From Gonapodya prolifera JEL478 (lineage: Eukaryota > Monoblepharomycota > Monoblepharidomycetes > Monoblepharidales > Gonapodyaceae), in contig KQ965789.1 in assembly GCA_001574975.1 (NCBI GenBank), positions 69,182 to 133,181 of the forward strand: a stretch of DNA of 64,000 nucleotides, written 5' to 3'. Every line of letters begins with the position of its first letter. The first letter of the stretch is position 1. The notes beneath the pieces were generated by a model. The model worked only from the letters and a program-made list of their open reading frames with translations. It ran no database searches and had not been told where the DNA came from. The translations under genes and the position numbers were made by a program. Shown here piece after piece: positions 1 to 64,000 of the stretch.

Positions 1-1267
1 GACACGCTGGGTGGATTTGTTCGTTATCAGGGTAAGAATAATGTTCAATGAGGTTGGAAACTTACGCGAACATTTGTGTTGATCTGGTGAGACGACGATG
101 CTCACAAGCCATGTCTCGATATGCAAGGTACATTGCACCTTTCCATAGATGTAGTCAGCAAATATCGTCAAGTGAAAGCTACAAGCCTTGCACGTACCAA
201 ATGTCCAGTTAACTTCCGGCATGGCGTGGTCTTTGGCTCATTTATCGCAGATTAGCCTGGCTTCTGTCCTTTGCTCGTCTGTAAGAAGATTAGGTATGTA
301 GTCCGAGCCTTTGGCCGTCCAGAGGTCCCTAAGGTGTTGCTGAAATGCAGTTCGGCTGTTGTGATAACAGTTTATGGTTAGGCTGACCTTTGTCTCACTT
401 GGAGTTCTCAACACTGCGGCACGCCTTGACTTCTATGAGTTTGGTCTTGAAGTCAATCTTGGTGATGTCCGACGACTGGGACGATGCCTGTGAGTCGTTT
501 ACGGTCAGGACGGATCCGCTGATATGCTGCAGCGTCTTGCAGGGCAATGAGGGGCCAGATTAGTGGTGATCTATGCACTCACCGCGGACATACGTACGTT
601 CTCTTTGTCGCAATGTCACAGTTGACCATGTTGTCCTAAACGTCGTCCAGTTTGCGCCGTATGTGGCTCTATTTAGTGATGTAAATGTTAGTTGTCTTTC
701 AATTTGTAACGTACGTTCCCACCTGGTCCAGCGATTGGAGGTAATTTCGAGTTCAATGATTGTAGAGTACTTGAATGATTTCCACATGTTGTTGTTTTGC
801 AATCTTGCCACTTCAAGTGAAGTGAATTGGGCGCCAGTGAGGCCTAGGTTTTGGAACGCTGTTATCTCGTCCGTCGAAGCTCCCGTTATCTCGCTGAATA
901 TCTTGGGGAGCTCTGATGCGCTTAAGGTGCATACGTGACTCTGATTACGCAGGTGGGGTATCGTTAGTGTTCCCGTGGGCATGTCGTCTTCGAAGAGACA
1001 CTTAACCTTGTCCGTTATAATGTCTCGATTTCGCTGAAGGATGTTATTTGTGTGCTCTGAACACCGTAGGTTGGTCTGTTCTTTATACAGGTCATGCCCG
1101 TGCCCATGCCCGTGTGCCCGTTGGCCGTTGGCCAAGGGACTGCGCCACCATGCCCTAACCCGGCGTTGGTAAATCAAGACACGGGCACTGTGGTCGCGAG
1201 ACGGGCACTGCGGCCAATCTTCGGGCATGACCGTGTTTCTCGAGCGGAACTCAAGATAGTCTGCCAT
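1..1267 (-). CDS. Unrecognised protein, 3' part cut by window edge
   Basis: I do not recognise this gene. A minus-strand reading frame opens at an ATG at 1265-1267 and stays open for about 230 codons to roughly 580, where a GTGAGT donor occurs (…RTYVRG|). Further coding-looking stretches in minus frames lie at about 550-415 (KTLQHISGSVLTVNDSQASS…), at 365-230 (…AFQQHLRDLWTAKGSDYIPN…) and from about 225 to the window start, the last holding an FGTCKACSFH cysteine/histidine cluster. The first exon is hydrophilic, with a low-complexity HGHGHGH stretch near residue 55 that comes from a (GGGCAC)n-type repeat. There is no signal peptide or membrane segment. The exon chain is inferred from frame and donor positions, and the true start could lie upstream of 1267. 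Some exons may belong to another transcript. Confidence 0.45.
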
Positions 1268-1810
1268 AGTACCGTCTTTGGAAGGTTGTTCTACCGACTT
1301 ACGTCAGTGCTAGCGTTTCGACAAGTGTACAACATCTGCCAATGTTACTGATTCCGTCTGTTGCCCGGGGCAGTGCAAGCGGCAGGGCCGGGCATAGTGT
1401 GCAGGGCATGGGCATCTAGTCTGCGTGTAACTCTCAGAAGTGGTGCGGCGGCTCCCGTTGCGTTGCGCGTGCGTGACAACTTCCCGTACTGGCAAGAATG
1501 ACACGTGTTGTGTCATGAAGGAAAATGCGAAGGCTTCGACCAAAGCTGAACCGCCCCGAACCTCGCCCTACATTATTGTGTGTTACTGTGTGGTAACTTT
1601 GTGCCAAACAACATATCACTAATACTGACATAAATACTGTACCGTATATGGTACTTTCTTACACGATCACGTCTTCCTTTTTAATTCGTATCCACCTCAG
1701 CGGGTACTGTTTCAATTAGATACTGCGGCCTTGGGATCACACACGGGCACACAAGCACACGGGCGCGGGCACGGGCACGGGCACGGGCACGGGCACACGG
1801 GCATGACAAA
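1088..1810. repeat. Inverted pair of (GGGCAC)n microsatellites
   Basis: Positions 1088-1125 carry the complement (GCCCGT repeats) and 1741-1806 carry the direct form (CGGGCA repeats, about seven units). Both share a GGGCACACGGGCATG edge, so the two form an inverted pair about 650 bp apart. A third interrupted set lies at 1180-1215. The left copy falls inside the coding frame of the minus-strand gene, where it encodes the HGHGHGH run. A short C-run with a single N follows the right copy at 1831-1850. From 1268 to 1900 I see no convincing gene, only short open frames. Confidence 0.6.
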
Positions 1811-1905
1811 TATACATGTAAAGACGCGAACCCCCCCCCCCNCGCCCCCCCACCCTCAAGTGAGACACAGAGCCCTTTCCCTTCAAACATTGAAACAGAG
1901 TCCAC

Positions 1906-2640
1906 GTGATATGTTTCCAAGTGTTTGTGTGCGAGCGTCGAAAATTACCTCGACCTAGCTCTCCCGGGACACCTGCCACTCCAGGACCGTGGGACCGTTT
2001 CTTGGACCTTGCTGGACCTTTGTCATACACGCTGTTTCCCTTGTGTCTCGCATCAATTCACATCGTATACCTCCGACGGTTCAGCAAATCGAGCAAACTC
2101 ATGGCGCGAGGATCCGGAAACAAAGACGGTGCGCAAATGAAACTGACATCATTCATGAACATAATTGGGAGGAGCATCGTCGTACTGTTATTGGAAGCAG
2201 GTTTCTTTGGAGCGAAGAACTTTATAGTGTGTTTTGTGTTGCTTTTGTGCTTGCCTTGAATGGTCTCGGCCGCAGGTGACACCTTCTACTTCACAAGCCT
2301 GCGGCTGCAAACCCCCTCGTATTTTTTATCTTTTATGGGGAGGTTAAGTTCTCCTCGATCTCGCCAACGTCATTTACATTCGGAGCTTTGCGTTGGACCT
2401 CCGATGGGCCTCTGCTAGCACCAATTCACACTCGGACGCAGAAACTCCGCGCAAACCCAGTAAAGACGCGCTGCTGAGAGACAGGGGACCAGGTGCTGCG
2501 TCAACGTGGGTTCCTCCGTTCGTCACCGGGTTTTCAGAAGGTGGATATTTTGGGACAACGAGGTATAGGCGCCATGGCTACTGTTGATATGTCGAGAGCT
2601 TTTAAATCGGCTTTGGACGACACAGATGCGCGAGTTGCAT
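1906..2640 (+). pseudogene. Seven-helix membrane protein paralogue A, broken remnant
   Basis: This is the first and most decayed member of a four-gene tandem family. Only the 3' half is recognisable. A helix-5-like segment (LFPLCLASIHIVYLRR) is followed by a polar loop, a helix-6-like segment (IIGRSIVVLLLEAGFFGAK) and, after a gap at about 2225-2310 that would be the conserved intron, the helix-7 exon (LLDLANVIYIRSFALDLRW). The tail ends with the family motif MSRAFKSALDD at about 2588-2624. Reading frame is lost at least twice: between FFIFYGE and LLDLANV near 2340, and between the PPFVTGF tail motif and MATVDMSRAF near 2550. The exons for helices 1-4 seen in the other copies are not found upstream. 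It is therefore read as a truncated, frameshifted copy. Sequencing error could explain one shift but not the missing 5' half. Confidence 0.65.
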
Positions 2641-2920
2641 GATCAAGAACAACTAGTGCTGGACTTCTGTGTTCAAACCGCGTTGTCCACTCTTTCATCT
2701 TGCCAAATCGTGCACTTATGCTAATCTACTGTAATGTCCGTTAAGCTTATACTTCATGAAAAGCAAGTCCACGTGTTACATACATACATCATATGAACCC
2801 GATTTTTGCACACTAATGGTACTTTTTACACGAAAACACTTCACAGTTTGTAGCTGAACAAGCGAATTCACGTGTTTTTCTGGATAAGAATTTACAACAG
2901 GACGTTGTATAAATCTTGGC

Positions 2921-4363
2921 ATGGGTTCCGCCAAGGCCATCAGATACCCTGCGAACGTGATCGCACCCTCAGCTGCTGCTCGATTGGCACACTGCCACCT
3001 TCACCTCGAGAATCGCTTCGATGGCAGCCGCAGCTCCAGCAGCTTTTCCCACCGTCGCACCGATCGACAGAGCACTTGACCTTTAGATGTAGACCAACGG
3101 CATCACTCTCTCTAGGTTCATCCAGGGTTGCGTCGGAACTTAACGAGCGATAGCACTGGGCGATCATTGTGATCCACTTCCAAAATCTAATGCTGTAGCT
3201 CAAGTTCTTGTCATCCTCATATTTCTCCAACAGAGCTCAAGGCTCGGTTCGGCATCCTTGGTAATGACCATGATTTCCTCGCTCAATGTGCTTACGGCCG
3301 ATTTCTTCGCCTGTAACCACTTTGTTGTGTAAGCTCCGTCCCCTTCAGTGTGTGCGTGCGAATCGGAAATGTGACCATATGTCGTCCTCCAAATATTGAT
3401 AAGTTCGTGATGCTTCTTTAACCAAGTCGGTGCTGTTCAGTTGGTACACGTATTTCTTACGTGTGTGGTTGCTTTCAAGGAGGAATCATGACCTGATGCT
3501 CTGTTCCGCGATACTGTTATTCGGGGCGATATGTTTAAACTTCATGTTCGTGTGACTTTCGTTTGATTCAACGTCTACGCGAAGTGGTAGAATCAACCAG
3601 GCAGAGGAGCCTCACTCTTTGTATTTGCAGGTACTGTGGAGCGGTCTCTGGATTACGTGGCCTCCCCCGACTTTGTGTCCAACACCGAAACCTAATGTGG
3701 ACGCTTCTCTTTACTCATTCGCAATAGAAGTATCATCAGCAGTGGTAATCGGCTATCCGGTTTATCTCGCGGCAATTCACATCTACTACCTTCGCAAGCG
3801 GAAAGTCATCTCTACGATGTCGTGGAAATCGTCAGTATCTGGGGTACGGCACTCCCGATCTGTAACAACCGGACCCGAGGAGCAACTCGGGACAATGCTG
3901 GACATGTTTAAGAAAAGTATTGTCGTTCTTATCCTCGAAGCTGTTTTGGCTACCATACAACGGGTGCTACTGAGTTGAGACGAGATTCCAGCAAAACATT
4001 ACCCTTTCGAATTTGCTTATTACGTCTGCCACGCAACCCCCTAACACCCCCCTAGAATTATTTTTCATCTTCGTATGGGCGGGGCAAATTCCTCTGGATC
4101 TGTGCTACATCATCTACGTGAAAAGTTTTGCTCGGGACCTGCGACGGGCAGCCGGGGAGTCCTCAAACATATCAACAGCTGTCAAAGGAGGCCTCGAGCA
4201 GCCAAGCAAATATCGCCTTGTCAAAAATGGAGCCAGGCCACCCGCGTCGGCGTTTCCTCAGGCGATCACAGGATTCCAGCCTGTGGATTTCCGGGTGGAG
4301 CGAGACGTCAACGCTTCAGCCGATATATCCCTGGCGTTCAGGTCTGCACTAAGGGATGACTGA
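2921..4363 (+). CDS. Seven-helix membrane protein paralogue B
   Basis: Second copy of the tandem family; function unknown, receptor-like topology inferred. Recognisable exons in order: a helix 1-2 exon at about 3190-3330 (AVAQVLVILIFLQQ, then SLVMTMISSLNVLTADFFAC, ending at a GTAAGC donor as in copy C); a helix 3-4 exon at 3430-3570 (FSWYTYFLRVWLLSRRN, then LMLCSAILLFGAICLNFMF); a helix 5-6 exon at 3640-3978 (VYLAAIHIYYLRKRK, then MFKKSIVVLILEAVLATIQR); and a helix-7/tail exon at 4040-4363 (FVWAGQIPLDLCYIIYVKSF, tail ITGFQPV…ISLAFRSAL, stop TGA). The ATG at 2921 gives a plausible N-terminus but lacks the clear LDLQIxTNG motif of copies C and D. The helix 3 exon start is eroded. It may be a functional diverged gene or an early pseudogene. 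Confidence 0.55.
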
Positions 4364-4777
4364 AAGAAGTACTTTTGCTTATCATCTGTGTTTGCATTGA
4401 TCAGGCTTACAATAACATATGCCCCGGAGTGGCCAGTGTTGAGTGCAACTCCAGGAATAAATAATTTATCAAAAGCAGGTCCGTAAGACTCATAGGCAGT
4501 CGACCAGCCTGGGTTCGAACCATCACTCTTGCGTTTTCAAATTGGCGTTTTCAATGAGAATCCCTCTTGCTTCCGCAGCGTATCCTTCTTCTTGACTCCA
4601 GCTCGAAAATAACGCACCAAATGCATGCAATGATTCATCGGCGTTTGCCTGCCTCTCAACCCAGGAGCAGGTTGCAAGATGATCGGCGAAGAATACCGCT
4701 ACCCTGGATCCACACCAAGCTACTTTCGCAAGCGGAACTTGATAAATTAAAACTCTCATCTCCAAGTGATTTTTTGG
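4364..4777. other. Intergenic spacer between paralogues B and C
   Basis: No gene is supported here. The spacer holds a tRNA-like A-box/B-box pair (TGGCCAGTG at about 4430 and GGTTCGAACC at about 4511), but no acceptor stem or T-stem can be paired. The 3' part presumably holds the promoter of the next paralogue. Confidence 0.5.
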
Positions 4778-6217
4778 ATGGCAAGTGACGGGTCGACCCT
4801 CGCTCCGCCGGATACCCTATTGGACTTGCAGATTTTTACGAACGGAACTCTCTTGGCGACGTTCGTATTCGTAAGCGGGTACACTCCGACATCCTTTGTC
4901 GCTACTCCCTTCTCGCTCATGTAAACTATTCCGCCTACTCCGTTGTACATCATTACCAACGCCAGCGCCGTCGCCCAACTCCTCATCATCTTCACCTTCC
5001 TCCAAGAATGGCGTGTACTACCGGCGCAGCTCAGATACATTGGCTTGTCGTCACTCGTGCCGACAATTATCTCATGCATGCTCGCAATGGCTGGGAATTG
5101 CTTGCAATGCTTTCCGTTTGTGGAGTGAGATTTGAGCTCATGTTATCGCGGCCTTCGCTGTATTGACCGTATCCACCATCTAGGGCTGGTTGCTACGTCT
5201 TTAATCTGGGCCGTTTCGCATCCTGGCTCACATACATACTCCGCATCTGGGCTCTCTCACGACACAACCGCATCGTCACCACGACCTGCTTCGGCGCACT
5301 TCTCGTCGCCATGGGTGCTCGAATATCGTAAGCATTTCGCTTTCTCGTTTTATGACTCAAAACGTACTGTATCATGCAAACATGTTCCGACCCAACCAAT
5401 TACCAATCTCAGCTTTTGCGCCACGTTGGTCTCGTACCGCTCCCTCCCACGGCTCTGCAACCCCGCCGGATCCAGCGACATCAACAGGCTCCTGAATATT
5501 CTCTCCGCCGTCCTGTCCGGTGCGTATTCTCTCTTCCTCGCCACCGTGCACTTATATTACCTGCATAAGAACGGTGCGGAAGCGCTCATCATGAGGCATA
5601 ACTCAGCGCGGAAGAATGCGAACTTGAACGGGGGAGCATCTGGTCCCGGAGCGCGAGCGCCAGCGCCTGGTTCAGGGCGAGTCGGGACGACAGTGCGAAT
5701 GATGGCGAAAGGCGTCATGGTCCTGGTTGTCGATGCCGTGATGCAGGTTTTTGGGAAGCTCACTGTGAGTCTTTATGTAAGGCAGCGACGTGCATTCCTC
5801 TGGAGATTGAGTGCATACCTTCCACACGCTCTTATATTTTACTCTTATATGATTCCATGTCATCGATTTCACCAGTCTCTCATTTCCCCATCATACTTCT
5901 TCATCACATTTTGGTCCGGTCAACTCCTCATCGACATCCTCTACGTCCTCTACATCAAGTCCTTTGCTGTCGAACTCCGTGGGTCCCCGCGCAACTATGA
6001 GCTTAATTTGTCCGCACCCGCTGGGGGCTGTCGCGGCACCCCTCCTCGCCCAGGAATAGGATCTCCCGAGAGTCCCGTCAAGTCTGGGTTCCCTGTCATG
6101 GTGACGGGGTTCGAGCCGCTCGGTGTTGTCACGGCGTTGGGACGTGGTGGAGATGGGGTGATGACGGTGCAGATGTCACGGGCGATCATGTCCGCGATGG
6201 GAGAGAGTGATTCATAG
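4778..6217 (+). CDS. Seven-helix membrane protein paralogue C
   Basis: Best preserved family member. The ATG at 4778 starts MASDGSTLAPPDTLLDLQIF, then TNG (a short N-terminus ending in a shared LDLQIxTNG motif). After an intron at about 4880-4955, the helix 1-2 exon reads AVAQLLIIFTFLQEWRVLPA and then LVPTIISCMLAMAGNCLQCF. After a second intron, the helix 3-4 exon at about 5185-5328 reads AGCYVFNLGRFASWLTYILR and then VTTTCFGALLVAMGARIS, ending at GTAAGC. The third exon, 5425-5765, carries helix 5 (LSGAYSLFLATVHLYYLHK), a long Ala/Gly/Pro loop, and helix 6 (MAKGVMVLVVDAVMQVFGKL). The last exon, about 5880-6217, carries helix 7 (FWSGQLLIDILYVLYIKSF) and a cytoplasmic tail with VTGFEP and MSRAIMSAM. 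Seven hydrophobic segments fit a GPCR-like plasma-membrane protein, but no DRY or NPxxY motif is visible. Family and ligand are unknown. Confidence 0.75.
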
Positions 6218-6377
6218 GCAATCCATGGAATCTTATTACATATTTTCGATCGTGATGCGACATTATTTGTTGCTTGTGGCCGATCCTTTCACGTCGCCAG
6301 AAGCATTATCCCGATCGGCGAATGCAGCCCTTATCATGTAATCACCGACTTTGCATCGCAGTCATTCCTCATATGAA

Positions 6378-7717
6378 ATGTCTTTCCCAGTGGTCGCTCC
6401 CCGGGACGATGCACTTGATCTCCAAATATGGACAAATGGGGTCGCGCTCTCGAGGCAGGCGTCAATTTCCTTTTCACACCATGGAAGTTCCACCGACCTG
6501 CTCACACTACCTCACCTTCTCCAATAATACAGCGCAGTGGCCCAAATTCTTATCCTTTTCATATTTATGCAAGAGTGGAATGTGCTCCCCGCGCAGTTAA
6601 AGTGGCTCCCGCTCAGCTCCCTTTTGATCGTGCTTGCTTCAAATATCAGCGCGCTTCTCGGGAATGTTTACGCTTGCTACCCCTTTATCGAGTGAGTCGG
6701 CGAGATGGCGCAGCAAATGTTTATTGCTTTAGTTTTGTAATCCTCCAATTACCTTGTGCAATCACTGTGCAAATGTCTCGATCACACTAGAGCGGGTTGC
6801 TACCTCTTCCAAATCGGAAAATTTTGCGGAGCGCTAACATATATTCTTCGAGTTTGGATGCTTTCGGGTCGAAACCTATACCTGGCAACTATTGGGCTTG
6901 TCATGCTCATCGGCTCCACAGCAACCTCAATTGGGTAGGTGCATCTCTGACAGGATTGACCAAGCAGTGCGAGCGCTTTTTATGATGTTTATACTTTGTT
7001 GCAGGTACTGTGTTACTGTGACTTCATTTCGTGGTTTGCCGCGAATGTGCATTCCAATCCCACGTCTCTCGGTCAATAACGATCTATTCCTGGCGACAGC
7101 GTACACTACACCATTAACCTATACATATCTGGCTCTCGCTCACGTATACTGCCTCCGGCAAGTCAAGGCATCCAGGCGCTATGCGTCAAACATGAAGCTT
7201 CGTAGCTTCCTTGACATGTTTGCAAAAAGCGTTTTGGTCATCTTCCTGGAAGGATTCAGCATACTTGCCCAAAGAGTGGTCGTGAGTCTTGATCTGTTGA
7301 ATGTTGGCTAGCCGTGGGCTGCCCAAGCCCTGTGCCTTTCAAAACTGATCTCCTCCAACGTCCAAGACTGCAAGCGATCCCCAGCACTTCTTTGTTGCTC
7401 TTTGGGCTGGTCACATTGTTCTTGATCTTGCCTATGTGGTTTATATCAAAGGCTTTGCTGTCGATCTACGGCAATCATCCCAACAGGACTTCCTCGTACG
7501 GAACGACAATTCACTTCCCCCTTCCCCGGAACACCAGCCAGACCGGGGCGGCGACAAGGTCCATAAAGACGGTGCGAAAACTGACAAATTGCACAAGTTT
7601 CCCCTGGTGACCGGTTTCCAACCTGTCAGTACTGGAATCACAGACCGACCGGTTCTAATGACGGCAGACATGTCCCGAGCATTTCGATCTGCCTTCGACC
7701 CTTCCGAGGAACAGTAA
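6378..7717 (+). CDS. Seven-helix membrane protein paralogue D
   Basis: Fourth and last copy, same exon plan as copy C. The ATG at 6378 opens MSFPVVAPRDDALDLQIW, then TNG. The intron ends at a CAG near 6535 and the next exon reads AVAQILILFIFMQEWNVLPA and then LSSLLIVLASNISALLGNVY, ending at GTGAGT near 6692. The helix 3-4 exon (about 6789-6935) reads AGCYLFQIGKFCGALTYILR and then LATIGLVMLIGSTATSI, ending at GTAGGT. The helix 5-6 exon (about 7005-7280) reads PLTYTYLALAHVYCLRQ and then MFAKSVLVIFLEGFSILAQR. The final exon holds helix 7 (LWAGHIVLDLAYVVYIKGF) and the tail LVTGFQPV … DMSRAFRSAF, stop TAA at 7715. Intron positions match copy C, showing duplication of a whole intron-bearing gene. 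No frame breaks are seen across the recognisable exons. Confidence 0.75.
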
Positions 7718-7969
7718 TTAACGATTCACTTAACATTGATATTATTCCTTTGGAGGTACGATGTATGGTTTGGCAATTGTAGTAAAATGAATGTCCCATA
7801 TCCGGTTTCAGCTGGCCCGAGTATGATCTCAACTACCGCCCAACATCGCCGAGTCCACTTTGCTCGTCCCCGTTTTGATCGCCTCGAGCAATATCTGAGA
7901 CGAGTTCAATATCTGCGGGGCAATCACCGCGCGGTACTTATCCCACTGGACAGAGAAATGTAAGGCACG
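7718..7969. other. Convergent spacer between array and SSNA1
   Basis: This spacer separates the 3' ends of paralogue D (plus) and the SSNA1-like gene (minus). I see no coding signal; it presumably holds both 3' ends. Confidence 0.4.
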
Positions 7970-8362
7970 TCAGTCGCCCACCTTCCGGTACGCATCTTCC
8001 GCCTCCGCCAACAACTTTTCTGCGTCCGCAAGGGCCTCCTTCCTACGAGCCTTCCCCCTCTCCACCGCGGCCAACCGCGCTCGAAGCTTTTCGATTTGAT
8101 CTTCCATAGCGCTTTGTGTCAAATCATCGTCGCGAAGGAGGCGTAAAAGACTGGCATCGAGTCCCGAGAAAAAGAGCAATCGTGAGTCCACAAATCACTC
8201 CACGGCGGCGATTGGGCGTGAATGTGTCGCTCACTTTTCCCGTTGTTCGCGGAGCTGGTCGATCGATTTGGCGAGCTCGTTATTGAATGATTGCAAGGAG
8301 GAGTAGGGCAGGATTCCTTGGGAGCCGGTAGACGATCGAGGTCCGCTGGGGAAAGACGACAT
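7970..8362 (-). CDS. SSNA1: SSNA1/DIP13-like centriole and flagellum coiled-coil protein
   Basis: Small coiled-coil protein of the SSNA1 (NA14) / Chlamydomonas DIP13 family. Known members self-assemble into fibrils, bind microtubules, and sit at centrioles, basal bodies and axonemes. Exon 1 runs 8362-8235 (MSSFPSGPRSSTGSQG…LQSFNNELAKSIDQLREQRE). An 84-nt intron (8234-8151, GTGAGC…CCAG) follows, and exon 2 runs 8150-7970 (NLLRLLRDDD…EAEDAYRKVGD). The spliced product is 102 residues, close to the 110-120 usual for the family. The diagnostic NNELxKxIxxLxxxRE block matches the animal protein in position and spacing, and the rest is an uninterrupted helix rich in Glu, Arg and Leu. The start is the first ATG of an open exon, 41 bp downstream of the ALG8 stop on the same strand. 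The gene implies a flagellated life stage. Confidence 0.85.
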
Positions 8363-8403
8363 GATTCTGTTCGCTGTGGTCACTTTCAAAAGCTACATTT
8401 CCA

Positions 8404-10808
8404 CTAAGCAGTTTTGTTTTTCGGGTGTTTGGAAACATCCGATACGGTGTTCGCCGTCAACTGTGCCCACAGTCCGAGAAGACCAACGGCGCACCACACC
8501 GACGTTAAAGCGAGTGGCGCGAACGCCCACGCAGGAGCGAATATGGGGAGAATGAACTCAGAGAGCGTGATCACGATGGGGAATGCCCGGGTATGGAGAC
8601 GAGTGAGGAGAGGGAGTTGGGCAGTGATCGTCGGTGCCCCTCTGGAATTCTAAGATTGAGATTGACGCCGCGGATAGTAGAGCTTGATAGTAACTCACTT
8701 CGCGAACAGGTCTTGTGTGAGAAGCATGTATGCGGCTAGAATCGTGAACTTGATCAGGGTTTCTAAGCAGTAGCGAGAGTATTCATCGTTGGGGCGACTC
8801 TATACAAAATTATCTTCACGACAAGCTCTCACCATTCGACCGATGAAGAAGCGGGAATAAACTGTAGTAGGATATGAGGTTCATCGGTTGCACGAAACTC
8901 TGGTAAGCCTGATCGATCGAAGCAAGTAACCTGAATATCGAAGGGTACAAAACTCGATGTCAAGCCGTGACACTTGTCCCAATGATCACATGCACTCACA
9001 ATAGCGGTACCGTTACCAGCATGACTGCCTTTTCGTGGACATGCCACCCAAAGATGAAGGAAGCGAATGCACACGAGACCAGCGACGCCAGAAAGACGAC
9101 CTGAGGGCGTTGTGAACTGGGCGTGGGGGAAATGTTTTTCCCTCGACCAGAAGACAGCCAGAGGTGGACAAGAGATGGCTATAGTACCGAGCCGAATCAA
9201 ACGCAGAACAATTTGGATGGACGACGCTTTTTCTCACCATCATTGCCACCAACGTCGCCACCACCGTCACACCAGGTCTCACGTCTCCCAAAACCGCGAA
9301 TTTGACGTCCTCGACCACCCCTCGTGTCGCACTCCGCATGGCTTCCGCGTCGATTGGGAGTCGAAGCAGTCTGAACGCAAGGGCTAGGGCTCTGTCCAAG
9401 GCTACGTAGAGCGCCCAGAAATTGGGGGCCCAGTACGCGTGGACAAGACCGCGCCGGAAGGGGAAGAGTCGTGAGATGATTTGGGAGAGGTGGGCGAGCG
9501 GGGCCAATGGGGTCGATGCAAGGAATGGGAGGAAGGAAACGCAAAATACGGCGAGGACAGAAGAGGCGAGGAGAAGGAAGTTTGGGAAATCAAAAGTCGA
9601 GAGGAAGGTCTTCAAGGATTTGAGAGGGTCTGGGTGTGGTATTTCGGTGGGTTGTATATTCGGCCGTTTTTCACGCGACGCAAATACCTTTGCTCTGTGT
9701 GGCAACACCCGCCCCCTTTTTGCCATTCGTCGTGGAGTCCGACCCAAAGCAGAAGTGTCGCAGCAAATAAATGAAGTAAGCCGGTGCAAGGTACAGGAAA
9801 ATGTGCTTGAAGTTGAGCAGCCCTGCAAAAATTGCTCCACCCAGTAAGTCGTTTCCCTGAAAGGAAACATAGAAGACGAGTTGACAGGTGCACTAATGTC
9901 CGTCGGTAATCTTCGTGGCTCACCTCCATAATCTCAGCAACACTCCACAGGAGAACTCCGAAGAGAAATCCGTTGTACTGGAAGTGTATAGAGTCAACGA
10001 TAAGAAACCCAGGGTTCAGGAACGTTGCTCCGAGAAGAAGATTCCGCTTCGCAGACGTCGTTTCCAAAGGCAAGACTTTCGGGGAATAGTACAGCCTTCA
10101 AAAATAAGCCCCCAAAGACTTCAGAAAGCGGTGAGGCGAAGAGCATCCAACACAACGCACTTGATCAGGGCTCCCAGCAGCACGACCTCGCTCAGGATGA
10201 CAGTCATCCGTTGCGCCACGACAGTCGTCCAGCTTTCGTACCCGTCAGCAGAGAGCTCGAGCGTCCTCCAGTCCCCCGCGAGCCACGCTACGGGAGCGAC
10301 AATTGTGTGGGCTAGCGTCCATTCGAAGAAGGCAAAGAAGGGTGGGTAGTCGAGGGTCCATTGAGAGGTTTCCTGATTCGAATCAAGGTGCGTACGTTTA
10401 CAAGCGATCGGAAGGGAACGCGAACACGAAAATTACCTCGTAGTACCACGATTTGAGAGGGAGATTGTATGTAATTGCCAGCCAGTTGCGGTGAACCTCG
10501 AAATCCGTGGACCGACTGAATTTCGGTCGGTGTTAGAGCGGGAAGGGACCGCATCGCGACCTTTCCTACGGTCGGAAACATGAAACATACTATGCGGGAA
10601 AGAGGAGGACCTTGATGGCGGTGCTGACACAGAAGAGCGTGGCAATGAAGGTCCAGTCCGGTTTGACCGTACGAAGTGGCGATTCCTGTGATGATGAGCT
10701 GGAGGAATCAAAGCTGAAAGCTCAAGCGATTGTGACTGAGAGCTTTTCTGGCGTCGAAACGTACGATTCGCCGGGGGAGCGAGGTGGGGATGGTGATGTG
10801 CATGCCAT
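8404..10808 (-). CDS. ALG8: ALG8 dolichyl-P-glucose glucosyltransferase
   Basis: ER multi-pass enzyme (GT57 family) that adds the second glucose to the lipid-linked oligosaccharide (Glc1Man9GlcNAc2-PP-dolichol to Glc2) before N-glycosylation. The start ATG at 10808 gives a short cytosolic N-terminus and helix 1 ([20 protein letters not shown]). The family luminal motif follows as [16 protein letters not shown], with the conserved Asp, then [11 protein letters not shown] and [16 protein letters not shown]. Further hallmarks in order are [20 protein letters not shown] (about 9990), [20 protein letters not shown] (about 9440) and, near 9040, the FGWHVHEKA-type segment. The last exon, about 8640-8404, holds hydrophobic helices and ends …[11 protein letters not shown], a lysine-rich cytosolic tail. 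At least six introns interrupt it. The [10 protein letters not shown] and [14 protein letters not shown] motifs separate ALG8 from ALG6. The SSNA1-like gene lies just downstream. Confidence 0.9.
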
Positions 10809-10991
10809 GAACTGAAAGATTGGCCTCCACTCTAAATTTACAGCAGCAAATCGTCTAACGTCTATGTGTCTATTCAATTCTAGAAAGACTCCGTCTATGC
10901 TCTCAGTTAGTGCGAGATGGTGGTATCAATACTGTTCGATTTCCTCACTACCGGTGACCGCGCAATCCAACATCAGTCTGCCGAATCTGCA

Positions 10992-11750
10992 TCACCTCCC
11001 ACAATCCACCCCATCTGAGACTTTGGAGAGGTAACCTTGCTCGGGGAAGCTCCAACTGATCGAGCCGTCCTCTTGTCCGGCGAGAACATCCGCAATACTG
11101 AGGCAAACTCCTGCACTGGACCCGGTCTTTGGACCTGCTACCCATTTGTCCTGGACGAGGGAGTAGAATCTACAGTCACATCTTCGGCAGTACACGCTGC
11201 CGTCTTCGGAGTTCGGGTCCAAGTAGAACATGGCGTGATTGTCCGACGAGGCAAGGTCAATTGTGAAGTTTGACGGTCGTCTTTGACTCCACGACGACTC
11301 CATCTGGCGCGCTTCGACCGTGTAAGAACGTGGTGTGAGTCTAAGAGAGCGCAGGATAGTAGGTGACTGTGGGTGACTCACGTGCAATCTTCACGACACA
11401 GAGGGGACACGCGAAGTCGGGAGTCAATCGGACGACTCCTGAGAGAAAGTGGTCTAAGTAGAGCCACTGTAAGAGACTCTGCAGTGAGGAATCGTTGACG
11501 GCTCCACCTTATTACACACCGATTTCTCCGGGTGTCCAATCAAGACTGTCTCTCCGCTGTTCACGAGCTCCGGGCAGTGATGTCCCTCTGGCACTCTCTT
11601 CCACTGTGACTGAGTTCGAACTGCTTGCTTGCGGAGGCGTGTACGTGACGGGAAGCGTGTTTCCCATTTTGAGTCACTTCACTCAGAAACCGACAGGAGA
11701 AGCCGATCCAACGCGATGGACGATCAGTGGTAAATGACTGATGCCCTGCG
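10992..11750 (-). CDS. Unrecognised Cys-containing exons, separate gene or lysyl oxidase tail
   Basis: Three coding-looking minus-strand stretches are seen. About 11672-11510 reads MGNTLPVTYTPPQASSSN … REQRRDSLDWTPGEIGV. About 11480-11390 reads FLSGVVRLTPDFACPLCVVK. About 11330-10992 reads NFTIDLASSDNHAMFYLDPN, then a CRRCDCRFYSLVQDKWVAGP stretch, and ends …SKVSDGVDCGR. GTGAGT donors separate them. The last exon has a compact beta-rich look with several cysteines, like a secreted or cell-surface domain. They either continue the lysyl oxidase transcript upstream or form their own gene; the lysyl oxidase frame can stop at 11918, which favours a separate gene. I do not recognise the domain. From 10809 to 10991 nothing is seen. 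Confidence 0.35.
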
Positions 11751-11917
11751 GTGCGAACTTTCCCGTTATCGCAGCGATCGGATGCAAGTGGTGAAGGGCG
11801 GGACGACTCAGCTTGACGATTCTACACACGTTTCACAATTCTGAGGCGATTTACAAAGCTTGCAGACGAATCCGATCAACTCGACGTTATTACATCCCAA
11901 TCTCCTTCTTTGCTTTA

Positions 11918-13690
11918 CTACATTACAGTACCCCATTCACCTCCACTGACACCCCGCTTGCTCCTCACAACACCATCCGACCCACCACCCGTACTCGCCG
12001 CCCCGACCCGTCCAGTGAGACCTCCCAGATCCGGATCCGGAACGAGACTTCCACTGTTGATTCTCTCCTCGTGGTGCAACTTCATGAGGTAGAGGTCGTC
12101 GCCGTTCTTGCTGACGACTCCGAACTTTCGAGAGAGGGATCCGACTGGGTCGTTGCGCGAATGGGCGGTGAAGGCAGCTTGGGAGACTGGGTCGGCCCCG
12201 ACGGGTCTGGTAGGGGGAACAAAGTGAATGAAAGCTCTCGGTGGAGACACACATAAACGGGAACAACACTCACAAGTCCCAGGCGTTCGTGGCTTTGACC
12301 TGTCGAGACAAAGTAAAGTTGATCATTACAACCTCTCCAAACGCTTATGATCGACAGAACTCACAGCCAACTGCGAAATCTTGAACTTCACGACCGCTCG
12401 GTTGTTGGAGTAATCGGCTTCCGGAATGGCCTTTTCCGGGTTCAAGATCACCGAGATGCGATACTCCGTGTTGGGAGAGTACCCGGGCAAGGACGGTAAG
12501 TGGGTGATGTCGATCCTGACAATGCAAGTGGGGAGGTTGTGACGTGGAAAATCAAGAGAGGTACTTCAACACGTTTCCAACGTACCACTGACACCCCAAC
12601 CCCGCATCGTAAAGATCCGCGCACTGTGCGTGGATTCCTTGATCGTTGCAGTCGTTCGGATTCGCAACACCAGGTGGGCAGAGCGAGTCCATCAAACAGA
12701 AGCCGTTCTGAGAAATGACGGCACCGAGTAAAGTTTAGCGAGATTCGTGTTGTCCAAGGCCGAAGTGCGAACATGTCCTTGTAACGGGAGACCCACCTTG
12801 TGACCTTGTGCGACGACCTCGGTTCCGTTCGCGTTCAGTACTTGGTAGTTTGCATATGCGATGAAATGCCAGTGGTGGTGACAGGTGTCTTTAGGCATGG
12901 TTGTGGAATGAAACGTCAGTTTTGTCCTGGAGGCTCAAGAGTTTATGACGATGTACCATAGTAATACCACCTGCAAAATTAAAGTCAGGGAAGAGTAGGT
13001 TAGGATCTTTGAATCACGTGGTGTGAGTTGAAAATGAGACTTACGGTGGAATGTTCGAAGAGTTGGACGACGCAGGAGGTTCGCCGATGTGAGCGGGACC
13101 TGGACCGTTGTTGTGAACCAAAGTGTCGAATCTGCATTACGTCGAGCGACGAGAATTAAAGGTGATGGAATCTCAAGGCGTCCATGAGTCCAGGAGCAAA
13201 GATACGATTTACTCACCGAAGAACAGTCCTATTCCCTGGCCCATCAACACACCCCTCGGAACAAAAACGACACACAAACAGTCCCGATGTCACTTCCCTA
13301 CGTATCCGAGCTCACTCACCTCCTGTATGAGACAGGGGTCCTTTGTCCCGTCGATGTGATCAATGTGCTGCGTCTTTGCGAGCCAGTCGGCGTCCGGTTG
13401 GAAGTCGGGGAGGGAGCCCTTGACGGAACGAGCACAGAACAAGAGGTAAGAAACGTTGTGCGTCGCCCTTGGTGCATTCAGCGACGACAGTGGAGCGCTC
13501 CACGAAACGTCATCAACTACACCAAACTCACCGTCACAGGAACCGTAAACGCAGCCGTCGGAGTCCTTCCCTGCTGCTGGGTCTGGGTGAACGCAGGCGC
13601 AACCGCCGGGGAGGGTCCGTCCGCGCGAACCGCTGCTGTAAGGGCCATCGAAACTGCGACAGCGAGGAGGCATGAAGGGAGCGAGCATTC
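11918..13690 (-). CDS. Lysyl oxidase (copper amine oxidase of the LOX family)
   Basis: Secreted copper enzyme that oxidises peptidyl-lysine to aldehyde; in animals it cross-links matrix proteins. A hydrophobic start (LLAVAVSMALTAAVRA) resembles a signal peptide near 13650. Catalytic-domain exons follow: GSLPDFQPDADWLAKTQHI (about 13410), KFDTLVHNNGPGPAHIGEPP-like (about 13110), then the copper site CHHHWHFIAYANYQVLNANG (about 12890), matching the family His-x-His-x-His block. Both residues that form the LTQ cofactor are kept: Lys in GHKVGFCL and Tyr in CADLYDAGLGCQW, followed by IDITHL…YSPNTEYRI and EADYSNNRAVVKF. After splicing (SQLA|VKATNAWDL) a C-terminal extension of about 100 residues, PVGADPVSQAAFTAHSRNDP…, ends at 11918. 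The exact first exon is unresolved because all three frames stay open near 13680. Lysyl oxidases are patchy in fungi. Confidence 0.8.
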
Positions 13691-13961
13691 CTTCCGCGTG
13701 GGGAGGTCATGGTTCCGAGAGGGGGTGGGAGTCGGTGCCGTGGCGGGTGAAGAAAAGAGGTGGGGGAAGTCCCTTTATAATCGGGGTTGAGTAATGTGGC
13801 AGTGCGCCAAGGCTGAGTGTAAGACCGGTGGTGGTGACGTAAACCATTTGGTATTCACAAAAGAAAGTGGATCGTAACTTTTCCACAAACAAAAAACAAT
13901 CAGTTTTAAATGACAATTGAAGTTTCGTAAAAATACCAGAAAGACCTCAGGCCCCCTGGGC
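13691..13961. other. Promoter-side spacer upstream of lysyl oxidase
   Basis: No gene is seen. It should carry the lysyl oxidase promoter and 5' untranslated region and, at its far end, the 3' end of the M14 remnant. Confidence 0.35.
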
Positions 13962-14760
13962 TCAAATACTGTTCGCCATCACATAATCCACCGTAACCTT
14001 CAACACCGCCCACATCTCTTCTCCGGTGGGCACAATCCGCGCCGGGGGAAGTACGAAACTCTGTAAAACTATTCTGTCAAAATCATCGAACTACGGAACC
14101 AAAAAAGAGTCCGCGGCACACTCAAAGGGAGAGGTACCGACTTCCCCGACCCCGGTCTCAGCTCGATCGTGTACGAAAACACCCTTGCTTTAACCCCCGG
14201 TCCTGCGCGACGTGGCATCGGTGTCGCCTCCTCCTACACCACCCTCCTCCCATCCGTTCTCCACCACCCAGCTCCTCCTTTTCCACCTCCCAGATGTATT
14301 CATACCAGACTGGATGTCGTACCCTGTTGTATGGAATGTCCTGACCGCCGACCGCCCACGCATGGTGAGGCACAATGCGTCGGCGAGGGGTGAGGCAAGT
14401 GTGTAGCACAGTACTCCATGGTCTACCCTGCGACCCACTCGCGAGCCGGGAGGGCTTGGCTGAGACCATGGGGCACCTCGCGGTGGCGCCGGGCGCCGCC
14501 GGGCTCGTCCAGGCGGTCCCGGACCCGATGGGGGGGATGAAGAGGTCACGCCCCTCGACCCTCGTGAGATTTGACGATGTATGCGCTGAGCGACGTCAGA
14601 CGAGGGTTGGGTGGGCGGGGGCGAGGGAAGTGAGGAAGGCGGTGATTTCGAATGTTGGAGGAGAGGTCTGTCGATCGAAGATGGAGGAGGGGGAAGGAGG
14701 AGGAGAGGTGAGAGCCGCCGTGAAGGGAGAGCGAGAAGGGTATACATCGAGTGAACCATG
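13962..14760 (-). pseudogene. M14 zinc carboxypeptidase remnant
   Basis: The C-terminus of a metallocarboxypeptidase A-type enzyme is clear: VKARVFSYTIELRPGSGKS, an intron at about 14129-14052 (GTACCT…TTTTACAG), then SFVLPPARIVPTGEEMWAVL and …DYVMANSI with stop TGA at 13964-13962. The YTIEL segment holds the Glu that is the catalytic base in this family. Upstream, fragments fit M14 but in shifting frames: PAREWVAG (HAREW zinc-site motif with Pro in place of His), STVLHT, LADALCLTMRGRSAVRTFHT, and a YEYIWE patch. I cannot build one open, spliced protein from them, and the region 14500-14760 is Pro/Ser low complexity with no N-terminal zinc-ligand exon. The parsimonious reading is a decaying or mis-assembled gene. 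A real gene with introns I failed to place remains possible. Confidence 0.45.
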
Positions 14761-16612
14761 TCTTGGGATCGTGTTGTTCAGTTTGCCTTTTCGATAATGA
14801 GGATATATGGACGGGTGTGTGTGAAGTAGGACGTTAGATTTCATTGTTCATGCTTCCGAGGACAGTGCACAGCGAATTCACCATGGCCTCCAAGTTTAAA
14901 GTGTGCACGGTCGCAGAGGGTACGAGACTCGTGACTCCCGCTTCCGATATCGCGCTTACACCTCGACCTCAATTCGCTCGCGTTCTCGATCCGTCCCGCC
15001 GCCGTTTCGTGTTTTCCCCTACCTGGCATCCTGATATCTACTGCGCCGCCACCGTCGACCACCGTGACGTCCTATCCCTCTCAAAGGAGGGGCTTGAGAT
15101 ATGTTGGTTCCCGTTCAAGCGGATTCTCAGAAGGCAGTGGCCGTTTGTTGTGAGTACTTGGTTGGATCCTCCGAGATTCACGCACATGACGACGTCCCTT
15201 TTCGAGTCGGGGCACTATTACAACTGCAGCGTTGTTCCGAGATTTGATCCCAAGTCCTGTCGGATGTATGGTTGAACAGCACAGATTTTGCCGGCACGGG
15301 CACTTTCAAAATACAGACCAGAAACTCCGATGGTACTCTTGCTTTTTAAAAAGACGGGTCGTTGCGGCGGTTGCAGCATCGCTCACGACCTCCTGTGGAG
15401 ACTTCGATGGGCTGCAAACGTTCTCTACAGTCCATTCCCCCGAAGATTGCGACCTGTGTACACAAAAGGAAGTCAATAATGGTCAACCTCCACAGAATTC
15501 TCAAAGTGACGTTACTTTTCAAGACTTACTCTGTGTTGGCAGTCCGTCATAGTCAACGCGTCTCATGCTGATTAAACCTTTTGCGAAAATGGCTTGCTTC
15601 CGCTGTCAAACATATAGGGAAGTAAGCGAATACGTCTCAAGTCACACTGGCGAGCTTTGTTTGATGATACCGGGCTCGGTAAGAGCGTTTTCTGAAGTGG
15701 TGACGCCACTGGAGAGATCACATTCCCCTTTGTCTGCCATTAGAAATGGCCACAATCTTTTTTTGGTCGCATTAGACGCCACTCTGATGTTGCCTGAATC
15801 CGCTATGTCCCCGTCTTGTCAATTTACATCTTGGATCAAGCTCCATCGCACCGCCCCCCCCNCCCCCCCCGCAAAAGAAGGGCAGCACAGTTGTGAGACC
15901 TCCTGCTTGTCCACTCTGAAAATTTTAGATGATATTATTTGATGGGGGTGATTCTCCCTTGGAGACACATTGCAAATGATTTACATCAGGCGGCTCTGAC
16001 GTCTTTCATATCTCCGCCAATCGCCACGTACAATTCTCGTTTTGGTCTTCCTGCAATGAAAATACATGTTTTTAATCCAGCTTCGACATTTTGTCGCTTA
16101 GAGACTTTGACAGATGGTTTATGCGTGTCGTTCATGCGTGTCTATTGTTTCAGGAGGTCAACCTCAATAGCGAACATGTATCGACTGTGCAGGGTTCAAC
16201 GAAGTTTGCAGCGGGACGTGAAGCGAACTCGGAGGACGTGACGTTCATGACCCAGGTACCGTTTTTTTACGAGCGTGGATAGTGCAGTAGTTGCAGAATT
16301 GTTCCGCGATTCTAATCGAAGAGAATGAGATCCTTCGATGGTATTCATGACCTAATGTATGAACTGAGGTTTGTACGTCCAGGATTTCAACTAAGTCTAT
16401 GAGGGAGCAGGAGGACTTGACGATCACGACCCGATAACGTGCTTTTTTGCGAGCCCGGGGGTTTTGCGATTGCAGCATCACTCCGCGGTTCTACCGCGAT
16501 CTTTGCTTGAGAAATAGAGAATGTGCACCAACTCCATATTTCCATCAAAACATCAAATTATAACACCACGAAACAACGACCAAAAAGGAAAATATTGCAC
16601 AGTCAACCTCCT
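14761..16612. other. Gene-poor stretch with degenerate repeat units
   Basis: No credible gene. The longest open frame (14844-15275, plus) begins at an ATG and encodes 143 residues without any family feature; I regard it as chance. A degenerate repeat occurs three times: about 15335-15405, 16216-16318 and 16397-16505. The last two share GGAGGAC-TGACG, a T6-7 run followed by CGAGC, then TTGCAG and TCCGCG-TTCT, about 181 bp apart. A C-run broken by a single N sits at 15855-15870, probably a homopolymer the assembler could not resolve. Confidence 0.5.
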
Positions 16613-18254
16613 TCAAAACCCAACAGCACCCCCCTTGAACCCCCTCGCCACCAAATCCTCGAATTGGCCTTTACTGTTGGGGTCATAGAAGGGAGCCTCG
16701 GCATGCGGCGTGACGCGGACGCCGTGTCGGCGGGCGGGGAAGTAGTCGTTGATCGCGTAGTGGATGGTCTGTTTTTGGTGACGTCGGGGGGGTCGTCAGC
16801 AACGACGGTGTAACAACGATACAGTCACAAGAAAAATGCTGAACTCACATTGCGATTGTCCCATACAGCAACGGTGTTTTGCTGCCACCGCAACCTGACC
16901 TTGAAATCCTCTCCGTTGGAAATATGGTCATACAAGAACTTCAACACACGCTCGGACACGTCCGCGGGCAGGCCAACAATCCGAGTCGTGAATTGCGGGT
17001 TGACGTAGAGGGCTTTCCATCCCGTCACGGGATGGGTTCGGACGATGGGGTGTTCGTTTTCGACTGCGGCGCGTTTGAGTGGGTGCCCGGCGCGGACGGC
17101 GTTGTTGGATTGTTCCTAGTTGTCGAGGGGTGACCGTGTCGGTGGGACGAAGACGTACCGGCAAAGATATAATCAACGCACCACTCCACTGTGAATCGCC
17201 GTCCTCCCCTCGATCAAATCCTTGTACTCCGCCGGCAGGGTCTCGTACGCCTGGTACGTGTTGACCCACAACGTGTCCCCACCGACATGTGGGACCGTGA
17301 CCTGCTTGAGTGTGGTGACGCCCGGGGGCTGGCGCTCGTAGGACACGTCGGTGTGCCAGGCACGTTGGCGGGGGTATCCCGTGGCGAAGTGGTCTCGGGT
17401 GCTGTGGGGGTGGTGTTAGGGGGAGGTTAGGAGCGGGGCTGAAAAGGGAATGGGGTTATGAGGACGTACTTCTCGTCAGCGTAGACGACGTGCACTTCAG
17501 GGAAATCCTTGGGCGCGCCCGTGGTGTGGTGGATGTGAAGCGGACCGTAGTAGCGGCCGAGATCGAGTTGTTCCTCGACGGTGATGTCTTGGTCTGGTGT
17601 TAGGGATTGCAGGGACGAGGGGTGAGTTTGGGTGAGTTTGGGAGAAGCCGGTGGAAGGGGTACGCATAACGAACACACCTCGGAAGAAGACGACACCACG
17701 CTCGGCAGCCAAGAGGGCAAGTTCGTCTTTTTGCTGTAGAGTGAGCTTGCTGAGCTGCAGGCCGTGGAGCTCAGTGCCGATGGTTGGGGTGATATGGATG
17801 ATCTGTGGGAGAGGTGTGAGGACTTAGAAACCACGACTTGACTGGTGGAAACCTTTGTAGAGTACTCACCTTGGTAGCAGCTCCGAGCAACGCGCTCTTC
17901 TTGGGGTCGGCCAATTTCGCACCTGCAACCACAACGTTGTCGGCACAAATTTCCCGAATGAGTGCTCAGCACATGGATCCACGCAGAAATTCGCTACAAC
18001 TCACGATCGTTGACCTCCACGACAGGAATGGGCGGGTAGCTCGCGTCAATGAAGCGGGGGAACAGCTTCTCCTCGATGTCCTTTGGCGCGACGTCGCTCA
18101 GCGCAGCAGACTCCTCCCTGGTCACGGTCGGTCTTGGACGCGTGCGAGAGACGGAAGGAGTGAGCGAGAGTTTGGCAAGGGCCGGTGCGAGCTTGGATTC
18201 AGCTGGAGCATCGAGCTGAGCGTGGCCGTTTGTTTCGGTTGCGACGGGGGGCAT
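16613..18254 (-). CDS. TauD/TfdA-family 2-oxoglutarate dioxygenase
   Basis: Fe(II)/2-oxoglutarate-dependent dioxygenase related to taurine/sulfonate dioxygenases (yeast JLP1 group), which release sulfite from sulfonates. The start at 18254 (MPPVATETNGHAQLDAPAES) is followed by KLFPRFIDASYPPIPVVEV, GAKLADPKKSALLGAA, ITPTIGTELHGLQLSKLT and LLAAERGVVFFRGV. The dioxygenase core continues with LGRYYGPLHIHHTTGAPKDF, then the metal motif WHTDVSYERQPPGVTTLKQV (His-x-Asp), VGGDTLWVNTYQAYETLPAE and HPIVRTHPVTGWKALYVNPQ. The last exons carry the distal ligand region, QTIHYAINDYFPARRHGVRV, and end …FKGGAVGF at 16613. Four or five short introns interrupt it. It has no targeting sequence, so it is probably cytosolic. 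Substrate (taurine, other sulfonates or an alkyl sulfate) cannot be told from sequence. Confidence 0.88.
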
Positions 18255-18690
18255 CGGCGGTTTAAATTGGGGTGAGTGAGTGAAGGAGGAGTCAACTTTC
18301 GATGGAGATTGAGTAGAAAACGGTGGAAGTTTATAGCGCGTTGATTTCTGGTGCGATCGAGCTCAGGGTCTCGTTCGGATGAACTGTGTAATGACACCAT
18401 CACATCGGAACCTAATGTGCGTCACTAGTCGAATTATAGTGCGATAATTTCAAAGTTTACTCACCCTAGCCGCAAAACTCATTACGCGATCGCGTGCCAT
18501 GGGGGAGGTGCGCTATTTGGACCTGGGGCCTGCCACCAAACAGATCTGCCTCAGGGAAATTATAAGCGCTACCTTAGTTTGCCCACACGCCAACCCCGTG
18601 CTAGCTTTCTCAAAGAAAGAGTTGATTTGGGGCCTCCAGCCTTCCCTCATGTGACGCGCAATTACTTATGGGTGAGTTAACACCACTCGG
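18255..18690. other. Spacer upstream of the TauD gene
   Basis: Upstream region of the minus-strand TauD gene. I see no other coding signal. CpG is normal here, unlike the next segment. Confidence 0.35.
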
Positions 18691-18696
18691 CAGACG

Positions 18697-19742
18697 CATT
18701 AAGCAAAGGAAATACATGTCCTGAAGTGCACATCAAGATCCAATTTTTACAGATCATGTTGATGAGATGTCTCACTAGTCACTACTCATATTGCCAGCCA
18801 TGAAGTGTTCTGCATGCCTCTTGTAACAGCAGCTGCTGACACCATCAGCCTGACACAATTTTTGCCACAGGGAATTCATTGACACAGCTCTTGCCATAGC
18901 TCAATACTGAATGCATATGATGAAAAGGAGCATTGCCTGTCAACATGCCACCAGCACTCCAATCTCATGCAAGGAACATCATTATTCTAATGGAATTCTT
19001 GTAGGTGAGAGATAAGGCACAGTATAAACTACCACTGTGATGTCACTGGGAGCTGGAAAAGAATAGAGACTCCTGAACAGAACTTTTGATGCCCATGGGA
19101 TCAAAATTAAGTTTTGACCAAAAATTAAACTGTTCTCTTGGTAAATTTTGACCAGCACCAGGAACCATTGTTGCATGTCTATGTACCAGGTACTGCATGA
19201 TCATTACTTTGTTGTCCAACAACCATACCATGACTGATGAACTTTTGACAATGACTTTACTATTGGTGTGGGCTTGTGACTCATGTGTGAGTGCACTGAA
19301 AGTACACAAAGCGACATTCACTTGCCTGCACAAAATATCAACAGTGAGTCAGCAAAAAAAAAAAAAAAAAAAAAAATGCACATCATGTGATGTGTGCTCT
19401 GAAACCCCTTTCTTTTTACATGTTGGGGCAGGTGGGCAGTACAATGAGTCACAGACAGAGCCAAATGACACCACTAAGTTGTTGTGGAGATGCATGGCAA
19501 ATGACAAATTGCGGGTCATCATCACTAAGCTTTGATGCCCAATCAAATGAAATTATGTACAAATAAAGTGCTCTTACTCAGTGTATATTGTCCTATCACT
19601 CCTATCACTACCAAAATGTTTGGTGACTGTGATCAAGTGGCTGTTGTCTACACTGTACTTGACAGTGCCTATTTGCCATGATGGATGTCACATGGTTTAG
19701 GGGACATGGGCAAAACAACATTCACTTGCTTGCACATGCTCA
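18697..19742. other. CpG-depleted block
   Basis: Direct reading finds only two CpG dinucleotides (19312 and 19512) between the GACGC at 18694 and the CACG at 19743, more than 1 kb at moderate GC, whereas both flanks and every gene in the window are CpG-rich. TG and CA are correspondingly frequent. No gene is present. An A-run of about 22 nt lies at 19354-19375. The pattern is what deamination of methylated CpG leaves behind. The block overlaps a diverged duplicate of downstream sequence that still has its CpGs. Confidence 0.8.
18970..19370 (+). repeat. Direct repeat copy A (CpG-decayed)
   Basis: This segment aligns by eye with 19775-20150 over about 400 bp, sharing for example TGGGAGCTG-AAAGAATAG at 19049/19851 and GATCAAAAT at about 19100/19905. 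Differences are biased: cacGGtg to cacAGta, caCCGTGG to caCTGTGA, tCGctg to tCActg, aCGtgCGag to aTGtgTGag. No open frame is shared, so it is more likely a non-coding fragment of a mobile element than a gene. A weaker third similarity lies at 19690-19760. Confidence 0.7.
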
Positions 19743-19774
19743 CGTTAACAGGTGATCAGCATGACTCATACTAG

Positions 19775-20150
19775 GAACATGACTATTCTGAAGAAATTCA
19801 AGTGGTTGAAAGATAAAGGCACGGTGTCAAACAGCACCGTGGTGTCGCTGGGAGCTGACAAAGAATAGGGACTTCTGAACTGAACCTTTGATGATCATCC
19901 GATCAAAATAAAGTTTCGTCCAAAATCTCAGTATATTTCGTCCAGTATCAGGAACCATCGCTGCTCAATTTATCATGCACGACATAATCGTTGCTTTACT
20001 GTGCGATGACCATATGGTGACCGCTGACATTTAGACTGTGACTTCACCGCTAGGGTGGGCTGGTATATCACGTGCGAGTGGAAGAGCACAAAGCGATATT
20101 CCCTTGATTGCCCGTGCAAAAAATATAAACGCCGAGTCAACGCCAATGCG
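19775..20150 (+). repeat. Direct repeat copy B (CpG retained)
   Basis: Second copy of the repeat described at 18970-19370, with normal CpG content. From 20150 to 20518 I see no gene; that part presumably holds the promoter of the acyl-CoA synthetase gene. Confidence 0.7.
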
Positions 20151-20518
20151 CGGCATGTGACGTTCGATCTTGCCCTTTCCTTTGTGTTGACCTGTCGGGC
20201 AGGACAATGAAGCAGGGGCCGAAAACGACCGGCTATAATCTTCCAATTCAGCCGCCTCTCCATCCGCAATCTCTGACACACGGGGACACAGCGATTGATT
20301 CCACTCGAGTGAGCGCGCAAACAGACGTGAGCACTCGCTGGGGGACGGTGTACGCTTTGGCGGGAGAAGGGTTTATGCGCGGTTACCTCCTCCGCGACAA
20401 CGGACGCTGACACGCTGCGAAACCCGTTCAGCCACGCTGCGCCATCCGACACGACGAGTCGCTTCCACGCCTGCACTCCCACACTCCGCAGCTCACTCGC
20501 CAGTCGCCCATCACCGCG

Positions 20519-23500
20519 ATGCCNNNNNNNNNNNNNNNNNNNNNNNNNNNNNNNNNNNNNNNNNNNNNNNNNNNNACGTTCGACCCGGAGTACCCGCCCG
20601 AGTCGGCCAACAGGAACAGAGAGGTCTATGGCAAGTTGAAGCACCAGGGTGTGCTGCTGCCCGGGTCAGGAACCGACTCCACCACGCGTGAGTACGCCGG
20701 ACGTGTCTCCCGCCCGACTGCGCACACCGCGATTGACTCCGCCGGTCTCGGATGACGTTCCTTTTCCGATCCGAATGACATCTTCTCCATCTCCACTTCG
20801 TCAATGGCCAATGACTTCCGCGCCAATTCAATTCGCATGTTGCCCAACTTAGCAATCATCCGGAACGGAATGTACCCAGACGCACTCGTCCGCGGCTGGC
20901 CAGACATCCGCACCCTCTACGACGTCTTCCAGAAGGGCGGCGTGACCATCTGTCCTGTGAGTTTGTTGCCTTTTCTTCGTTTGGGGTTTGGGGGGTTGAG
21001 GTGAAGATGTTCAAGGATATGTGGATCGAGGGTTGATTTCGATGGAATCGAGCTGTCATTTTTCAGAGACGAAAGGAATGAGGACCCGGATTGGTATTCC
21101 ATTGCTCTGCGGTCCTGCCTCCTACTGATGGAGCATGATTCCTAACCCTCTTCTTCCTTCCTCCTGTCTCCTTTCTCCCATCTCCTCTTCTCTTCCCTTC
21201 CCACCTCCACCTCTCCTCACACCCAGAACAACCCCTACCTCGGCCACCGCACCTACACCCTCGTCACCTCTCCAACTGACCCTTCCCAGACCGTCAAGCA
21301 ATGGTCCGGCTACATTTGGCGCACATACCGCCAAACCGCCGACGAAGCCACGCTTATTGGGTCTGCTCTGATCCACCTGCGTGAGAAACTCACTGGGAAG
21401 AGGGGCGGACAGTGGTGCTTTGGGATTTACGCGCAGAATAGGCCAGAGTGGTTGGTGGCGGAGCAGGCGAGTTATGCTTATAATGCGATTACGACGGTGT
21501 TGTGAGTAGAGGAAGGAAGGAGGTGGGGGATGAAGAGGGGGGGGGGGGGGGGGGGAGGGGGGGGGGGGGGGGGGGGGGGGGTGGGGGGGGGGGGGGGGGG
21601 GGGGGGGGGGAGGGGGGGGGGGGGGGGGGGGGAGGAAGAGCTAGCGAGGTAGCGAGGCTGCGAGGCTGTGAGCACTCTGAGAGGGGTGAGGACAACGAGG
21701 TCTAGGAGCGAAGCGCTGACCGAGGAGTCCGGCGAAGGCGAGTTATCACGGAGCGGAACAGTCATCACAGGGTGCTATCGAGCCCTTGATGGGACGGACT
21801 CTCTCATATCCTCATTTCCTCTTCCTTCTTCTCATCCCGTAACAACCGCCTCACCCATCCCAACCCTCCCTCACACCGCAGGTACGACACCCTAGGCCCG
21901 GACGTCGTCGAGTACATTGTGAACCACGCCGAGGCCGAGATCGTGGTGACGAGCGCGGATAAGGTGGCTGGGTTGTTGAAGCTGGCGGGCAAGATGCCAG
22001 TTATGAAGGTGAGGATCCGAGTCCGGTTCGATCGGCGCGTTTGTGGGGCGATGCTTGAGCCCGGCCTCCCACTTACCAACCCCCACTCCTCCTCCTCCCA
22101 CTCCGGTCCCCCCNCCCCGCCTTCCCCCCTCGCCCCCCACCCCGCACCCCCAACTCCAGGCCATCATCTCCATGGACCCTCTCGACGGCACCGCCGGCGC
22201 CGCACTCCGCGGATGGGCGGCCGAGAAGAACGTCGCGCTGCTGGACTGGGCTGAGGCCATTACGTTGGGGAAGGCGAACCGGTGCGTGGTTTTTGTGTGG
22301 TTGGGGGGGTGGGGGGGGATTGTTGTTGTGGTGGTTGTTGTGGCAGTAATGGCTGACGTTGATGGTGGCGACTGTGTCTAGGGCCCCACACACCCCGCCG
22401 TCGGCTCAGGATATTGTGACGATTTGTTACACGTCTGGTGTAAGCCCTGTCGCATCCCATCCTCCTTTCCCCTTCACCTCACTTCACCTCCCACCTCCGC
22501 CCCCTTCCCCGCGCCCCCTCCAACTCGACAGACGACCGGCATGCCCAAAGGCGCGATCCTCACACACGAGAACATCGTCTCGGCTCTGCGCGCGATGGCG
22601 TTGGGCGGGACGGGGTTCACGAAAGATGATGTGTACGTTAGTTACGTGAGTGTTTTGGGTCGCTGGTGTGTCACTCGTGCGTGGCGACGGTTGAGCGAAT
22701 CCTCATCGTGCCTTGTTCCCCCGCGGCGCCAACACCCCCCCCATCCCGTATGACCAGCTTCCACTTGCACACATTGTAAGCATCGCACACCCCATTTCCC
22801 GCGCTTCTGGTCGCTGACGGTGCTTCTTCCCCACACCGTAGTACGAGCGCCAGGTCATTCAGAACGTCGCTCGCGTTGGAGCCAGGATCGGATTCTTCAG
22901 AGGCGATGGTGAGATCCCTGCGGCTCTCTGTTTACCGTGGCCATCATTCTTGACGAACTGATATGTCGCTCCTCGGACCCTTTACCACCAGTCCTCCTCC
23001 TCATCGAAGACCTCCAAGTCCTCCAACCCACCATCTTCTGCTCCGTCCCACGTCTCCTGAACCGCATCTACGACAAGATCATCGCCGGCGCGACAGGGGG
23101 GTCACCTATCCGCGCGGCTCTGTTCCGCACCGCGCTCGAGACCAAGATCCAGAACCTCAAGAACTCGGGAACCCTCACGCACCCGCTGTGGGACCGCCTG
23201 GTGTTCAAGAAGGTCCAGCAGGTCGTTGGTGGCCGTGTCAGACTCATCGCGTCGGGGAGTGCACCAATTAGTCCGGATGTGATGACGTTCTTGAGGGTTG
23301 CATTTGCGTGTGATGTTGTTGAAGGGTGAGTTTAGGGCTGTAGGTCACGGAACCAATGTTGATGTTTGCTAATGTGTACGCTCTTCGACTAGGTACGGAC
23401 AGACCGAGACCTCGGCCATGGGTCACATCACCTGGCCAACGGATATGACGCCGGGGCACCTCGGCCCACCGGGACCGTGCCTGGAGACCAAGCTCATTTC

Positions 23501-24502
23501 AATCCCGGAGATGAACTACAACGTTACGGACAAGGTGAGGTCGTCGAGAGTACATCGAGGGTGACCAACCTTACATAAATTTCTTTGCTCTCTGATCGCG
23601 TGCTCCGCTAAAAGCCCTTCCCCCGTGGAGAAATCGCCATGCGCGGATACAACAACACCAAGGGGTACTGGAAGGACGAGAAGAAGACCCGCGAGCTCTT
23701 CACCGAGGACGGATTCCTCCTGACCGGTGATGTCGGTGTGCTGGATGACCGCGGTCGTGTGTCTATTGTGGATCGGAAGAAGAAGTGAGTTCGGGTCTGT
23801 CCGGTTAGTTATGTGGGTGTGGCTCTGACTGCTTGTGTGCGTTATATCGCGTGCTCAGCATCTTCAAGTTGTCCCAGGGAGAATACGTGGGTCGATAGTG
23901 TGTTTGAATGAAGGTGTTTAGGTAACTGACAGGGTCGCTTGACTGCCGCTAGGTTGCACCCGAGAAAATCGAGCAAACCTACCAGAAGAGCGACTTCGTC
24001 GCCCAGATCTTCGTCCACGGAGACTCTTTGAAGGTGAGTGTTTGAGAACTCGGTCCGTCCACTTCATCCAGAGCCTGATGACTTCGCCGACCTCATCAGA
24101 GCGAGCTCGTCGCCATCGTCGTGCCGGACTTCGAAGTCGTAGTCCCTCTCGCGGCCAAGCGCGGATGGGGTTCTACTCCCGTGGAGATCTCGCGGAACAA
24201 GGCCTTCCGCAAGGCTGTACTGGAGGACATGGACAAGGTCGGCAAGAAGTCCAAGCTGCGCGGGTTCGAGTTCGTCAAGGCCATCCACATCGAGCCTGAG
24301 CTGTTCACGATCGACAACGGCATGTTGACCCCGACCCAGAAGGTGAAGCGCCCCGAGGCGAAGGTCAGTACGTCGTACATTGTTTGTTCTCTGGCTTGAA
24401 ATTTGATTCATTGCTCGTGTTTTTTAGGACAAGTACTCCAAGGAAATTGCCGGTCTGTACGCCGAAATCGACGCCCAACCAAAAGCCCCCTCTAAATTGT
24501 GA
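20519..24502 (+). CDS. Peroxisomal long-chain acyl-CoA synthetase
   Basis: ATP-dependent enzyme that activates fatty acids to acyl-CoA for beta-oxidation. An ATG at 20519 runs into an N gap (20524-20575), so the N-terminus is incomplete. After the gap come TFDPEYPPESANRNREVYGK, MYPDALVRGWPDIRTLYDVF, NNPYLGHRTYTLVTSP, and GGQWCFGIYAQNRPEWLVAE. The AMP-binding P-loop TSGTTGMPKGAILTHENI is assembled across an intron at about 22443-22530. Later motifs are LPLAHIYERQVI, SVPRLLNRIYDKI, RLIASGSAPISPDVMTFLRV, YGQTETSA, DGFLLTGDVG and VDRKKNIFKLSQGEYVAPEK. The protein ends APSKL, a canonical type-1 peroxisomal signal. There are about twelve introns; the one at about 21503-21881 is oversized and holds a G-run. 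It is convergent with the MCC beta gene 133 bp away. It resembles LACS/FAA-type peroxisomal synthetases. Confidence 0.92.
20524..20575. other. Assembly gap (N run)
   Basis: A run of N immediately after the presumed start codon of the acyl-CoA synthetase. The missing bases should encode its first residues, so whether an N-terminal extension exists cannot be judged. Confidence 0.9.
21537..21632 (+). repeat. Long G homopolymer tract in intron
   Basis: Ninety-six bases with only three non-G positions (A at 21556, T at 21582, A at 21611), lying inside the acyl-CoA synthetase intron that starts at the GTGAGT donor near 21502 and ends at the CAG at 21879-21881. On the transcript this is a G-quadruplex-capable tract. 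It may also be a homopolymer mis-assembly. Confidence 0.85.
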
Positions 24503-24635
24503 AGGAGTTGCAAACGTCAACAAGGCACGAAGTTCTCAATTCTCGATTCTTAAAAAGCAGTTGCAGCTGTACACGATAGATAATACACCTTCCAATCTCT
24601 TTGCGATCCATCACACCTCGACTATTATGTAATAT

Positions 24636-26901
24636 TTACATCCTGAACACACCAAACTTGGTTTGCTCTGCAGGCTTGTTCATGGCGATGGACATGGCCA
24701 GTGCGAGGACCTTTCGGGTGTCGGCAGGGTCAATGACGCCGTCGTCCCACAATCTGAATGAACAGAAGTAGTCGGTCAGATACTGGAACTCATTGCACGC
24801 GCAATTAGTCTCACCTGGCACTTGCGTAGTACGGGTGCGCTTCGGACTCATATCGCTCCCGGATAGGCCCCTTGAACTTCTCTTCAGCCTCGACGGCCCA
24901 TTCCTCACCGCGCTTGCTCTTAGCGTCTCGTGTCACTGAAACGGCATACCTCGAATTCAGCACTGACCAAAGCACCGAACGGTGACTTTATACCTTACCT
25001 TGCCCGAGTACACCGGCAGCCTGTTCACCGCCCATGACACCAATCCGACCGTTGGGCCACATCCACATGAACCGTGGTCCGAACGCCCTTCCGCACATGC
25101 CGTAGTTCCCGGCTCCGAACGAGTTGCCAATGATGACAGTGAACTTGGGAACTTTGGCGGTGGACACGGCAGTCACAAGCTTCGCCCCGTGCTTGGCGAT
25201 ACCAGAGGCTTCAGCAGCTTTGCCGACCATGAACCCGGTGATGTTTTGGAGGAAGAGGAGGGGTATATTGCGCTGCGAGCAGAGCTCGATGAAGTGGGCG
25301 CCTTTGACGGCGGCCTCGGAGAAGAGAATACCGTCATTTGCGATGACACCAATGGGCATGCCGTGAATTCGGGCAAAGCCTGATGGCAAACGTCGCGAGT
25401 TAATAAAGCGTTCTCGAGTCCGGTAGCATTATAAGTTTGGAACTTACCACACTTCAACGTCGGGCCGTAAAACTCTTTGAACTCCGTCCATCGACTTCCA
25501 TCAACCAAACGCGCAATAACCTGCTTGACATCAAACCCTCTTCGGCCGTCCCCACCAACAATTCCACCCAGTTCGTTGATGTCGTACAGAGGCTCCACCG
25601 GAGGGGCCAAGGACGTCTCCGATCCCATGGGAATAAAGTGCGAGTGAGCGTTGGGATACGGTGGTCGCCTTCGGTTCAACGAGGCTACGATCCGCCTGGT
25701 TTTCGCAAGAGCGTCCTGGTCCGAGGATGCGAGGTGGTCTGTTACTCCAGAGACTTTGGAGTGAACGTCACCGCCACCAAGTTCTTCGGCTGTGACAATT
25801 TCTCCTGTAGCGGCACGGACAAGGGGAGGACCCCCAAGGAAGATGGTTCCTTGGTTGCGGACAATAACGGCTTCATCGGACATGGCAGGGACGTAAGCAC
25901 CACCAGCTGTGCAAGATCCCAAAACTACGGCGATTTGAGGGATGGACACGGAGGAAAGGTTCGCCTTTCGAAACAGAAATATGTCATGACCCAGATGTTA
26001 AATTAACGTACGAAAGGATGTCCTATAAAGGGAGCTCACCTGGTTGAAGAAGATACGTCCGAAGTGAAGTTTATCCGGGAAAACCTCGCTCTGAAGAGGA
26101 AGGAAGGCACCGCCAGAATCCACAAGGTAGATGCAAGGCAGATTGTTCTCCATCGCAATTTCCTGAGCTCGAACGTGCTTCTTAACCGTTATTGGATAGT
26201 AGGTACCGCCTTTGACGGTGGAGTCTATGTAAACAAGTGGTGTCAAATGTGAGTACTTCAATTTTCCATAATGACTAAAGCTCGGAGCGATAACCTCACC
26301 GTTCGCAACAATCATACAGTCCACACCGCTGACCCTTCCGATACCTGTGATGATCCCTCCTGCAGGAACATCGTCGTACTCGTCGGCTTTCCCGTCTTTC
26401 TTGTAGAGTTTGTGACCTGCCAGTTGCGAAAGCTCCAGAAAAGGTGACCCTGGATCCAGTAATTGAGCTATGCGGTCACGCGGTAGAAGCTTTTTTCGAG
26501 ATAGATGTCGCTTTCGAGCTTCTGGCCCTCCTCCTAGAGAGATTTTCGATATGAGCGCGCGGAGGTCCCCAGTGAGTCCTGCCATCCGGTTTGCCGCGTC
26601 CTAAGAAGAAAAGGAAAGTCTAATGCGGCAACCGGAGTTGCATTCAGAGCGGACTCACCTTGAATTCTGCTGTATCAACGTCCACGGTGTTTTCGATGAT
26701 AAGACCTGCATCCTCGGGGTCCACTGGCGCCAACACCGGGGAATAGAGCGCTTGGACAAACGAAGAACTCGGTTGGTTCAGAGATGGAGATGCCAGCCGA
26801 ACCGGTGCCGCCAGGTGGAATCGTCGAATTGCGGCAACGGACGATGCCGAAGTTCGCGACGGCCACGAGCGCAGAGCAGTGAGGGAACGTGATGCGAGCA
26901 T
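24636..26901 (-). CDS. MCCC2: Methylcrotonoyl-CoA carboxylase beta subunit
   Basis: Carboxyltransferase subunit of the mitochondrial biotin enzyme that carboxylates 3-methylcrotonyl-CoA in leucine breakdown. The start at 26901 gives an Arg/Ser-rich presequence ([20 protein letters not shown]). Mature-enzyme motifs in order: [78 protein letters not shown]-type segment, [81 protein letters not shown]-type segment, [60 protein letters not shown] and [20 protein letters not shown]. It ends TKFGVFRM. The GxCxGGxY-type and FMVG motifs are the carboxyltransferase acyl-CoA sites. About six introns interrupt it. The biotin-carrying alpha subunit is not in this window. Confidence 0.93.
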
Positions 26902-27081
26902 GGGATGAGAAAGGGTTGGAAGGAGTTTGAATCCGAATTCAAGTGTTCGGTTGATGTCTCCCTGTGGTCGGGTGCGTTGGTTGCACGGAACACAGCCGGG
27001 CAGCTTCCCGATTTGACGTCATTTCAAATCACGAGTGCAATGATTACAATGAAGAAAAATAAAGAATAATGGACCCTCTTA

Positions 27082-29086
27082 TTATTTGTTGGTTCGCCCC
27101 TCATGCTGTTCAATTATGTCGCGAGCTGTTGTCGAGCGAATAACAGCCAGACCTTGCAGGAATTCCTCATACGAAGCTGTTTCGGGTTTCTGCGACAGGC
27201 ATTTGTGGGGTCCGGATTGAGTTTATGGTAAGGAAAACTAATACATGTTCCAAACGTACCTTAGCGTCTGCACCATTATCAGTTGAAACGTGCTCCTTCT
27301 TCCGTTCACCCGCCCAGCCACCGAGCATTCCCATGAACGCTTCCATGAACGCGGGCATTTTGTCACACTCAGACGCTTTTCGTCGCTCGATTGCTCCAGG
27401 CAACCAGAATTTCACAGCTTCGATCCGAGCCGAAGAAGTTGGATGGTCGGACAAGTAGGCCGTCTTCTCCAGTCCACCGAGCTCGGAGTTAAAACGCGTC
27501 CAAAGTGTTGGTGCCGCCGATGGGTCTTTTGGTAGAACGTCATCCGGGCGCCCCAGAGGTCGACCGCTTGACATAGAAATAATCCCGCGAATCAGATAAA
27601 AACGTACCATAACACGCAGCCGCAGCTAAATGCAGTCCAATGTAGTCAGCTTCTGCTTCACTGGTTGGTTGGAGAGAAGAACACGAAAGTAGTCAGTTGC
27701 AAAGAAACAAACTCTGTGAAATACGAAGCTATTTGTGGAACCAACATTTGTCGACTGAAAGGTAGACTGACAACTGTGAGAGATAAACGGGATTAGTCAC
27801 AGGCTGTAGCGCTAAAACAAAACGTGCTGACGTACAGTAATGGGAAGCAGCGATTTGAAGCACCAGCCACTCGATTCCGAACACCCAGCAGAGCCCCGCT
27901 GTAAGAATTCGCATCTTGTTAAACGAGAGCTTCTCGCTAGTGTGTCGCGCCACTTGATGGGCTATTTCGTGTCCAAGCACAATCGCCAGCTCGTCAACAC
28001 TTCTTACGATCTCAAATAGGCCAGTGTTTACAAATATTTTGCCTCCAGGTCTAATCAAGGGTAATCGACGAGAGGTTAATAACGAAAATCGTTGTGGTTG
28101 TTGAATCAAAGAGCCACGGTTGGCGAAAAATAGTTGCTAGAGTTTCCAGCGCGTACTCACAAGACAAATGCGTTAGGTTCCGGATTTTCTATAACATGGA
28201 CTTTCCAGTCCAGGTTTGTTAGTCCAGAAACGGGTATGAGCCGCTTCGCCTGGTCAACGATGGGTTATGATCAACCTGGGGTTTTGAGTGTACGCTGAAT
28301 ATCAGACCCACCACGCCTGCAACCATCAACGTGAGAGGGTTCCATTCACTTAGTAGATTGTCTTGGTTGTCAGAAATCAGCTCGTTGTAGAGTACTTCGG
28401 GTGTATGAGTGCGATACGTAAAATTTATGAATACTTCAACGTCGAAAGCATTGACGTGAATGACATTCTTCTCACCACCAGCAAGCCATTGCTCTTCCTG
28501 TGGTGTCACATCCAGAAAGCGAATTCGTCCTGGACAATTTTCGGAATGAAATCAGGGCGACCAATACGTTTTGAACCTTTGAAAACATTTACCCACCAGA
28601 GATTGGTACAGTATCCAAGTGCATGAGGTAGTACCCAGCAGAAAGTGCAAGTACACTGGCGGAAACATAAGTTGCAAATCGTCGCCTCTTCGACCGTCGC
28701 TCTCGCTGTGAAGCAATATTGGTGGTTGAAACAGCAAACAGCTTTCAGAGGTACCAAAGGGTGCCAGCGTGATCTGTCATTACATTATGCTCACGAATGA
28801 CACTTCGTGCTTCCTCCAGAGACGGCTTCGAGGGATTTGGCACGGCTACGGTTGCCTGAAAGCGTTTATGAAGACCCAAACTTCCACGGTGGGAGGAATA
28901 TTCTGGGGATAGACGATATGGTCGTGATATCAAAGTGCCTGGAGTGGAAGAGTTGAGTCCTGGACTTGGTATTGGCGGATCTTTCCGTGATGTAAAAGAC
29001 CGAAACGGAATATGTCTTCGGCCAAGGAGTCCCGAAAGAGTTCCAGCGGATCTCGGGATGTTTTTAAGAATGCCGAGAGGAAGCAT
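27082..29086 (-). CDS. OMA1: OMA1-like mitochondrial metalloendopeptidase (M48)
   Basis: Inner-membrane zinc protease of mitochondrial quality control. The start at 29086 (MLPLGILKNIPRSAGTLSGL, then LGRRHIPFRSFTSRKD) is a typical presequence. A hydrophobic segment near 28320 (VAGVVGLIFSVHS) may be the membrane anchor. The M48 core follows: LIPVSGLTNLDWKVHVIENP, NAFVLPGGKIFVNTGLFEI, the zinc motif VLGHEIAHQVARHTSEK (HExxH at about 27960), a hydrophobic helix, and the third-ligand motif SEAEADYIGLHLAAAACY, where the first Glu should bind zinc. Then come LWTRFNSELGG, DHPTSSARIEAVKFWLPGAI, and, after a last intron, KKPETASYEEFLQGLAVIRS ending GRTNK at 27082. Downstream on the same strand lies MCC beta; upstream, the TatD-type gene ends only 120 bp away. 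Confidence 0.88.
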
Positions 29087-29205
29087 CGTGTCACTTGAGG
29101 CGATCGAAACCCGGGAAGTTGGTGGATGTGTTTGAGAAGTGGAGCCTGGCAAAACTCCAATTGAACGATTTCCCGATCATACAAGCTATTCCGCACCCAT
29201 GTTTA

Positions 29206-30208
29206 TTAGCTATTTGTTCTCGCCAGCCATTTGGTGTCAAGGTCTCTGAATACTTTCCCGGTGTTCTCCAACATCATAACTTCCACCTCCTCCTTCGCAA
29301 CTCCTTTTCGTTTCACCACTTCTTCGAGCGAAATCATTATCTCAGAGGGCTCGTTCTGTGCCCCTGCTACAGCAGCAAGTTCGTCAAAGGAATGGCAGTT
29401 ACCAGTGTTTGATTCTGCGGGGAGCGGACCACAGAGGGTGGTACGGAAAGGAAATAGCCGAGCGATACAGTAGCAAGAGCGTTGGAGCCGTCGAAAGCAT
29501 GCAGAATCGCACGATGCGGAGGGACATTTAGTTCTCTGTTCGGTGGAGAGCAAGTAGTCAAGTGGCTGTCATGGGAATGTGCAGCTTAGCAGTATCACTC
29601 ACCGAGAATCTCAATGGTATACTTACCAGCACTTCGCGAGTGACAGTTGACAGGCAAGTCCGCATCCATTGCACATCGCACAACCCGCCGAAACACTTCT
29701 TTCTGCTCTTCCTTCACCTCAAATTCCCGAGCCTCCACCGTTTCCTTCTTGGCATAGTCCTTCTTCAGCTCCCATACCTGACTCGCCGTGTGTCCAGGAT
29801 GAATTACGTGAGGGGTAAAGTCAAGGCGCACTTCTCCAACTGCGATGAGTTTCTCCTTGTGCTTTTGAATGAATTCTACAGCTGGCGGCACGTCGGAGAG
29901 ACGGGCTGCTCGTTCTCGGGTTGTCGCAACACCTGCAATCTGGTCTTGGAGTCTAGCGACATCATTTCTGACCGCTGACCCAGATATAATCTCTTTCTGA
30001 ACCGGATGCAGTCCTGTGCATGGCCATATTTCCGGATACGACCCAGATTCGGCCAGCAAAGGACCTCTTCACATTCCTCAACCATTTCGGGAACTGTGAC
30101 GATTCCACGCACCCCCACCGCGCGAGCACGTTCCAAAACTGCAGAAAGTTCAGCGCCTGCGAAATTCGGCGGGTACAGATGGGCGTGGACATCGATGAGA
30201 CGATGCAT
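29206..30208 (-). CDS. TatD-family metal-dependent hydrolase, TATDN3-like
   Basis: Amidohydrolase-fold metal-dependent nuclease or phosphoesterase of the TatD family, closest by motif pattern to the TATDN3 branch. The start at 30208 reads MHRLIDVHAHLYPPNFAGAE with the HxH metal motif (HAHL), then VLERARAVGVRGIVTVPEMV. Next are a CxGLHPVQ-type segment near 30010, PAVEFIQKHKEKLIAVGEVR, then LDF (the GEVGLDF box, here with Arg in place of Gly), DADLPVNCHSRSAGKYTIEI, LHAFDGSNALATVSLGYFLS and VPPSVVR, and an LLLETD segment. It ends EEVVKRKGVAKEEVEVMMLE, NTGKVFRDLDTKWLARTNS at 29206. Introns split it into five or six exons. Substrate is unknown. Confidence 0.85.
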
Positions 30209-30386
30209 GCCCAAAAGCGACGACTCCAATATTTGAGTCCAACTAAAACTCTTTCCAATGAAAGAGCTCTGCCCTCTTCTCTCAATAACGATTAATAACG
30301 ATTGAAAATCAGCATACATTGCGCTATTGGTATTGTACTCGTACATTTGAATATACATTGACACGGTAGGTGGACATGCAGCAGGC

Positions 30387-33300
30387 TCATTGACCTTGGA
30401 GGAGGATAGCCGAGCGGTCGAAGTACGTGAATGGAACGAAGCCGGTAGCATTCGTCCGTAAATTCTTGGCATAACACCACCCGTCCGGGAAGACTCGAGA
30501 GACGTAGGCTGAATGATTGTAAAGACGGTTGGTGCTTAGAGGAACTCCAGAAGAACAATCGTGTGATGTAAACTCACCCTCGTCGCCAGCGACAAGTGCC
30601 ATTTCGTCTTGGTTCGAGGGTTCGTGCGTAGTTCTGAAGAGAAGCGAGATAACATTGGTCATCAAATTCGAAAACCCTGTCCGGCAACAACTAAGTTACT
30701 TACGTGGCAACCAGTGTCGAATTGATCGCAACACCATCCTCGGAGCTCGGGTCCCCACCAAGTGCAAGATACGCCGGGCTGATCGCCGACAACGTTGCAC
30801 TTCCCGACGGGGACACAAGGGCTGTGGAATCCAGCAGTGGGCGTCCTCTAAACTCGATCGCCGTCGGGGTCTGTGTTACTGGAGTTTTGAGCGCATCGAT
30901 CACGGCGTTCTGGGCCGCCAGACGATCCACAACGCTCATCCGATCCCCGGCCGCGCCCGCTCCTATTCCACTTCGAGGTCTGGAACCACTGCGACTGTCG
31001 GGTCGGACATCCGTGCGAGACTTTCTCTTTTCGGAACGGCTTTCAGGGCGAGAGTCGGGCCGCTGTTTGGGACGGTCCCGACTCTCCTCCCGAGATTTGC
31101 GCTTCTCTCGGGTGTCGATTTGAGGGGAGCGAGGTGCGGGTCTAAATAACACGGGGAGTGATTCAGTGGGACGGACATCACACATGCTCTGGAGATAACA
31201 TACTCGAGGTCCGCCATTCGAGGGGGTCCAACATTGTACTGGTCGGTCGAGGTTCCTCGAGGCAGGAGCGGAATTTGAGACATCGTGGAGTAATAGCTTG
31301 AAGGGTCGTAACTACCGACATCAGTTTGCCGCTGCTGCAGTGTTAGTTTTGATGTCGCTACTCACCTTCGAGAATCCATAGTAGGCGAATGCGGATGCTC
31401 CAACTCGGCAGACGCACGACTCTTGACGGAGCTGATCGCAAACGGAGAGAAATTCGTCAATCACGGTCTTACGACGTGAATCCTCGCATATACTCACCCT
31501 TTCCTGCTGATGGGAGATGACGGAGGAACGGACCGAAGCTTCTCGTGGAGTCTGGAAGGATCCAATGCCTACATCACACCAAAATCGACCCACATCTTCG
31601 TTCAGAGCGGTGTCCAAACACGATAAGCGTCGTCAGCACTACTCACCGCCATCGGAAAGAACCCAGTCTGGTTCCCCGTCGTGACATTACTCCCCAACGC
31701 CCACCCATCGGGGTACATCTCCTTGACAAACACCTCGTCTCCCTCCCTGATCGAAATCTCGTCCGGGTTCGTCGCGCGGTACCCAGCAATGGCGGCAAGG
31801 ACAATGTTGGGGTACTTGATCTCGCTCTGGTCGACCTTGTCGTCCTTTTGGCCGCTGAGCGCCGCCAGTGCCGCGTTGGGGAGGGAGCTCTGGTTCTTCA
31901 TCACGGCCGACTGGGGCGTGCCGTCTTCGGGGGACCGGAACGGGACGGGGGCGAGGAGGTTTTGGTAGGGGTACTCGGACGAAGGGGGCAGTTGCTTGAA
32001 CCCTGGAATGACAGGCGAGAAGCCGTCGTTCTGGCCAGGGGGGTTCGACCCGCCCCCGGTGTACGCGGGAGCCGGTTTCGCCAGAGAGCCCTTCTTGGAC
32101 CCCTGGCTTCGTGGGAGGCGGTCGTACATGTCGGTTCCGTCGTCGAACTGCTGAGCGTTGCGCGCCCGCCGACGGTACGCCCAGACACTGGCAACGACAA
32201 CGGCAACGAGAGCCACGACTCCACCGACGGCGCTTGCGATGATGGGGATCAAGGGTGGGTCGGTGTTTTGGGTTCCGCCACCACCACCGCTACCGGATTC
32301 ACAAGACGTTGGCAAAATGGAATGGGATGCAGAACGAGATTTCGTAGTTTCACTTACACGTTGTTTGCACCGGCTCCAGCAGACGTGGTTGCTACGCTTT
32401 GTTGGACGGACGCAGGCGACGTTGTTGCGACGGGTGCGGGAGCAGCAGCAGTAGTTGGAGCAACTGAGGGCGCCGAGGATGCGAGGATGGAAGATGAGGG
32501 AGCTGAGGTGAAGGGATGGATCGTAAGCGAGCGACAGACGGCGGTGGATGCGAGGGTGAGAGACCCACCAGGTATAGTGGTCGTGGAGACGGCGACTGGT
32601 ACAGATATGTGGTAAGAATTTTCATTTTTGCGTGAGCAGTGAAGTATGGGTACTGACCGCAAGTGGTTCCTTGGAGGGTGTATCCCGAAAGACATTCTAG
32701 GTGACTCGGAAAGTTCAACCACTACATTCCTTCGGGATGAGTCCACGGGGACACTCACGAATCTTGCAGGTTCCGTTGGAGCAGAATCCCACCCCTGTTC
32801 CCGTGTTTCCTGTGCAATTGGGCCCGCAACCTCCGCTAGTTATGGATTTGCATCGATGATTGAATCATAAATCTGTGGAGGAATCGAAATCACGCGGTCG
32901 CGTACCAGAATGTACCGCACTGTCCACAGTTGTCGTAGTCCGAGAGGAAGCTAGTTGTGGTGTCGCGGAGGTGTCAGGCAAAGTGGAACGTAGCGAACGG
33001 TCAGATGTGCAACACTCACTTTGCACAAACGCCATTACACGAATTCGCACATCCGATGCAAGCACCCGCCGTCACGTTGGAACATGTTGCACCTTCAGAG
33101 CACCTGTCAAGTCGTTCGAAGCGTCAACAGTGTTCTTTCATTTTTCCACTCCACAATCATGGTGAATGGCAAGCCCACACACCATCCACTCGTAGCGGTA
33201 CAGCAGATGGCCTGCTGCGGGATACATCCGTTTACGCCCCAGACACAGGCCTTGAGCTGGGGGATTCCGCATGTCCCAGATTGGCGGCGGTGAACGGTGG

Positions 33301-33508
33301 TGTTGGATCCGTGGGATAGTTGGATGCCCGGCGCAAGTTCTTCGGGAGGGGAATCAGTCGCATCTGTCAAGTTTTGTTCGAGGATAGACCGCGATAAAAC
33401 CGACAACGTACTGAGTGGTTCTGCAAGTCCTCTGAGCGACCCTTCCGTCCAGCTGGGAGAAGCCGCGAGGAGGAAGAGGAGGGCAACAAGGCCGTGGAGA
33501 GTGGGCAT
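30387..33508 (-). CDS. Type I membrane protein with Cys-rich ectodomain and two SH3 domains
   Basis: Probable cell-surface adaptor. The start at 33508 gives a clear signal peptide (MPTLHGLVALLFLLAASPSW). The ectodomain is cysteine-rich: CGIPQLKACVWGVNGCIPQ, AICCTATSGWCVG, then small Cys clusters (GACIGCANSCNGVCAK-like and CGPNCTGNTGTGVGFCSNGT) between 33060 and 32760, followed by a Ser/Thr/Ala-rich stalk. One transmembrane helix is PLIPIIASAVGGVVALVAVV near 32230, with basic residues (YRRRAR) just after it. The cytosolic part has a Pro-rich linker, then SH3 domain 1 at about 31850-31640 (AAIAGYRATNPDEISIREGD, PDGWALGSN, GFFPMAV), a long Arg/Ser/Pro-rich linker, and SH3 domain 2 at the C-terminus (DEMALVAGDEGE, FPDGWCYAKN, ATGFVPFTYF). 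The layout recalls fungal Fus1-type membrane SH3 proteins, but two SH3 domains plus a Cys-rich ectodomain is unusual. The ligand is unknown. Confidence 0.78.
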
Positions 33509-33909
33509 CGCTGGACTGACTCCACTGGGTGTCCCGTCTTCGAGGTGGGCTTGTCCGTGCAAGTGGCAATTGGGGCGGCGAGGGTCGGTCGCTCGTCCCA
33601 CAAAAATAGTGTGGCGTTGCTCTCCTATGGCGTTGGCCAAATTTGGCAATGTGGACCACACTTTCGGTAGAGAACTGGAAGGAAAGATTTGCGCTGCCAG
33701 TATCGCTTTGTTCGTTTGGTTTCTCGTCGGAGATACCCGGGCAACATCTGCGCCCCCGTGAATTTGAGCTGAAATGAACGCAAAGGTTAATTTCTGATTC
33801 ATTTTCGTGTTCATATTCTGAGTTTTCTCTGTGGGGGCACTGGCATGCTTTGGCCGATAAGGGCAGTGATTTCTTCGCCACTCGTCACCTTGTTTTTCAT
33901 CACCTTGGA
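33509..33909. promoter_or_regulatory. Shared upstream region of SH3 and potassium channel genes
   Basis: The 400 bp between the divergent start codons at 33508 (minus) and 33910 (plus) must hold both promoters and 5' untranslated regions. No TATA element or other specific site can be named with confidence. Open frames extend into it on both strands, so either start could lie further upstream. Confidence 0.4.
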
Positions 33910-36253
33910 ATGTACGCCCTGCAGCTCTTCGGACTCAACAACCTGGTCAATCGCCCAGCAAGACCGGCTGCGGAGGCCACTGGGAGCGATGACCCCGATT
34001 CGCCCGACTCCAGACCACACAGCTCATTCTTCGGCCGAAGGAGCGAGGCGAATCCCAATCGACCGTGGGCTCCGATTGCACCCATAATCGATGCATTCGA
34101 TCAGATAATGCCCGTACACTGGAGACTTCCCATTCCGAGACTGGGGAGCCTGATACATCTCGAGGATGGACCAAATACTCACAGGCCCCTGGGTCCCGCC
34201 GAGCTGCTGTTCCATGGTGACGAATCTGAAATGAAGGGAAATATACCATTGTGGAGGAAACAGATCCGACGGTATGGAGTTTCGAGCAGAATGTTATGGG
34301 AAAACGAATACTCACCATGCGCTTCAGGATGATCACCGATCCAGAATCCAGCAAATTCGCATACGGTCTACATGTATTCTTCACAATCGTGATCCTCGTA
34401 TCCATCGTGGACATGTGTCTGCTCAGCGTTCCTCATTTGGACCAGTATCAGTGGGCACAGGTACATAATTATCGAATCATTTCCCCCTTGCAGTCGTCTA
34501 ATCTTCCATCGAATATCCAGTTGACTCTATTTGCGACAGAATGCTTCGTCGGGGTCACATTTTTCGTCGAAATGGTTCTGCGATGGATGGGATTCGCCTC
34601 GTGGAAGGAAATCCTCCAGCCCATGAAGTCAGTTGCACTAGCATTGCACTTCTCCATCCCTTTATCCACAAACCTCCCCATTTTAGCATGATCGACCTCC
34701 TCGCATGCATGCCGTTCGTCCTCGAAGCAGCCGTGCTTGGGATCATGGGCTTCGATTTCATCGCCACATCGACAAACGAGGCCACGTTCGCCTTGGTCAA
34801 GATCTTCCGTCTTCTCAGAGTGTTCAGATTGTTCCGGCTTGCTAGTAAATCGGATAAGATCCAACTCATGGCTGGTGAGTCTGTGGTGCACTTCGGATGG
34901 TATTTTTCACCTTGAAACAAATCCTCTGACGACGTTCTTTTAAGTCGCCCTGTGGGAATCGCGCGAGGGTATTCTTGCGTTGCTCTACGTGATCCCTCTC
35001 ACTGTGATCTTTTTCGCGACCATTGTTTATTACGCCGAACAGGTACGCATATACCGCCGTTGATCATTATATATCTTACTCACCAATGTGTCGTCCTTCC
35101 CCAAGACTGGAGAATACTACAACGACGGTGTCTGGTACTACGTCGCCGACAACCAGATATCTGCCTTCCAATCCATACCAGGCACATTCTGGTTCATTCT
35201 CGTCACGCTGACCACCGTTGGGGTAAGCCATCTTCGTCGTCCATACCCACCCCCTCCTCCCACCAATCACCGCCGTCTTGCTTCTCCCAGTACGGCGACG
35301 ACACGCCCCACACCACCCTAGGCCGCCTCGCGACATCAAGCGCCCTAGTGACCTCCATGTTCCTAATCGCGTTCCCTCTGACCATGATCCAGCTCCAATA
35401 CGGCGCAGCCGCACGCAAATGGGCCGCGGGCAAAGCGGCGCGCATGGCTCGGATCCAAGAAGAGCGAAACAATGAAAAGCTCGCTGCAAAGGTTGACTTC
35501 ACCAAGGGCAACTTGGGGCAGACGGTCAGGAAGACGGGCAACGATATGACGGAGTTTGTCTGGGCGGACGGGGACCATGACGCGTTGGTCACGCAGGCTG
35601 ATACGCTTGGGCTGAGTGTGGAGTCATTGGGGTCTCGGGACCTTCCGCATGCGGGTGCAGGGCCGGGGAAGGCAAGAGGCTCGATTTCGGGAGTGGAACA
35701 AGCAAAGTCCGGGATTCATAGCCGAATGAATAGTTTGGGGAGCGCGAAGAAAACGTCCCCTTCGCACCAGGCCCAAGACTCCCCGAGTGCGCTCGTGGCG
35801 AAAACGAACGTGGTGTCGCCCGCGAAAACGGCATCTGCGGTGACTTCAGTCGCTGGAACTGGAACCCTGCAAGACAACACCGTTCTCGTCGGGCCCCCTC
35901 TTGACGCGATCCAGTCGACCAACTCTCTGGCATGGGAGGTCGACGAACTGCAACGAACGGGTGGGGCTTTGTCCAACCCGGACCTTATTCGCACAGTGGG
36001 GCTCCCCAAGATGCCGTCAAATGCGAGCTTGATCTTCGTGAATGAACAACCGTGTAACAACTTGGAGCTGACGGTGACGGATAATGCGTCAGGGGAGGAT
36101 GTGGTGAGTTGCGATTACGTGTTGGATTTACATGTGCGATCCCGTAATTTATATCGTTCAATGGGATAGTTGAGTATGAAGTTGACAGTGCGCAATCGGA
36201 CGGAATTGACGAGGCTCCTCAAGACTCTCGCAAGAAACAATTTCCTCGAATAG
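33910..36253 (+). CDS. Voltage-gated potassium channel
   Basis: Six-helix K+ channel subunit. The start at 33910 (MYALQLFGLNNLVNRPARPA) opens a cytosolic N-terminus. Then S1 FAYGLHVFFTIVILVSIVDM, S2 LFATECFVGVTFFVEMVLRW, S3 FSMIDLLACMPFVLEAAVLG, S4 with regular charges VKIFRLLRVFRLFRLAS (Lys-Arg-Arg-Arg-Arg every third residue), S5 ILALLYVIPLTVIFFATIVY, pore FWFILVTLTTVG and, across an intron at about 35223-35290, YGD, giving the TVGYGD selectivity filter. S6 is ALVTSMFLIAFPLTMIQLQY. A long cytosolic tail follows, rich in Ser and Lys. The last exon joins after GEDV at about 36103 and could end …LARNNFLE at 36253; without that intron the frame ends at 36169. A 33-nt in-frame stretch at 34461-34493 with GT…CAG borders may be coding or a very short intron. 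Confidence 0.9.
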
Positions 36254-36421
36254 AGCATACATGTATATTTCGCTCCCATAAAACATAATTTCGAACTTAT
36301 TATCGTTTCATACTTTCGTTCGTATTCATATTACTATGTGTTTTCTTTTGTCAGCCCGGTTTGTTGGAGCACCACGTCACACCCCATCATCGCAAAATTT
36401 GCCCGGGAGTTTCCCCGCACA

Positions 36422-39400
36422 ATGCCACTCGCCGACAAGATCCGCAACGAGGCACATATCGCTCACGGTGCTACGCAGGGCGCATTCCACCGCGTCGACC
36501 ACGATGTGAAACATTCCTCTGGGGGTGCTCCGTCTCCTGCGATTGGTCGTGACGACATTCCCTTTGACGTTGTCGGCCCCTTTCTTCGATTTTCGGGTGT
36601 TGATTTGGATACGTCTACGTGGAATGGATCGTGTCTTCTCTTGGTTCGGCTTCCTGGCGAGGGAAATGATGGTGTGACTCGACGTCACAACGGAAAGGCG
36701 TCGAGCCCACGCGAAGTGGAGCCACTGGAGACTTCCTCGACACGAAACCACTTTCGAGAGCACAGAATGGTTGATGGGATGATACTGCCGATTATTGGTT
36801 CTGGTGTGTCTTCCGAGACAACAGGCATGCTTCAGCGGGATGAGTTCGGAGTGCCTCTCCCACCAAGGGAAAGGCTCTCGCTGCAAGGAACATCTACAGG
36901 ATTTGGCTGGAAAGAGACGACACCAGTGAGCTCCCAGCAACCGCGCCTCATTCTTCGAGAGAGAGGGTTGGATCAATGGAACCAAACAACGACCCCGAGC
37001 GGCTCCTCTGCTGCAGGAGATACTTTCAAAATTGATCCGACTATTCTGATGGAGGATATTTTTGGATTTAGAGTGTGGAGATTTGACATTGCGATCCGAC
37101 AGGTGCGTCGACCATGTCCGAAAGTTTGTTGGGGACGCTCTGCTACAGTTTCTCACAAGGTGTCCAACCGAATTAGAATCAAGAGTACAGCAAAATCATT
37201 GACTATTGTATCGACATTCCATCCTTGGGTGCTACGGAATCATCACCTGAAATTGCGATTGACGATCTGCCACAGGGGCCAAACCAAGGATCCACAGGAT
37301 CACGTCACAGCCCTTCGTTAGCCACAAAGGAATGGAACGCGTGGCATTCTTTTGTTGTTCCTGGGCTGGAAACCAAGATGCGGGCGGCGTTCTTTTCTTG
37401 CAATGGTTTCGAGGTGTGTGCCACAAGGCTTTGCCCCAAAGTCGTGACGTAACTGATTATTGACACACGATCAACTTTTCTACATAGACTACGACGCGAG
37501 ACGCCCCTGAGGGCGCGGGTTTGCCAACCCTGTGGTGAGTGATAATGAAGCCTTCGACTTTGCGCCATAAATTTGTTGAAATGAGAGGACATTGTTCATT
37601 TTGAAGGACGGATGTCCTCAGGTCCCATATGAAGAGTCCATTTCATGTTCTTATCGGGGGAGGAGACCAAGTGAGAATGCGTGTATAATTGTTCGTTGTG
37701 GTTCGCTACTGACAGCCCGATTGCTAGATCTATAATGATGACGTTTTCAACTCCCCCAACCAACCCATCAATGAATGGATGAACATCGAAAGTCGCTCAG
37801 AAAGAGAGAGTTATCCTTGGACGAAAGAGATGGACGCCTTCGCCAAAAGTTTCTACTTCAAGAACTATTGCCGTGAGATCCAGTCGTGTTTTCTTGACTG
37901 GAGGGGTAACAATGCCTGCCTTCCACTGGTTTTTAGTCCACTTTATGACAAAGCCGTACGCTGATGTTATTCGAACGATCCCGCACGTGTTTACATGCGG
38001 TGAGTCCAAGTGATATTCTGTATGGCGCTCATAGCCATTTTCTCTAACCTCTCTTCTCAACAATCCCAGATGACCATGATATCTTCGATGGGTTCGGAAG
38101 TTACCCTTCCGCCCTGCAAAACAGCCCCGTCTTCCAAGGTATTGGCGCAGTGGCGATCCAGGCATACCTTTTATTCCAGCACCACACAACTTCAGATCTA
38201 GCGCGCGACCACGGACTGTTCCCGGCTCGTCCTGGTTCTAATGGCAGCCAACGTCGGGGATTTAACTTTGTCGTGAGGGTCAACAGAAGTGTCGCAATTG
38301 TTGGACTTGATAACCGGACGGAACGGTCGAAAGACAGGGTTTTCAGTGATGAATCTCGGGAAGCTTTGAAGGAGGCCATGCGAATGGAGGCATTTAAAGG
38401 GGGCTTGGAGCACACCCTCATTTTGAATGGTGAGTACCAATCATATTCCTTTATCCGTCACCGAATCTTGCAATGACACCGTCACCTCACAAACTTGCTC
38501 GAATTTCCATATAAATATAGCGGTTCCCATGATATTCGGTGATATTGGAAGCGTCGAAAAACTTCAAGAACGACTTAGCGAAGCTTTGAGAAGTGACGGT
38601 GCACTTAACTGGATAGTGAAGAAACTTGGACTTTGGAAGCTAGAAACACTGAAATTTGGAGAGGTGAGGTTGTGTACATTTTTACATGAGCCTAAATTTT
38701 GCTGATATTAGGTCGACGTGAATTCACCACTTGCACTCTCTCGACGGCTAGCCTCAATTGCTGGACGACTGCGTCGTGGGTAACCGCAACCGACCTGTAC
38801 AACTGATTGAATCACCTGAGAAAGCTCATTTCAGGATCACTGGACGTCTCACCACCACCTCACTGAGCGAAACTCCCTTCTTTGGGACTTCTCCCAATTC
38901 GCTGCGAGATATGGCTCCAGGGTGACGATCCTTACGGGAGACGTGCATTGCTGTGGGGTGGGAAGATTGAGGAGTGAGGGAGTAAAGACAAGGGAGGAAG
39001 AAGCAAAGGACCCCATGACAATGTATCAGGTGGGCGGAACGTCGTGGTACATAAATTTACCAATTGAGAGTAACACTCACTGGCTTATTGGTTAGATCAT
39101 CAGTAGTGCGATTTGCAACGAGCCCCCTCCTGCACTCGTCGTCCGTTGGCTCTTTGGTGGGTGTGAAGGTTCAGGAATGAAGAATTGCCGATAACATTTC
39201 CCCTTATACTGTTAATCAGAGGGCACCGACCACCCGCCTTCTGGTATCTTTAAGCGTCACAAGCAAAATGGCCGAATTACCGAGATTTCCGGTGATGAAA
39301 TCATACTTGGACGGGTGGAAGAAGGCCTTGTGAGATTTAAAGAGGTGAGACGTCAATAGTCACGTGAATGTTGGCCGAAAGACGAATTGTCGAAAGATCC

Positions 39401-40089
39401 TGGTCGAATTACTAACGATGTTCAAATTTTGCAACTACGGTTAGCTTCACCGTCTTTGGTCGGCTTCCGTGCGCGGACACCCAAATGCAACTAGATGGGG
39501 TGTTGGCTCGGTTGACGTCGAGAAACCATTGGTGGGATTCCGCGATGCAGCACACTTGAAGCGTGTGGGGAAGCGTAAGCTGATTCAACATCGGTGAGTT
39601 GCACTTCAAGATTAGCCATCCGTCAGCCTCCCTTTCAAGGCGCTCCACAACCATTACCTCGTCTACAACTCGTCATGACACCACCACTCCCGCCTTGTCA
39701 CACTTAACGTCAGAAACTGGTGTGAAATTACACAACTTCCGGGGCACGTTCCTTCACACCTATCGTTCCTCCTCCACGTTGAGCGTGCCCACTTTGCCAA
39801 ATTGTCACGCAAGTTGCGCATGTCAAGGGATCCACACTTGTGGGCTGGGCAGTTGAAGGAACTAAACAAAAAAATGAAGGAAATGGCGAGAGAGAGAGGG
39901 CCGGAGACGAATGTTTATGGTGTGGTTGTCGAGGGGCTGGAGGGGTGGCCGAAGCGCGATGTCATTACGCCATTAGAGCAAAGCAAAGGGTCGGGGAGGA
40001 TTGTAAGCTCAGCTGCCGAGGAGAAGAGGGTAGACATGATAGGGTTGCGAAGCTTGGCGCCCCAGTACATTGGGCAATTGGAGGAGTAA
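36422..40089 (+). CDS. PhoD-like phosphatase domain protein
   Basis: Fungal protein with a PhoD-like metallophosphatase domain. The start at 36422 (MPLADKIRNEAHIAHGATQG) leads to DDIPFDVVGPFLRFSGVDLD, then TSTWNGSCLLLV and, after a spliced region, EDIFGFRVWRFDIAIRQ. Family landmarks follow in order: KMRAAFFSCNGFE (about 37380), PFHVLIGGGDQIYNDDVFNS (about 37640-37760), QPINEWMNIESRSERESYPW, FKNYCREI, HVFTCDDHDIFDGFGSYPSA (about 37990-38110), VRVNRSVAIVGLDNRTERSK, MIFGDIGSVEKLQERLSEAL, LLWDFSQFAARYGSRVTILT and GDVHCCGVGRL (about 38910). The C-terminal part includes SAICNEPPPALVVRWLFG and basic coils, ending …YIGQLEE at 40089. The GGGDQIYND, CDDHDIFDG and GDVHCC boxes supply the metal ligands expected of the fold. 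More than ten introns; substrate unknown. Confidence 0.85.
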
Positions 40090-40301
40090 CACTACTGTAA
40101 AAGGATCGAAGTCACGATTTGACTTTATTGCTCTAATAAAGGAATCATGATCGCATACATAGTGACCGATCTTCACCAGTACTGGAAATGCACTTACAAG
40201 CACTACAGATGATATCAATCGTAATCAAATTTAGTTCACAAATAAATAATAAACAATACGATATATTAATGAATACCATGTGGCGAGTAACCTAGGGTAG
40301 A

Positions 40302-41800
40302 TCATGCTAGTCGTTCCATGATGCTCCAGAGTTCGTCTTGGAGCTCTTCGATCGTTGGGCGTTTGGTGGGGATTGGGGAGAGGCAGGATATGATGAGGGA
40401 CCGGACCACAGGAAAAAGTACAGTGCAGAACGTCACTGATAAGATAGATTACAACGACGGTAAAGGACGAAGAGATCAGCTTACCCTGAGGGTCAACCGT
40501 CATCCATTCAGGGCCCGAACGAGGCGTCCATTGGCACTGGTAATTTGCCAACCAGATCTCCTCGCCCCGTTGCGTAAGACCGGCTGGGAGTTTGGGTCAT
40601 GGGAGCTCGCCTGAAAGCCTGAAGGAGTGAGCAAAAGTAAAAGTTACAACCCTGCTGATCACGTCGTTTGGAAGCCCCCGTAGCGTACATACATTTGGTG
40701 CAAAATAGCACCGAGGGCGAAAACATCCGCTGGCTTGCCATGTGCCAGCCCCATCAGCTGCTCGGCTGGGTTATAATTGAAAGTTCCTGAACATCCGCTG
40801 GCTTGCCGTCCACCTTCGGGAGGCAGTCTCTTGAAAGCCACGGGGATTGTTTATTGGCGGATGGCGGACTTGTGTATGCCCATTCCTCGGGTTCTGCGGC
40901 TTTAGTTGAGTGGTGGCGGTAAAGTGATTGGAACATTGGTTGTTCTGGAATCTATCATTCGACACTAGATCGGAACTCACATCGTTGTTATATTGACTCG
41001 GGTGAGCGATCATCCTCTTGGACGATTTGCAAGATTGGGTGTCTTAGAAGCTGGGCGATGATCGAATAGCGATGTAGCGCTGGATCGGACTGAATTCGGA
41101 ACGGCGAGACTGGACATAACGAATGAAGAACGATCTTCCACCAAGAACTCCCTCCGATCATTCAGATTCAAGTCACCAAGTCTTCCACAGAGCAGCGCTC
41201 GCTGTTCCGCTAACGATCTTGATGATACTCACCTTATGTCGCAAGTAATTGCAATTGTTCGATCTCAGATGTGCTCCAGCATACCATTGCGAAGACGGGG
41301 CTGAGCACAGATCATCTTGACGAGTATGCCAAGCCCACGATATTCCACCGAATATCCCGGAAGAATTATGTTTCATTATCGTTATCGCGCTATCGACGTT
41401 TGAGAGTTCTTATCCCGATGATTGGGGATGTTGAAAATTGTTTCGTAACGCAACATTTGGATTTTCATTGACTCGAGCATCTTCGACCATCAAAATGCGT
41501 TTCGTTTGCGAGACATTAGCGGAAGCGGGAGGTCGGCATGCCCTTTTCTCGTTCGCTTGCAAACGATTCGTTTTGTTTGTCCCAGTTCGATGCTTTCGAT
41601 CACTCCGGAAAGAGAAGGACAAGTGTCACGGTTCAAAGAATGGAAGCGATCCATTGATTTCGTCCACCAGATGCCACCAGCGTCTTTCGCTTTGTTACTG
41701 ACATCGAGAGAACGATTCCGGTGCATACCAAAGAGTTTCGGGCGACGTTGACAAGAGAAGTCAGGCCACACTTGTAGCCGCGAGTTTGCCCACTATCTGC
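40302..41800 (-). CDS. Protein kinase-like gene, 5' exons unresolved
   Basis: The C-terminal half of a protein kinase domain is readable. The activation segment and helix F are SGTFNYNPAEQLMGLAHGKP, then ADVFALGAILHQMY (about 40790-40690), a form of the APE and SDVxSLG motifs. The end of the C-lobe is RSLIISCLSPIPTKRPTIEE, then LQDELWSIMERLA with stop TGA at 40302, containing the structural KRP arginine. Between them IWLANYQCQWTPRSGPEWMT is in frame after splicing. Upstream, fragments such as QLKPQNPRN near 40910 (catalytic-loop-like) and EIEQLQLL near 41240 (helix C-like) occur, but in different frames, and I cannot assemble a clean N-lobe or DFG. A 17-nt word (ACATCCGCTGGCTTGCC) occurs twice, at about 40724 and 40793. 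It may be an intact intron-rich kinase or a partly decayed one. Confidence 0.55.
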
Positions 41801-42237
41801 ATTCCATCTCTTTCACCGTGATCACGCGTTCATTCAAAGTCTCGACGAAGTTCGATTTAAAGAACGATTTGGTTTTGAGAAAGATTTTGAATTCCATTAC
41901 CCCTCAGAACAAGATAAGAAAAAACCTAAAGCTGTCCTCCAGCATATGCAGTATGAGTCCTTCCCATCCCTTCGATATCATCGGATGTCCCCCCCCCCCC
42001 GACTTAAATGCGTGCAAACCCGCCTCATCGCAACAAAGAAAAGAAAAATCTGGGGGAAGAGCCCTCCTCATTCCCGCGCAGTACGCCCATTGTCGTCGTC
42101 CTCGGCGTCTCAAGCTCTTTGACGTTCCCTTCTGCCCATTCCCTCCCTCGTGTCATTCGCCAACTGACGTGGCCGACTTCCTTCAACTCCCTTCTGCTCG
42201 ACCGTCACCTCTCCACCACCTTCAATCACCCCCATAT
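41801..42237. other. Spacer between kinase and C2H2 genes
   Basis: Mostly non-coding. The region 41818-42100 has open frames on both strands but no recognisable product; it would carry the kinase promoter and the C2H2 gene 3' end. Confidence 0.35.
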
Positions 42238-43866
42238 TCACTCCTCCGAACTCGCGCACCCACTCCTCACATGCGCCCTGTACCGATCCTGTCTTGCAAA
42301 CGCAGACCCGCAAGCACTGCTTCCGTCAAACATAATACAAGTCAGTCAGTGATCCATTCATGCTCACAAAACCAAGGGAAGTACTCACTCGCACTGGTAC
42401 GGCTTGGCCCCCGTATGCACCCTTGCGTGCCGCTCGAGGTCGTACGGTCTTGTGAACTGTCGAAGAGAGGTACACGTTTAATGTTAGTCTTTGCGTCTCA
42501 CCATGATGCACTCGGCCGACGCAACCCCAACTCACAGTCTTGGAGCACCCCTCAACCCCGCATGCCCACTTGCCTCCAACTTCATGCGTCTTTGTATGGT
42601 TGGCCAGATTATGCGCCCTTTTGAACGCCCACCCGCAGGTCTCGCAGACGTGGGTCCTCCCCGTGGTCGACGAGGGCGGCTTGATGTGCGCTCGGGAGAG
42701 GCGGAGCGGGCCTCCTCCCGGTGCGCTGGGTGGAGGTGTTGGCGTGGGACGGGTCCGAGGACGCCCACGACGCCGACGCCCGGACGGTGGTGGGGAGGGA
42801 GACGGCCAGGGGGCGAATACGGACGTATCGGAGTCCGAAGGCGATGGGGTCGCGACGGGGTCGAACTCGGTCGGCGAGCGGGGGCCGTCGCCGTCGTCGT
42901 CGTGTGCACCCTCGTCCATGGCAGCATGTGCATCTTGCGGTGCCCACGTCGCCGCCTCACCCTCGACTTTAACAGCGGAAGGAGCCGCCAGACCCAACCA
43001 ACCGAGCGCGACCGAGGCCGCGCCTTTGTCGAAGCCCATCTCGGCGGCCATTTGCGAGAGCAGGGCGTACTCGGTGGCGGGGTTAAGGTCTGATGGCGGG
43101 GCTTGGGGTTGGTGCTGGAGGTGCGCGGGGCCTGAGGCCAGGCCCGACGGAGCGGGCGTCTGCTCGACGGAGTTGAGAAGGGCGTGGAGCGAGGCTGGGT
43201 CGAGTTGGACAAGAAGGTCGAGAAGGGCGGGGTCGACTTCGCCTTGCCCTTCGGCGTATTCTGGGTCCTTGCCCTTCCCCATCTGGTGCATGGGAGCGGG
43301 GAATGCCGGAGCCGGGGGGTCGAGGTTGTCGACATCGTCGTCAAACGTGAACTCCATAAGCGCCGGGTTATCGAACAAGTCGCCTTGGAAGTCGTCGAGG
43401 AACGCCGTATCAAGGGGAAGCTCAAACGTTGAAAGGTCGTGCAGCGGGGCATGCGCAGGGTGGTCATCGACGTGGACCGCTGCGTCCAAGTCGAGCGCGG
43501 GGGGGAACGGGAACGGGAACGCCGGCGTTGCGGAGCGCGCGAACGTGTCCAGGACGGGCGAGTCGACTTCGAGTGTAGTGAAGGACTCGAAGAGCGTCTT
43601 GAGCGTCGCGACCGCAAGTTGGGCGGGGTCCTGGGGCGTGTCGGTTGGGGTGCCGGAGTTGCCAGGAGTGCTACTTGAGTGCGCGCCGGTGAGCCGGCCG
43701 GCGTGCAGAGTGTCCGTGAAAGTGGAAGAGCCAGAGTGCGGAGTTGTACCGGGTGCGGGGTGGGCGTGCGGAGTGGTGGGAAGGGTCTCTGTGGGGTGGC
43801 ACGGGTGGGTCAGTACTCAGCCCGGAAGCGAAGAAGGATCGGAGACAAGGCGACGCAGTAATCCAT
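42238..43866 (-). CDS. C2H2 zinc-finger transcription factor
   Basis: Putative DNA-binding regulator. An acidic/hydrophobic N-terminal activation-like region (SFTTLEVDSPVLDTFARSAT, STFELPLDTAFLDDFQGDLF, then MEFTFDDDVDNLDPPAPAF) leads to a low-complexity SPTEFDPVATPSPSDSD linker and a basic GRRRRGRPRTRP patch (AT-hook-like). Three C2H2 fingers follow: CETCGWAFKRAHNLANHTKT (about 42660), CGVEGCSKT joined across an intron to QFTRPYDLERHARVHTGAKP (about 42430), and, after a second intron (about 42390-42319), CDACGSAFARQDRYRAHVRS with stop TGA at 42238. The H-linker HTGAKPYQC is typical. The 5' end is uncertain: the coding frame can be followed to about 43770, where a CAG acceptor occurs, and the first exon probably starts at the ATG at 43866. 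A frameshifted relative lies at 57340-57890. Confidence 0.8.
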
Positions 43867-43899
43867 AGGGTGATTTCTAAAGTAAGTTTGCTCGGTTGG

Positions 43900-44465
43900 A
43901 TGCAACTGTGACACTCGATGATGCACGACCTGTGTCTTGTCGAACACAAGTTGACATCCCAATGTCGATATCCTCGGACACCATCAGCCGTAGAAACCAC
44001 CCCGTGGTGTAGACCTCTAAAACCCTCCTCAAAAATGATAAAAAAGCTCACCTTGCCTTCCCGCCACACCTTCCAACCCCGCTGCAACGTCTACAACCTT
44101 AGAATCAACGACCCCTTGATACGCGCGGTCGAGGTGGTCAGCCTTGCGGTCGCACGTGCGGCGCTCGAGCGCGATCGCGTCGCAGAGAACTGCGAGCGCG
44201 CGGAGAGACGCGGAAATGAGACGAGGATTGGAGTGCAGAGAAGAGGAGTGGAGGAGGTGCGCGAGGAGAGAGGAGAGAGGGTGCGGGTGAGAGGAGCGAG
44301 CGGGGAGATGCGGAGACATTGTTGACGGAGCGAATGTAGGTGTCGTCGTTGTTGTGGGGGGGGTAGTGGGGGTACTAAGTCCATATTCAAATTCGTTCCT
44401 GACTGTGAACTCTGATTTGTTGCCTTGCCCTCTTCGCAAATAGCCTTGGCGATGAAGTATGCCAT
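43900..44465 (-). CDS. Uncertain short gene, no family recognised
   Basis: Two overlapping minus-strand frames stay open: one starting with an ATG at 44465 (MAYFIAKAICEEGKATNQSS) and another with SLLAHLLHSSSLHSNPRLIS, then ASLRALAVLCDAIALERRTC, ending near 44045 at a GTGAGC donor. The second segment looks helical and protein-like; joining both through an intron would give a small helical protein. No domain is recognised, and Ser/Thr/Pro low complexity makes chance open frames likely. Treat as tentative. Confidence 0.25.
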
Positions 44466-45239
44466 GCTGCAGTTGGTTGTGAATGTTGGCGTAGGTGAGT
44501 GTGCGTGCGTGTGAGTCTCGACGCCTGCGCTGTGTCAAGCGTCGGTTGTTCGCGTCCTATCGCACTCGATTGTGCGCAGGATGTTGTGCCGTGTGTCTCT
44601 CGTCAGCGTCTTCCGCTGTCTGTCTCGCTCTCGCTGTCGTCGTCGTCGTCGTCGTCTCGTCGTCTGGTCTACGCAGTCGTGTTACCGCGGCCACTCGCCC
44701 AACCAATCCGCCACTCACCCCCCGCCCACTCACGTCTCCGCTGCTCGCTCGTGTCGCTGCTGTCGCTGGGTGCGCGTGCGGACGTCGGCGGTGGCTGATG
44801 ATGCGGGTTGTGTGGGGAAAGTCTGATTTTCGGTGCGGGCGAGTGCTGGCAGCTTTTATCTGAGCACTTAGCCGTGGCCTGGCCTCCGGCGACCTCTGCC
44901 TCCGAACTGTTCCACACCATTCATCCGTGGCGGTGGGGACGAACAATCTCTACGTCATTTATTCGCTTCAATCGCAAAGCGAATCTGGTTCGGTAGACAT
45001 TGGCGGTTGCGAACTCGTTACGTGGTGCAAAATGAAATAAAATAAAGCGTTTTTTGAATGTCATTGACATCGTTTTTAGTGTTTGCATTCAGTGAGTGGC
45101 ACAAATAATTGTGGCAATTGTTACCACGCTCGACACCGCCTTCATGTAAGCATTTGAATCAATCCACATTCCACCCAATCCACAATCCACCCAATCTCTC
45201 CCCCTCTCCCCTCCTCCCTGTTCCTTTTCTCCCACCAGC
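44466..45239. other. Gene-poor spacer with CGT microsatellite
   Basis: No gene is supported. A (CGT)n tract lies at 44637-44667. The rest is CpG-rich upstream sequence followed by AT-richer sequence at 45000-45110. Confidence 0.4.
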
Positions 45240-46925
45240 ATCGACCTGTCCCACGGGTGTGCGACCCTTGATGCGTGCTTTGTTTTGGAAGTTGACGGAA
45301 AAAAGGGCACCAACAGTCACGCCTTTCGCGAGTCGCGACGGTCATGCTGTTGTACCTTTGTCCAGCTAACTTCAGTTGTCTTCCGCTCGGCGGCTGAACA
45401 CCTGCGTCCCCTCGTACGGTACTGGCAGACTTGCCTTCGAGTCCGCCGACTTGCCTTCGAGTCCGCCGACGTCCTCCTGACTCGGCCTTTTGGAGGCCGT
45501 TGAATCCCGTCATCCACCTTCCCATCAACTCTCTCCTTCCTCTCACTTTTTTGCACGGGATGTTCCTGCTGCCCTTGATCCACACCAGTTTTTGGATGTC
45601 GGCTGACGCAAACGTCCATCAGCGTCTGGTCTTCCGGACGGTCGTGCTCTTGTGGCTTTGACCAGCCAACTTCACTGATATGTACCTGAATCCTCTTGTG
45701 CCGTACTGGCAGACTTGCCTTCGAGTCCCGCGGACGTCCTCACGACTCGGCTTTTTGGAAGACCCTTGAACCATTTCACCCCCCTCATCTCCTTCCCATC
45801 AACTCTCTACTTCCTCTCATTCGTTTGCACGGGACGATCCTGCCACCCTTGACGCACTCTTACTTTTGGAAGTCGGCTTGCAAAAGAACACATCATCACA
45901 CCGGTTCTGAATATCCGGACACCCGTGACGATGTACCTTTGCCCAAACGAGCCGTGTCACGTTCCCGGCCTTTTCTCAAGGCAACGACATGTTTTCGGTA
46001 GCAAGCGAGAGGTTACCTGTCGAACTCATGGACCTGCAGTCATGCTTTTGCTTGAAATGATTACGTGAAAGGCTCTCGGGAAGTCAGCTGCGTCAAAGGC
46101 CATAATTGATCACGCCTGTTTGCGAGCAGCGAGTCAGGGTCCTTCTGTTGCGCCTTCATTCAACCCACTTCGCTTCCGTCAGGAATCGCGGGTGTGCAAA
46201 GGCAAACCCTCATCCCGAATTGGTGGACTTCCCTTCGAGTCCGACGATTCCTGGCGATGCGGTTATTTGGAAGTCATGTGAATCAAAGGAGACACGGGAC
46301 CACGTTCTCTGATTGCTAGTAGCTCAGATACCGCTTGGGAAGCTGTGCATTTTTGGAAGTCGATCATCGGTCTCAGACAACCGTGTTAGATCTTTGGCCT
46401 TTTCCAAGGCGACTTCACGCTCCGCCATCCGCTTACGCTGCGACGTATACTATTCGTTAAGCTCATGTCCCGGTCGCAGCGCTCTGAAGTGACCGATTTT
46501 TTGGAAGTTGGCTGAATCAAGGCCACATGTCACACACTCTGAACAGTGATCTCACAGCTATCGCTGTTGTGACCTGCTTTTTTGGAAGTCGATAGATGTA
46601 AAGGACACAATCGGTCAATGTCTAAATGCCAGACTGACGTTGTGGACGTTGGCCTTCTTTCAAATCCACTTCATTGGTCTTCTGATAGTAATGCGATTTC
46701 ACTCGTTCAACATATTGGCCTGCCCCGCCGCAGGTTGTCTGTATATGCAGAAGGTTGCGGTGGTTGGTCTTCCGCGAGCCAACAAGGTGCATGGCCGTTA
46801 TGTATGGCATTCCTCAACCCCACTTAATCACAAGCCCTTGGCGTCACCACTGCGCTTTTGTGAGCACGTCTTGCCACCATTGTGTTGCTTTTTGGAAGTT
46901 TGGTGAATTAGAGGGCATCTTTGTT
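45240..46925. repeat. Degenerate repeat array with TTTTTGGAAGTCG core
   Basis: At least ten copies of a core close to TTTTTGGAAGTCGGCTGAAT begin near 45281, 45485, 45586, 45752, 45871, 46264, 46349, 46497, 46578 and 46889. Many are followed within 15 bp by an AAAGGACAC-like word. A second recurring word, CCAACTTCACT preceded by TTTG and followed by TCTTCCG-like bases, sits between cores (about 45363, 45667, 46158, 46402, 46665, 46940). The section 45415-45690 is repeated at 45697-45900, including ACTGGCAGACTTGCCTTCGA and TTCCCATCAACTCTCT. No continuous open frame spans the array. It looks like an old tandem array of units of about 100-280 bp that has drifted. Confidence 0.7.
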
Positions 46926-47074
46926 GGACTTTTTTCGGCCAACTTTGAGAACGTTGAGTTACTTCGAAGTCCTCAAAGATCTGGCAGTTTGAGAACCACA
47001 TATTCTTAACGAGTGTTAATTTACATATGGGGTAAAGGCAAAATATGCTGCAAGCATTTGGAATGACAGCAGCA

Positions 47075-47395
47075 ATAAATTTTGTTCTCACTTGCTGACC
47101 CCGAAGAAGCCAGTTTCACAGTGTCGGACTCGCAGTTGGCACCTCCAAGCGCACCCATCTCTCCACAAATTNNNNNNNNNNNNNNNNNNNNNNNNNNNNN
47201 NNNNNNNNNNNNNNNNNNNNNNNNNNNNNNNNNNNNNNNNNNNNNNNNNNNNNNNNNNNNNNNNNNNNNNNNAAGCGCACCCATCTCTCCACAAATTTTG
47301 TTCTCACTTGCTGACCCCGAAGAAGCCAGTTTCACAGTGTCGGACTCGCAGTTGGCACCTCCAAGCGGACCCATCTCTCCACCAGATGGACCCGC
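47075..47395. repeat. 90-bp tandem repeat interrupted by assembly gap
   Basis: A 90-bp unit (TTGTTCTCACTTGCTGACCC … CCCATCTCTCCACAAAT) appears intact on both sides of about 100 N (47172-47272), so the gap is probably a collapsed tandem array. Since 90 is a multiple of three, frames are kept. One plus frame reads SLADPEEASFTVSDSQLAPP, then SAPISPQILF, per unit and continues past the last unit into SPPDGPASPRPNQSLRW before a stop. Whether it is translated is unknown; no start codon context or neighbouring exon is evident. Confidence 0.75.
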
Positions 47396-47642
47396 TTCTC
47401 CGAGACCGAACCAATCTCTTCGATGGTGATAAGACGGGTGTCTCGTCATTTCCCACGAAATGAGACACGCAATATCAATTGGAAATCATTATCATAGTGA
47501 AGTGTTGTAGCATTGAAAGATTCGATATTTGGCTTTTACATTTTTCTCAATCATTTTTCCGTTTAGCATTTTTCTCAATCATTCGGCCGTTTAGTTTCAT
47601 TATTGTAGAACCTCTCTAAGATCACCAACAAGAACAAAGCAT

Positions 47643-48590
47643 TCAAGAGTCACTACTTATTGAACTCGAACAACTTTCCGACTCACAGTGTGTGCGACTG
47701 CTACTTGAACGAGAACTTCGAGGCATTGAGTCTGTCCTATCATCTCTCGAAGATGCAAAGCGGGAGCGTGACTGGTCACGGCGCCTCAAGAAGTGACGCT
47801 CCCTCTCTGTGCTCCAAGACCTGCCTCGACTTTCATCGCGCCCCATGAAAGCCGCCCAGGGATCCTTTCGTCTTCGCTCCACAATATCCTCCACGGAGGC
47901 TGGGCTGTCCACACCGTAGAGGTCTTGCCATGTCTTCAGCACTCGAACTGCCTTTTGCTCTCTCTCTGGTGTATCTGCTTTGACACTGAGGACAGTGTCC
48001 CTTACAAGATCTGCCGCTTCTGAAATATCTTTTTCGTTCCAATACCTCATAAGTCTGCGCGAGGGGCTTTGTCGACCAGGAAACGATGACGCCTCTGATT
48101 GAACACGAGATACCAAAGAATACATCAAGCCTTCAGCGTACATGCAATAAATAGCATGAGGCCATTCTGATTGGATTCTTCGCAACTCTCTCACATAGCC
48201 CTCATCAAATTTGTCAGCAGCACGTCTTGTGCGACAGTACCATTTCGCAGCTTCCAGGCATTCTTCAGGGGTAACGCGCTCACGAAGCACATTCTGCATC
48301 AAATCCTTGAATTCTCCTGGGTCAGGAATCATTTCCAAAGCAGCCGAAAGATCACGAAGAGACAGTGATAATCCGCACCGTGCAGCACCATCAAGGACGA
48401 GTCGAATTCGGTGATTGGTGATGTTGGTCGTGTAACAATAACGGTAGGCTTCACGGGGGCTCAATTGGTGCCGCGACTTCGAAGCACAGATTAGGTCCAA
48501 CAAACGCCACTTCCTGTTTCGTAAGGAGACTTGCTTTTTTTTGAGGTGCGAGAATGTCTTGCTCTACGAGACGTTCTTTGTTATACTGAT
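47643..48590 (-). CDS. Unrecognised protein with RS-rich C-terminus
   Basis: A long uninterrupted minus-strand frame of about 300 codons ends at 47643. It reads …WRLLDLICASKSRHQL, AYRYCYTTNITNHRIRLVLD, then helical segments (LRDLSAALEMIPDPGEFKDL, EECLEAAKWYCRTRRAADKF, AVRVLKTWQDLYGVDSPASV), and finishes in an Arg/Ser-rich tail (RRRDQSRSRFASSRDD … SSSISSDS). There is no ATG before the upstream stop near 48585; the first in-frame ATG is internal (MIPDPGEF, about 48340), so a 5' exon is missing or the copy is truncated. The RS-like tail would suit a nuclear RNA-associated protein, but this is inference. It lies between repeat-rich DNA and a gene, so a mobile-element origin is possible. Confidence 0.45.
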
Positions 48591-48947
48591 TTATTGCCTG
48601 GTGACGGCGTGCCGATTAGACCTGCATGAGGATCACGGCAAGAAAGCTTCATAATTGTTCGATAGGCGATGAATATTTTCAAAATTTTTAAAAGAAGGGG
48701 GTTGGAGGGAAGCATGGGACTCCAGACATGGAAAGTGAGTATGTCCCTGATGTCAACCATTGACCACAGTTGCACTTGTACAATAGCATAATGACTTGAT
48801 TTGCGAGATTCGCAGGCTACGACGACTTTCGCGTCCGTGCCGGCTCCTCGTACCCACTGCGCGCTGGTGGAATGCAACTCTTTGAGTCGGCGAAGTGCAA
48901 CCCTTGCGAAACAAACTCTGAGCATCGATCACCGTCGGATGCCTTGA

Positions 48948-49995
48948 ATGTCTCCCGATTTCCAATCTCCCCACTCTCACAACACACTCCTTCCCTTTCT
49001 CGATGGCATCTCCTTCAGCGCCACGTCTGTTCTCCTCGGGGACGTCGGCGATCCGCTCTCATGGTGGGGCGGTCCCGATTTGGAGTCTTCGGTAGACACT
49101 CCCTACTCGGCCAACACATCGCTTGATGCCCCGGTGGAGGATGAGGCGTCGTGGGATGACTGGCTGCCGCCTCTGCCGATGAGTGACGGTCAACAGGCTG
49201 AAGCAGATATGGACCAACCCATCGAGGACACATCTGAAGTTCAAGCCGGTGCCCCGCCACGAAAGAAACGGCGCAAAAACCACGCACATCGTGAGCAGAA
49301 ATTTTGACTTCTGCCATTTTGCCTCGTAGTACTGAAACCTCCACATCACTCTCCTCGATTGACACTCGGTACTCCCAGCCCCTCCCACACTCACACCCCT
49401 CCCACCTCGCCTACCCACCCTCGCACCACACCCCCTCCTAATCTCCCTGCCGCGCCCCCACGCTCGCCCATCACCTCTCCTCGAACACCTCGCCCACCGC
49501 TCCCTCGTCACCGGCCCCAAAGCGGACGCAATTTCAATCGTCGCATCCTCCCGCGCACGTAAACGATCCGCGTCGCTCCGCCCCCTAGTTGCGCAGCTCA
49601 TGTCGCTGGACGTTGTCCAAGCGCTGGAGTCGAGGATGAGTGGGCGGGAAGGGGGCCAGGGTGTGGAGTTAGGTTACACGAGGCACCAGAGTTTTGCGAA
49701 ACGGGGTGGAGAGGCGGGCGAAGGTCCTGCAGCGACGGAAAGTGCTTCGTCGGATGAGGCAATGGACGAGGATTCGACCACAAGAGACGCTACGTACTTC
49801 CACCTGCGCACATCCCGCGCACTCCTCCTTTCCTCTCTCCGCCGTTCCATCAGGGCGTCCTCCAGATCTGGTGTTCCCCGCTCCATACGAGGTGGGCGAC
49901 GTAGAGGGAAGGACAAGGGAAGGGTTAAGAGCGAGGAAGTGGAGAAGATGGTGAGAAGGACGGTGTGGTTGGAGGGGGTTGGTGAGGACGATTAG
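48948..49995 (+). CDS. Unrecognised nuclear-type protein
   Basis: The ATG at 48948 opens MSPDFQSPHSHNTLLPFLDG and an acidic Trp/Asp-rich region (LSWWGGPDLESSVDTP, ASWDDWLPPLPMSDG) followed by a basic PRKKRRKNHAHR stretch that fits a nuclear localisation signal. A likely intron (GTGAGC at about 49291, acceptor CAG at 49379 or TAG at 49329) leads to a Pro/Leu-rich section, then KADAISIVASSRARKRSASL, RPLVAQLMSLDVVQALESRM, an acidic patch (SSDEAMDEDSTTRD), a helix (FHLRTSRALLLSSLRRSIRA) and a basic end (GGRRRGKDKGRVKSEEVEKM … GVGEDD, stop at 49993). The acidic N-terminus plus nuclear signal would fit a transcription-related factor, but no domain is recognised. Confidence 0.5.
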
Positions 49996-50198
49996 GGGCG
50001 GTCAGATATGGTGCAGGTCCGGGGTTGTGGGAATCGAGTTGGTACTGCATGCGTATATGGAAACAGTAGTGTAGTTCAAAAAAATGTAACGTCTACCATT
50101 GTCGTACCAAGCCCTGGACGTCCCCCAACTTCATCCTATTTACACAAATCACCCGAGTCCGCACCACCCCTTCTCCCTCATCCAACCCCCGACCCAAA

Positions 50199-52429
50199 TC
50201 ACCTCGCCACACCCTTCACTTTCCCCTTCGCCTTCCCCCTCGCCGCACCCGTCACTCCCTGCGCTCCACCACCACCACCCGTCGTGTGCGCACCTCCTGT
50301 CTGAGCGTGCGCGTGCGGTGCGGGAGCGAGGGGCGCATCTCGGTTGGATATGTCGACGAGGCCGGCGAGGCGGATGTTGAAGTGGCGTTCTGAGGTTGAT
50401 GGGAAGTGTGAGTGGGCTAGCAAGGGCGGGCGGGAACGGAAGCGGGAGGAAAGACTGCCGCAACTCACCTAAAACAACCTGCACGTCCTGCGCCTCAATC
50501 GCGTCCGCGCCGCGGTGCTTGGCAAGGCGAGCGGCGAGCGTGGATGTGGTGGAGAGGAAGGATTCGGAGAGGGCGAGGAGGACCTTAGTTGTGGGGTGGA
50601 GGTGTGAGGTTGGTGTTGGTGTTTCGATAGTTGTTAGTTCCTCTCATTTCATTCGCNCCCCGCCTTCCACCAAACCCAAAACCCACCTCATCCACACCCT
50701 CACCCAACTCCCCGCCGCCCTCCACACCCTCTACAAGCGCGTTTAATCTCGTCTTCCCCGCGGCTTCCGCCTCCTCCATCACTGGCGGGCCATCGCTTGT
50801 CACCACGGGCGGCGGTACGGGCACGAACGGTGTATGTCTCCCCGCCATGTGTCCATGCAGGGGGAGGTCGGACCCCGTGAAAGAGGGTACGAGGAGTTGG
50901 CCGGGTGGATGTGAGGCGCGGGATGGTGTGCGGTGAGGTTGAGGGAATACAGGCAGCGGAGCACCGGGCTTTTGGGAGGATGGAGGACGGGCGGCGGTTG
51001 CGGGGATGTTAGACTGGGAGGGTGTTGCTCGACCGGTCGAAGAAGGCGTTGTAGGGCCACCGCCGGCGGGAGGTGACATTGCCTGCCCCTGTCCGAGCGT
51101 GGTTGATCCCCGCGGCGACGACGTGGCCGCGATACCCGTGCCCATGATAGCGGATGGCGTTTGCCCCGCGATGCTGCTGCGTGGTGTTCCCGGGAGCGAC
51201 GCAGTTGCAGCGGGCGACGAGGCGGAGTAGACGGACGGGATCGAGGGTGGAGATGCGGCCGAGGTGAGGAAAGCCGATTGCGGGTTATTGTTAGCGACGG
51301 GATACTGTGCCGTCGACTGGGCGAGCGCGGCGGCGACAGCGGCTTGTTGTGCTTGTTGGACCAGATGCTGCTGCTGCTGCTGCTGTTGCTGTGCTTGCTG
51401 TTGGGCGAGAAGCGACGACCTGGCGTGGGTCCACATACTGGTGAACTGCGTCTTGAGGAGCGCGACCTGGGCCTGCTTCGCGAGGTCGTTTGGGCTCGCC
51501 CGGGCCTCCATGATGGCACGCTGGTAGTCCTGGTACGCCGAGTTCAGGACGGGGTTCGAGTGGATCATTTGGAGCATTTGCGTTTGGGCCGATTGGGTCT
51601 GGGCCGCTTGGGAAGATTGGAATTGTAGCGAGGACTGTTGTTGGAGCGAGGACTGCTGCTGCGACGCGAGCTGAACGAGCCCGATTTGCTGAGCGGCGGC
51701 CTTTGCGTTTGCGTTGCGGTTGGCGATGAGGGATTGGATCTGGGACGTGTACGAGTTGGCGAGTTGTTGGCTTCTGGTGAGTTGCGATCCACCGGGCTGC
51801 TGTTGATTTGCATTCGCTTGAAGTGACTGAGGGGTGGGTGAGGGGGGAGAAGGCGGATTCAAGAGCTGAGACTAAAGTTTTTCACATTTGGAGCAACTTA
51901 CGGCAAGAAGACCTGCCAGCTGCGGATTCTGCTGCTGCAGACTTTGGTTGGACTGCGACTGCATTTGTGCTTGTGCCATTGCGCGGATTTGAGCCTGGGC
52001 ACCTGTTGTGCGGGATGTTGGACGCGAAGGTTTGAGTTTCGACTTCGGGCGCCGGCGCCGGCATCGGCTCCAGTAAAAAACAAAGCAGAGATCGTCGCAT
52101 ATGTCCCGTACGTGTTGCGGGTTCAAATCCGTTTATCCGTGGTTTGGAGAGGGGCTGGGTCGAGAGTTGTACTTCTCCCCAGCAAGGGCTCGTTCCATTC
52201 ATGCCATCCACATACCCTTCCCTCCTCACATGCGCTTCGTCAGTCCACTCCTTCCTGCATCGTCCACCCCCTCCCTCCCCCCCGCCACTGCCCACATACC
52301 CGGGTTGAGTCTGGCCAACTGCTCAAGTGACCACGACACCTGCGTCTGCTGCTGCGCCTGCGTCTGTCCCATCTGCATACCTGCCGCAGTCGTCACCACG
52401 GGCGGAAGGCCAAGTCCGAAGTCGCCCAT
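50199..52429 (-). CDS. TAF12: TAF12, TFIID/SAGA histone-fold subunit
   Basis: Histone-fold subunit shared by TFIID and SAGA, pairing with TAF4 or Ada1. The start at 52429 (MGDFGLGLPPVVTTAAGMQM) opens a long Gln/Ser/Pro-rich region (QAQQQTQVSWSLEQLARLNP, SQSNQSLQQQNPQLAGLLA, SLIANRNANAKAAAQQIGLV, QQQQQQQQ near 51370). A conserved pre-fold segment is KTRLNALVEGVEGG (about 50740). The histone fold spans two exons: TTKVLLALSESFLSTTSTLA, then ARLAKHRGADAIEAQDVQVV, and L|ERHFNIRLAGLVDIS across the intron at about 50468-50392. It ends with a Gly/Ala/Lys-rich tail at 50199. The spacing of AxxLAKHRxxDxIExxDVQxxLExxxNIR is the TAF12 signature. One N (50657) lies in the intron before the fold. The poly-Gln makes it longer than animal TAF12. 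Confidence 0.88.
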
Positions 52430-52526
52430 TGCGGGGGGGAATCGAGGGGTGCGGTTGGGTTAGTTCTGCCGGGTAGGAGTTCTGCCGGTCTCCTTGTTCC
52501 GCACTCTGCCCAGACGTGTTTCAAAG
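52430..52526. promoter_or_regulatory. Short bidirectional promoter
   Basis: Only about 97 bp separate the divergent start codons of TAF12 (52429, minus) and the ABM-domain gene (52527, plus). This interval must serve both, unless the starts are in upstream exons. No TATA box is visible. Confidence 0.5.
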
Positions 52527-53006
52527 ATGGCACCAGTCCGCGTCGGTGGGTGGCTCTGCTTACATTCAGTAGACATCGTTCCCATCGTCTTCCGTTTCCC
52601 CTCTCTCCGATCGCGGTCCGGTCCGCCACCGCGTCACAAAAGTCGCCCACCTCACTGCCAACAACGCTGAGGATGCAGAGAAGCTGCTCGCCAATCTGCA
52701 GGAGGTCATCCCAAAGGTCCTTGCCGAGGAAGGTTGTCTTGTGAGTGTTCCGATGCTGCAATTCGGCATCATTTTGCTTCCGAGTCGGATAGATGATCAC
52801 GGACCGAACCTCGAACCGCACAGGAGTACCAGCTCACCCGCGACCTCTCCTCTCCTACTCACTTTGTCTTTATCGAGACCTGGGAGTCCGCGGCCCATCT
52901 CGCGGCCCACGCTGCGGCACCCCATATGACCGAGTCGGGCAAGCAGAGGCAAGGATGGATCAAAGAGCGGGCTGTTCATAGGTTGGAGGTGCTGGGTGGG
53001 AAGTAG
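52527..53006 (+). CDS. Antibiotic biosynthesis monooxygenase (ABM) domain protein
   Basis: Small dimeric alpha/beta-barrel protein of the ABM/YgiN type; family members oxidise quinols or polyketides without cofactors, or degrade haem. The ATG at 52527 gives MAPVRV and an intron, or a slightly longer first exon. The domain reads PVRHRVTKVAHLTANNAEDA, EKLLANLQEVIPKVLAEEGC, an intron at about 52741-52822 (GTGAGT…CACAG), then EYQLTRDLSSPTHFVFIETW, ESAAHLAAHAAAPHMTESGK and ERAVHRLEVLGGK, stop TAG at 53004-53006. The FxxxExWxSxxxxxxHxxxxH pattern is the family hallmark. No targeting signal; substrate unknown. Confidence 0.8.
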
Positions 53007-53234
53007 AATGGCGATGCGATGAACTTGTACGTTCCAGAGTCTGCTAGACTTGTTATAGCTAGTTTGACAATCGTAAAGGATCATATTAGATCGCAAAGGA
53101 ATTCGAAAGTGTCTAAACACATGCCGGGAGAAGAGACTTCTTATTTGGGTACGTCAGTACTCTAGAGTCAATCGTTAATGAGCTAAAACCTCCGGTTTAT
53201 ATATCACAATGAGGGTCAGAAAGCGTCCACTATT

Positions 53235-56230
53235 TCACAAACTTGGTCCCCTCCCACCCATCGCACCCATCAAATACGCCTTCTTCAGCATATCACGAAC
53301 ACCAAAATCGAAGAGCAGGTCCTCTGATCCACCACCTAGGATGGGTTGTGTCGTCACCCAACATAGATTGCGGCCGACAACGCAAACACGTACCGATGGA
53401 GTTGAGACGAACAAATCTGTACAGAGCTTCGACTTTGCCGCCCTGTCCTCCACGTGTGTACCTGGTCGCCGCAAACGATCAGTTCCTTCAAATTGCTCTT
53501 CGGCACGATCGTGATGTGCGCCTAGGTATAACTGAGAACTCACGACAAGCCACCAAAGATCTGCGACGCCTCCCTCGCCGCGTGCTCGAACGTAAGTGTG
53601 GCCTGGGACTTCGCGATCGCAATGAGTCCGCCTATTCGTTCGTTCACTGTTGGGTCGAGTCGACAGATATAAAATGTCTCTCGTAACATCATTGGGGGAA
53701 CTTATTGAAGAACACCGCACTCACATTTATCTTCGTCCTCGAACATCTTGAACTGATACGCGAGCTGCTCGAGCCAAGCCTGCGAGGATTCGATGTTGCG
53801 CGCCACTTGTGACGAAAGGGTTGAGCGATGCGCCGGGCGACACCTGCAACGACTGTGAGAGCTTACTGTTTGCAAACTTGTGTCGAAGAACAGGATGCTC
53901 GATGAGGAACTTGCCAAACGTTTTGCGTTTGTGAGCGCTGGAAAGTGCCGTTAGCTTCTAATTAAGCAAGACACGGGCGTTGAAGCAAAACATACTAGTT
54001 TATGGCTTAGAGGGATTTTATCAGAAGGATTGCCAGGAAAGGACCACTGCAACACTAATCACCAACCTTCAGTGTAGCATATCCGTGCTGCAGTCACGCA
54101 TCCGGCGATCATTCCCAGCCGCTCGTAGTTGACTGGAAACGAAAGGTAGACCAATGAATGTCTGGGTGGGACCACACGAACACGGAACTCGACTTACAGC
54201 TGCAGAAAAGGAGGTGTAAGCATCCAGAAGGCAAAAGCGCCAGATAGAACGTACGCACTTGTGCATCATGGTCTGTCCAAGTGAGGGCAGAATCAGGACG
54301 GGTACCACCGTCAACGCACTGTATTGTTGACTGTGGTGATCCTTCACTCACTCTGAATCCTTTATTCACTTCGCCAAGCAGGTTCTCTACAGGAACTCGC
54401 ACGTTTTCAAACAAGACGAATGCGACACCGCTGGTCCAAGATCCTGCAGTAGCGGCACATCAGTTCGCCGTGGCAAGTCTTGAGCTAAGTGACGCCTACC
54501 TTGAAGTTTCATGGGTGTCGTGGTCACACCCCCGAACTTGCGCTCGATGAGGAGCATGGAGATCCCGGCGCCACCTTTTCCGCCTGACGATGTAAACAAA
54601 AACTTGTGAGTGCAGGTCAATTGCCAGAAGAAGATGCTACAAGATCTCACCAGTTCGTACCGCGGTGGTAAAGTACTCTGCGCGAACACCGTTTGTGATC
54701 CATTTCTTGGTGTGAAGACGAATGGTAGTGTAAGGAACGGAAAAAAAGATCAATCTTTGGTGTTTGCACTCACCTTCATTCCGTTCACTATAAAGTACTT
54801 CCCGTCATCCGAAAGCTCCGCGGTCGTTTCAAGGTTTTGCGTGTCGCTTCCGCCAGAGGGCTCTGAAATGAACCGAAACCAGTGAAGTCCTTTCCCCCAA
54901 AAAAACGAGCGTCCAAGTACAGTGTGCACCAACCAGTCACGGCAAGACAGCACTGGGCATTCCCGGAGCAGATATCGTATATGACTCGGCGTGCGACTTC
55001 CTGTGACATCGCATGGAATTTCATGAAGTGCATTAGACGGAGAAGTCCGGGTGGATCCCAAATCCGAAGTCTCACGGGTCGAGCGTGGTGCAATATGGGC
55101 GACATAGCGATCATGATGACACCCATGCCTGAGGGAATGACTCCACGGATACTGAGCTCTGTCGTGAGCAGCCGCCAGCAGCAACGATGAGAACTCACAC
55201 CTCGGAGGGGAAAAAACACATCGCCATCGACCACTCACCGTACTTCATAACCAACTTATGGAAAATATCGATCTCCTCGTCTTTGAGTCCCGCTACCCGG
55301 GGGAAATCTTTCGGAAGCCACTTGTAAATTGCCGGCGCAAACTCGAAAGCGAGTATTCCCAGCTGGCCGACGCGTGTGTAGTGCGACGCCGGGGACCCCT
55401 CCACTTCGTCCCACGTCGCTGCCTCAGGCTCGACTTCGTCTGCAAAGGCGCGAAGTGCGCGCGCGAGGCGAAAATGAGACGCGTTGTAGTAGGGTGAGTA
55501 GTAGTCTTGCATCCACATCGGGTCGGCAATGGGGACCATGGTGCCCATAAAGCTGGCGTGGAAATATGGGAATGAATGACGTTGGCTCGTTTCAAGCCCA
55601 CAGGAGAAAAGCAGCACAAACGCAAACTCACTCGAGCTTGTTTCCGGCCTTGTCCACGCCCCTGTGCAGCTTCGTTACCTTACTTGGTTCAAAAATGATC
55701 GGCTGAGGTGTTTCCGGAGCGGAAACAAGGCCTAATGCAGATGCGAGTGTTCCTACGAGCAGCTTGGCGCCATAAGAGCGAAGTATTTTAGGGTCTTGGT
55801 GGAACTTGTCGAAAAGAGCGGTGGCGCTGGGGCATCGGAGGATTGTTTTGTGTCATACAAAACTTCATGCAAGGATGGTCAACGAGTACAATGACTCACT
55901 CGGTCCCAGCAACTTTGAGTAAAATCCGCTTGCCACCAGCTGAACGATACAAGCGATGAGAGATCATCGTGCAGTGTAAGCGCAAGCGGAATTCATCTCA
56001 TAGACCTTCGGCCTGTGATTATGATCCTCGGTGCTCCGGGAATCGGAGATTCTTCCTCCGACGCAAAAGACAACTGGAAACCCACGATGCGCGTCTGCGA
56101 ACTTGGAAACGTCGTAGACTTTCCTGTGGACGATGATCCACGCGTCGCCTTCTGCGTTGTGAGCGGCAACCTCGTCGACGACATCGGAAGAGTGTGTTGA
56201 GCGAATGAGACACAAGCAATCGATCAGCAT
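53235..56230 (-). CDS. Cytochrome b5 - acyl-CoA dehydrogenase fusion
   Basis: Fungal-type acyl-CoA dehydrogenase with an N-terminal cytochrome b5 domain, implying electron transfer through haem. The likely start at 56230 precedes EVAAHNAEGDAWIIVHRKVY, then DVSKFADAHRG (first haem His, in DAHRG rather than the usual EHPGG) and ATALFDKFHQDPKILRSYGA (second His). A linker, PQPIIFEPSKVTKL, leads to the dehydrogenase: DPMWMQDYYSPYYNASHFRL, LKDEEIDIFHKLVMKYGE, SGMGVIMIAMSPILHH, then the flavin/substrate segment TEPSGGSDTQNLETTAELSD, DGKYFIVNGMK, GISMLLIERKFGGVTTTPMK, VLFENVRVPVENLLGEVNKG, SKRKTFGKFLIEHPVLRHKF, SQAWLEQLAYQFKMFEDEDK and QIFGGLSYTRGGQGGKVEAL, ending ILGGGSEDLLFDFGVRDML … GRGPSL at 53235. 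The C-terminal GGG(S)E box carries the usual catalytic-region spacing. About ten introns. It probably handles long- or branched-chain acyl-CoAs. Confidence 0.88.
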
Positions 56231-57339
56231 CGGCAGCGATAGACACCAACCTCCGATTTCGTGAAGACTTGCATTTTCTGTGCCAGTTCGTGCTGCGACT
56301 CCGTGAACGCTCAAGAGTGCGATGATTCCGGCGGATAAATTATCGGATATCTCGGGCTTCAAGATATGAAAGATATGTATCCCGACCACCCTGCCTATTG
56401 GGGCACCTGGACTGCTTGATGAGTCTTCGGCGGTGGTCTCCACCCGGGTGTCAACGCTTGCGAGCAAATACGAGCATTTCTGAGATAAACGCGAATATAA
56501 TAGAAACAAGGTGAAAGTTTAATGCAAAGACTTGGGAAATGATAATTGCAGAGACATGTACCAACTCTGAGGACCACGCACCGGCGCATAGGCAAATGTA
56601 ACAACGACCGTATCTTACACTTCAACAGGAAACCCTCTCCCTTTTCCACTGCATCTATCCTCCTCCATCTTCCGCATGTCCGTCAGCTTGCAGTGAACGG
56701 GGCACATGTCCGAGGTGCCGTCTGGAGCGTGCAGCGTGGGAGCTCACATCCACAGACAACACATTTCGAATCACAGAGAAGACAGTGCAGTTTCTATACA
56801 ACCATGAAGGATGCTTCAAGATTCATTCCAAGCTCTCAAGACATCTACCACGCTCTACTTTCGCCTCTTCGCCACTCTCATCGCCTTTCCCACTTAGCGT
56901 AGTCCGGGTCTCCTCCACGTTCAAGTAAAAGCTATACTGTCACACTCATTCCGCTCTCCACAGCGGCTAACAGGGTAAGAAATCGAATATTTTCCTGTCT
57001 CCGCTTCCATCCCGTCCACGCCGTCATGCGTAAAGTCGGTTGGTGACAGGTGATCTGTGCGTGTCTTTACATCGTACATTTTTGCCAACAAAACTTCTGC
57101 CACTGATAAATCGCTTGGGCATAAACGCGGGAGGAGATTGCGGAAACGGAGATTGCGACCAGCGGACGCCTTCGCCCTGCGTACTTCTCATTCACCTCAG
57201 CGTTCGCCTCAATCAAACCCTCCCTCTAACCTTACATCCTGCTGGCTCGCGGTGGGTTTTGATAAGGACGCTATTGCCGTCGCGCCTTTTTCTCTACTTG
57301 CTCGTGCGGGTCCCTAGTGTGCGATTGCGACAAATGGGT
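56231..57339. other. Spacer upstream of b5-ACAD gene
   Basis: No convincing gene. The near end should carry the promoter and possibly a first exon of the b5-ACAD gene. Several short open frames exist in the remainder without family features. The last part (about 57150-57339) may contain the decayed 5' end of the C2H2 relative. Confidence 0.35.
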
Positions 57340-57890
57340 CGGTGGCCAAGTGGGGAGAGTGAACGCGATGCCCGGCCGCCTTCGCTGACAGAGTTTGACC
57401 CCCTCGTCCTTTCGTCCCCAACGACACCCGCATTCGCGCTGCTACCCGTTATCTCCCCGCGTCCTTCCGGTCGATGTGGTTGAGGCGGTCCGCATCCTCG
57501 TTCATCGCCCAAGCCAACCACCCAACACCCGCGGGACGTCAGGACGAGGCCATCTCTGCCACTCTTGTGCGCATATCAAGCCGTCGTGACCGAACAGTCA
57601 CCGGACTAAAGTGCGCGGGATGTGGAGGCCGGCGTTCAAGTGGACAAACAATCTCGCGAAGCATGCAAAGGCCCACGAAGAGGGGGGATATGGGCTTGTG
57701 GTGTTGAGGGGTGCGCAAAGAAATGTAGTATTTGTTCGGAGAGAAGCGTTAAAATTCGAGTGGGTGATCAAGAGGGCTTTACTTTCAGACCCCTACATGA
57801 GTGTCCAATACGTTGCAGTATGGAGATGAAGGTGACTTTACAACGATGTTCGCGTCCTCTGCAGCTGCAAACACTCGCCGAACAAAAATG
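57340..57890 (+). pseudogene. Frameshifted relative of the C2H2 transcription factor
   Basis: This region mirrors the intact C2H2 factor at 42238-43866. PSLTEFDPLVLSSPTTPAFA, then PVISPRPSGRCG, matches that protein's SPTEFDPVATPSPSDSD … PSPSPPPSGRRRRG, in the same order before the fingers. A first finger follows at 57605-57690 as CAGC … FKWTNNLAKHAKAHEEGG and WACGVEGCAKKC, against CETCGWAFKRAHNLANHTKT and WACGVEGCSKT. The conserved residues lie in three different frames: one shift between CAGC and FKWTNN, one between HEEGG and WACGVEGC, and a TGA stop after SGRCG. No rescued frame reaches all fingers, so this is best read as a pseudogene of a duplicated factor. Confidence 0.65.
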
Positions 57891-59112
57891 ATCCGGTCTT
57901 GCAGATGCCAAGGCGTGACCATACTTCAAGAATCAAGTATATGGGTCACAGTATTGTCGGATAAAAAATGAAGATTATCCACCATTTTGGCACACCGACA
58001 CGGATGCACTTTCTGGTCCTCACTCATGCAGAGTCGCAATGACCAAAAGACTATCGTTTTCTAACTCTTGGCGCAATCCGCAGAACGAGAACTCCTTTCC
58101 TGAATCTGCCCACGCCACAAGCACAAATGACGTCAGAGGCGGCAGCGGCGTTTTCAAGACTACCACCATGAGCACCGACGCCAGAAGAAAAAAAATGTCA
58201 CTGCCACTTGGATCGACGTTATTCATTTTTTTCACGGGTTCTAGGTTGCATGGGAATGGCTCGACACAGTCCTCCGAACTATCAAGTCGTCCACATGGCC
58301 TGGCTTCAATGACGTCGTGCAATCACCCACATATGAAGCAAAACAGATCCCGGTGGGCGTAAAGCGTAGCCACTGTGGAACAAAAAGCTCACAAGTAAAG
58401 GGCGAACATCAACTTTGCAGCAGTGATAGATAAGAGATTCGTCTATCTAGTTCCTTTTCAAAACAAATGGCAGCTCGATCTGGTTCCAAACACTTTTTTT
58501 CTCATCAAGAGTCAATGTCTATTAGGGTTTCTGCGACCAGCCCGTTGATCTAGCCAGTGTCGTGGGGGTAAAGTTGAACGTGTGTGGACTGCCCACAACA
58601 TCACGTACGCCTCCCAAAATAAATAAAAAATCATCTATCCTGGTGAAGAAAACCATATTGCCTGCTGCTATACAGTGAGTTATGGGACGGAGGAGGAGAC
58701 GAAGGGAAGGCGTAAGAAATCTGCCCAAAGACTTTCTGGTTCCAATGGGGCTACGAGGGGACACCTGATAAACTGAAAAATAAACATTAGGTAGACGATA
58801 GGAGGGGGTTCTGGGGTGATAAGTCGGTGCTGTTCTAGGGGCGGCCAGTACTCGCAAGAGTCCACGTAACAAAAACAACTGTGACTCTGCACAACCAGTC
58901 TTGGGAATATCAATACTTCCGACGAGTTCTGCAGGAACTAGTGTCCTACACTTTCATCAGAGAAAACAAGAGCGGGTTTGACGTGACGGTAGATGCGTGT
59001 GTTGACGTCACCAATCCCGGAAGTATTTCATAGAGTGTGAGCAACAAAGAGACAAAAGCTACCAAAAGCGCCCACTCTGCACACGCTTACAGCTTTCTCT
59101 TTCTCGTTTGCG
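57891..59112. other. Spacer without recognised gene
   Basis: I see no credible gene. A minus-strand frame at 58322-58020 contains one hydrophobic stretch (DIFFLLASVLMVVVLKTPLP) but has no supporting features. A T-rich run lies at 58490-58500. Confidence 0.35.
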
Positions 59113-59957
59113 TTGCGTGAATGGCTGCCGTCTTGCTTTGTTTCGTTGGCTTGTCGCTGCTTGTCCCAACAAGATTTGCTTCTCCACGAGACAAAGGCCT
59201 CTGCAAAGAAGTCGAATCCACAAATGCCCAAGGGAATTCGTTCTCCGTTGGAAGAAAAGCTGCTGCTCTCTACGCCGTGGCAGGGCGCCCCGCCGGAAAC
59301 ATTTCAGACGCTCTCGAAGTGTGACGAGCCGCACCCCTTTCTCATCATAGCGCGCGACATTGTAGAAATCACAGCTCGGCAGGATCCACACTGCACTCTA
59401 GCCACCGTGGTCTCTGAGCTGACACCCGGCGCTCCGCTTCCCGCGCCGGCTGTAACGCCGGTGGGAAAGCCGATCATCATCACTCCCAACATTGCGTTTC
59501 TCCATTTCGGGACGGTGAACGACATCACTCAGGCGCTCGTGAGAGTTGTGAGGAGATTGCCGATGACACGGCGTGTAGTAAGTTTTCGTCATTCTTGCTG
59601 TTCTACGAAAGACGTGAGAATGGTAAACTTCAATTACCTCTTGGAAAGGCGTCAAGTTCCAACCCACCCGTTCCTGCATTCGAGACTTACGTGTGCACGG
59701 GCGCAAACAGATACCAAGTGTTTCAACTTCACTACTTCAGCATACCATGTGCGATGCCGTGCTTGCTTTCTCGTCGCACACGTGTATTCTTGTAGCATTT
59801 CTTCCTTTGTACGATTTGAAACATGATTACTTCTTTCTGCGCTCTTTCAACCCAAAGTCGAGTCCATTGACGAAGATGGCTAGGGAGGAGGTGAGGTGCC
59901 GATACTCTCCCGACGAAGTCGAAGTTCACGCGAGAGAAGTCGAGCGGAAGTTCCAGT
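59113..59957 (+). CDS. Unrecognised protein, exon structure tentative
   Basis: Function unknown. The clearest coding stretch is 59225-59579: TPWQGAPPETFQTLSKCDEP, HPFLIIARDIVEITARQDPH, TLATVVSELTPGAPLPAPAV, IIITPNIAFLHFGTVNDITQ and ALVRVVRRLPMTRR, followed by a GTAAGT donor. A C-terminal exon would be 59850-59957, …LTKMAREEVRCRYSPDEVEV, HAREVERKFQ, stop TAG. In a different frame the ATG at 59121 gives a hydrophobic leader (MAAVLLCFVGLSLLVPTRFA) that could be a signal peptide spliced to the main exon. The conserved-looking central block is beta/alpha-like, but I cannot name a family. Confidence 0.4.
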
Positions 59958-60038
59958 AGATATTATATCCTCAAGTCAAGTAGTTCACTCTGTTCTGACT
60001 CTGAATCGCCCACTCCCTCTGTCTACGCACCCCTCACC

Positions 60039-61440
60039 TCACTCATTCTTCAACTTTGGCGCCCTCCCCCCAACCAATCCAAAGGTCCTCATCCCCACAT
60101 ACTGCGCGATGCGCAGGGGAAGGAACCACTTGAAGACCCAAAACAGCCACGTATTCTTACCGCTCCACACCTCGTACTTCTCCCCTCCCAACACCTTGCC
60201 CACCACATCCTCCGCGAACACACTCGTCGGAGTCGCCCCGATCTGGCTCGATTTGGACCGCAGGATCATGAACTCCTCCCAGGGCTTGAAGAAGCTGCCG
60301 GCGGGGACGCGGAAGTGGGACAGGGCGGTGGAGGAGATGTTGGATGTGATGGCGCCTGGTTTGACGCAGACGACGCGGATGTTGAAGGGTGTGAGTTCCA
60401 TGCGGAGGCCGTCAGTGAGGGCGTGGAGGGCCGATTTGGAGGATGCTTTAGACACGTCGGGTCGATAGGTTGGACATTCATGGATTTGGTAAGAGGGCCC
60501 AGGTGCAGGGGGATATGAAGGCAGTTGCGCATAATAGTGACAGTTGGGAGACGGAGTTGTGGTGGGTGATGAGATGGTTGTGTGTGGACGTAAGCAACCC
60601 AAATCTGAATGTTTGATTCGACGCCCACAAACTCACCGTACAGCACGGCCCACGGCATGGCAACCTCACCCACGACACTGCCCACGTTCACAATCGTGCC
60701 TTTACGCCGTTTGATCATGTGGGGTGCTACGGCCTGGCGTCGCGGCGGCGGGCGCATGTTCCATCGGCAGGAGAAGGAGTGTCGTCCAACAAGGTTTGTA
60801 GTACCAGCACAGTCACAACACGCCAAAGCCAGCGCAAAAAAAGTATGTCAACATGCGCCGCTCGTCAGCTTCTACAGCTGCTCTACCTCCCCCGCCGCGA
60901 GTTGACGCACCTGACACACCCTCAACGCACCAAACACGTTGGCGTCAAACATGCCCTTGGCCTCATCGATATCGGTATCCAACACTGCGCCGACGAAGTT
61001 TATTCCGGCGTTGTTTACCTATATTCAGCCCGAATGAAGCCAAGTCAACTGTTTGCCTTCCCCGGGCAATATTGCCGTTCCCTCCACCCCGAAACGCGGC
61101 CCACCCACCAAGATATCCACCCTACCGACCTCCCCCAGAACTTCCTCCACGGCGCGCTTGACACTCGCGCCGTCCGTGACGTCCATCTGGACCTTCTTGA
61201 CTCCATCCACCACGTCGCCGATCTTGGTTATATCCCTCGCGGCAGCGTACACGACGTGCCCGCGGCGGCCGAAGGCCGTGCACAGGCTGTGTCCAATCCC
61301 GCCTGCATGGACGGGGCCGTGGAGTCCGCGGGGGTTGGGAAAGGGAGAAAAGGGAAAGGGACAGGAGCAGGACAGCACCCACCAGCGCTGCATCCTGTCA
61401 CGAGCACGACCAATCGGTCCGAGTCTGGCAGCGTGGGCAT
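60039..61440 (-). CDS. Short-chain dehydrogenase/reductase, AYR1-like
   Basis: NAD(P)-dependent classical SDR related to fungal 1-acyl-dihydroxyacetone-phosphate reductase (AYR1), a lipid-droplet/ER enzyme of ether-lipid and phosphatidate synthesis. The start at 61440 reads MPTLPDSDRLVVLVTGCSAG, spliced to GIGHSLCTAFGRRGHVVYAA, so the TGxxxGxG nucleotide motif is formed across an intron. Then VKKVQMDVTDGASVKRAVEE, VLGEVGRVDILV, an NNAGI-type exon with VLDTDIDEAKGMFDANVFGA, HMIKRRKGTIVNVGSVVGEV (catalytic Ser), and the active-site Tyr reading YASSK after splicing of PWAVLY to ASSKSALHALTDGLRMEL. The C-terminal part is FNIRVVCVKPGAITSNISST and a hydrophobic tail, TWLFWVFKWFLPLRIAQYVG, consistent with membrane attachment, ending KLKNE at 60039. 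About five introns. Confidence 0.85.
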
Positions 61441-63844
61441 GGTGAGAGGGAAATCGACGCTTGGATGGCGTGGAGTGGTGGGCGGGGGGAGGGCGGTGGA
61501 CTGCTTCGGGTTTTGCGTGGTGACCGTGGTCGCCTCACGGGGCGGCTTCGGCAAAACTATTTGGTGGAGGAAAATGCCGGCATATGTCTGCAGGTGGCAG
61601 CTGCACGCGGGGGCTTGAATTGGAATTAAGTTTGTATATCAAATTTGATTATGCACCTGTATCTTGGCAATACACCTGAGAGAACTACCGTCAAGATCTA
61701 AACTTTACAACCCAGGCCCTCCTTTATGGCCAATCCAGTTAGTCATCTGCGAGATGTGCCTAGAATGTTTGCTCTTCCAGACGCGTTTAAGGTCACAAGC
61801 CGACTACCACAAAGGCCGGGAGCAGGAGCACCTCCAGGTTGGCCCCCTCCGCGTACATGATATCCTTGAGTACTGTCCTGGTCTTCCCAAAGTTGAGCCA
61901 CGCCATCGACCACGGACAGGCTCAGCGCGGGCACGAGAGAGCTAAAGTTGCCCGACGTGAGCTTCTGGGCCTGGGAGCACGAGTTACCTGCGAGCAAGAC
62001 GGCGACGGCCCTGCTGAGCTCCCTGAGGCGCTCTGCATTGTAAGCGTCCACGCGCTTTTTCCTCTGTAGTGAAGCGTCGCTTCGGGCGCGGGGTGGTTCG
62101 AATCGAAGGAGGCTCTTTGGGTCTGTTCCCTTGGCTTTCTTACACTCATTTTCAGTTCCCGCTTCGGACTCTGCAGTGCCAAAAGATTACCTTTCGACAC
62201 CATGATGTGTCTTCAAGGGACTTGGTGACGAGTAACCCGAAAGGAAAACCCTTCAAGCTCGCCGTTTTACTGCCATTTGCTTTGTGCTACTGACATTGTT
62301 GAGCCCTGGCATGGGTTGTATTCGAAAATTTGTTTTGTTGATTTACATCATCCCTTTGGGTCATTTGCATGACGTCCTCACATCATACATTGCGCCAACA
62401 AGCCACATGGACAAAAACGGTGCAATTTCTGCTGTCAAACCACCTGTGCTCGGAAATTAAAGGTGGATTATTGTCTTTGCAGAGGCTCGCGGTGGTCGGT
62501 GAGCTCAGCCAGTGATTTAAGTGCAGAGGGAGTGGTGAAGGAAGTGCGAAAGTGTTGAATGGCGGGCTTTTCTTTTCTCTTTGCGTGGTGTGGCAGGTGA
62601 TATGGTCAAGATACCGCGCAACTTCGACCTCGATGAAGTCATGTGAGATCATCTCAATTCCCAACACCCAGTTGTCCCTCAATACCCCGCTGCAACGAGG
62701 CATCGTCATCCCTCCAATACAGATAAGACCTCACCTGACTCTGTCACACAAATGCGTTTTCTCGCACAATTACACGAGTAAACTACCCGGGAGAGAAGTA
62801 GCCGGGTGCAAACCATTCATGTCAAAAGATTACAGAAGCTTGTTGAGAACGGTGCCAGAATTGAAATGTCTTTCAGCTCGCCGCGGCTCGTGAATAAAGC
62901 GGGTGACTCAAATGAAGCAAAACGAATTGAGAAGCTGGTGGTGTACGACAGACATTTTGTATTCTTTGCGTGGTGGGCCGATCTGGTGCTGAGTCGCCAC
63001 CCGACTTCTGCGATTCGTGAAATAAAGTCCAAAAATCTAGTTGACGTTTACCAGCACGCTACAACAGGGCATCGCCGCTAACCCATATCATTCCGACCGA
63101 TTCAAAGGTCTGCCTTCCCCTTGGCCCGCAAACACTTCTTCCCCAGTCGCCACACAACCCCCATTGCCGTAGTTGGCATATTCTTTGAGGCGCCATTGAC
63201 GTGGATTTCATCGCGAGATATTGTCATACGTTCCGCACAATATTTTATCTTTACTTGGTTATGTTTTTTCTATTGGTTCACATCTCGTAGCGCCCGCCAG
63301 GACGCCGAGCTATTTAGAACTTGATGACGTGTTTTGCGGGGACTCAGAAAAGAGTGACCCAAAAGGAAAATATTTCGCACCAGTAGTTCTGATAGCTATT
63401 TGTTGGGCCTTGGCATGTGTTATAAGAGTTCCTCCATAGTTCAGAAAACGTCATGATCCTCTGAAAACTGCATGCGTCCTTACGGCACGACCCTATTCCA
63501 CGTCCAGCATTTCAGACTCCCAAAAATTGACGTTGTATTCTTATCGACAGCCATCGTCGCTAATTATCAAACCTAAACGAGCCCTCCAATAAAGTAAATT
63601 CAATACATGACAAGATTCAATTAACGCTCGTTTCATTACACCAGCCTCGGTACTACCGTGGAGGGTTGTTCGGCGAAACGAGCAATCGCCGCCTCCCTCA
63701 GGCGAGACCACAGCGTTCCCCCACATCCGCCACACAGCCACCAACGAAATCTCCACCGCCTCTTCCGCTGGGGTTCTTAAACCCGTGCGACAATGCTGCC
63801 ACACAACCGAATCTCAGTCACCACCAAGAATAAAGAACATCCAC
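61441..63844. other. Long spacer with weak coding hints and a diverged repeat pair
   Basis: No gene can be assigned. Between 62203 and 61805 on the minus strand a chain of plausible exons occurs (MVSKGNLLALQSPKRELKMS; MDAYNAERLRELSRAVAVLL; then GKTRTVLKDIMYAEGANLEV, LLLPAFVVVGL with a stop) that could form a small protein with a hydrophobic end, but splice sites are uncertain. Two segments look related: 62235-62290 (NPKGKPFKLAVLLPFALCY) and 63352-63430 (DPKGKYFAPVVLIAICWALA), suggesting remnants of a duplicated membrane-protein fragment. The remainder shows nothing recognisable. Confidence 0.35.
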
Positions 63845-64000
63845 ATGCCTTCGCAATCCACCGCCACCCAAAAGTTCAACGTCTGGGAGCAGGANAACTT
63901 CGGACTCCACACGGTCCACGGCGTCATTCGCGCATCCACAAACAACATCATCGAAACGTCTCCCAAGCTGGTTCGAAACCCGGACGTGAAGAGCTGGGTG
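63845..64000 (+). CDS. 5' end of an unrecognised gene, cut by window edge
   Basis: The ATG at 63845 opens a frame that runs to the window end: MPSQSTATQKFNVWEQ, one ambiguous codon (N at 63895), NFGLHTVHGVIRASTNNIIE, TSPKLVRNPDVKSWV. Codon choice (C-ending codons) matches the other genes and the frame has no stop, so it is likely a real first exon. There is no signal peptide or recognised motif in these 52 residues. The product cannot be named. Confidence 0.5.
   Translation, partial: MPSQSTATQKFNVWEQXNFGLHTVHGVIRASTNNIIETSPKLVRNPDVKSWV

What the first reader, a model, noticed from the sequence alone, without database searches (positions are those of the whole stretch)
1906..7717. Tandem array of an unnamed seven-helix membrane protein family
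Four head-to-tail paralogues share the same exon plan: exon 1 with an LDLQIxTNG motif, one exon for helices 1-2 (AVAQxLIxFxFxQEW), one for helices 3-4 (AGCYxFxxGxFxxxLTYxLR), one for helices 5-6, one for helix 7 (FWAGQIxLDLxYVxYIKSFA) plus a tail. The tails are divergent except for VTGFxPV and a terminal MSRAFxSA motif, the pattern expected of a conserved cytoplasmic interaction site. I cannot match this to rhodopsin, Ste2/Ste3, cAMP, Pth11 or DUF6533/6534-type families: no DRY or NPxxY is visible. A lineage-specific receptor family expanding by tandem duplication would be a good candidate for zoospore sensing. The function is inference; the repeated architecture is seen.
Basis: partly seen in the sequence, partly recalled or inferred. 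Interest (0 to 1): 0.82.

Follow-up and report, generated by a model that had tools for sequence, protein, structure and literature searches.

The report
Unnamed seven-helix receptor-like protein family
A fungus of a flagellated lineage carries dozens of copies of a seven-helix membrane protein that the protein-family libraries searched do not recognise; it looks like a sensory receptor family, but two of the four copies first noticed are broken and the receptor role is not proven.

Summary
Copies C (4778-6217) and D (6378-7717) are intact five-exon genes for 7-TM proteins. Copies A and B are decayed: B has two stops in exon 1, a third stop and frameshifts; A is a 3' half with a stop and frameshifts, abutting a dispersed repeat that ends near 1893. 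The array continues upstream of the window. Exon sizes (159; 144/147) and phases are conserved; close pairs give dN/dS 0.09-0.25. Pfam, NCBIfam and PDB sequence searches gave no match above cut-off. Charges read N-out/C-in, with four invariant cysteines on the predicted outer side, an invariant TM3 arginine and TM7 DxxYxxYxxxF. A weak six-helix AlphaFold model has GPCRs as 10 of 19 PDB hits, none significant (best E 1.9). The genome is fungal, has IFT57 and at least five G-alpha loci. Best reading: an orphan GPCR-type sensory receptor family, expanding by birth and death in a fungus of a flagellated lineage. Coupling, ligand and expression are untested; other eukaryote genomes could not be searched.

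The parts
1..1893 (.). dispersed repeat (mobile-element-like) that abuts and probably truncated copy A
   Evidence: DNA search of own genome: C51 92% over 1-1427, C55 88% over 959-1890 and 94% over 1-147; the match from 1601 stops at ~1893. The 247-aa ORF 560-1303 on the - strand has no Pfam match at E up to 0.1
1894..2642 (+). copy A: 3' remnant (TM5-7 and tail), one stop, two frameshifts; pseudogene
   Evidence: spliced alignment to upstream copy E1; frame reading
3042..4363 (+). copy B: five-exon remnant with two stops in exon 1 (LDL*M*TNG), a third stop and two frameshifts; pseudogene
4778..4860 (+). gene C exon 1 (N-terminus, start of TM1)
   Evidence: donor GTTCGT is weak
4966..5124 (+). 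gene C exon 2 (TM1-TM2, 159 nt)
5184..5327 (+). gene C exon 3 (TM3-TM4, 144 nt)
5413..5764 (+). gene C exon 4 (TM5, long ICL3, TM6)
5876..6217 (+). gene C exon 5 (TM7, tail, stop)
   Evidence: 359-aa protein
6378..6454 (+). gene D exon 1 (N-terminus), GC-AG intron follows
   Evidence: GC donors recur at this intron in three other of the 20 models
6533..6691 (+). gene D exon 2 (TM1-TM2, 159 nt)
6791..6934 (+). gene D exon 3 (TM3-TM4, 144 nt)
7005..7281 (+). gene D exon 4 (TM5-ICL3-TM6)
7367..7717 (+). gene D exon 5 (TM7, tail with VTGFQPV and MSRAFRSA, stop)
   Evidence: 335-aa protein

Best explanation
The intact members are cell-surface seven-helix sensory receptors of GPCR type, forming an undescribed family in a fungus of a flagellated lineage. 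A short acidic N-terminus and three outer loops, pinned by disulfides among four invariant cysteines, would frame a binding pocket for an external small molecule or peptide. Binding would shift TM6/TM7 relative to the invariant TM3 arginine, and the basic inner loops (ICL2, ICL3) would engage one of the heterotrimeric G proteins. The tail carries adaptor-type short motifs: in most clean tails outside the window's subfamily and C40, a Yxx[LIM] box that could set trafficking or endocytosis. Copy number evolves by birth and death: tandem and segmental duplication, then decay and repeat insertion, as in chemoreceptor families. Shown: gene structure, family size, purifying selection, conserved residues, decay of A and B. 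Predicted: topology. Inferred: surface location, disulfide pairing, GPCR mechanism, G-protein coupling, chemosensory role.
For: Seven hydrophobic segments in the family alignment and N-out/C-in charges: mean K+R is 0.15 in the N-terminus, 1.25 ICL1, 0.05 ECL1, 1.75 ICL2, 4.25 ICL3, 9.2 tail. All four invariant cysteines (C69, C77, C124, C137) fall on the predicted outer side, one at the top of TM3 and one in ECL2, as in many GPCRs (recalled); R94, W96, D234, Y240 and F244 are also invariant in 20 of 20. ICL3 (14-45 aa) and the tail are the long variable parts. 49 places: 22 clean (23 with C2 by its own model) and 26 broken or partial. dN/dS is 0.09-0.25 in 15 of the 16 pairs above 60% identity; dS was undefined in one. 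At least five G-alpha loci by spacing. 7tm_3 receptors also present (4 places over the cut-off). IFT57 and Fungal_trans show a fungus of a ciliated lineage. Foldseek of the six-helix model: the first three hits and 10 of 19 in PDB are, by entry title, GPCRs.
Against: No Foldseek hit is significant (best E 1.9, probability at most 0.33, TM at most 0.34). In the viral library 1 of 30 hits is a named GPCR, and none is significant. The model has mean pLDDT 68 and pTM 0.53, lacks TM7 and holds intron-derived loops. No DRY (0 of 20). No sequence match to a GPCR family. Simple hydropathy counts give seven peaks in only 5 of 20 proteins (six in 9, five in 5, four in 1); TM3 is the weakest helix (mean KD 0.99). 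Divergence among close paralogues does not single out the outer loops: ECL2 differs at 0.30 in the C22/C23 set but 0.20 in C17/C96, where TM4 (0.37), ICL2 (0.40, 15 sites) and ICL3 (0.35) lead. No expression, ligand or coupling data.
Confidence: 0.55

Rival explanations
1. A 7-TM transporter or other membrane protein without G-protein signalling, expanded for nutrient or detoxification needs.
For: Buried charged residues (TM3 R94 and TM7 D234 invariant, TM6 D204 nearly so) and the lack of GPCR motifs or a significant fold match fit a transporter as well. [quoted passage not shown]
Against: No PQ repeat (0 of 20). No transporter family match above cut-off (MgtE in 3 of 20, best E 0.46). Four invariant cysteines on the predicted outer side and the long variable ICL3 and tail are more receptor-like.
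Confidence: 0.25
2. A 7-TM ligand-gated ion channel of the insect odorant/gustatory receptor type (7TMIC).
For: 7TMICs form large chemoreceptor families, and relatives have been reported from unicellular eukaryotes (starts of the abstracts of PMC7746228 and PMC9998090 in the listing).
Against: 7TMICs have an inside N-terminus (recalled); here the charges point to N-out. No Pfam match.
Confidence: 0.05
3. An ER/Golgi household membrane family (EOS1-like or other) with no sensing role.
For: EOS1 is the Pfam name matched by most members, 5 of 20 (best E 0.0064).
Against: In the best of six members rescanned it scores 14.4 bits against a cut-off of 23, over a 66-residue hydrophobic stretch. Dozens of copies with about half decayed are not what one expects of a household gene (inference).
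Confidence: 0.1

Closest known systems
Fungal GPCR classes I-XVII (PMC12842992 and PMC13308352, passages read)
   Same: seven helices, predicted N-out/C-in, long ICL3 and tail, expansion as for Pth11-like receptors
   Different: no match to a GPCR model in Pfam-A scans at E up to 10. The passage seen lists Pfam models for classes 5-15; those of the other classes are recalled. Sequence-level test only: a distant relation is not excluded
DUF6534 putative GPCRs of Basidiomycota (PMC12842992, section 20 read)
   Same: expanded orphan 7-TM family proposed as GPCRs in fungi
   Different: no DUF6534 or DUF6533 match at E up to 10. The consensus set in that paper is confined to Agaricomycotina; the ten largest unknown clusters were domain-checked
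Class B1 GPCRs (PTH1R, VIP1R, GCGR)
   Same: 9 of 19 Foldseek hits of the partial model, ranks 1-3 included
   Different: not significant (E 1.9 or worse); no extracellular hormone-binding domain (N-terminus 19-29 aa); no 7tm_2 match
Class A (rhodopsin-like) GPCRs
   Same: cysteines at the top of TM3 and in ECL2; TM7 Y(x)6F after DxxY (DxxYxxYxxxF in 20 of 20)
   Different: no DRY (0 of 20), no 7tm_1 match, TM7 D in place of NP

Membership tests
GPCR (general) | seven transmembrane helices | tested here: inconclusive
   seven segments in the family alignment, TM3 weakest (KD 0.99); single-protein peak counts 4-7, seven in 5 of 20; the model shows TM1-TM6 as long helices; the TM5-7 job did not return
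GPCR (general) | N-terminus outside, C-terminus inside | tested here: inconclusive
   positive-inside pattern agrees; no experiment
GPCR (general) | GPCR fold | tested here: inconclusive
   10 of 19 PDB hits are GPCRs but none significant, best E 1.9; 1 of 30 in the viral library
GPCR (general) | activates a heterotrimeric G protein | not testable with these tools
   G-alpha genes are present; coupling needs an experiment
Class A GPCR (7tm_1) | Pfam PF00001 match | tested here: not met
Class A GPCR (7tm_1) | DRY at the end of TM3 and NPxxY in TM7 | tested here: not met
   DRY-type 0 of 20; TM7 is DxxYxxYxxxF in 20 of 20; an [ND]PxxY string matched somewhere in 2 of 20, place not checked
Known fungal GPCR classes I-XVII | match to the class's Pfam model | tested here: not met
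   20 members scanned against Pfam-A at E up to 10: 10 weak names, none a GPCR family. For class 14 the listed model is the outer CFEM domain, so this does not test its 7-TM part
DUF6533/DUF6534 7-TM proteins | Pfam match | tested here: not met
Microbial rhodopsin | retinal lysine in TM7 | tested here: not met
   a lysine occurs in the TM7 stretch of 2 of 20 only
PQ-loop 7-TM (class IV) | two PQ motifs | tested here: not met
   0 of 20

The most novel reading that the evidence does not exclude
A new class of fungal G-protein-coupled chemoreceptors, expanded to about two dozen intact genes and a comparable number of relics in a fungus of a flagellated lineage, and so the candidate attractant receptors of its zoospores. 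Its tail would use a tyrosine-based adaptor motif plus a proline box in many members and a different motif pair in the array of this window.
Probability: 0.35. Interest if true: 0.75.

Novelty: new variant of a known kind. Interest (0 to 1): 0.5.

Why it matters
How zoospores of flagellated fungi find food and hosts is an open question; [quoted passage not shown] A large, unnamed, receptor-like family with clear sequence landmarks (C69/C77/C124/C137, TM3 R94, TM7 DxxYxxYxxxF, tail Yxx[LIM] box) gives a concrete set of genes to test. If it is a receptor family, fungal GPCR lists built from known classes can miss whole families.

Tried and rejected
Tried without result: Pfam, NCBIfam and PDB sequence searches (sub-threshold names such as EOS1, and one PDB hit, DEPDC5, E 0.042); viral contigs with the family profile (28 pattern matches, none a relative); Rfam on the window (none at gathering score); VIA-align (not installed). 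My first genome search used an uninformative pattern and only gave the window's place. Papers: six searches listed no paper that names this family. I read passages of PMC13308352, PMC12842992 (plus its section 20), PMC3251606 and PMC12115818; all others were seen only as listings.

Rejected: that the 'introns' inside ICL3 of my first models are introns. Most are multiples of three, open, and sit in a variable loop, so I merged these as coding (not in C42, where the gap is 89 nt). Alignment A1 was built before that, so its ICL3 is incomplete. Rejected: reading A and B as genes. Rejected: alignments A2 and A5, in which MAFFT misplaced rows. A4 was looked at row by row only after its model and the PDB search and is sound.

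Limits: gene models come from a home-made spliced aligner without transcripts, so some single frameshifts (C11, C29, C40_156730 with an assembly gap) may be model or assembly errors. A1 holds 20 of 49 places: those scoring over 700 without stop, frameshift or N and with at most 7 exons. E1 was checked against its own model. The census covers only places fetched; one search lists further exon matches (C17:358-359k, C110:81k, C72:93k, C63, C77) that were not modelled, and its list was cut.
Full report
What was claimed and what is there. The window is C59:69182-133181 of a 47.56-Mb, 207-contig assembly. Genes C (4778-6217, 359 aa) and D (6378-7717, 335 aa) are complete: ATG, five exons, stop, no internal stop or frameshift. 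D's first intron starts with GC; three other of the 20 models (C89_51585, C17_340562, C96_129676) also have a GC donor there. C's first donor (GTTCGT) is weak.

Copies A and B are not genes any more. B has two stops in exon 1 (LDL*M*TNG), a third stop and two frameshifts, and by eye the AG before its TM1-2 exon reads AA. A has only the TM5-7 part and the tail, with a stop and two frameshifts. Among the queries tried it is most like an intact copy (E1) that lies upstream of the window at C59:66261-67533 (71% DNA identity over 271 bases). The window's first ~1893 bases are a dispersed repeat found again on C51 (92% over 1427 bases) and C55. Its edge meets the start of A, and an N-terminal fragment of the family (E2, C59:67888-68154) lies on the far side. 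The simplest reading is one E1-like gene split by an insertion and missing its exon 3; this is an inference.

How big the family is. Exon-wise searches with C, D and a member of the main subfamily gave 111, 98 and 160 matches in this genome (E up to 1, 1 and 0.1). I took 31 segments on 23 contigs, chosen because they matched (joined; of the window only its first 10 kb). A profile built from 21 clean second-pass models found 49 places with scores of 207-995; 62 reversed-sequence controls reached at most 144. Re-aligning each place to its best full-length relative leaves 22 of 49 clean over most of their length (E1 against its own model). C2 makes 23 by its own model, although one search put one frameshift in it with a distant query. 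The other 26 have stops, frameshifts or missing parts; a few of the single frameshifts may be assembly or model errors.

Gene structure and selection. In the 20 full models exon 2 is 159 nt in 19 (in the other it is fused to exon 1) and exon 3 is 144 or 147 nt in 19 (in the other it is fused to exon 4). Where the introns are present their phases are 2, 2, 2, 0 in the models printed, save single odd sites (C29, C130). Three models (two on C40, and C3) have an extra intron inside the TM7 exon. Sixteen pairs exceed 60% identity; dN/dS is 0.09-0.25 in 15 (0.11, 0.09 and 0.12 in the three closest; 0.17 for D against C89_51585) and undefined in one. So the proteins have been under purifying selection. 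The tree (42 rows, broken rows included) shows twelve pairs of nearest rows on different contigs (C22/C23 three, C17/C96 four, C59/C89 two, C40/C130, C42/C11, C72/C110). By six of these have one clean and one broken partner, four are both clean and two both broken.

What the protein looks like. The alignment of 20 clean cores (A1) has 19 invariant columns: Q11 N15 F32 C69 P71 C77 T90 R94 W96 L98 C124 R131 P134 C137 H168 F223 D234 Y240 F244. Mean K+R per segment is 0.15 N-terminus, 1.25 ICL1, 0.05 ECL1, 1.75 ICL2, 2.7 ECL2 (29 aa), 4.25 ICL3, 1.5 ECL3, 9.2 tail, which points to N-out/C-in. All four invariant cysteines then lie outside. Simple hydropathy peak counts are less clear: seven in 5 of 20, six in 9, five in 5, four in 1; TM3 is the weakest helix. 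GPCR class A motifs are absent (DRY 0 of 20); all 20 have the R-x-W-x-L motif in TM3 and DxxYxxYxxxF in TM7 (Y or F allowed at the Y sites). Among close paralogues the outer loops do not stand out consistently: in the C22/C23 set the N-terminus (0.39), tail (0.38), ICL3 (0.31) and ECL2 (0.30) differ most; in C17/C96 it is ICL2 (0.40, only 15 sites), TM4 (0.37), ICL3 (0.35) and the tail (0.32), with ECL2 at 0.20.

Tails. Of 18 clean tails outside that subfamily and C40, 14 carry [DEQR]Y[VIF]x[LIM] (for example GPDYVSIDG, EIDYVALDP, VQYVELDG) and 9 a proline box (for example EMPSPF, DMPLPV). Two thousand shuffles of the same tails gave means of 0.14 and 0.06 and maxima of 3 and 2. The patterns were chosen after looking at the tails, so the shuffle is a generous control. 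Y-x-x-bulky is the form of clathrin-adaptor sorting signals (recalled); whether it works so here is untested.

Known families. Two proteins at E up to 10 gave no Pfam match. For the 20 members of A1 ten weak names came up, EOS1 most often (5 members, best E 0.0064; 14.4 bits against a cut-off of 23 in the best of six rescanned), none a GPCR family. NCBIfam gave four chance-level names, the PDB profile search nothing, and two single-sequence PDB searches one hit, DEPDC5 at E 0.042. Published lists name 17 fungal GPCR classes (passages). PMC12842992 says that 141,666 unassigned fungal 7-TM proteins fell into 1969 clusters, of which the ten largest were domain-checked, so this family could sit there unnoticed. 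My six paper searches listed no paper that names it.

Fold. I used the one member (C2) whose TM1-TM6 lie in one frame through two introns. The model (20-row alignment A4, checked afterwards) has six long helices, mean pLDDT 68, pTM 0.53. Foldseek in PDB gave 19 hits, none significant; ranks 1-3 are PTH1R, and by title 10 of 19 are GPCRs (seven PTH1R chains, VIP1R, glucagon receptor, adenosine A1 receptor), E 1.9 or worse and TM at most 0.34. In the viral library none of 30 hits is significant and 1 is a named GPCR. I take this as a hint only. A second job on TM5-TM7 of gene C did not return.

Setting. The genome has 72 Fungal_trans matches, IFT57, at least five G-alpha loci by spacing, four 7tm_3 places over the cut-off and one borderline 7tm_1 place with four stops inside. 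It is thus a fungus of a ciliated lineage with G-protein genes; 'chytrid' in the narrow sense, and zoospores themselves, were not tested.

Verdict. The repeated architecture is real, but two of the four copies are relics, and the interesting object is a genome-wide 7-TM family that I could not match to a named one. A GPCR-type sensory receptor is the best single reading (0.55), with a transporter-like role the main rival (0.25).

Noticed in passing
window 1-1893: Dispersed repeat present on C51 (92%) and at two places on C55; carries GGGCAC-type simple repeats and a 247-aa ORF (560-1303, -) without Pfam match.
   Followed up: partly
family loci on paired contigs C22/C23, C17/C96, C40/C130, C59/C89, C42/C11, C72/C110: Members occur as nearest pairs on different contigs, dS 0.31-0.56 in the three closest; some Fungal_trans matches also come in near-equal pairs (C24/C147, C72/C110). 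This may be a whole-genome or segmental duplication, or a hybrid genome.
   Followed up: partly
C59:66261-67533 and C59:67888-68154 (outside the window): Upstream continuation of the array: an intact copy E1 and an N-terminal fragment E2.
   Followed up: yes
C136, about 59.9-63.0 kb: Two G-alpha genes appear to lie side by side; G-alpha matches over the cut-off fall at five loci by spacing in this genome.
   Followed up: no
C89:51585-52645: A member with all helix exons intact but a stop right after TM7, so without the tail.
   Followed up: no
window 9013-9933, - strand: Neighbour ORF matches ALG6/ALG8 glucosyltransferase (PF03155, E 7.2e-31).
   Followed up: no
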